32,203 nt of DNA from Patescibacteria group bacterium (GTDB lineage Bacteria > Patescibacteriota > Microgenomatia > Levybacterales > UBA12049): the NCBI GenBank assembly GCA_023484045.1, contig JAMDAA010000019.1:1-32203 (forward strand). Direction: 5' to 3'. The notes under the pieces were generated by a model. That model searched no databases. It was not told where the DNA came from and was given only the letters and a program-made list of their open reading frames with translations. Position 1 is the first letter of the stretch. Each line of letters opens with the position of its first letter. The position numbers were made by a program, and so were the translations under genes. Positions 1 through 32,203 of this stretch are shown one piece after another.

Positions 1-2
1 AC

Positions 3-1205
3 ATCGATATTGAAAAAGCCCACAAGATAGAAAAAGAAATTTATCACGATGTTATGGCCGAAATCAAAACATTCGCAGCACAATGCAAAATAGGCGGCGG
101 AAAAATTCACCTGGGAGCAACATCGACAGATATTACCGATAACGCAGAAATTATTCAAATCCGAGAAGCCATAATTTTAATAAAAAATAAATTAAATGAA
201 CTTTTGCAAAATTTTTCGATACAGATAAAAAAATATCGGGATACTATTTGTATGGGATATACACATTTGCAACCCGCCGAGCCAACGACTTTAGGATACA
301 GATTATCCGTCTACGCCCAGGATTTACTTTGGGATTTAGAGTTTATCGAAATAATCGAAAAATTTGTAAAAGGAAAAGGGATTAAAGGAGCCGTTGGAAC
401 CTCTGCGAGTTATCAAAAACTTCTAAGGGGCAAAAAAATATCCGCTTTTGAATTAGAAAAAGAAATTATGAAAAATCTTAATCTCGATACTATAATTGTT
501 TCCGGTCAAACATATCCCCGTAAGATCGACTGGTTTGTTATTGTTTGTCTTGCAAACATCGCCCAGTCTCTTCACAAATTTAACTTTGATCTTCGCATTA
601 TGCAATCGCCAAACTTCGGTGAATGGTCAGAACCAAGAAGTCAAAAAAGAGTCGGCTCATCCGCAATGCCTTTTAAAAAAAATCCCGATAAAGCCGAGAA
701 AGTCTGCTCTTTATGCCGATATCTTTCGTCTTTGCTAAATGTTGCGTGGAGCAATCCGGCATTAACTCTTTTGGAAAGAACATTGGATGATTCAGCCAAT
801 CGACGTATTTTTTTACCCGAAAGTTTTTTGGCGATTGATGAGTGTTTAACGACAACAAATTCTATCATTAAAGATTTCGTTGTTTTTGAAAACGTTATCG
901 ATTTTAATTTACAAAAATACGGAATTTTTTCTTCGACGGAAAACTTGATGATGGAGCTTGTAAAAAATGGCGCCGATCGTCAGGAAGTACACGAAATTAT
1001 CAGAGAAAATTCGATGATCTCCTGGAACAATATTTCCAAAGGAGAAAAAAACAATTTAATCGATCTTTTAGAAAAAGATAGAAGAGTTTTAAAATATATC
1101 CCAAAAGAAAGTATTAAGAGCTTCTTTAACCCCAAGGATCATATCGGAATTGCCGAAGAAAGAACCCGACAATTTATTAAAAAATTACAAAAAACTAAAA
1201 AATAA
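3..1205 (+). CDS. purB: Adenylosuccinate lyase, 5'-truncated by window edge
   Basis: Cleaves SAICAR to AICAR and adenylosuccinate to AMP, both with release of fumarate; cytosolic homotetramer of the fumarase/aspartase superfamily. The ORF track starts at an internal Met (54), but the frame is open back to the window edge and reads EKEIYHDVMAEIKTF across it, so the true start lies outside. About 400 residues are visible, so a few dozen N-terminal residues are probably missing. Visible family signatures are the substrate-binding HLGATSTDITDNAEI, the MGYTHLQPAEPTT segment with a conserved His, and the flexible catalytic loop GSSAMPFKKNPDKAE. It is followed by 48 bases holding a promoter for purE, so it may be transcribed separately from the rest of the pur cluster. 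Family assignment is firm. Confidence 0.96.
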   Translation: MDIEKAHKIEKEIYHDVMAEIKTFAAQCKIGGGKIHLGATSTDITDNAEIIQIREAIILIKNKLNELLQNFSIQIKKYRDTICMGYTHLQPAEPTTLGYRLSVYAQDLLWDLEFIEIIEKFVKGKGIKGAVGTSASYQKLLRGKKISAFELEKEIMKNLNLDTIIVSGQTYPRKIDWFVIVCLANIAQSLHKFNFDLRIMQSPNFGEWSEPRSQKRVGSSAMPFKKNPDKAEKVCSLCRYLSSLLNVAWSNPALTLLERTLDDSANRRIFLPESFLAIDECLTTTNSIIKDFVVFENVIDFNLQKYGIFSSTENLMMELVKNGADRQEVHEIIRENSMISWNNISKGEKNNLIDLLEKDRRVLKYIPKESIKSFFNPKDHIGIAEERTRQFIKKLQKTKK

Positions 1206-1217
1206 TTTATTTACTTA

Positions 1218-1246
1218 TTGACAAACTCTTTTTAATAATCTAAATA
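1218..1246 (+). promoter_or_regulatory. Promoter of the purE operon (leaderless type)
   Basis: TTGACA (1218-1223), 17-base spacer, TAAATA (1241-1246), then 7 bases to the purE ATG at 1254. The -35 is perfect and the spacing ideal; the -10 is weak. A better-scoring TATAGT sits at 1245-1250 but would need a 21-base spacer. Transcription should begin on or next to the ATG, leaving no room for a Shine-Dalgarno site or a riboswitch. Confidence 0.6.
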
Positions 1247-1253
1247 TAGTTAT

Positions 1254-1772
1254 ATGAGAAAACCGTCTGTCGGAATTATAATGGGGTCTGATTCAGACCT
1301 AACTACTATGTCTGACGCGGCAAAAGTTTTAGAAGAATTTGACGTTGATTACGAACTAACGGTTTCATCTGCTCACAGATCCCCAAAACTAACGATCGAA
1401 AATATAAAAAAATTTTATGGTTCGGGTATTAAAGTTATTATCGCCGGCGCAGGACTTGCCGCCCATTTAGCGGGGACAGTTGCTGCTAATTTTCCTCTTC
1501 CCGTTATCGGAGTTCCTCTAAAATCTGGCGCCCTTTCCGGTATCGACTCTCTTTACTCAACTGTGCAGATGCCTCCCGGAATTCCTGTTGCTACGGTTGG
1601 TATCGACAATGCTCGAAACGCTGGACTTTTGGCGCTTCAAATTCTGGCAACTTCTGATAAAAGACTGGAGAAAAAATTAATAGATTATAAAAAAAATCTT
1701 GCTTTAGGTGTTGAAAAAAAAGCAAAAAAAATAGATACTCTTGGATGGAAAAAATATCTGGAAACAAAATGA
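1254..1772 (+). CDS. purE: N5-carboxyaminoimidazole ribonucleotide mutase
   Basis: Converts N5-CAIR to CAIR in de novo purine synthesis. At 172 residues it matches the usual class I PurE length. The phosphate/ribose-binding MGSDSDLTTM lies at the N-terminus, the catalytic-His region reads SSAHRSP, and the glycine-rich GAGLAAHLAGTVA follows. Class I enzymes normally rely on PurK to make N5-CAIR; no purK is visible here, so it is encoded elsewhere or the enzyme acts as a direct AIR carboxylase (inference). It is the first gene of the cluster behind its own promoter, and its TGA stop overlaps the ATG of purC (ATGA), suggesting translational coupling. Confidence 0.96.
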   Translation: MRKPSVGIIMGSDSDLTTMSDAAKVLEEFDVDYELTVSSAHRSPKLTIENIKKFYGSGIKVIIAGAGLAAHLAGTVAANFPLPVIGVPLKSGALSGIDSLYSTVQMPPGIPVATVGIDNARNAGLLALQILATSDKRLEKKLIDYKKNLALGVEKKAKKIDTLGWKKYLETK

Positions 1773-2734
1773 TCGACCAAAAAACTATCATTAAAAACAT
1801 TCCAAATGCCCTATCAACCGTAACTCTGCCCAAATCTTTCGGCAAAAAAAACCAAGGCAAAGTCAGAGACTATTATGTAAAAAAAGGCAAAAGAATAATT
1901 ATTACAACAGACCGTCAATCGGCCTTCGATAAAATCTTGAGTCTGGTGCCTTTTAAAGGACAGGTCCTTACAGGACTCAGCGAATTTTGGTTTAAAAAAA
2001 CAAAAGACATTGTCCCAAACCATTTTATTTCCGCCCCTGATCCAAACGTAATGATCGTTAAAAGCTGCAAGATTATCCCAGTCGAAATGGTAGTCAGAGG
2101 ATACATAAGCGGAGTCACGTCGACATCTATTTGGACCGCTTACAATAATGGAGAAAGAATTATTTACGGTATAAAATTCCCTGAAGGTTTGAAAAAAAAT
2201 CAAAAATTAAAAAAACCGGTTATTACTCCGACAACGAAAGCCGAAACCGGCCACGACGAAAGATTGACAAGGGATGAAATTATAAAAAGAAAAATCGTGC
2301 CCAAAAAACTCTATACAGAAATGGAAAAAGCGGCGCTTGGGTTATTCGCGCGGGGAGAAAAAATTTGCTCAAGAGCCGGAATAATTCTAGTTGACACAAA
2401 ATACGAGTTTGGTCTCTATAATGGAAAACTGATGTTGATAGACGAAATTCATACGCCGGACTCTTCAAGATTTTGGATTAAAAAATCTTATCTTTCCCGT
2501 TTTAAAAACGGCCTGGAACCCGAAAATTTTGATAAAGAATTTATGAGAATCTGGTTTAAAGAACACGGATACACGGGAGAGGGAAAAATTCCAAAAATGC
2601 CAAAAGAATTTATCGCAAAAATAGCTGAAAGATATATCGGAATTTACGAGAAGATAACCGGTAAAAAATTTAAAGCAGAGAATATTAAAAATATTCAAAA
2701 AAGAATCAAAAACAATTTAACTGCCCTCGATTAA
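1769..2734 (+). CDS. purC: SAICAR synthetase
   Basis: Ligates CAIR with aspartate using ATP to give SAICAR. The track opens at an ATG at 1745 inside purE, but the ATG at 1769 forms an ATGA overlap with the purE stop and gives a natural N-terminus (MIDQKTIIKN), so 1769 is preferred (321 residues). Motifs seen: GKVRDYY and ITTDRQSAFD of the nucleotide-binding lobe, VVRGYISGVTSTSIW, and TTKAETGHDERL, a conserved substrate-binding region. The length is closer to the longer yeast-like SAICAR synthetases (about 300 residues) than to the ~240-residue form of many bacteria. purL starts 7 bases downstream. Confidence 0.96.
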   Translation: MIDQKTIIKNIPNALSTVTLPKSFGKKNQGKVRDYYVKKGKRIIITTDRQSAFDKILSLVPFKGQVLTGLSEFWFKKTKDIVPNHFISAPDPNVMIVKSCKIIPVEMVVRGYISGVTSTSIWTAYNNGERIIYGIKFPEGLKKNQKLKKPVITPTTKAETGHDERLTRDEIIKRKIVPKKLYTEMEKAALGLFARGEKICSRAGIILVDTKYEFGLYNGKLMLIDEIHTPDSSRFWIKKSYLSRFKNGLEPENFDKEFMRIWFKEHGYTGEGKIPKMPKEFIAKIAERYIGIYEKITGKKFKAENIKNIQKRIKNNLTALD

Positions 2735-2741
2735 AAGAAAG

Positions 2742-5585
2742 ATGATTCAAACAATTAGAGTTTCTTCTACCGATGAGGGTCAGGACTTATCGGGCAACAA
2801 TCTTTATCGCGAGATAAGCAAATCTTATAAATTAAATAATCTCAAAAAAGTAAGATGCGTAAAGATATACCGCCTAGAAAACATAAGTCAAAATCAAGCA
2901 AAAATACTCGCCGAGAAGTTATTCAGCGAAAATATAAACCAAAAATACTCCCTTAATAAATCTCTTATAAATGGAGCAAGCCACATTTTTGAGATATCTT
3001 ATAAGCCGGGAGTCATGAATCCGGAAGTTTCATCGATATTTAAAGCCGCTCGTGACTTAGGTATTAAACCATTAGCTGTTGATTCAAGTATCGAATATCT
3101 GTTTTATGGAGAAATTAAAAAAGAAAAAGTTGAGAAGATTATTAAAAAACTCAACTTGCTAAATCCAATTGTTGAACATATAGTTAGAATTCCGCCAAAA
3201 ACACTGGTCATAAAAGGCGCTATTGGCAAAACCCAAACAATTCCTATTAGAAAAATGGGCGATGATGAATTACTAAGACTCTCAAAAGACAAGCTTTTCT
3301 TAAATCTTGAGGAAATGAAAATTATTCAAAATTATTTTGTGAGAATAAAGCGGGATCCAACCGATTGTGAACTAGAAACTATAGCCCAGACATGGAGCGA
3401 ACATTGTGCCCATAAAACATTTAAAGCTCGCTTGACTATTGACGGAAAACAAAAACAACCCTTAATGACGCGTCTTAAAAAAGAAGCGCTAAAACATAAA
3501 AAAAATATCGTTTCCGCTTTTATCGATAATTCAGGGGTTATTGATTTTTACGACGGAATGGGAATTTGTGGAAAAGTAGAAACTCATAATAGTCCTTCTG
3601 CGATAGAGCCCTACGGCGGCGCAATGACAGGTAGTGGAGGAGTTTTTAGAGATATTTTGGGAACAGGAAAAGGGGCAAAAACAATTGCGTCAACAGACAT
3701 CTTTTGTTTTGCAAAACCAAATATGGATTTAAAAACACTTCCAGAAGGTTGTCTTCCCCCATCGTATCTTCTTAAGAGGGTCGTTGCGGGAGTAAGAGAT
3801 TATGGAAATCGAATGGGAATTCCGACTAATAACGGCTCCGTTCATTTCCATAATGATTTTCGGGCAAAACCGACAGTCATTGTTGGAGCGTATGGAATTA
3901 TTCCAAAAAAATATGCCCAAAAAGGTGAACCAAAAAAAGGAGATCTTATTATTGCAGTCGGTGGAAAAACCGGAAGAGATGGAATTCACGGTGCAACTTT
4001 TTCCTCGGGCGAAATGACCCATGACACGATCAACGTTAATTCTTCTGCTGTTCAAATCGGGAACGCTATTGAAGAAAAACGGACGTTCGATGCAATATTA
4101 GAAGCAAGAGATGCTAATTTAATAAGAGCTATTCAGGATTGTGGGGCCGGAGGATTTTCTTCAGCGATCGGAGAAATGGGACAAGAAATAGGAGTAAGTG
4201 TAAACCTTGACAAAGCACCGTTGAAATATCAGGGACTTTCCCCCTGGGAAATATGGATATCAGAATCTCAGGAAAGAATGGTGACTTCAGTCTCCAAGAA
4301 TAAACTTAATAAATTTTTAAAAATCTGCAAAAAATACAATGTGGAAGCAACTGTGCTCGGAAAATTCGATGGCAGTAAAAAATTAAAAGTATTTTATGGA
4401 AAAGAACTCATCTGTAATCTGGATTTGAAATTTCTGCATAACGGCCTTCCCCAAAGGGAAATGACTGCCTCACAAAAGCTTCAAAACAAAAAAATATCAA
4501 AAAATCCGGATTTACCAAAAACGAAAAAAGAATGGATAAGTATTTTAAAAAAAGTTTTATCCCACGAAAATATTTGCTCTAAAGAACCCGTTGTCAGGAT
4601 GTATGATCATTCTGTTCAGGGAACAAATTCTATGCAGCCATTTGCCGGAGAAAATTTCGACGGACCAAATGATGCCGCTGTTATAAAACCCATTCTTAAA
4701 AAACAATACGGAATGATTGTTTCCCATGGATTAAATCCCATTTTGAATAATATCGACCCGTATCGCGGGAGTATTTGGGCGGGGGTAGAAGCATTTTCAA
4801 ACTATGTTGCAGTTGGAGGAAATTATAAAAATTCCGCCATAATAAATAATTATATCTGGCCCTTCCCGGACAACGAATCTTTATGGTCTTTGGACAAATC
4901 TGTCGATGCGGTCATTGATCTTATGAAAGCTTTAGGCCTGCCTGTTGTTTCCGGCAAAGATAGTCTTTCGTCAACATACAGGGGGAAAGATGGAAAAATT
5001 ATAAAAATTCCGCCGGTTTTATGCATTTCCGTTTTTGGGAAAATCGAGAATGTCAAAGATACTGCTTCTTCTGATTTTAAAAAAGACGGATCTGTTATTT
5101 GTCTTATTGGAGAAATTGACTTTAAAAATATGGGCGGATCAATTTATTTCGATTTGAACAACATTAAAGGAGACACAGTTCCAGAGGTAAATTTAAAAAA
5201 ACTCCCTAAGATTTTTAACGCGATCTATAAGGGCATCCAAGGAAATAAAATTTTATCCGTTCACGATATAAGCGAAGGAGGACTAATCACCGCAATTTTT
5301 GAGATGTGTGCCGGCGGAAACTTTGGAGCAGAAATCGACATTGATATTTTCGGAAAACACAGATTAGACTATGCTCTTTTTAGCGAAAGCGCCGGCTGTT
5401 TTGTGATCGAAGTTGAAAACCAAAATATTGCCAAACAAATTTTTAAAGGCGTTGCTTTTGTGATTTTAGGGAAAACAAAAAAAGAAAAAACAATCCTTGT
5501 GAAAAAAAGAAATAATAATCTTTTTGAAGAAAATATTGATGAATTAAAAAAATCATGGCAGGATCCGATGAAAAAAATATTTTAA
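2742..5585 (+). CDS. purL: Phosphoribosylformylglycinamidine synthase, PurS-PurL fusion
   Basis: ATP-dependent amidation of FGAR to FGAM; ammonia is delivered by the PurQ glutaminase encoded next. At 947 residues it is intermediate between small PurL (~740) and the large one-chain enzyme (~1300). Roughly the first 150 residues look like a PurS-type domain (YKPGVMNPEVSSIFKAARDLG), fused to the PurL synthetase: QTWSEHCAHKTF, the KVETHNSPSAIEPYGGA nucleotide/metal region, GSGGVFRDILGTGKGAKT, DCGAGGFSSAIGEMG, then a second PurM-like half with VSGKDSLSSTYRGKDG and SVHDISEGGL. The glutaminase domain is absent from this chain, as expected with a separate purQ. Start ATG follows purC by 7 bases with only a weak purine-rich AAAGAAAG. 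Confidence 0.95.
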   Translation: MIQTIRVSSTDEGQDLSGNNLYREISKSYKLNNLKKVRCVKIYRLENISQNQAKILAEKLFSENINQKYSLNKSLINGASHIFEISYKPGVMNPEVSSIFKAARDLGIKPLAVDSSIEYLFYGEIKKEKVEKIIKKLNLLNPIVEHIVRIPPKTLVIKGAIGKTQTIPIRKMGDDELLRLSKDKLFLNLEEMKIIQNYFVRIKRDPTDCELETIAQTWSEHCAHKTFKARLTIDGKQKQPLMTRLKKEALKHKKNIVSAFIDNSGVIDFYDGMGICGKVETHNSPSAIEPYGGAMTGSGGVFRDILGTGKGAKTIASTDIFCFAKPNMDLKTLPEGCLPPSYLLKRVVAGVRDYGNRMGIPTNNGSVHFHNDFRAKPTVIVGAYGIIPKKYAQKGEPKKGDLIIAVGGKTGRDGIHGATFSSGEMTHDTINVNSSAVQIGNAIEEKRTFDAILEARDANLIRAIQDCGAGGFSSAIGEMGQEIGVSVNLDKAPLKYQGLSPWEIWISESQERMVTSVSKNKLNKFLKICKKYNVEATVLGKFDGSKKLKVFYGKELICNLDLKFLHNGLPQREMTASQKLQNKKISKNPDLPKTKKEWISILKKVLSHENICSKEPVVRMYDHSVQGTNSMQPFAGENFDGPNDAAVIKPILKKQYGMIVSHGLNPILNNIDPYRGSIWAGVEAFSNYVAVGGNYKNSAIINNYIWPFPDNESLWSLDKSVDAVIDLMKALGLPVVSGKDSLSSTYRGKDGKIIKIPPVLCISVFGKIENVKDTASSDFKKDGSVICLIGEIDFKNMGGSIYFDLNNIKGDTVPEVNLKKLPKIFNAIYKGIQGNKILSVHDISEGGLITAIFEMCAGGNFGAEIDIDIFGKHRLDYALFSESAGCFVIEVENQNIAKQIFKGVAFVILGKTKKEKTILVKKRNNNLFEENIDELKKSWQDPMKKIF

Positions 5586-5589
5586 AAAT

Positions 5590-6396
5590 ATGAAAATAAA
5601 ACCAAAAGTATTAGTTTTAAAGACAGACGGTACAAACTGCGACCAGGAGACTGCATTCGCTTTCGAACTAGCAGGTGGAAATACAAGAATTGTCCACGTA
5701 AATGAGCTCAGATCAAAACAAGAAAAGTTTAATAATTTTCAGATATTGGCAATTCCCGGAGGTTTTTCCTACGGCGACGACGTAATCTCTGGAAAAATTT
5801 TAGCGACTGAATTGACTTCTTATTTTGCGGAAGAACTTAAAAAATTTACGGGGAAAAAAGACACTTTAACGATCGGTATATGTAATGGTTTTCAGGTTCT
5901 TATTAGGACCGGACTTTTACCTTTTGGAAAATTAGGAAAAATGGAAGCAACCCTTACGAATAATGATTCCGGACATTTTGAATGCAGGTGGGTAAACCTT
6001 AAGGTAGAAAAAAATTCTCGCTGTATTTTCCTTAATGGAGTTTACCCTGAGGAACGAAGGGTTTCTTATCAAGTGGCCCATGGTGAAGGAAAATTCTACG
6101 CCGGAAATAATGTTTTAAATAAAATCGAAAACGAAAATCTTGTTGTTTTCCGCTATGTAGACAAAGAAGGAAAACAAACTCAAAGATATCCCTTAAATCC
6201 TAACGGAGCAATTAATGCGATCGCAGGAATTTGTGATTCAAGCGGACGGATTTTGGGACTCATGCCCCACCCGGAAAGATTTGTTTTTAGAGAGCAGTAT
6301 CCAAACTGGAGAAGATTAAATCTTGCCGAAAGGCGGAAAAAACCTCAAGGCCTCCCCATTTTTGAAAATATGATTAATTTTGTAAAACAAACATAA
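5590..6396 (+). CDS. purQ: FGAM synthase glutaminase subunit
   Basis: Class I (triad) glutamine amidotransferase that hydrolyses glutamine and passes ammonia to PurL. Catalytic residues can be read: nucleophile Cys98 in GICNGFQVL, and His227/Glu229 in LMPHPERF. GGFSYGDDVISGKILA forms the oxyanion region. At 268 residues it is longer than the ~225-residue PurQ that pairs with small PurL plus PurS, and its sequence resembles the glutaminase domain of large PurL; this fits the large-type PurL encoded upstream. It starts 4 bases after the purL stop with no clear Shine-Dalgarno site, so it is probably translated by reinitiation. Confidence 0.95.
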   Translation: MKIKPKVLVLKTDGTNCDQETAFAFELAGGNTRIVHVNELRSKQEKFNNFQILAIPGGFSYGDDVISGKILATELTSYFAEELKKFTGKKDTLTIGICNGFQVLIRTGLLPFGKLGKMEATLTNNDSGHFECRWVNLKVEKNSRCIFLNGVYPEERRVSYQVAHGEGKFYAGNNVLNKIENENLVVFRYVDKEGKQTQRYPLNPNGAINAIAGICDSSGRILGLMPHPERFVFREQYPNWRRLNLAERRKKPQGLPIFENMINFVKQT

Positions 6397-6401
6397 AAAT
6401 T

Positions 6402-7466
6402 ATGAATAATGTAACAACGCGCGAACAAAAAAATGCAGGTCCTCGTTATTTATTGGCGAGTGATTTTGACGGAACATTATTTAATACTTTTTGGCCAAGT
6501 CCGAATAATATGGACGTTCGAAAAGCTTATGAATTAGCAACTAATGCTATTTTTGGCTGGTATGGCTCCCATATATATGATCTTTTTAGTGAGACAAATG
6601 ACACGCCTTCTGAAGTCGTAGCAAAGATTTTTAGAATATTTTCTCCTAAAAATTATCTATACGAATGGCAAAAAGAAGATAATATTAGAGTGACTGGAGA
6701 AATTATTGAATCGGCCCATAATTTCTATCTAGCTAATTGGCAAGAGCTACAACCTTATCTTAGCGAAGCCGAAAGAGATGGGAAAACATGGACTCATGAA
6801 TCGATGACAAATATTATGACTCGGATGCTAGTAGCTCAAAAATTAAAATATTTAGTTAGCGAAATCGGTAATAAAAACGGAGATGCTTGGCCGCAGCCAT
6901 GCGAGGGTGTTTTGTATTTTTTTGAAAGATTTAAAGCCTTGAAAAAAGAAGGAATGCCAATAGATTTTGCTGTTATTTCATCTGGTCATGATTTGTTTAT
7001 CAAAAAAACTTTTGATCTTTGGGGACTCCCGCACCCGGATGTGATGGTGACTGAAGATGATATAAGGATAAGAATATATCCCAAAGAAATCGAAAGAAGA
7101 TTTAAGCCTGGAATGCTTCCTCTTGCTTTAACGCATTATAAATGGCTGAGACAACAAGGTTTAGCACCAGAGAATGATAATTTTATAACTAATGCTCAGG
7201 AAACAAGACAAAGAATGATATATATAGGAGATGATATAGGTAAGGATTTAACAATGGGTTTTCACGGCAAAATAGATCACACTTATTTGTATCCCAATAC
7301 ACCATGGGAGGCTGTTATTGATACTTTAGAACAAAGAAAAGATTTACTCGACGGTAGACCGCTATCAGACATCTTTGGGACGAGAGAACACGGTAAAGAA
7401 ACAGATGTTTTATTGCCAGATAATCTTGAGGCGAGATATCGTCCTGCATGGGCCAAAGAGAGATGA
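6402..7466 (+). CDS. HAD-superfamily hydrolase in the purine operon
   Basis: A 354-residue haloacid-dehalogenase-fold protein, most likely a phosphatase. Motif I is ASDFDGTLFNT (nucleophile Asp21, acid/base Asp23), motif II is VISSG, and motif IV is YIGDDIGKD. A large cap of about 150 residues lies between motifs I and II. Substrate cannot be read from the sequence; its place 5 bases after purQ, and the ATGA overlap with the next gene (itself overlapping purM), suggest a role tied to nucleotide metabolism such as 5'-nucleotidase or removal of a damaged phosphosugar (inference). I do not recognise the specific family. No signal peptide, so cytosolic. Confidence 0.8.
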   Translation: MNNVTTREQKNAGPRYLLASDFDGTLFNTFWPSPNNMDVRKAYELATNAIFGWYGSHIYDLFSETNDTPSEVVAKIFRIFSPKNYLYEWQKEDNIRVTGEIIESAHNFYLANWQELQPYLSEAERDGKTWTHESMTNIMTRMLVAQKLKYLVSEIGNKNGDAWPQPCEGVLYFFERFKALKKEGMPIDFAVISSGHDLFIKKTFDLWGLPHPDVMVTEDDIRIRIYPKEIERRFKPGMLPLALTHYKWLRQQGLAPENDNFITNAQETRQRMIYIGDDIGKDLTMGFHGKIDHTYLYPNTPWEAVIDTLEQRKDLLDGRPLSDIFGTREHGKETDVLLPDNLEARYRPAWAKER

Positions 7467-7987
7467 GAAAAAACTGGTACGTTATAACAGGCGCTCCGTG
7501 TTCCGGGAAGACAACGCTTCTTGAGAAACTCGAAAAAAGAGGTTATAAAGTCTATTACGAATGGGCCAGGATTTATATTGACCAAGAAATGAAAAAAGGG
7601 AAAACATTATCAGAAATTAGAAAAAACGAAATCAGTTTTCAAAGAAAGATATTAAATTTAAAAATTGATTTTGAGAAAAAATTACCCAAAAAACAGCAAG
7701 TTTTTATGGAACGGGGAATTCCGGATAGCACTGCATATATGAAACTTTGCGGAGTAAAAAAAGATAAATTATTAGAAAGTAGCCTTAAAAATTGTTATTA
7801 TAAAAAGATTTTTTTGATGGAGCTTCTTAAATATGAAACCGATTATTCAAGAACCGAAAGTCAAGAAGAAGCAATTCTTTTAGAAGAGCTTTTAGAAAAA
7901 AGCTACGTTGAACTCGGTCTAAAAGTAATCAGGGTACCAAAGATGTCCATTGAAAAAAGGATGAATTTTATTTTAGAAAGATTATGA
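7463..7987 (+). CDS. P-loop NTPase (AAA_28/NadR-like kinase fold)
   Basis: A small P-loop protein of 174 residues. Walker A is GAPCSGKT (about residues 10-17) directly after the first strand WYVIT, followed by a helix and then YYEWARIYI, where related predicted ATPases carry a conserved E-A-R segment; MERGIPDSTAYMKL resembles the lid/Walker B part of NadR- and AAA_28-type proteins. The track start at 7448 lies inside the HAD gene; the ATG at 7463 makes an ATGA overlap with the HAD stop and places the P-loop at the normal distance, so I prefer it. Its stop again overlaps the purM ATG. A nucleoside or nucleotide kinase role is plausible from context but unproven. Confidence 0.75.
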   Translation: MRKNWYVITGAPCSGKTTLLEKLEKRGYKVYYEWARIYIDQEMKKGKTLSEIRKNEISFQRKILNLKIDFEKKLPKKQQVFMERGIPDSTAYMKLCGVKKDKLLESSLKNCYYKKIFLMELLKYETDYSRTESQEEAILLEELLEKSYVELGLKVIRVPKMSIEKRMNFILERL

Positions 7988-9093
7988 GAAAACCAAGATC
8001 TATAACCTATTCTCAAGTCGGAGACAATTACGACACGAAAGATCCAATTAAAAAACTCGCACAAACCGCTGCGAAAAAGACATCTTTAAATTTAAATACT
8101 CACGGATTTGAGGAGATATCGGATACCCGGGGGGAATCAGCATTTGTCTGGAAACAGGGAAAAACATTAATGGCATCTGTTATCGAAGGACTCGGTACTA
8201 AAAATTTAGTCGCCGACGGGATGAGGAAAACTACGGGCAAAACTTATTATGACATTATCGGACACGATACGGTAGCCACTATTATTAACGACCTTATAAC
8301 CGTGGGAGCCAAACCACTTGTTTTACATGCCTATTGGGCTATACAGGATAATAGCTGGCTGGAGGATACAGACCGGATGAGAGATTTAATTAAAGGGTGG
8401 AAAACGGCCTGTGATATTAGCGGTGCCACATGGGGAGGAGGAGAAACACCGACAATGAAAGATATTATAGTCCCCGGAACATGCGAATTGGGCGGATCGG
8501 CTGTTGGAATAATTTCTAATAAAAATAATTTAATTACCGATAAAAAATTAAGACAGGGAGACAGAATTTTGTTACTAAAAAGTAACGGGATAAATGCAAA
8601 CGGATTATCCCTCGCACGGGCGATCGCTAAAAAACTGCCAAAAGGTTACGCGACAAAATTAAAAAACGGAAAAATGTACGGAGAAGAATTACTTAAAAAA
8701 AGCAATATCTACGCAAAACTTGTTCAGGATTTAATCGATAACGGAATTGAGATTCACTACATTTCCAATATAACAGGCCATGGATTAAGAAAAGTTATGA
8801 GGGCTAGACAAAACTTTACATACATCATAGAGAATATCTTTGAGCCCCAAGAGTTATTTTTATTTATACAAAAACACGCAAACTTATCCGATTACGAAAT
8901 GTATCAAACATTTAATATGGGCATGGACTACGCTATTTTTCTTTCCGAAAAGGATGTTAAAAAAGCACAGAAAATTGTCGAAAAAAATAATTTCAAAGGC
9001 ATTGTCGCCGGATATGTCGAAAAAGGCGAAAAGAAGGTTGTTATAAAGCCCAAAAACTTAATCTACAAAGGAAACACTCTTAATCTCAGATAA
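7984..9093 (+). CDS. purM: AIR synthetase (divergent PurM)
   Basis: Expected to convert FGAM to AIR with ATP, the step after PurL/PurQ. The 369 residues align along their length with PurM: SITYSQVGDNYDTKDP corresponds to the N-terminal SYKDAGVDI region, GLGTKNLVADG to the ATP-binding GVGTK loop, GHDTVATIINDLITVGAKPL to the conserved GIDLVAMCVNDL segment, GGGETP to GGETA, GINANGLSLAR to GPHSNGYSL, and YEMYQTFNMGMDYAI to HEMYRTFNCGV. The usually glycine-rich LTGGG near the C-terminal half reads ITGHG, so this is a divergent member. The gene closes the operon and overlaps the P-loop gene by ATGA. An AIR synthase-related paralogue is the alternative. Confidence 0.85.
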   Translation: MRKPRSITYSQVGDNYDTKDPIKKLAQTAAKKTSLNLNTHGFEEISDTRGESAFVWKQGKTLMASVIEGLGTKNLVADGMRKTTGKTYYDIIGHDTVATIINDLITVGAKPLVLHAYWAIQDNSWLEDTDRMRDLIKGWKTACDISGATWGGGETPTMKDIIVPGTCELGGSAVGIISNKNNLITDKKLRQGDRILLLKSNGINANGLSLARAIAKKLPKGYATKLKNGKMYGEELLKKSNIYAKLVQDLIDNGIEIHYISNITGHGLRKVMRARQNFTYIIENIFEPQELFLFIQKHANLSDYEMYQTFNMGMDYAIFLSEKDVKKAQKIVEKNNFKGIVAGYVEKGEKKVVIKPKNLIYKGNTLNLR

Positions 9094-9121
9094 AATATCT
9101 TAACTACCTATTTATAAAAAA

Positions 9122-9150
9122 TTGACAATCTGTAGGCCCTAATATATACT
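9122..9150 (+). promoter_or_regulatory. Promoter of the methyltransferase gene (leaderless type)
   Basis: TTGACA (9122-9127), exactly 17 bases, TATACT (9145-9150), then 6 bases to the ATG at 9157. This is the cleanest promoter in the window; the predicted transcription start coincides with the start codon. Confidence 0.8.
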
Positions 9151-9156
9151 TCCGCG

Positions 9157-9864
9157 ATGACAATTGAATTAAAGGGATATCCGATGTCTAGACATTTTGA
9201 CTTTAATTACGAAACTGCAGTTGGAGCTCTTCAGATCGATAGGCAAGAACAATTAGAAGGCAGGAAGATACTGGACGTGTGTTGCGGAGCTGCGCGTTCA
9301 GTCTCCGAGGAGATTCCGGGCCTTGATATATATGGATTCGATATACTTCCCGCATATTCGGAAGATGATTTTCAAAGAATGGAAAAAAAACATGGGCCGT
9401 TTATGACTAGCCTTGTGAGAGGAGACCAAGAAGCACTTTTGAGGGCTAACAAAAAACATCCCAATAGAATTATCTGCGGAGACGGTACAGCCGGTTTACC
9501 TTTTTTATCTAGTTCTTTCGACGTTGCCGTGAGTTGTTTTGGACTACCTTATTATGCGCAAAATCGAGAAGGAGCAATAACATCGATTCTCGAAATGATT
9601 AGAGTAGCAAAGGAAACAGTTATTTTTAATATCCCAGAATTAAACAAAGTCGGACAAACAGAATGCGGCTTTAATAAAAAGGACTACTTCACTTTTAAGA
9701 TAATTGCATTACTCGAAAAACTCCGTGTATTTAATATTGAGTACAACGTTAAACGCGAACCACATGAAAAGGCAGTAGGCATACATTTGGATGTACGAGG
9801 AAAGACAAAAGAATATGAACTAGTAACCCGATTGCCTAGCGACTCAAATCCATTATACACATAG
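9157..9864 (+). CDS. Class I SAM-dependent methyltransferase
   Basis: A 235-residue Rossmann-fold methyltransferase of the Methyltransf_11/25 type. Motif I is ILDVCCGAARS (SAM glycine loop), GFDI supplies the acidic end of strand 2, ICGDGTAGLPFLSSSFDVAVS covers motifs II-III, and EMIRVAKETVIFNIPEL is the motif following strand 4/5. The substrate is not readable. It is a single-gene unit: its own strong promoter sits 6 bases upstream, and 208 bases of non-coding DNA follow before the next promoter. No membrane segments; cytosolic. Confidence 0.85.
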   Translation: MTIELKGYPMSRHFDFNYETAVGALQIDRQEQLEGRKILDVCCGAARSVSEEIPGLDIYGFDILPAYSEDDFQRMEKKHGPFMTSLVRGDQEALLRANKKHPNRIICGDGTAGLPFLSSSFDVAVSCFGLPYYAQNREGAITSILEMIRVAKETVIFNIPELNKVGQTECGFNKKDYFTFKIIALLEKLRVFNIEYNVKREPHEKAVGIHLDVRGKTKEYELVTRLPSDSNPLYT

Positions 9865-10069
9865 CGATCTAAATCGCAGCTTCCACTTTGCTTAGTTCGA
9901 TTATCTTACTTACTATTCAATAGTCAAATCTCTTCTTAACAACCATGAATTAGCTAAGATTGTAATATATCGCTTTGATAAATATAAGCCAGAATTTTAA
10001 AATTGATATATTATTAATAGTATGCTCGCTAAGGTGAATTCTTAGGCAGTTTCGGAATAGAACTTAATC
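9865..10069. other. Non-coding gap between methyltransferase and toxin-antitoxin module
   Basis: About 205 AT-rich bases with no ORF of note. A short inverted repeat GATCTAAATC lies just after the methyltransferase stop, with no T-tract. I see no terminator, RNA gene or repeat unit here. Confidence 0.4.
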
Positions 10070-10078
10070 TGGTATAAT
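10070..10078 (+). promoter_or_regulatory. Extended -10 promoter of the antitoxin-toxin pair
   Basis: TGG followed by a perfect TATAAT (10073-10078), 6 bases before the ATG at 10085. No good -35 at 17 bases (TTTCGG), consistent with an extended -10 promoter. Predicted transcript is leaderless. Confidence 0.65.
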
Positions 10079-10084
10079 ATTTCT

Positions 10085-10210
10085 ATGACTAAAAAAATGG
10101 TTAAAAATTATGAGAAGAATAATCCCAAAAAAGCAATATTGATAAAAAGGGCTGTCAAACAAGGTTTTAAACAATATGGCGAAACCTTCAAAAGACTTGC
10201 CGAAGCCTAA
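10085..10210 (+). CDS. 41-residue probable antitoxin ORF preceding Doc
   Basis: Too short for the ORF track. Translation begins MTKKMVKNYEKNNPKKAILI and ends TFKRLAEA; it is strongly basic and should be helical. Support for its reality: a perfect TATAAT extended -10 box 6 bases before its ATG, and a 35-base overlap with the doc toxin downstream, the usual order of antitoxin then toxin. It lacks an obvious Phd DNA-binding domain and does not show the (S/T)xxxE(G/N) inhibitory motif of Fic antitoxins, so it would be a minimal or unrelated antitoxin. Function is inferred from position only. Confidence 0.6.
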   Translation: MTKKMVKNYEKNNPKKAILIKRAVKQGFKQYGETFKRLAEA

Positions 10211-10628
10211 GTGGATAGGGCCCGAGGATTTTGAGTTTATTTGCTTTAATCTCACCCGAGAACTCATGACTTTTGATGAGCCAATTCCTGATTATTCCAC
10301 AAGAGAAAAATCTCTTTTAGAATCCTCACTTGCACTGCCTAAACAGACTTTTGACAAAAAGTTACTCTATCCGACATTAGTCTCTCAGGGGATTGCATTA
10401 TTTTATTCGCTAATAAAGAATCATCCATTTGTTAATGGAAACAAAAGAATTGCCGTAATGAGCCTTTTGGTTTTTTTAAGGTTAAATGGAAAATGGTTAG
10501 ATATCCCGCCTAAAATGCTATATGAAGTTGCTGTTTTGGTGGCAGAGTCGGATCCAAAAAACAAAGAAAATATTATCAAAACAACGGAAACACTCTTTAA
10601 AAAATATTTAGTAAGCATAAAGAAATAA
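10176..10628 (+). CDS. doc: Doc/Fic-family toxin
   Basis: A 150-residue Fic-fold protein. The active-site motif is HPFVNGNKR (His83), matching the Doc pattern HxFx[D/N][A/G]NKR rather than the AMPylating HxFx(D/E)GNGR; the Lys in place of the second Gly is the feature that makes phage P1 Doc a kinase of EF-Tu instead of an AMPylase. By family knowledge it would phosphorylate EF-Tu and arrest translation. The start ATG lies inside the preceding 41-residue ORF (35-base overlap), so the two are co-transcribed and probably co-regulated. comM starts 21 bases after with its own -10 element. Confidence 0.85.
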   Translation: MAKPSKDLPKPKWIGPEDFEFICFNLTRELMTFDEPIPDYSTREKSLLESSLALPKQTFDKKLLYPTLVSQGIALFYSLIKNHPFVNGNKRIAVMSLLVFLRLNGKWLDIPPKMLYEVAVLVAESDPKNKENIIKTTETLFKKYLVSIKK

Positions 10629-10633
10629 AAAAA

Positions 10634-10642
10634 TGCTAGCAT
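10634..10642 (+). promoter_or_regulatory. Extended -10 promoter of comM
   Basis: TGC TAGCAT (10634-10642), 7 bases before the ATG at 10650, with no clear -35. A TATAAG at 10642-10647 is an alternative but would sit only 2 bases from the ATG. Confidence 0.45.
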
Positions 10643-10649
10643 ATAAGGG

Positions 10650-12182
10650 ATGTTAGCAAAAGTTAACTCCTCAGCAGTTGTCGGACTCGATGCAGTACCG
10701 GTGGAAGTTGAAGTAGATATTGCGTCACAAGGATTACCGAGTTTTACGATCGTCGGACTCCCCGACAAAGCGGTCGAGGAAGCGAGAGAAAGAGTGAGAT
10801 CCGCGATTAAAAATTCGGGCGCGGATTTTCCGAGCCGAAGAATTACGGTTAATTTAGCGCCTGCAGATCTTCAAAAAGAAGGACCGTCCTACGATCTTCC
10901 GATCGCACTAGGAATTCTAATCGCATCAGGTCAGTTAAACGCAAAAATTGATGACGCGATTTTTATGGGAGAGCTTTCTTTAGATGGAAGACTACGACAC
11001 ACAAACGGAGTTTTGCCGCAAGTCTTAATGGCAAAAGAGAAAAAAATAAAACGCGTTTTTTTACCGGGAATTAATTCCAGAGAGGCCGCGGTCATCGATA
11101 AAATTACGGTTTATCCCGTGTCTAGTCTTTTATCGCTTTTTAAACATTTGACCGATCAAAAATCGATAGTCCCTCAAAAACATTTATCTTTTAACAATTT
11201 TTTGAAAAGCGAAGTTTTTGCTCTCGATATGACAGATATTAAAGGCCAGGAAAAAGCAAAACGCGCGTTTGAAATCGCCGCGACTGGCTCTCACAACATT
11301 TTATTAAAAGGCCCGCCGGGTGCCGGAAAAACGATGATCGCAAGAACCCTCCCGTCGATTCTTCCAAAACTGACTTACGACGAAGCACTAGAGGTCACAA
11401 AAATTTACAGCATCGCTGGGATTTTAGACAAAAATTCGATCATAACGACAAGGCCGTTTAGAAATCCCCATCACACAACTTCCCATATCGGCCTAATCGG
11501 CGGAGGAACAGTCCCAAAACCCGGAGAGATTTCACTCGCCCACCGGGGCGTCTTATTTCTGGACGAATTTCCCGAATTTCAACGGCACGTTTTAGAAGCA
11601 TTAAGACAACCGATGGAAGATTCTTTTGTAACGATCTCACGCGCCCACGGAAGAATTACTTTCCCGTCAAAGTTTATGTTGATTGCGGCACAGAATCCTT
11701 GTCCCTGCGGATTTTTTGGCGATCCCTTGCATGAATGCAAATGTAATACTTCTCAGATTATTAGATATCAAAAAAGGGTTTCTGGGCCGATGCTCGATCG
11801 GATCGATATTCATCTAGACGTCCCGGCTGTAAAAACCGAAAAATTAACCGACGACGACAATGTTATAAAATCCGAGAATTCAAAACAGATCCGAAAAAGA
11901 GTTCAAGCCGGACGCGACATGCAGACAAAAAGATTTAAAAAAACAAAGATTGTTTCCAATTCCGAGATGACAAATAAAAATGTTAAAGAATTTTGCAAAC
12001 TCAAAGATGAATCGATTAAACTTTTGAGACTCGCTGTTTCTAAAATGAATCTTTCGGCGAGGTCTTACTACAAAACGATAAAAATCGCACGAACGATCGC
12101 CGATTTGGACCAATCTCCTCTTATTAAATCCGAGCACATTGCCGAAGCACTTCAATACAGACCGCGACAAGACTTATTATGA
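10650..12182 (+). CDS. comM: ComM/YifB-family Mg-chelatase-like AAA+ ATPase
   Basis: A 510-residue member of the YifB/ComM family, whose studied members are hexameric helicases that drive branch migration during natural transformation. Layout: N-terminal LonC-like ChlI domain (residues 1-170, with SFTIVGLPDKAVEEARERVR and GPSYDLPIALG), the AAA+ Mg-chelatase core with Walker A GPPGAGKT (221-228), RNPHHTTSHIGLIGGG, Walker B VLFLDEFPEF (301-310), AAQNPCPCGFFGD, and a C-terminal Mg-chelatase_C helical domain with LSARSYYKTIKIARTIADL. Full length. Its stop overlaps the next ATG (ATGA). Together with ruvABC it implies active uptake or recombination of DNA. Confidence 0.93.
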   Translation: MLAKVNSSAVVGLDAVPVEVEVDIASQGLPSFTIVGLPDKAVEEARERVRSAIKNSGADFPSRRITVNLAPADLQKEGPSYDLPIALGILIASGQLNAKIDDAIFMGELSLDGRLRHTNGVLPQVLMAKEKKIKRVFLPGINSREAAVIDKITVYPVSSLLSLFKHLTDQKSIVPQKHLSFNNFLKSEVFALDMTDIKGQEKAKRAFEIAATGSHNILLKGPPGAGKTMIARTLPSILPKLTYDEALEVTKIYSIAGILDKNSIITTRPFRNPHHTTSHIGLIGGGTVPKPGEISLAHRGVLFLDEFPEFQRHVLEALRQPMEDSFVTISRAHGRITFPSKFMLIAAQNPCPCGFFGDPLHECKCNTSQIIRYQKRVSGPMLDRIDIHLDVPAVKTEKLTDDDNVIKSENSKQIRKRVQAGRDMQTKRFKKTKIVSNSEMTNKNVKEFCKLKDESIKLLRLAVSKMNLSARSYYKTIKIARTIADLDQSPLIKSEHIAEALQYRPRQDLL

Positions 12183-13903
12183 GGATATTAAAAATAACAA
12201 TTATATTTTCTGCCTTTTTTTTGCTGTTTACAGGTTTTTTCCACACGATTTCTGCGATTACCCAAGATTTAGGACGGCATATCTTGATGGGTAAAATAAT
12301 TGTTCAAAATGATTTAATTCCCCAAATAAATCTTTTTTCCTATACTTACCCAAATTATCCTTTTATTAATCATCACTGGTTATCGGAGGTTTCGTTTTTT
12401 ACAATCCAAAAATTAATCGGTTTTAATGGTTTATTACTTATTTCTACCTTGGTCGTAATTGCTGCCTTCTCTTTGGTCTTTTTTTATTCGCTGAAAAAAG
12501 ACAATATTATCCCAATAACGATTGTTTCTATTTTATATTTAAGAGTTCTTTTCGAGCGAACCGACATCCGACCCGAAATTTTCAGCTTTTTGTTTTTATC
12601 GTTATTTGCAACCATTCTTTATTCGTACCGAAAAAAATTCAATAACTTAATCTATTCACTTATTTTTATCGAACTAATTTGGGTTAATACTCATATTTAT
12701 TTCTTTACCGGAATAATAGTACTAGGGTTATTCTTGGTTGATGAGATTATAATTAATCGAAAAAAACTGATTACAAAACATGCTGTAATATTGTTTTTTG
12801 TCTTTATCGCGTCTTTATTCGTCACCGTTATTAATCCTAATGGAATAAAAGGTGCGCTTTATCCGTTTAATGTTTTTAATAATTACGGTTATCAAATCGA
12901 GGAAAATCAAAATATTTTCTTTTTGGAACAAATATCTAATAAACCATCTATTGTTTATTTTAAAATCTCCGCGATCTTTCTTTTTTTAACCCTAATTCTA
13001 AATTTTAAAAAATGTAAACCGATCGATTGGATGCTTTCTGTTACTTTTACTTATTTTGCCGTAGTTGCTATCCGCAATTTTCCGTTGTTTGTTTTTGCAA
13101 CATTTATTCCATTTGTAGAAAATCTAACTTCTGTATTTGATAAGCTTACGTCAAAAATCTTTTCGAGGAAAGTTTTAATAAAAATAGTTGTGGAAGTTTT
13201 TTTGATCATCATTATGATTTGGCAAATAATACAAGTATCGTCATTTCGAACTTTTGGATTCGGCTTAGAAAAAGGGGTTAAAAACGGCGTTGATTTTTTC
13301 TCGGAGCAAAAGCTGAAAGGTCCAATTTTTAATAATTTCGATATTGGAAGTTATTTAGAATACCGTCTATTCCCGAAAGAAAAAGTTTTTGTGGACGGAA
13401 GACCAGAAGCGTACCCAATCGATTTTTTCCAAAAAGTTTACATCCCGATGCAAGATGATAAACAGGTGTTTGAAAAAGAGAGCAATAAATATAATATAAA
13501 TAGTATTATTTTTGGTCACACAGACCAAACACCGTGGGCGGGAGAATTTATAAAACAAATCGTAAATAACGAAAATTGGAAAATCGTTTATCTCGACGAA
13601 AATGTTTTTATCGCTCTAAAAAACAACTCTGAGAACAAAACAATAATCGACAAATTTAATACCAACAAAAATAATTTTAAAGTAGAGGATCTAGGATTAA
13701 AAGAAATTACTCCCCTTTTTAGATTCGCTAATTTTTTCAATAAAGCCGGATGGGCAGAGCAGGAAGAAAAAACTTATCAACAAATTCTTTCGATAAATCC
13801 AAATTTTTGCCCTGCACTTTATAATTTAGCTATTATTTTGAATCAGCAAAAATCCCCTCTTTCGGATGTTTATGCAAATAAATTTAAATTAAATTGTAAA
13901 TAA
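12179..13903 (+). CDS. Multi-pass membrane protein, GT-C-like, with C-terminal TPR-like tail
   Basis: A 574-residue integral membrane protein with about ten hydrophobic segments between residues 5 and 360 (for example FLLFTGFF near the start and VVEVFLIIIMIWQII last). The first extracytoplasmic loop reads ITQDLGRHILMGK then INHHWLSEVSFF, resembling the Asp-containing first loop and W..HxWL patterns of GT-C glycosyltransferases that use lipid-linked sugars. The soluble part after the membrane region contains VFVDGRPEAYPIDFFQKVY, a conserved stretch in this type of protein, and the end (AEQEEKTYQQILSINPNFCP) reads as one TPR unit. It is coupled to comM by ATGA. Sugar transfer is inference; no donor or acceptor can be named. 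Confidence 0.6.
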   Translation: MRILKITIIFSAFFLLFTGFFHTISAITQDLGRHILMGKIIVQNDLIPQINLFSYTYPNYPFINHHWLSEVSFFTIQKLIGFNGLLLISTLVVIAAFSLVFFYSLKKDNIIPITIVSILYLRVLFERTDIRPEIFSFLFLSLFATILYSYRKKFNNLIYSLIFIELIWVNTHIYFFTGIIVLGLFLVDEIIINRKKLITKHAVILFFVFIASLFVTVINPNGIKGALYPFNVFNNYGYQIEENQNIFFLEQISNKPSIVYFKISAIFLFLTLILNFKKCKPIDWMLSVTFTYFAVVAIRNFPLFVFATFIPFVENLTSVFDKLTSKIFSRKVLIKIVVEVFLIIIMIWQIIQVSSFRTFGFGLEKGVKNGVDFFSEQKLKGPIFNNFDIGSYLEYRLFPKEKVFVDGRPEAYPIDFFQKVYIPMQDDKQVFEKESNKYNINSIIFGHTDQTPWAGEFIKQIVNNENWKIVYLDENVFIALKNNSENKTIIDKFNTNKNNFKVEDLGLKEITPLFRFANFFNKAGWAEQEEKTYQQILSINPNFCPALYNLAIILNQQKSPLSDVYANKFKLNCK

Positions 13904-13920
13904 CCCTCAATAATCCTCTA

Positions 13921-13929
13921 TGGTACAAT
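13921..13929 (+). promoter_or_regulatory. Extended -10 promoter of the P-type ATPase gene
   Basis: TGG TACAAT (-10 at 13924-13929), 9 bases before the ATG at 13939; predicted leader of only 2-3 bases. Confidence 0.55.
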
Positions 13930-13938
13930 TTAATTGAG

Positions 13939-16311
13939 ATGGAAAAAGGATTAACTTCAAGCCAAGCAAGAGAAGCGCTTAAAATCTACGGTAAAAACGA
14001 AATCACCGTTAAGAAACGGGTGTCTGTGTTTTCTCTTTTTATCTCTCAATTTTACGGATTAATAAATTTAATTTTAATCGTCGCCGCTGTGTTTTCTTTC
14101 GTAATTAAGGACAATCTAGATGGATTTTTTATTATCGCGGTCCTTTTTATAAACGCAATTTTGGGCTTTGCCCAAAAATATAAAGCGGAAAAATCGCTCG
14201 AAAAATTAAAAAGCTATGCGACTCCCCTGTCACGCGTTATCAGGAACGGAAAAGAGATTCAAATAAAAACCGTTGACATCGTTCCGAAAGATTTAGTGGT
14301 TTTAACAGAAGGCGACAGAATTCCGGCCGACGGAATTATCATAATAAGCAGACATCTTGAAATCGATGAGTCTGTCTTAACCGGAGAATCATTACCTGTT
14401 ATTAAACAGGATGGAGAAGAAATTTTTTCCGGGACGATGATCACAAAAGGCAGGACGCAAATGATTGTGGAAAGGACAGGCCTAAATAGTAAGTTCGGCC
14501 AAATCGCAAACACGCTTTCTTCTGTAAAATCTGACCGGCCGCCCTTGGAAACAAAGCTCGACAATTTAGCGAAATTCCTGTCATTTTTTGCGATACTTAC
14601 GTCTTTATTGTTAATTCCGATTGGCGTTATTCAGCACAAACCGCTTTTTCCGATAATTCTTTTAACCATAAGTATTGCTGTCGCGGCGATTCCGGAGGGA
14701 CTTCCGACAGTTGTCACGATCGCACTTTCGATCGGGACTAATCGTATGGCAAAGAAAAACGCGATTGTTAGAAAAATGCAATCGGTCGAAACTTTAGGCG
14801 CTGTGCAAATCATTTTGGTCGATAAAACCGGAACGTTGACTCAAAATTTGATGAAAGTCAAAAAACATTGGACAATAAATGAAAATAAATTTTCTGATTT
14901 TTTAAGAGCGTGTGTTTTTGGAAATACTGCGTCGTTAATTCAAAAAGAAGATGGTGGAAATTTTGAGATTGCAGGCGATAAAACCGATGGCGCGCTTTTA
15001 CTTTTTGCAAATGAAGTAACAAAAAGTAATATCGATGAGATAAAAAATGGCGGCAAAATTATCGACGAGTATGTGTTTGATCCGGCAACTAAAACGATAA
15101 CAACTGTTTGGGAAACAAACGGGAAAAAATATGTTTTTATCCGCGGCGCACCGCAAACAATCCTTTCTAAAAGCACGCATGACTCAATAGAAAAAGACAA
15201 AATCTATAAACTGATTGACGAGTATGCAAAAGAAGGTTTGAGAGTTATCGGGTTTGGTTCAAAACTAGAAACAAATTACAAAGAAGACGTCAAAAGAGAA
15301 GAGCTCGAACAAAATTTAGATTTTTTAGGGTTCGTAGGAATCTATGATCCGCCCAGAAATGAAGTTAAGCACGCTATTCAGAAAGCAAAAGAAGCCGGTA
15401 TAAAAACGATAATGGTAACTGGAGATAATGAACTGACTGCGAGCGCGATCGCAAAAGAGATCGGATTAATCGAAAAGGAAGAAAAAATAGTCACGGGCGA
15501 AGAATTATCCAAACTGTCTGACGATGAAATCGAAAAAGCTATTCTTAAAACCAGGATCTTTGCACGGACAAAACCCGAAGACAAATTTAGACTTGTCGAA
15601 ATCTTAAAAAAAATGGGTTTTGTAGTCGCGGTAACCGGCGACGGGGTAAACGATGCACTCGCCCTAAAAAGAGCGGATGTCGGAATCGCGATGGGAGAAT
15701 CAGGAACAGATGTCGCAAAAGAAACAAGCGACATTATCCTCACAGACGACAATTTTTCAACACTTATAAAAGCAATCGAAGAAGGAAGAACGATCTATCA
15801 TAACGTTATAAAATCGATCGTCTATCTTCTATCAGGAAATCTTTCAGAATTATCGCTAGTTTTTTTGTCTCTTTTATTCGGACTTCCGATTCCCCTTTTA
15901 CCGACTCAAATTCTTTGGATAAATCTTGTAACAGATGGTCTTCCGGCGCTCGCCTTAGCAAGTGACAACAGAGATCCTAATTTAATAAAACGGAGTCCCA
16001 GAAATCCGAAGGAACCGATTTTAACGAATACCAGAATTGTTTTTGTTTTAGCCGTTGGATTTTCGATCGCGCTTATCTTATTTTTCGTGTTTAGACAATT
16101 ATTATTAAATAATTATTCCGAAACTTTTTCCCGAACCGTAATTTTTAATCTTCTTATTTTTTTACATCTTTTGATAACTTTTATCGTACGCGGAAAAAAT
16201 GCTTTGTCGATCAATAAATTTTTATTCTTTTCTATACTCGCAACTGTCGTTCTTCAGGTAATTATAACCCTTACCCCATTTTTCCAAAAAGTTTTTGTTT
16301 TAGGGATTTAA
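13939..16311 (+). CDS. SERCA/PMCA-type cation-transporting P-type ATPase
   Basis: A 790-residue P2-type ATPase, probably a Ca2+ exporter. N-terminal cation-ATPase domain ([18 protein letters not shown]), A-domain with TGESLPV, TM4 with [15 protein letters not shown], phosphorylation motif DKTGTLTQN, nucleotide domain, hinge [20 protein letters not shown], and C-terminal TM5-TM10. Ion-binding positions follow SERCA: Glu in PEGL (TM4), Asn and Glu in SGNLSELS (TM5), and Asn/Asp in [13 protein letters not shown] (TM6). These support calcium rather than proton or Na/K transport, though manganese cannot be excluded. It is slightly short for the family. Its 3' end overlaps the convergent ruvB stop by 4 bases, leaving no room for a conventional terminator between them. 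Confidence 0.92.
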
Positions 16312-17342
16312 AGCAGTTTTCCCTGTTTTTTATCTTCGGGGTGTCTGATATTCATATGTTTATACGCGGCTTTTGTCGCAACTCTTCCTCGGCTCGTCCG
16401 TTTTAAAAATCCGATTTGTAAAAGATAAGGCTCTATAACATCTTCTATTGTTAAAACATCTTCTGAAATCGTCGACGCGATCGTTTCGATTCCGACCGGT
16501 CCCCCATTGTGTTTCTCGATTATTGACAACATTAACTTTCTGTCAATATCATTTAAACCAAGCTCATCGATCTGAAGCATTTTTAAAGCATTTTCGATTA
16601 TATTTTTTTCGACATTTCCTTTTCCTTTTACTTGCGCAAAATCCCGCGCGCGTTTTAAAAGTTTTAACGCGATTCGCGGAGTTCCTCTCGCTCTTTTTGC
16701 AATTTCTTTTACACTTTCTTTGTCGATCGGCACATCCAATGTTTTAGATGCTTTTACAATAATCGATTCTAGTTCCGAAGGGTTATAAAAATTAAACCTG
16801 TGCACAACACCAAATCTGTCTCTAAGCGGTCCAGACAAAAGTCCCGCCCGGGTCGTCGCACCGATAATCGTAAAATGCGGAAGATCAAGTCGCAGGGTTC
16901 TTGCCGAAGGACCCTTGCCGACAATTATATCCAAACAATAATCTTCCATCGCTGGATACAAAGTTTCTTCTACGACTTTATTCAAACGATGAATTTCGTC
17001 GATAAATAGAACGTCGCCTTTTTCTAAATTAGTTAGAATTGATGCTAAGTCTCCTGCTCGCTCGATCGCCGGACCCGACGTAATCTTTATATTAACCTCC
17101 ATTTCTTTGGCAACTAAATAAGAAAGCGTAGTTTTTCCGAGTCCCGGTGGTCCATAAAAAAGAATATGTTCGAGGGGTTCTTTACGTTTTTTCGCGGCAG
17201 AAATTGCGATTCTTAAAGATTCTTTAATATTTTCTTGTCCGTGGAAATCATTCCAGGCTTTTACTCTTAAAGAATTAAGCAGGTTCTCCTCTTCCGCGAT
17301 CTTATTTTCAATGTTGTCTTCCTTGGTTTTCACATTTTTCAT
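16308..17342 (-). CDS. ruvB: Holliday junction branch migration ATPase RuvB
   Basis: Hexameric AAA+ motor that, with RuvA, drives Holliday-junction branch migration. Features: [13 protein letters not shown] at the start of the AAA+ core (normally LRPxxLxDFIGQ), Walker A GPPGLGKT (64-71), Walker [11 protein letters not shown], sensor 1 [20 protein letters not shown] with the arginine finger region, and a C-terminal winged helix ([33 protein letters not shown]). The 344-residue length is typical. The start ATG sits at the edge of a tandem 8-bp repeat (ACAATGAA), and the stop codon of the upstream four-helix-bundle gene lies in the neighbouring repeat unit 12 bases before it. No promoter is visible directly upstream, so it probably depends on upstream transcription. 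Confidence 0.97.
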
Positions 17343-17364
17343 TGTTTCATTGTTTCATTGTTTT
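17341..17364. repeat. Left arm of period-8 inverted element (3 x ATTGTTTN)
   Basis: Three tandem 8-base units, ATTGTTTC, ATTGTTTC, ATTGTTTT, followed by AG. On the minus strand they supply the TGA stop of the four-helix-bundle gene and run into the ATG of ruvB. They pair in inverted orientation with the CAAT units at 17734-17762. Confidence 0.8.
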
Positions 17365-17726
17365 AGTTTGTTATTCGTAAAGTTAATAAGTTGATGAATT
17401 TCTTTTGGGAGAATTTTCAGTTCTTCTAGAATATGTTCGTATTGTTCTTTTGATAAAAGTTTTCTAATTTTTGATTTCTCATTCCAGTCAAGGCCTTCTT
17501 TAACAGATCCAAAACTGTAATAATAGAATTTTGTTTTATCTTTTTTCCCAAATCTTCCAAATCCTTCCGCAATATTAGATGAGATCGAATCAATGACTGT
17601 AATGAATTGAACTCCAATTGTCTTTTGAGCAAACCATTCCCATTTAATAACTATGTCCCAAACATAATTAGACAAGGAAAGGGATCTCTTATAACAATCA
17701 ATATCATTGAGTTGTAAATATTTCAT
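17355..17726 (-). CDS. Four-helix bundle protein (S23/IVP family)
   Basis: A 123-residue all-helical protein of the family first seen in 23S rRNA intervening sequences and related to the Avd accessory protein of diversity-generating retroelements. Family hallmarks: LSLSNYVWDIVIKW in helix 1, the SISSNIAEGFGRFGKKDKTKFYYYSFGSVKE stretch (canonical 'NIAEGxGR...FxxfL.iArGS..E') in helices 2-3, and LKILPKEIHQLINF in helix 4. Proteins of this type are thought to bind nucleic acid; no enzyme activity is known. It lies between ruvA and ruvB, bracketed by inverted ATTG/CAAT repeat arms, and its last codons CAA TGA come from one arm. This looks like an inserted element rather than a ruv-operon gene. 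No confident promoter is seen. Confidence 0.88.
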   Translation of the reverse strand: MKYLQLNDIDCYKRSLSLSNYVWDIVIKWEWFAQKTIGVQFITVIDSISSNIAEGFGRFGKKDKTKFYYYSFGSVKEGLDWNEKSKIRKLLSKEQYEHILEELKILPKEIHQLINFTNNKLKQ

Positions 17727-17733
17727 CTTCTAA

Positions 17734-17762
17734 CAATGTTAGCAATGGAACAATCGAACAAT
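17734..17762. repeat. Right arm of period-8 inverted element (4 x CAAT units)
   Basis: CAAT begins at 17734, 17743, 17751 and 17759 (steps of 9, 8 and 8 bases). Reverse-complemented this is ATTGTTCG, ATTGTTCC, ATTGCTAAC, ATTGTTAG, the same unit family as the left arm. It ends 2 bases before the ruvA stop codon. Confidence 0.8.
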
Positions 17763-17764
17763 CG

Positions 17765-18340
17765 TTATTTTCCAAGGTATTTTAGCGCCAATTTTATCTT
17801 TTCTTCGATCGTAGTGTCTTTGTCTTTTAAAGATCTAATCGCTTCTTGAGCTTCAGAAGAAGTAAAACCAAAACTTTTTAACACCGAAATAATATCTTTG
17901 TTTTCTTTTGAATCGTAAGCTGATAAATCAAATTCTTCTTTTGATCCTAGCCTATCTTTAAGATCGATTATAATTTTTTGCGCGCTTTTTCGGCCGAGTC
18001 TTGGAACTCCCGAAAAAAAAGCAACATCACCTTTTACGATCGCATTAATTATTTCATCTTTACTGCCTATCGAAAAAACAGACATCGCGGTTTTTGGACC
18101 AACGCCATCAACTCCGATAATCCGCTCGAATAATTTCAACTCGTCGATCGATAAAAAACCGTATAAATCAAAAACGTCCTCTCTTATGTGGCTGTGAGTA
18201 AAAAATTTAACTTTATCACCGATATTCAATTTCGAAAGCAAATTATTTGCGAGAAGAACTTTGTAACCGACGCCATTTACGTCGACAAAAACATATGGGT
18301 AATCTTTAAATTCGACGATGCCTTTAATCGAACCGATCAT
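17765..18340 (-). CDS. ruvA: Holliday junction branch migration protein RuvA
   Basis: DNA-binding tetramer that clamps Holliday junctions and loads RuvB. Domain I is the N-terminal OB fold (MIGSIKGIVEFKDYPYVFVDVNGVGYKVLL), domain II carries two helix-hairpin-helix motifs (GVDGVGPKTAMSVF and GVPRLGRKSAQKIIIDL), and domain III is the short C-terminal RuvB-binding helix bundle (FGFTSSEAQEAIRSL). The 191-residue length is normal. It has its own extended -10 element 15 bases upstream. The four-helix-bundle insertion separates it from ruvB. Confidence 0.97.
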   Translation of the reverse strand: MIGSIKGIVEFKDYPYVFVDVNGVGYKVLLANNLLSKLNIGDKVKFFTHSHIREDVFDLYGFLSIDELKLFERIIGVDGVGPKTAMSVFSIGSKDEIINAIVKGDVAFFSGVPRLGRKSAQKIIIDLKDRLGSKEEFDLSAYDSKENKDIISVLKSFGFTSSEAQEAIRSLKDKDTTIEEKIKLALKYLGK

Positions 18341-18355
18341 ATTAAATTCTTATCG

Positions 18356-18364
18356 ATTATAACA
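18356..18364 (-). promoter_or_regulatory. Extended -10 promoter of ruvA
   Basis: On the minus strand, TGT followed by a perfect TATAAT (18361 down to 18356), 15 bases before the ATG; predicted leader about 8 bases. Confidence 0.6.
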
Positions 18365-18380
18365 TAAGAAGCTAAGAAGC

Positions 18381-18404
18381 ATTGTTAAATTGTTCGATTG
18401 CTAC
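18381..18404. repeat. Solitary half of the period-8 element (3 x ATTGYTNN)
   Basis: Three 8-base units ATTGTTAA, ATTGTTCG, ATTGCTAC with no facing CAAT arm nearby. It lies between the ruvA promoter and the end of the unknown gene upstream. Confidence 0.7.
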
Positions 18405-18417
18405 ACTATTATGGTAA

Positions 18418-19434
18418 TTATTGTTGTGGATTTTGATATTCAACTGCATTAGAAAGCATTTTCTCGAATTGGTCCTTGATTCCATCGGATGGCATCCAGT
18501 AAAGGGGTTTTTGCCCTGTTATCGCAACGATCCTTTCTATAATTTTTACGTCAGCCAGTCCAGTATTGAAAAGGATTACGGCTGCGGTTTCATCTCCCGA
18601 GACAACTGTCCACCCTTTGAAATCTTCGCTCTTTAATTTTCCGTCCTTTTTAAAGACCGCTATTTCTCCTTTTGCTTCCAACCAATCTCTCCAAACCGAT
18701 GTGGTCTTCCCATCTTTTCCAATTCTCATCAATATATCACCGGCATCATCGTCGCCTTCAACAATCACTTCTTCATATTCTCCAACTAAAGTATTATCCC
18801 AATTAAAAATATCATCAAGATAGACAAAACTATTCTTGTTGCCGGCAAATTCGATCCCGACCCGATCCCCTATTTTCAGCTCTATCGGATCTACAACTTC
18901 TACCCTTGCGTCTTCTGACTCTTCTTCCCTTTCTTTATCCTCGCCCCAATAATCTTCGGGGTTAAGTCTTCTATCAATCTCTTCTTCCTCTTCTCGAGTG
19001 TGCTTCATTAGTTTTGACATCGATCCGATGTTTAACTGAGGAGATGTAAGAATATTTATTAATGTTCTCGTCTCTTGTTCTGATAGAGTCCTTCGCGTTA
19101 CTGTTTCCGGCCCTGTCTCGAACGTTTTAAGAATTGATTTATCTATACCATTATCACTAAGAGAGAAAAGGGTACACTCTGTACCTTGATTTTCGAATAA
19201 CATTAGATGTTCCCTTGACTCATACTCTCCCATCTTTCGATATTGAATTACAAAATCCGCAACTACGTAATCTGTATCTTCTGAAAGATTTGAATTTATC
19301 GCCCTCGCATTATCGTGCTCCTCCACCGCCCTTCTGATTCTAGAAACAAATATCTGTTGAAGTTTTGTTTTTCTCTCCGCTTCTAAAAGAGGTTTTTCTA
19401 TTGTCGGATTTGGAGCTTCAGGTGTTCGTGGCAT
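18418..19434 (-). CDS. Unknown protein encoded between ruvC and ruvA
   Basis: I do not recognise this 338-residue protein. It is acidic and soluble with no signal peptide or membrane segment. A charged linker (REEEEEIDRRLNPEDYWGED, then EREEESEDARVEV) separates two parts: an N-terminal alpha/beta region and a C-terminal region beginning IELKIGDRVGIEFAG that reads like a small beta-barrel, ending with a basic/acidic helical tail. The track start (19470) is a TTG that is really the first three bases of the -35 box; the ATG at 19434 sits 7 bases after the -10 and is the likely start. It has its own promoter although it sits among ruv genes, so a link to recombination is only positional. Confidence 0.7.
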   Translation of the reverse strand: MPRTPEAPNPTIEKPLLEAERKTKLQQIFVSRIRRAVEEHDNARAINSNLSEDTDYVVADFVIQYRKMGEYESREHLMLFENQGTECTLFSLSDNGIDKSILKTFETGPETVTRRTLSEQETRTLINILTSPQLNIGSMSKLMKHTREEEEEIDRRLNPEDYWGEDKEREEESEDARVEVVDPIELKIGDRVGIEFAGNKNSFVYLDDIFNWDNTLVGEYEEVIVEGDDDAGDILMRIGKDGKTTSVWRDWLEAKGEIAVFKKDGKLKSEDFKGWTVVSGDETAAVILFNTGLADVKIIERIVAITGQKPLYWMPSDGIKDQFEKMLSNAVEYQNPQQ

Positions 19435-19441
19435 ACCAAGC

Positions 19442-19470
19442 TTTATACACTCTTTATTTATCCTTGTCAA
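19442..19470 (-). promoter_or_regulatory. Promoter of the unknown ruv-cluster gene (leaderless type)
   Basis: Minus strand: TTGACA (19470-19465), 17 bases, TATAAA (19447-19442), then 7 bases to the ATG at 19434. The promoter lies inside the track ORF, which decides the start. Confidence 0.75.
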
Positions 19471-19496
19471 TAGAATTTGGATTTAGAAACCAGTCA

Positions 19497-20012
19497 TTAG
19501 ACGCTAGTTCCTAGACGCTTATAGGAGAACGCGTGGGTTATGGCGATCGCAAGAGCGTCTGCGGCGTCGTCGGGCTTTGGAATTTCTCTTAAGCGAAGAA
19601 TTGTTTTTACCATTTTCCCGACTTGTTGTTTTTCTGCTCTTCCGTAACCCGTAACTGCGATTTTAACCTGTAACGGCGTGTAGATAAAAATAGGAATTCT
19701 ATTTTGTGATGCCGAAAGGATAACCACCCCCCTCGCCTGTCCGACCAAAAAAGCCGTTTTTGCGTTTGTGTTAAAAAATAATTCTTCGATCGAAAGCGCA
19801 TCCGGTTTTTCTTTTTTTATCAATTTTGAAATCTTTTCGTATATCTTCACCAATCTTTCGGAAACTTCAGTTTTTGAATCCGTCACAAAACACCCGTAAT
19901 TCTGAACTTTGAATTCCTGTCCTTGTTGTTTTTGATCTTTGATCTTTGATCTTTGATCTATTATTGCCCATCCCATTCTCGCAAACCCCGGATCAATCCC
20001 TAATATTCTCAT
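19497..20012 (-). CDS. ruvC: Crossover junction endodeoxyribonuclease RuvC
   Basis: Dimeric RNase H-fold resolvase that cuts Holliday junctions. The catalytic acids can be read: Asp7 in GIDPG, Glu76 in LSIEELFF, Asp149 and Asp152 in KPDDAADALAIAITH. NAKTAFLVGQARGVV and GYGRAEKQQVGKMV match the DNA-binding and dimer helices. At 171 residues it is near normal length, but the loop after the first strand pair is expanded by about ten residues (RSKIKDQKQQGQEFKVQ), largely encoded by four copies of a 7-bp repeat. The last codons (GTSV) also come from a short 7-bp-periodic tract. It has an extended -10 promoter divergent from the DUF5678 gene. Confidence 0.96.
   Translation of the reverse strand: MRILGIDPGFARMGWAIIDQRSKIKDQKQQGQEFKVQNYGCFVTDSKTEVSERLVKIYEKISKLIKKEKPDALSIEELFFNTNAKTAFLVGQARGVVILSASQNRIPIFIYTPLQVKIAVTGYGRAEKQQVGKMVKTILRLREIPKPDDAADALAIAITHAFSYKRLGTSV
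19931..19958. repeat. Heptanucleotide tandem repeat inside ruvC (TTTGATC x4)
   Basis: Four perfect copies of TTTGATC in a row. Because 7 is not a multiple of 3, gain or loss of one copy would shift the ruvC frame after about residue 19. Confidence 0.85.
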
Positions 20013-20029
20013 ATTAAGCTGCAGGATAA

Positions 20030-20038
20030 ATTATACCA
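20030..20038 (-). promoter_or_regulatory. Extended -10 promoter of ruvC
   Basis: Minus strand: TGG plus a perfect TATAAT (20035-20030), 17 bases before the ATG; predicted leader about 10 bases. Confidence 0.6.
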
Positions 20039-20077
20039 TTAGTTTTTAAATAATTATTTTGCCTATCTTGACTAGTT

Positions 20078-20086
20078 TGTTATAAT
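20078..20086 (+). promoter_or_regulatory. Extended -10 promoter of the DUF5678-protease pair
   Basis: TGT plus a perfect TATAAT (20081-20086), 9 bases before the ATG at 20096. It is divergent from the ruvC promoter about 40 bases away. Confidence 0.6.
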
Positions 20087-20095
20087 ATAAGAAAG

Positions 20096-20299
20096 ATGAA
20101 AATCAAAGCGATCGATTTAAAAAAAACTCTAGCTCCATATAAATCTGGCTGGGTTGCAATTAATGGTAAAAATAAAAAAGTTGTTGCTCATGCTAAAAAT
20201 TTTGGTGATTTATCAAAAAAAATAAAAGACCAAAAAGATATCTTCTTAATGCCCGCCTCTCAAAATTATTTTGGTTTTGTGACTTTATTCAATGCGTAA
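20096..20299 (+). CDS. DUF5678-like small protein
   Basis: A 67-residue protein matching the DUF5678 pattern: a Lys-rich start, then YKSGWVAINGKNKKVVAHAKNFGDLSKKI, i.e. 'G.WVAi..g.kvva...d..el..k'. Function of the family is unknown; it appears mostly beside small proteases or TA-like genes. It overlaps the downstream retropepsin-like gene by 8 bases, so the two are translated as a pair. It has its own extended -10 promoter. Confidence 0.7.
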   Translation: MKIKAIDLKKTLAPYKSGWVAINGKNKKVVAHAKNFGDLSKKIKDQKDIFLMPASQNYFGFVTLFNA

Positions 20300-20708
20300 A
20301 TACCCTTATTACAATCCAGCTGAAAATATACTTAAGCCTTGGATTACTGTTCGTCTCGGATATACTAAAACCCACAAGTTAACACCTGCACCAATCACAG
20401 CCCTTATCGATTCAGGCGCTGACGTTTGTTTTTGCTCCATTGAAATCGGTTCTTTTCTTGGAATAAATTTCAAAAATAAGCCAACAAAAACTTTTTATAC
20501 CGCCAACGGTAGTCCTTTGATAACAATCCCTGAGAAAATAACGCTTTACGCATGCGGAAAAAATTATGAATGCATTTTTTATTTTGCCGATAATTTGCCT
20601 CACGAAACTCCTATTATTCTTGGTCAGATAGGTTTTTTTGATCATTTTAAGATCACTTTTAATTTTGAAAATAAAGAAATTGAAATAGTTTATAATTACG
20701 AAAATTAG
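20292..20708 (+). CDS. Retropepsin-like aspartic protease
   Basis: A 138-residue single-domain protein with the retroviral-type aspartic protease motif ALIDSGADVCFCS (catalytic Asp in DSGA) and the second conserved block TPIILGQIGFFDHF (normally ILGxxGFLxxF). Such proteins act as homodimers, each chain giving one catalytic Asp. No membrane segment. It overlaps the DUF5678-like gene by 8 bases, which suggests that the small protein is partner, substrate or inhibitor (inference). The following 8 bases run straight into the -35 of the next gene. Confidence 0.85.
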   Translation: MRKYPYYNPAENILKPWITVRLGYTKTHKLTPAPITALIDSGADVCFCSIEIGSFLGINFKNKPTKTFYTANGSPLITIPEKITLYACGKNYECIFYFADNLPHETPIILGQIGFFDHFKITFNFENKEIEIVYNYEN

Positions 20709-20716
20709 CCCTATAG

Positions 20717-20745
20717 TTGACTAGTCAAGAAAAATTTGATATAGT
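20717..20745 (+). promoter_or_regulatory. Promoter of the 58-residue ORF (leaderless type)
   Basis: TTGACT (20717-20722), 17 bases, TATAGT (20740-20745), 7 bases to the ATG at 20753. The track used the TTG of the -35 as a start codon. Confidence 0.7.
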
Positions 20746-20752
20746 TCAAAAT

Positions 20753-20929
20753 ATGAAAATAGAATTAGGGAATGTCCTTTATAAAGGGAAGGATGGCAAA
20801 GACTATGCTACTATCGAATCTTTGTTTGCAGCAAATCATGCTTATCTCAATGAATGCTTTGGAAGAAGACGCTCTACAGAAGACATCCCAATTCGAAGAA
20901 CTACTATTTCTAAAGACATCCCTATGTAA
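20753..20929 (+). CDS. Unknown 58-residue protein
   Basis: Not recognised. It starts MKIELGNVLYKGKDGKDYAT and ends with a basic, Arg-rich stretch (FGRRRSTEDIPIRRTT). The track start 20717 is rejected because that TTG belongs to the -35 box; the ATG at 20753 sits at the leaderless position. The strong promoter is the main evidence that this is a gene. It is a single-gene unit; rplY has its own promoter 29 bases downstream. The N-terminal half could form a short beta-hairpin plus helix. Confidence 0.55.
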   Translation: MKIELGNVLYKGKDGKDYATIESLFAANHAYLNECFGRRRSTEDIPIRRTTISKDIPM

Positions 20930-20957
20930 GACCTAAGAGGCCTTAATCCAACTCAAC

Positions 20958-20986
20958 TTGTTAAATCCTTTGTATTTTAGTACAAT
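20958..20986 (+). promoter_or_regulatory. Promoter of rplY
   Basis: TTGTTA (20958-20963), 17 bases, TACAAT (20981-20986), 12 bases to the ATG at 20999; predicted leader about 5 bases. Confidence 0.55.
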
Positions 20987-20998
20987 ATAGCTCTGTTT

Positions 20999-21721
20999 AT
21001 GAAAAGACAAAAACTAGCAGTCGAACCGAGAAAAGTTTTGGGTAAAAAAGTTAAGAAACTTCGAAAAGAAGGAGTTCTTCCTGCAAATATTTATGGCAAA
21101 AACATAAAATCGATCGCGGTCCAGGTTCCGCTTAAAGAATTCGAAAAAACGTACAAAGAAGTCGGAGAAACTGGCCTTATTGACCTAGAATTAAAAGGAG
21201 AGTTAAAACCGGTTCTTATCCACAACGTTCAACTCGATCATATTACCGATCTTCCCCTCCATACTGACTTTTATCAGGTCAACCTTAAAGAAAAAGTCAA
21301 AACCGCAGTCCCGCTTATTTTGGTCGGCGAAGCAAAAGCGGTTACTGATAAAGTCGGAATTTTATTACAGCCACTTTCTGAAGTCGAAGTCGAAGCTTTG
21401 CCAGAAGATTTACCCGAAAATGTCGAAGTAAAAGTCGATTACCTCGCAAATATCGACGAGCAAATTACTGTTGGAGATCTAAAAGTACCGCAGGAAATAA
21501 CGGTTCATACCGATCCGTCGCAGGTAATTGTAAAAGTAACAGAACTCGTTAGCAAAGAAGCGGAAGAACAGGCAGCTGTGGAAGCTGCGGCCGCGGCCGA
21601 AGCCAAGGCAGAAACTGCAGAAGGAGAAGTTCCGGCAGAAGGCGCTGAAGTTACTGCAGAAGCTAAACCAGAAGAAGCTAAGCCCGTAGAAGAACCGAAA
21701 CAAGAAGAAAAACAACAATAA
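20999..21721 (+). CDS. rplY: 50S ribosomal protein L25 (Ctc/TL5 type)
   Basis: Binds 5S rRNA in the large ribosomal subunit. The N-terminal L25 domain (LAVEPRKVLGKKVKKLRKEGVLPANIYGKN, about residues 1-95) is followed by the TL5/Ctc C-terminal beta domain (VPLILVGEAKAVTDKVGILLQPLSEVEVEALPEDLPENVEV, to about 180), then a low-complexity Ala/Glu/Pro tail of about 55 residues. Total 240 residues. The tail is rich in E and A and probably disordered. A palindromic ATTG/CAAT element begins one base after the stop and may act as terminator for this gene and the convergent one. Confidence 0.95.
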   Translation: MKRQKLAVEPRKVLGKKVKKLRKEGVLPANIYGKNIKSIAVQVPLKEFEKTYKEVGETGLIDLELKGELKPVLIHNVQLDHITDLPLHTDFYQVNLKEKVKTAVPLILVGEAKAVTDKVGILLQPLSEVEVEALPEDLPENVEVKVDYLANIDEQITVGDLKVPQEITVHTDPSQVIVKVTELVSKEAEEQAAVEAAAAAEAKAETAEGEVPAEGAEVTAEAKPEEAKPVEEPKQEEKQQ

Positions 21722-21785
21722 ATTGTTAAAATTGCTACATTGCTCAATTGCTAAAAACAATTTAACAATGAAACAATCAAGCAAT
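21722..21785. repeat. Complete 'empty' period-8 ATTG/CAAT palindrome
   Basis: ATTG starts at 21722, 21731, 21739 and 21747; CAAT starts at 21758, 21766, 21774 and 21782. The right arm is exactly periodic in 8. Folded back, about 22 of 31 positions pair, with all four ATTG/CAAT cores in register around a short A-rich centre. It fills the gap between the convergent rplY and TPR-like genes. Confidence 0.85.
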
Positions 21786-21791
21786 AGTCTC

Positions 21792-22205
21792 TTATTTTAG
21801 AACCTTTTCAAATTTTCGCCCAGCTTCAAAATTCGGATCCAAGGCTAAAGTTTTTTGCAGATAATAAGAAGAACGTTGTTTATTCCCGAGTTCATATTCC
21901 AAAAGCGATATTTTAAAATAGGCATCTCTATAATCTTTGTATTTCTCTGCAATCCCCTGCCAAAACACAATTTCTTTTTTTACGCTGTCACGCTTTAGGT
22001 CAAACGCTTTTTTATTTTCGTAAGCCCTGTAAAAATCAAGTCCTCCCAAGGCTATGGCAATAGCCAAGGTTACGAGCAAAAGATCAAAAAATACCCCAGT
22101 CCATCTCGAAGTCTGGATCTTTTGAGTCTCGACTTTTTTCCCGATCTTTTCCCGATCTTTTCCCGAAACGGCCTTTTTAGGCTCGTTCGAACTTTGCTTT
22201 TTCAT
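21792..22205 (-). CDS. Membrane-anchored TPR-like small protein
   Basis: A 137-residue protein: a basic cytoplasmic N-terminus (residues 1-33, many Lys), one membrane segment (GVFFDLLLVTLAIAIALGGL, about 36-55), then a helical region of about 80 residues ending YRDAYFKISLLEYELGNKQRSSYYLQ and LDPNFEAGRKF, which reads as TPR or TPR-like repeats. Topology N-in with the helical part outside is likely from the positive charges. Function unknown. It overlaps the deformylase gene by 29 bases and is probably co-transcribed with it. Confidence 0.65.
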   Translation of the reverse strand: MKKQSSNEPKKAVSGKDREKIGKKVETQKIQTSRWTGVFFDLLLVTLAIAIALGGLDFYRAYENKKAFDLKRDSVKKEIVFWQGIAEKYKDYRDAYFKISLLEYELGNKQRSSYYLQKTLALDPNFEAGRKFEKVLK

Positions 22206-22809
22206 AATATGATAGATCAGATAATAAAACCAGCTCTTTTGAGTTTACTTTATCTATATTAATAATTCCATCCATGTGATCGATTTCGTGCTGGAAAACA
22301 CGATTGTAAATTCTGCCATTTTTATTCATATCTTTAGTTTTCCAATATCTTTTCTTTCCTTTTTCGTCGTAATATTCAAATTCGATCCAGGCTGGTCTTA
22401 TAACGGGGGCGATGATCGGCTCAGCGCTCATACACATTTCAGGATATTTTAGAAGCTTTTTTGATTTCTTTGTAATTTTGGGGTTAATAATAATTAATAA
22501 TTTTCCTTTAATTTCTGGCATGTAGACAACAGAAAATCTTTCCGGAATTCCGACCTGCACAGCAGTTATTCCCCGTCCCGCACCGGTTATCTTCCTGTAT
22601 TTACTCATACATTCTTTTAAATATTTTATTTCAGACTTGAATTTGGGTGACTTTATTTTATCGATAGAAACTTCTCTGGAGGGCTTACTAAGATTTTCCG
22701 ATTCTCCGATTTGATAAATGAATTGTCCAGTTTTTATTATTTTCCCAAAAACATCCTTTTTATAATCTTTACCTGGAGGAAAAACCGGTTGCCAAGAAGA
22801 GTTATTCAT
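22177..22809 (-). CDS. def: Divergent peptide deformylase
   Basis: Fe2+/Zn2+ metalloprotease that removes the formyl group from nascent proteins. All three motifs are present but altered: motif 1 AGRGITAVQVGIP (usual GxGLAAxQ), motif 2 PEMCMSAEP (usual EGCLS; the metal-binding Cys is kept, Gly replaced by Met), motif 3 HEIDHMDG (usual HExDHLxG; both His and the catalytic Glu kept). The 210-residue length is slightly above normal because of N- and C-terminal extensions. The metal ligands are intact, so activity is expected. A leaderless-type promoter lies directly upstream, partly over the dapB stop region. Confidence 0.88.
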   Translation of the reverse strand: MNNSSWQPVFPPGKDYKKDVFGKIIKTGQFIYQIGESENLSKPSREVSIDKIKSPKFKSEIKYLKECMSKYRKITGAGRGITAVQVGIPERFSVVYMPEIKGKLLIIINPKITKKSKKLLKYPEMCMSAEPIIAPVIRPAWIEFEYYDEKGKKRYWKTKDMNKNGRIYNRVFQHEIDHMDGIINIDKVNSKELVLLSDLSYYEKAKFERA

Positions 22810-22815
22810 AATGGG

Positions 22816-22844
22816 ATTATATTTGATTTTACCTATCGAGACAA
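22816..22844 (-). promoter_or_regulatory. Promoter of the deformylase gene (leaderless type)
   Basis: Minus strand: TTGTCT (22844-22839), 17 bases, TATAAT (22821-22816), 6 bases to the ATG at 22809. It fills the whole gap after dapB. Confidence 0.75.
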
Positions 22845-23762
22845 TTATGCAGCTTGTGCTTTGAGAACATCGACCATCGAATAAACTTGTCCCCTTGCTC
22901 CTTCTTTTATTCTTTTTTCAAGAAAATTAATCGCCATTAAAGTACCATCGACATAAGGCGATCTTCCCTCAACAGCGGTTGATATTTTAAGAGAAGCTTT
23001 TCCATCTGGGCTTTTTAGTTCAAACCAATGATAACCATGCCCCTCAAGTTCTTGAATTCCTAAACCAGCCTGTTCTTGTGGATCTCGAATACTTATTATA
23101 TCTCCTGCTAAATGAGCCCCGAGTAGCTCAAGTTTTGGAGACCAAGCTCTTGCTGTACCACTAACATCTTTTTTTGTTGCCTGATGACTTTCGGTTACAG
23201 CTAATTGCCATCCAGAAAGAGCATCTGGAAATTCGCTCGCCGTTTTTTCAATTAAAGCTTGCATAATAACCATATGAGGAGCCATATTAGGAGCAATAAC
23301 TGCGCAAATTTCACTATTTTTCACTGTTTCGACTAGTTTAACCCTATCTCCACCCGTAGTCCCCATGACAAAAGGAATACCAACTGAAGCATATAATTCA
23401 GCATTCCTGTTTACTGCTGTTGGAACAGTAAAATCAACAACTATAATATTATTTTTAAGACCTCTTAGGGTGGCTTCGTGTTGGCAAGGGAGTTGAAGAT
23501 CTATCCATTTGTCTTTTATTTTTGTTGACGTTCCTCCGTATGTGTCGCAAGAAAGTCCCATCTCACAAAGAACAAGATTCTTTGACTGAACAACTGCTTC
23601 GGCAATTAACTTTGCCATCTTGCCAGGAAAACCAGAAATTAAAATAGGGGTTCTGCTTTCTGGAATTTCTCTTGCTTCTGGTTTATTTGTAGTTAATTCA
23701 GATCGTGATGGCATCGTTTTCCTTAATAGTTCAGAATAAATTTGATAGATCGTATATATCAC
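22845..23762 (-). CDS. dapB: 4-hydroxy-tetrahydrodipicolinate reductase, plant-type
   Basis: NAD(P)H-dependent step of diaminopimelate/lysine synthesis, needed for peptidoglycan cross-links. The dinucleotide site is ILISGFPGKMAKLIAEAV; NIIVVDFTVPTAVNRNAELYASVGIPFVMGTTGGDR, VTESHQATKKDVSGTA and EGHGYHWFELKSPDGKASL match the plant-type DapB (GTTGGD, ESHQATKxDxSGTA) more closely than the short E. coli type. Start is uncertain: the track GTG at 23762 makes a GTGA overlap with the valS stop, giving 305 residues; ATG at 23714 (MPSRSELTT) gives 289 and is preceded by TAAGGAAAACG. The N-terminal ~35 residues before the Rossmann fold are unlike the family. Likely transcribed with valS. Confidence 0.9.
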   Translation of the reverse strand: MIYTIYQIYSELLRKTMPSRSELTTNKPEAREIPESRTPILISGFPGKMAKLIAEAVVQSKNLVLCEMGLSCDTYGGTSTKIKDKWIDLQLPCQHEATLRGLKNNIIVVDFTVPTAVNRNAELYASVGIPFVMGTTGGDRVKLVETVKNSEICAVIAPNMAPHMVIMQALIEKTASEFPDALSGWQLAVTESHQATKKDVSGTARAWSPKLELLGAHLAGDIISIRDPQEQAGLGIQELEGHGYHWFELKSPDGKASLKISTAVEGRSPYVDGTLMAINFLEKRIKEGARGQVYSMVDVLKAQAA

Positions 23763-25876
23763 GACTTTGGCCAGTTGTCAAGCATTATTGATTTTTTATG
23801 CTCTGGCAGCTTTTGATAAAGTTCTTCTGTAAGAAACGGCATAAAAGGATGAAGAATAATTATAATTTCTTTTAAAACTTTTTCGAGAGTTGGCTGGGCC
23901 TCCTCTCGCCTGTTCTTCGATTTTTCAATATAAATATCCGCAAAATCGTGCCAGACAAAATTATAAATAGCTTCTACTGCGAGATGAAGGCTAAAATTAT
24001 CGATGTTTTTTGTCGCTTCTTGGACCATTGAATTAAGCTTTTCGAGTATTTCCTTATCGTCTTTATTTTCACTCTGATCTGACGAACTTAACGAATCAGG
24101 CTTTAATTCGATTACAAATCGATAAATATTTTTAAGCTTTGTACCAAAATTCCTGTAATTTTTACACCTTTCACTCATTAATTGTTTCGACGTTTTTCCA
24201 TCTCTCCCTGGAATGCTGTAGCCGTAAAGCGCCATTCTAACACTATCCACTCCCCATTGTTTAATTAATTCATTCGGGTCGATCCCGTTTCCGAGTGATT
24301 TGGAAAATTTTTGACCCTGTAAATCGCGGAGCATCCCGTGGAAAAACATATTTTTAAACGGGATCTCGTTGACAAAATGTAGTGATAACATAATCATCCG
24401 CGCGATCCAAAGATATTTAATTTCAGGCGCAGAAATTTCAAAATTCCACGGAAAATATCTTTTAAGCTCAGTTGTTTTTTTCGGAAACCCCAGTGTCGCG
24501 ATCGGCCAAAGTCCGGATGAAAACCATGTATCCAAAACCTGCTCGTCCTGGATCAAATTTGAGCCCCCGCACTTTGGACATTTTTCCGGACGGTCAAAAG
24601 AAACCACCATACCCTCATCTTTTCCGACGTTATGAGTTTTATTGCATTTCCCGCAATACCAAACTGGAATTCTATGACCCCACCATAAACTTCTCGAGAT
24701 CGACCAATCGTGAATTTCTTTATACCAGTCTACTAGCATCTTTTTATAATTTTTTGGCAAAAAATTTATTTTATCGAGATTTTTGAGCGCTTTTTCAGCT
24801 AACGGTTTTGTTTTAACAAACCACTCTGTAGAAATTAAAGGCTCGACAACGGTTTTACACCTTTCACAAACCGGGACCGAATGACTATATTCCTCTACTT
24901 TACTTATTGCTCCGATTTTTTCCAAGTTTTCAAAGGCGAGCTTTCGCGCCTCAACAGCTTTAATTCCGACTAAATCGCCTGCCAATTCTGTCATTTTGCC
25001 CATTTTGTCGATCGCATGAAGTATTTCCAAGTTATGGTCTTTTCCGATTTCATAATCTAAAAGGTCATGCCCGGGAGTAATCTTTAAAGCACCTGTCCCG
25101 AACTTTGGATCAACCCTTTTGTCCTCAAAAATCGGAAGTTTTCTTCCAGCCAACGGATTTACCGCATTTTTCCCGATATATTCCCGATATTTAGGATGAT
25201 TTGGGTAAATCGCAATTCCAACGTCAGCATAAACCGTCTCCGGCCGAACCGTTGTAATTTCGATGTATTCATCTAATCCCTCTATTTTGTATTTAACGTA
25301 ATAAAGTTTTCCGATCCGTTCCTGGTATTCCATCTCTATGTCTTCGATCGCTGTTCCGCATTTTGGACACCACTGGACGATATACGCGCCTTTGTACAAC
25401 AGATCTTCGTCCCAAAAACGTTTGAATTCTTCAAAAACCGCTTTTTGGATTTTAGGCTCAAAAGTGAATACTTCCCTGCTCCAATCAGCCGAAATTCCCA
25501 TCACTGTCCAGGTTTTATGGAATGATTTATAAATTTCATCCCGAAATTCCCACGCGCGTTTTAACCACTCTTCTCTCCCTAGTTTTCTTTTTGATAAACC
25601 TTGTTTTTCTAAAACCTTATTGAAAGTTCCCTCAAACAAAATTCCTGCATGGTCAACGCCTGGCAAAAGCAAAACGTCAAAGCCCTGCATTCGTTTAAAT
25701 CTTGCGATTGCATCCATAATTGAATGTTGCATCGCGTGTCCCAAATGAAGTTCGCCTGTTAAATTCGGCGGCGGCATTAAAAGAGAATAAGATTTTTTTG
25801 AAGAACTCGGGTCAGCTTTAAAATACCCTTGTTTATCCCAAAAATTATACCAGTCTTGTTCGTTATTCTTTTCCAT
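23759..25876 (-). CDS. valS: Valyl-tRNA synthetase, compact form
   Basis: Class Ia synthetase charging tRNA-Val. Signatures: PPPNLTGELHLGHAMQHSIMD (HIGH motif as HLGH), LLPGVDHAGI, the CP1 editing domain beginning around ITTVRPETVYADV, WSISRSLWWGHRIPVWYC, and KFSKSLGNGIDP (KMSKS as KFSKS). Zinc-binding knots appear as CPKCGTAIED, CERCKTVVEP, CGKCNKTH and CPKCGG. At 705 residues it is well below the ~880 of typical bacterial ValS: the anticodon domain ends at EELYQKLPEHKKSIMLDNWP and the C-terminal coiled-coil arm is absent. Start ATG at 25876; a TATACA lies about 15 bases upstream but has no convincing -35. Confidence 0.95.
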   Translation of the reverse strand: MEKNNEQDWYNFWDKQGYFKADPSSSKKSYSLLMPPPNLTGELHLGHAMQHSIMDAIARFKRMQGFDVLLLPGVDHAGILFEGTFNKVLEKQGLSKRKLGREEWLKRAWEFRDEIYKSFHKTWTVMGISADWSREVFTFEPKIQKAVFEEFKRFWDEDLLYKGAYIVQWCPKCGTAIEDIEMEYQERIGKLYYVKYKIEGLDEYIEITTVRPETVYADVGIAIYPNHPKYREYIGKNAVNPLAGRKLPIFEDKRVDPKFGTGALKITPGHDLLDYEIGKDHNLEILHAIDKMGKMTELAGDLVGIKAVEARKLAFENLEKIGAISKVEEYSHSVPVCERCKTVVEPLISTEWFVKTKPLAEKALKNLDKINFLPKNYKKMLVDWYKEIHDWSISRSLWWGHRIPVWYCGKCNKTHNVGKDEGMVVSFDRPEKCPKCGGSNLIQDEQVLDTWFSSGLWPIATLGFPKKTTELKRYFPWNFEISAPEIKYLWIARMIMLSLHFVNEIPFKNMFFHGMLRDLQGQKFSKSLGNGIDPNELIKQWGVDSVRMALYGYSIPGRDGKTSKQLMSERCKNYRNFGTKLKNIYRFVIELKPDSLSSSDQSENKDDKEILEKLNSMVQEATKNIDNFSLHLAVEAIYNFVWHDFADIYIEKSKNRREEAQPTLEKVLKEIIIILHPFMPFLTEELYQKLPEHKKSIMLDNWPKS

Positions 25877-25943
25877 GTTCTGTCTTTACCCTGTATAATC
25901 GCTCCGCCTGAAGGCAAACGGGAAGATTTAATAGGGCATGAAG

Positions 25944-25978
25944 CAATTCTAACACAGCCTCCCCTCTTGTTCAATAAA
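25944..25978. repeat. 35-bp direct repeat, copy 1 (upstream of NYN gene)
   Basis: Starts CAATTCTAACACAGCC and ends TTGTTCAATAAA; identical over 35 bases to 26620-26654. It lies between the valS start region and the NYN gene promoter, in the same orientation as copy 2. Confidence 0.95.
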
Positions 25979-25997
25979 GCCCAAGCCAAAAATAAAC

Positions 25998-26006
25998 TGC
26001 TATAAT
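25998..26006 (+). promoter_or_regulatory. Extended -10 promoter of the NYN gene
   Basis: TGC plus a perfect TATAAT (26001-26006), 17 bases before the ATG at 26024; predicted leader about 10 bases. Confidence 0.6.
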
Positions 26007-26023
26007 AGACGATGTAATTCAAA

Positions 26024-26542
26024 ATGAAGAAAACATACGCTTTTATTGATAGCCAAAACGTAAACTTGGGTGTTCGTTCTCTAGGTTGGAAACTTGATTG
26101 GCGTAAATTCAGGCAGTATTTGCGAAACAAGTATGGTGTAGTCAAGGCTTATTTGTTTATCGGTCAAGTAGCCGGAAACGAATCTTTGTACGCCTTTTTA
26201 CAGGAGAGTGGCTATATTCTAATTTTCAAACCAACATTATACCGCAGTACGAGAGGCAAAACCATCATCAAGGGAAATGTGGACGTAGAACTCGTTCTTC
26301 ATACGATGATTCAATACAAAAATTATCATCAAGCGATTATTGTTACAGGAGATGGTGACTTCCATTGTTTAATTGAATATTTAGAAGAAAAAGGGAAACT
26401 GCTTAAAATACTCGCGCCAACAAAACATTACTCCAGTTTGCTGCGTAGATTTAACCAGAAGCATTGTATTGTGCGTATTGATTTACTGAGAGATTCTTTA
26501 GAACAAAAAAAGACTGGCATTCGCGGTCGGTCGAAACCTTAG
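26024..26542 (+). CDS. NYN-domain (LabA/DUF88-type) protein, probable RNase
   Basis: A 172-residue PIN-like NYN-domain protein. The acidic metal-binding set is present: Asp in YAFIDSQNVN at the end of strand 1, Asp in KGNVDVELVLH, and the paired Asp in VTGDGDFHCLIEYL. These are the hallmarks of LabA/DUF88 proteins, whose studied relatives are metal-dependent RNases. The C-terminus is basic (KKTGIRGRSKP). The gene, with its own promoter, sits between two perfect 35-bp direct repeats, and separates valS from nth. This suggests a separately acquired unit. RNA substrate unknown. Confidence 0.85.
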   Translation: MKKTYAFIDSQNVNLGVRSLGWKLDWRKFRQYLRNKYGVVKAYLFIGQVAGNESLYAFLQESGYILIFKPTLYRSTRGKTIIKGNVDVELVLHTMIQYKNYHQAIIVTGDGDFHCLIEYLEEKGKLLKILAPTKHYSSLLRRFNQKHCIVRIDLLRDSLEQKKTGIRGRSKP

Positions 26543-26619
26543 GCTAGTCCAGTCATCGTGATACAAATATATTACCACAGAATCTTACAGAATACAAGGC
26601 TTAAAAACAAACATTAAAA

Positions 26620-26654
26620 CAATTCTAACACAGCCTCCCCTCTTGTTCAATAAA
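26620..26654. repeat. 35-bp direct repeat, copy 2 (upstream of nth)
   Basis: Identical to 25944-25978. It ends 5 bases before the extended -10 element of nth, so it fills the place of the -35 region of that gene. Confidence 0.95.
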
Positions 26655-26658
26655 TGTT

Positions 26659-26667
26659 TGTTATACT
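26659..26667 (+). promoter_or_regulatory. Extended -10 promoter of nth (leaderless type)
   Basis: TGT plus TATACT (26662-26667), 7 bases before the ATG at 26675. This decides against the earlier track start at 26654, which lies upstream of the -10. Confidence 0.65.
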
Positions 26668-26674
26668 AGCGGTA

Positions 26675-27403
26675 ATGAAAAAAGAAAAAGCGATAAAAAT
26701 TTTAAATCTTCTTAAAAAGAATTACCCCGATGCGAAGATAATCCTAAATTACTCTAATAATTTCGAACTTTTGGTCGCGGTCGTACTTTCCGCTCAGACA
26801 ACTGATGTTGTGGTGAATAAAGTAACAACTAAGCTCTTCAAGAAATATAGAATTAAATCTGAAATCGAAAATGTAAAATCTAATATCTACATCTCAAAAT
26901 TTAAATCTATTGATACGGAAACAGTAGAAATTATTAATTTTGCGGAAGTTAACGTTCATGAACTTGAAGAAGATATAAAATCGATCGGACTTTACAGAAA
27001 TAAAGCAAAAAATATAAAACTTGCGGCAAAAATGCTTTTAGAAAAATTTAATGGCAAAATTCCTAGAGACATGAACGATATTCAAAAACTTCCCGGAGTC
27101 GGAAGGAAAAGCGCGAATGTAATTCTGGAAAATGCCTATGGAATTGTCGAAGGAATCGCTGTCGATACTCATGTCCTCCGACTGTCTCAAAGACTCGGCT
27201 TTTCAAAAAATATGACCGCTGAAAAAGTCGAGAAAGATTTAATGAAATTATTCCCTAAAATAGACTGGTTTAAGCTCACCTATTTATTGATCGATCACGG
27301 AAGAAAAATATGCGACGCTAAAAAACCAAAATGCGATAAATGCTTCTTAAGCAAATTATGTCCCTCCGCCTTCAAATTTTCCCATTTCAAAAAGTCAATT
27401 TGA
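26675..27403 (+). CDS. nth: Endonuclease III with an internal insertion
   Basis: DNA glycosylase/AP-lyase of base excision repair acting on oxidised pyrimidines. Helix-hairpin-helix LPGVGRKSANVI with the catalytic Lys (GRKSAN), the catalytic Asp in VDTHVLRLSQRLG, and an Fe4S4 cluster motif C-X6-C-X2-C-X5-C (CDAKKPKCDKCFLSKLC). LLVAVVLSAQTTD is the conserved N-terminal segment. Compared with the usual 210-residue enzyme there are about 28 extra residues after LFKKY (IKSEIENVKSNIYISKF and following), before HELEEDIKSIGLYRNKAKNI. The start at 26675 (MKKEKAIK, 242 residues) is chosen over the track start 26654 from the promoter position. Confidence 0.94.
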   Translation: MKKEKAIKILNLLKKNYPDAKIILNYSNNFELLVAVVLSAQTTDVVVNKVTTKLFKKYRIKSEIENVKSNIYISKFKSIDTETVEIINFAEVNVHELEEDIKSIGLYRNKAKNIKLAAKMLLEKFNGKIPRDMNDIQKLPGVGRKSANVILENAYGIVEGIAVDTHVLRLSQRLGFSKNMTAEKVEKDLMKLFPKIDWFKLTYLLIDHGRKICDAKKPKCDKCFLSKLCPSAFKFSHFKKSI

Positions 27404-27436
27404 GATTCCGCTTTCTGTATTTTTTGGAGATTTTAT

Positions 27437-27715
27437 TTATTTTCGAAGATTTTTTTCGGCTTCTTCTTCCATTTTGTAAAGCCGCGTGTAGTAATCGGGA
27501 AATTCATTTAAATGTGCGAGCGCGATTTTTCCTGTTAAAAGAGGATCATCGTTTGTTACGTTTGTTACATTCGGGTCGATCGCGTATTTTATTCCGTGTT
27601 CGAGTTCCACGTCGAGCCCCATTCGAAATTGCTCGACATCGTATTTATCCCATTTAATCCCCAACTTCTCCCCTATTTCTTTTGCCTGTTCTGTCGTAAA
27701 AATTTTTTGCGGCAT
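27437..27715 (-). CDS. DUF5661 family protein
   Basis: A 92-residue protein matching the DUF5661 pattern closely: FTTEQAKEIGEKLGIKWDKY, VEQFRMGLDVELEHG, a DPNVTNVTNDDPLLTGKIALAHL block, then NEFPDYYTRLYKMEEEAE. The family has no assigned function and is widespread in small-genome bacteria and phages. No signal peptide or membrane segment. It is a single-gene unit with a leaderless-type promoter and is convergent with nth, 33 bases apart. Confidence 0.85.
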   Translation of the reverse strand: MPQKIFTTEQAKEIGEKLGIKWDKYDVEQFRMGLDVELEHGIKYAIDPNVTNVTNDDPLLTGKIALAHLNEFPDYYTRLYKMEEEAEKNLRK

Positions 27716-27721
27716 GATTTT

Positions 27722-27750
27722 AATATATTAAATCGTGCATTGTTTTGCAA
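27722..27750 (-). promoter_or_regulatory. Promoter of the DUF5661 gene (leaderless type)
   Basis: Minus strand: TTGCAA (27750-27745), 17 bases, TATATT (27727-27722), 6 bases to the ATG at 27715. Confidence 0.6.
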
Positions 27751-27760
27751 GGCTGAAATT

Positions 27761-27794
27761 TCGAATAATTTAGGAACGAGCCTATATTATTCGA
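27761..27794 (-). terminator. Strong hairpin between the DUF4012 gene end and the DUF5661 promoter
   Basis: TCGAATAAT-T-TAGG pairs with CCTA-T-ATTATTCGA: 9 bp, one T/T mismatch, 4 bp, and a 6-base loop AACGAG. It lies 27 bases past the DUF4012 gene stop. There is no long T-tract after it, so it could be a weak terminator, an mRNA 3' stabiliser, or an operator upstream of the DUF5661 promoter. Confidence 0.45.
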
Positions 27795-27821
27795 CGATTG
27801 TTTTAACAGTGGAATACGAAA

Positions 27822-30548
27822 TTAACGTAATGCGAGATTTACCCAAAAATTTACGTCTCTTAAAAGAGACCTAGAGAATGTAATCGTATTTTGATTTTTT
27901 CGAACGCCGTCAGATGTATCGACGATCTGAAAACTATCAGGATAGGTTAGACTCAGAGAATAAGGATCATCATCTGTCCCGGGTTGTTTAAAAACTTTAA
28001 GGGAATATGTAAATGCAGTTTGTGACGAAATTCCGGGGTTTGAATATTTATATTTAATCTGAATCGTTTTGTAAGAATCACTTGGGACGACTGTTAAAAA
28101 TCCGTAAATCGTTTTATTTTCTTCGATCGATTTTTCGACTTCTAATCCTAAAGGAGGTCGAAAATTTTTGTTTTCGTAGACCGAGAAATCTGTTACGGCG
28201 GGAACAATTTTTTGATCTTGTCCATCGATGATGACAGACGTGAGTTCTGATCCAAACGGCAAAATTATCCTTAAATAATTTTTATAATCACCGCCTGGCC
28301 AGACTCCGGGCTTACTCAAATTTCCGTATTTAATCAAGACTTCACTACTAACATCTCCGTTTTTTTCGATCAAAACCGATTGGTCGATTTTCCGTTTAAT
28401 AAAATAGTTTGCCTTGTTCACTCCGATGTTTGCCTCGTTTATGCCCAAAAAATCGTTAATCGTTTGTTCGTTGTTTTCTCTATTATCCCAAAGCGAGGAT
28501 GATAGATTATTAATCGTAAAAATGTTTTGGGTAATTTTGTCAGAAAACACAAAAAGCAAATGTTTTTCGTAAACCGATTTTGCGACAATATTCATAAGGC
28601 TTAAGTAGGGGAGACTGTTATTCGCCGTGAGTTTATTTTGAATCGAGTTAAAAAGTGATCTTAAAAAATCCTTTTTTTGCGTTGAACCGGCGAAAGAATT
28701 TTTTTCTACTTTTTCTTGGGTCAGCATATAAAGATTGTCCGAATTAACCGATTCATTGTAATCTGCGACATAAATCGGTCCCAAGGCCGAAAGCGCGTTT
28801 TTTACAAATGAGACATCGACTCCGATCACGCCGTCGACAACCTGGCCTGTCTCGCGATTTAACATAAGCGCGGTTAAATATCCATTTTTAGAAAAATCGA
28901 CATCAAAATTGCTGTCGCGAAGATAAAGATGAACCAATGGAATATAACGTCTTATCGGAAACGGGGGTTCGACGTGACCCTTGAGCTGCCCGTCCGCTTC
29001 ATAGACATCATGAATCGTAAAATCTAAAACTCTTCCGTTTTCTAAAGTTAAAATCCCGTACGAACCGATAAATCCGCCGCCAGGACGAAGCTCCATGTTG
29101 TTTTGAAACAAAACCAAATATGTCTTTTTTCCTTCGAATCCAAATATTTTAAGATACGCATCTTTTGTACCCGTAAAAAGATTTATCGCGTCGTTATATT
29201 CATTAATTTTCTTAGACGGCAAAACACTACTAAAATAATTGCCATTTTTTTCGAGTTGTATTTTTTGAATAAGACCAATCGCGTTCTCAAAAGTATTGGC
29301 TGTGCTTATAAAATCCATTTTGGGAGTTAAACTTTGGCCGCTAGTGACTTTTTCAAATTTTGTTACTCCGTCGATCGTAGAATAAACTGCGTCTGAAATC
29401 TCCTCACCGCTTTTAATACTTATCGATGCCGAGTTCAACCAGTCTCTTTTACCAAAAGCTTGCGCTTCAAAGAAGATAACCCCTAATGTTTTTTGGGCAA
29501 AAACGAATAATTGCTTGGCGTTTTTACTCGCGAGTCTTGCTTGAATGTAGTCTGATCTATAAACAGCGTTTCTAGCATAATCAAGCTGGAACACGCCCAA
29601 AAAGAAAAAGGTAATCGTTAATAAAAATGGCAGAAGAAAAATTAAAATAATTAAATATAGAAAGTAAAAAAATAAATTAGGCCTGTGTTTTTTTGTGTTT
29701 TTTATTTTTTTACGATGGTTTACACTTGTACGTATTCCCGGCATGGTTTTGTCTACGATTTTTTGTAGAACCTCTTTTAAACGTTTTTCGATTGTATAAT
29801 CGTCGTTAAATAGATACACGGAATTTTCCGGGAGATCGGGTTTTTTTAATTTTTGTTGGGTGTTAAAATTTTCGTTTTCAAAATCGACGCGTAAAATCGG
29901 ATCAATCCGTTGAAACATCCGAATTATCGATAATTGCGTCGGAGAATTTTTTGGAAAAAGAAAATAATATTTGTCTTTCTGATTATTCGACAACGTGACT
30001 TCTAAAACTGAATCGACAAGATCATCGAGATAAACCACGTTCGTCTTTTCAATTTCCAAACCAGATGCGGTTATTTTCCCTGATGTCTTAGCCTGAAACA
30101 AAAAACTATTTATTAAAGAATGGCGGTCAAACGGCGTGTGTTCGTTAAAATAGTCGCCGAAATACATTATGGCCGAATTATTGTAGGAATCCGTTATGTG
30201 TCTTGCCAAAACATCCGCGCCATAAACAAACGGGATTAAAAAAATTAACTTTGCTTTTGATTTTTCCGCTTGTTTTATAAAATGGTTTATAACATCCGTT
30301 ATTTCTTTTTCCCCGTTAAAAATAATAAAAATATAAGAATACGGATAGTCGGGGATTGTGGGAACTCTTTTTTTAAGAGACAGTAAAAAAATATTTTCGG
30401 AAACAGTTTTATGAATTTTATTTGATTCCGATGTTACATAAACCGTTTTGATTTTCCCGCTTATCTTTTGACAAATCGTGTTTCCGATAAAGCATTCTTT
30501 ATCGATAATTAGAGCTATTTTAGATTGTGTGTTGGCAGCTTCTGTCAT
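27822..30548 (-). CDS. Rossmann-like domain fused to membrane-anchored DUF4012 protein
   Basis: A 908-residue protein with three parts. Residues 1 to ~265 resemble an NAD-dependent epimerase/SDR fold (IALIIDKECFIGNTICQKI, then LIFLIPFVYGADVLARHI and TNVVYLDDLVDSVLEV), but the GxxGxxG cofactor loop is degenerate, so catalysis is unlikely. A basic stretch (RKKIKNTKKHR) leads into one membrane segment (about 292-321). The rest is extracytoplasmic and carries the DUF4012 core, LVLFQNNMELRPGGGFIGSYG near residue 490, followed by beta-rich C-terminal domains. DUF4012 proteins are common in CPR and Gram-positive-like cell walls but have no known function; a cell-surface assembly role is a guess. The track start is a TTG one codon before the better ATG at 30548. 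Confidence 0.85.
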   Translation of the reverse strand: MTEAANTQSKIALIIDKECFIGNTICQKISGKIKTVYVTSESNKIHKTVSENIFLLSLKKRVPTIPDYPYSYIFIIFNGEKEITDVINHFIKQAEKSKAKLIFLIPFVYGADVLARHITDSYNNSAIMYFGDYFNEHTPFDRHSLINSFLFQAKTSGKITASGLEIEKTNVVYLDDLVDSVLEVTLSNNQKDKYYFLFPKNSPTQLSIIRMFQRIDPILRVDFENENFNTQQKLKKPDLPENSVYLFNDDYTIEKRLKEVLQKIVDKTMPGIRTSVNHRKKIKNTKKHRPNLFFYFLYLIILIFLLPFLLTITFFFLGVFQLDYARNAVYRSDYIQARLASKNAKQLFVFAQKTLGVIFFEAQAFGKRDWLNSASISIKSGEEISDAVYSTIDGVTKFEKVTSGQSLTPKMDFISTANTFENAIGLIQKIQLEKNGNYFSSVLPSKKINEYNDAINLFTGTKDAYLKIFGFEGKKTYLVLFQNNMELRPGGGFIGSYGILTLENGRVLDFTIHDVYEADGQLKGHVEPPFPIRRYIPLVHLYLRDSNFDVDFSKNGYLTALMLNRETGQVVDGVIGVDVSFVKNALSALGPIYVADYNESVNSDNLYMLTQEKVEKNSFAGSTQKKDFLRSLFNSIQNKLTANNSLPYLSLMNIVAKSVYEKHLLFVFSDKITQNIFTINNLSSSLWDNRENNEQTINDFLGINEANIGVNKANYFIKRKIDQSVLIEKNGDVSSEVLIKYGNLSKPGVWPGGDYKNYLRIILPFGSELTSVIIDGQDQKIVPAVTDFSVYENKNFRPPLGLEVEKSIEENKTIYGFLTVVPSDSYKTIQIKYKYSNPGISSQTAFTYSLKVFKQPGTDDDPYSLSLTYPDSFQIVDTSDGVRKNQNTITFSRSLLRDVNFWVNLALR

Positions 30549-30556
30549 CAAATTTT

Positions 30557-30585
30557 ATTTTAGGCGACCAGAAGCTTATTGTCTA
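30557..30585 (-). promoter_or_regulatory. Promoter of the DUF4012 fusion gene (leaderless type)
   Basis: Minus strand: TAGACA (30585-30580), 17 bases, TAAAAT (30562-30557), 8 bases to the ATG at 30548. Confidence 0.65.
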
Positions 30586-30645
30586 GTCACTGAGTTTATT
30601 ACTTCCGATAAACTTTAAAGGACTATCCTTCTAATTACAATATTA

Positions 30646-30674
30646 TTGCATCCCTGGTGATGTTATTATATACT
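30646..30674 (+). promoter_or_regulatory. Promoter of the AAA ATPase gene
   Basis: TTGCAT (30646-30651), 17 bases, TATACT (30669-30674), 11 bases to the ATG at 30686; predicted leader about 4 bases. Confidence 0.65.
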
Positions 30675-30685
30675 TCCCATACTAA

Positions 30686-32203
30686 ATGAGTGAAAAATTA
30701 AAACCTAATATTGAATCTCTGCCTTTTATTAAACAAGAAAAAGAATTATTAAAACAGGAAACTGAATTTCTTAAAGGACGAGAAAAAGGGGCCTATGTCG
30801 GATTACTCACCAATTCAAGCGTCGATATGGTTTCAACTTTTTATCCTGGAATTACAGAAGGCATTCTTGGCATATATAAGTTTGTGGAAAAAGAGGCAAC
30901 AGATCCTTTGAGTCCTCATGGATTTTTAAATCGCTATATAAAAGCTGCGCATTCATTGGGGAAACTTCTAACAAATGAGGAAATAGTTGGATTAAGAAAA
31001 AGGATGGACGCCGGAGAATTTAATGAACAATTTGAGGCATACAGATTACTTAGGGCTGTTTCGCCTCTAGCCAGAAGTTCAGATGACGGTCGAGAGGGAC
31101 GTTTTGAGAAATATAGACCTATCCACGACGAAAATGATATTGTCTTCAATAAAAGAATATGCCTTGCAAGAGTCCAGGGACTAAAAAGCGATCTTCAATC
31201 CGTATACGGAGAGGTTGATTGCCAAAAGGCATTACTTACAGAATTAATTCTCTCCGCTCCATTTTTAACAACTGTTATAAGCGGAAAGCCTGTTGATGAT
31301 GAAGCTCAAAAGAGATATCAGTCCTATCTGGAAGAAGCTGTTGAATTTGTTCGATCATTTGATCTAGACAAAAGAGTACAAAAATTTGAAGAAGCGACTA
31401 TAGAATACCCCGTTAAGTGGACTTATGAACCGAGTGTTTATGGCATACCTACTTTTGATAAACAGTATGTCGAACGCGTTTATAAACTTGCTGGCTTATT
31501 AAAAGACGGGCAAGGCAGTATAGAAGAAATTTACAGCGTCCTTTCGGACACTATTCTAAGACGAGATAAAATATTTAAAATATTCACCGTTGAAACCCCA
31601 ACCAGGCAAACAGAAATAAGAATTTTACCAGAGCGATTACAGCCCGTATTTTTTGACGATATTGCTGGTTACGAAGATCAAAAAAGATTCCTGCAAATAC
31701 TACTTGCCAGAACTCAAATTCAAGACCCAATCGTAGATGATATAAGAATTATCATCTCAGCTGGAAAACAAGGACTCGGAAAAACCTTGGGCGTGAAAGC
31801 GTTTTTAAACGCTCTCCCTCAAAATGCCAAAGGTGCCGTAGTTAGTATTGATGCCGCTAGGGGAACAAGGGGAAATGTACCAGAATACGATTTTTTGATG
31901 AAGCTAGCAAGTTATCACCCAGAGTTACATATTTTCGCAGTTATTGAAGATATTGATACATTGACAGGAGACAGACTTCAATTTGCATCCACTAGAAAGT
32001 TTTTAGAAATCGATTCTGTTACTTCCGACTCTAATCCAAAAAATTTTCACTTAATCGCTACAACAAATAGGCCTGACGTTATAGATCCGGCCGTAACTCG
32101 TCCGGGAAGGACAGCAAAAATTTTAGTCTATCAAAAACCAAAACCCCAAGAAAGAAAAGAGATTATCGCTATTTATGGTAATAAAAATAATTATCATTTT
32201 TCC
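30686..32203 (+). CDS. AAA-family ATPase with novel N-terminal region, 3'-truncated by window
   Basis: Absent from the ORF track because there is no stop before the window end; 506 codons are open from ATG 30686 (MSEKLKPNIESLPFIKQEKE). The first ~320 residues are helical and not recognised. The classic AAA entry FFDDIAGYEDQKRFL follows, then Walker A GKQGLGKT (about 360-367), Walker B FAVIEDID, and IATTNRPDVIDPAVTRPGR, the SRH/arginine-finger block of FtsH/Cdc48/Vps4-type AAA proteins. Walker B reads IEDID, with Asp where the second acidic residue is usually Glu-Asp ordered. No membrane segment or FtsH protease domain is visible so far. Substrate unknown; a remodelling or unfolding motor is expected. 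It has its own promoter, divergent from the DUF4012 gene. Confidence 0.85.
   Translation, partial: MSEKLKPNIESLPFIKQEKELLKQETEFLKGREKGAYVGLLTNSSVDMVSTFYPGITEGILGIYKFVEKEATDPLSPHGFLNRYIKAAHSLGKLLTNEEIVGLRKRMDAGEFNEQFEAYRLLRAVSPLARSSDDGREGRFEKYRPIHDENDIVFNKRICLARVQGLKSDLQSVYGEVDCQKALLTELILSAPFLTTVISGKPVDDEAQKRYQSYLEEAVEFVRSFDLDKRVQKFEEATIEYPVKWTYEPSVYGIPTFDKQYVERVYKLAGLLKDGQGSIEEIYSVLSDTILRRDKIFKIFTVETPTRQTEIRILPERLQPVFFDDIAGYEDQKRFLQILLARTQIQDPIVDDIRIIISAGKQGLGKTLGVKAFLNALPQNAKGAVVSIDAARGTRGNVPEYDFLMKLASYHPELHIFAVIEDIDTLTGDRLQFASTRKFLEIDSVTSDSNPKNFHLIATTNRPDVIDPAVTRPGRTAKILVYQKPKPQERKEIIAIYGNKNNYHFS

What the first reader, a model, noticed from the sequence alone, without database searches (positions are those of the whole stretch)
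21722..21785. Gene-less copy of the same period-8 palindrome after rplY
Four ATTG units face four CAAT units with cores in register; the right arm is exactly periodic (starts 21758, 21766, 21774, 21782). It has the same layout as the element around the four-helix-bundle gene, minus the gene, as expected of a non-autonomous derivative or an empty parent form. It also fills a convergent gene junction and may serve as a bidirectional terminator.
Basis: seen in the sequence. Interest (0 to 1): 0.66.

Follow-up and report, generated by a model that had tools for sequence, protein, structure and literature searches.

The report
Gene-less copy of a four-helix-bundle element
A 64-base palindrome of short repeats after a ribosomal-protein gene is one of many dispersed copies, absent from the same place in the one sister species examined; its repeats are the same ones that border a widespread 'four-helix-bundle' gene of unknown function, which suggests that this gene and these repeats together form a previously unrecognised family of tiny mobile elements.

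Summary
The palindrome is real: four ATTG cores (21722-21750) face four CAAT cores (21758-21785); three of the four pairs are in exact register, the outermost is off by one base. It is far above chance (own genome 18 triple-core hits against 0 for the reversed pattern). The unit is ATTGYTNN. The congener G001 lacks it here, lacks the 4HB (four-helix-bundle) element between ruvA and ruvB, and lacks three further gene-less copies. A 4HB (PF05635) subfamily spread over several phyla is typically bounded by these arms: the 5' array runs into the ATG and the 3' array starts at the stop codon. More generally, 81% of 139 PF05635 genes have facing inverted arms, mostly with 7- or 8-bp period, against 5% of control genes. 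The best reading is that the palindrome is the gene-less form of an IVS-like 4HB element, probably moved in trans. The mobilising enzyme is unknown. A terminator role is not supported, and a RAYT/REP origin finds no support. Facing heptamer arrays were already reported in Xanthomonas, and S23/IVP elements in rRNA genes. Linking the two looks new.

The parts
21722..21750 (+). left arm: four ATTG cores, unit ATTGYTNN (spacing 9, 8, 8), starting at the base after the rplY stop codon
21758..21785 (-). right arm: four CAAT cores with exact 8-bp period, facing the left arm across a 7-bp loop
17341..17360 (+). one arm (three cores) of the gene-carrying element, overlapping the 4HB stop codon and abutting ruvB
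17355..17726 (-). four-helix-bundle gene (PF05635 / TIGR02436), founder of subfamily A1
17734..17762 (-). other arm (four cores) of the gene-carrying element, just upstream of the 4HB start codon
18381..18400 (+). lone ATTGYTNN array (three cores) beside a 350-aa ORF; the 18364-19519 stretch is absent from G001
20999..21721 (+). rplY (L25/TL5); in G000 its end differs from that in G001 (G001 reads on to ...EDQA-stop)
21792..22205 (-). convergent neighbour, 137-aa ORF with a weak TPR match

Best explanation
The palindrome is a gene-less member of a family of minimal mobile elements. The full form is a short tandem array (ATTGYTNN repeated 3-5 times), a PF05635 four-helix-bundle gene, and the same array in reverse complement. 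The array runs into the start codon and begins again at the stop codon, so the element is little more than ORF plus arms (about 420 bp in the window). The gene-less form is the two arms joined by a short loop. Shown here: the layout, dispersal, absence from a congener at five sites, association with the 4HB family across phyla, and left and right arms that match in hairpin register more than chance. Inferred: the arms fold back when single-stranded (DNA or RNA); the 4HB protein, whose relatives form pentamers and include the reverse-transcriptase cofactor Avd, binds the repeat units; and the element, with or without its gene, is copied or inserted near gene ends with help from an enzyme not encoded on it. 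That enzyme is unknown.
For: Dispersed copies: 18 hits against 0 control; 43/60 relatives; at least 118 loci in the species-level genome collection over Patescibacteria, Bacteroidota, Chloroflexota, Acidobacteriota and Ignavibacteria. Adjacent arrays face each other: '> <' 23 against 4 in all other orientations; gaps mostly 4-62 bp, or about 375 bp around a 4HB gene. Sites without the element in G001: rplY and ruvA/ruvB, comEA/comEC, two sites on C33. Subfamily A1: of 42 loci with score >=130, 27 have >=3 cores on both sides. All PF05635: arm score >=24 in 81% of 139 genes against 5.4% of 223 control ORFs, p 2e-45; 82% in the 34 genes taken without regard to palindromes. Period 7 or 8 is clustered on the protein tree, 15 changes against 26, 0/500 shuffles. 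Array number follows PF05635 copy number (rho 0.60; partial 0.55 given RAYT). Arms complementary in register, z 5 and 15.
Against: No mobilising enzyme was found on the element. Copies in one genome are no more alike in spacers than copies in different genomes (0.506 against 0.508), so recent verbatim copying was not seen. Some array-rich genomes (G015, G017) had no A1 gene, though they are incomplete (56% and 84%). No target-site duplication could be read. At comEA/comEC the palindrome stands in place of a spacer of similar length instead of being a clean insertion. Many lone arrays exist, some within long ORFs. Only one congener was compared, so gain was not separated from loss at every site.
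Confidence: 0.72

Rival explanations
1. Simple-sequence arrays formed in place by replication slippage and inverted template switching, without mobility.
For: Spacers differ between copies and are not more alike within a genome; lone arrays occur; polymerase slippage was proposed for heptamer repeats (PMC4692102).
Against: The same core and the same facing orientation recur at dozens of unrelated sites and across phyla; the same arms bound one protein subfamily; G001 has none in about 800 kb while G000 has 18.
Confidence: 0.15
2. REP-like element moved by a RAYT/Y1 HUH transposase.
For: Palindromic, intergenic; G000 has 9 Y1-domain genes and G001 none.
Against: Array number is not related to Y1 copy number once PF05635 is allowed for (partial r 0.007, p 0.96); array-rich G017 and G045 have no Y1 hit; the arms are tandem arrays, not a single hairpin with a tag tetranucleotide.
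Confidence: 0.08
3. Bidirectional transcription terminator between convergent genes.
For: Convergent junction; the minus-strand RNA folds better than shuffles (z -2.85).
Against: No terminator-like site called at the palindrome, no T-run, + strand z -1.0; other copies lie between co-directional genes such as comEA-comEC; the sister species has none.
Confidence: 0.06
4. Operator-like binding sites: the 4HB protein is a regulator that binds arrays near gene ends, and the arrays spread under selection instead of by movement.
For: Array number follows PF05635 number; elements lie close to stop codons (median 11 bp against 153 bp).
Against: Arms abut the 4HB gene on both sides as terminal inverted repeats; unit sequence differs widely between relatives of the protein; no common class of neighbouring gene seen.
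Confidence: 0.1

Closest known systems
23S rRNA intervening sequences (IVS) with the S23/IVP open reading frame, e.g. Coxiella 428-nt IVS (PMC4990558); also found in CPR rRNA genes (PMC11270868)
   Same: Same protein family (PF05635), same size, ORF bounded by complementary ends
   Different: Here outside rRNA genes; arms are tandem 8-bp arrays instead of a single 28-bp repeat; gene-less copies abundant
Facing heptamer repeats of Xanthomonas (GGGAATC) and Nostoc (GGGGAYT) (PMC4692102); TAACTGA repeats of Beggiatoaceae (PMC4679880)
   Same: Short tandem units, intergenic; in Xanthomonas 70-75 pairs in convergent orientation, repeats close to a neighbouring ORF. X. campestris also encodes Xcc0516, the solved PF05635 pentamer
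   Different: 8-bp ATTGYTNN unit; those reports do not connect the repeats with a protein
REP/REPIN elements and RAYT transposases
   Same: Short intergenic palindromes dispersed in trans
   Different: No link to Y1 copy number after correction; array structure; associated protein is a four-helix bundle
MITEs
   Same: Gene-less derivative sharing ends with a gene-carrying element
   Different: No transposase in the putative parent, no target-site duplication seen
Avd of diversity-generating retroelements
   Same: Fold match (4DWL and DGR RNP structures, TM about 0.7)
   Different: No neighbouring reverse transcriptase or template/variable repeat was seen in the window

Membership tests
PF05635/TIGR02436 four-helix-bundle (23S_rRNA_IVP) protein (gene in the full element) | profile match over the curated cut-off | tested here: met
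   PF05635 61.3 bits against 33.8; TIGR02436 64.4 against 24; model pLDDT 96.6, best PDB match 2GSC, TM 0.87
23S rRNA IVS | location in a helix of an rRNA gene | tested here: not met
   Lies between ruvA and ruvB; gene-less copies lie between protein genes
23S rRNA IVS | complementary ends around the S23/IVP ORF | tested here: met
   Inverted arms around the ORF
REP/RAYT | association with a Y1 transposase | tested here: not met
   partial correlation 0.007
REP/RAYT | GTAG/GGAG-type tag next to the hairpin | tested here: inconclusive
   Edge profile over 100 arrays shows no conserved tag outside the cores, but other tags were not searched for
MITE | shares ends with a gene-carrying element | tested here: met
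   Same ATTGYTNN arms as the 4HB element; autonomy of that element is not shown
MITE | target-site duplication | tested here: inconclusive
   None readable at the sites aligned to G001, which is only about 80% identical
Intrinsic terminator | GC-rich stem followed by a T-run | tested here: not met
Simple tandem heptamer repeats (STRR-like) | tandem units of 7 bp | tested here: not met
   Period here is 8; other PF05635 genes have 7-bp arms

The most novel reading that the evidence does not exclude
PF05635 genes and the 7-8-bp tandem repeats long known from Xanthomonas, cyanobacteria and others are two halves of one widespread class of minimal mobile elements: an Avd-like pentameric protein gene between facing arrays whose unit and period are set by the protein lineage, with gene-less palindromes as its non-autonomous copies, perhaps spread through an RNA or single-stranded DNA intermediate.
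Probability: 0.5. Interest if true: 0.88.

Novelty: new variant of a known kind. Interest (0 to 1): 0.72.

Why it matters
PF05635 is a common bacterial protein family without a known function outside DGR relatives, and short tandem repeats of 7-8 bp have been catalogued for decades without explanation. Showing that the genes are regularly bounded by facing arrays of this kind makes both questions testable: does the protein bind its own arms, and does it move them?

Tried and rejected
Terminator role: not supported. RAYT/Y1 mobilisation: correlation vanishes after allowing for PF05635. Known RNA family: no Rfam match. 'ATTG arrays around every 4HB gene': wrong as first put; most PF05635 genes have arms of other units (then 59, 60). 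One arm core per protomer of a pentamer: arms most often have 4 cores (range 2-7), so no clear fit. Plasmid test: one 4HB plasmid hit (Pseudanabaena), no clear arrays by eye. A first structure model from 4 sequences was poor; one from 45 was good.

Full report
Observation. The sequence at 21722-21785 is as described. Four ATTG cores face four CAAT cores; three pairs share one centre and the outermost is off by one base. The unit is ATTGYTNN: over 100 arrays, position 5 is T or C and position 6 is T in over 90%. The pattern is far above chance in the window and in the genome.

Site without the element. G001, of the same genus, is collinear with the window at about 80% identity. It has no array at rplY. 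It also lacks the 4HB element between ruvA and ruvB, which in G000 sits between CATTTT and TATTTT as about 420 extra bases, and lacks the stretch 18364-19519. At comEA/comEC the palindrome stands where G001 has a different spacer of similar length. Two palindromes on C33 are absent from G001 as extra stretches of roughly 75 and 100 bases. G001 has no triple-core hit at all. No array was found at the 3' junction of rplY in the other relatives fetched, which favours gain in G000 at this site.

Family of elements. In 60 fetched loci of relatives plus own loci, neighbouring arrays face each other in 23 of 27 cases. Outside Patescibacteria many copies keep ATTG but change the spacer, for example GAGY, GGGT, AAGG. 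Because the search asked for ATTG, this does not show that ATTG is the only core.

The gene-carrying form. The window's 4HB gene belongs to PF05635. Its nearest relatives form a subfamily (A1, 55-79% identical for most members, across phyla) found in 23 of 188 relatives and 28 of 47 genomes bearing the palindrome. In 42 loci with score of at least 130, a few of them one record reached twice, 27 have at least three cores on both sides, 31 at least two; others carry variant cores such as ATGG/ATAG, or displaced arms.

General rule. For 139 PF05635 genes, the 170 bp upstream aligned to the reverse complement of the 170 bp downstream with mean score 37, against 17.5 for mismatched pairs and 17.6 for 223 control ORFs in the same loci; at least 24 in 81% against 5.4%. 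The share is 82% in the 34 genes chosen without regard to palindromes. Where arms are clear, the period is 7 (49 genes) or 8 (33), clustered on the protein tree. Control-gene flanks in the same loci also contain some 7/8-bp periodicity, partly because they are neighbours of the 4HB genes.

Link with copy number. Over 60 genomes (own genome included), arrays rise with PF05635 copies (rho 0.60, p 5e-7); 32 of 33 genomes with at least three array hits have PF05635. Y1 copies add nothing. All 40 palindrome-bearing genomes tested have PF05635, but those lineages are rich in it, so this alone is weak.

Mechanism. Arms match in hairpin register more than permuted arms (z 5.2 and 15.2), consistent with a fold-back structure or with arms copied from one another. 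The predicted protein is a four-helix bundle closest to Xcc0516, reported as five four-helix bundles (Lin 2006, cited in PMC3936711), and resembles Avd. Binding of arms by the protein, and movement in trans, are inference. Elements outside long ORFs lie close to stop codons (median 11 bp against 153 bp for random intergenic places).

Literature. Facing heptamer repeats are reported in Xanthomonas without a protein link; TAACTGA repeats with unknown mechanism of spread; IVS elements in rRNA. Nine searches of an open-access library found no paper joining PF05635 to such arrays; papers outside that library were not seen.

Noticed in passing
window 18418-19470: 350-aa ORF without a family match beside a lone ATTGYTNN array, in a stretch absent from G001.
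   Followed up: partly
window 20292-20708: ORF with sub-threshold match to aspartyl protease families (PF13975 E 0.0065), in a stretch of roughly 960 bp absent from G001.
   Followed up: partly
window 10176-10628: Fic/Doc family (death-on-curing) ORF; no antitoxin looked for.
   Followed up: no
L124 7308-7736 (G000:C33): A different 4HB gene with period-7 AAAGTTC-like arms next to a five-core ATTG array.
   Followed up: partly
L393, L399; L382, L391, L400: ATTG arrays at matching places inside what look like coding regions (by eye uvrC and a glycosyltransferase-like gene) in different genera; unit number differs (3 against 6) in the uvrC-like pair.
   Followed up: no
L247 about 5520-6090: A 4HB gene with a complete palindrome on its 5' side and a degenerate one on its 3' side.
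   Followed up: no
L268-L274 (viral contigs): Seven viral contigs carry the facing-array palindrome.
   Followed up: no
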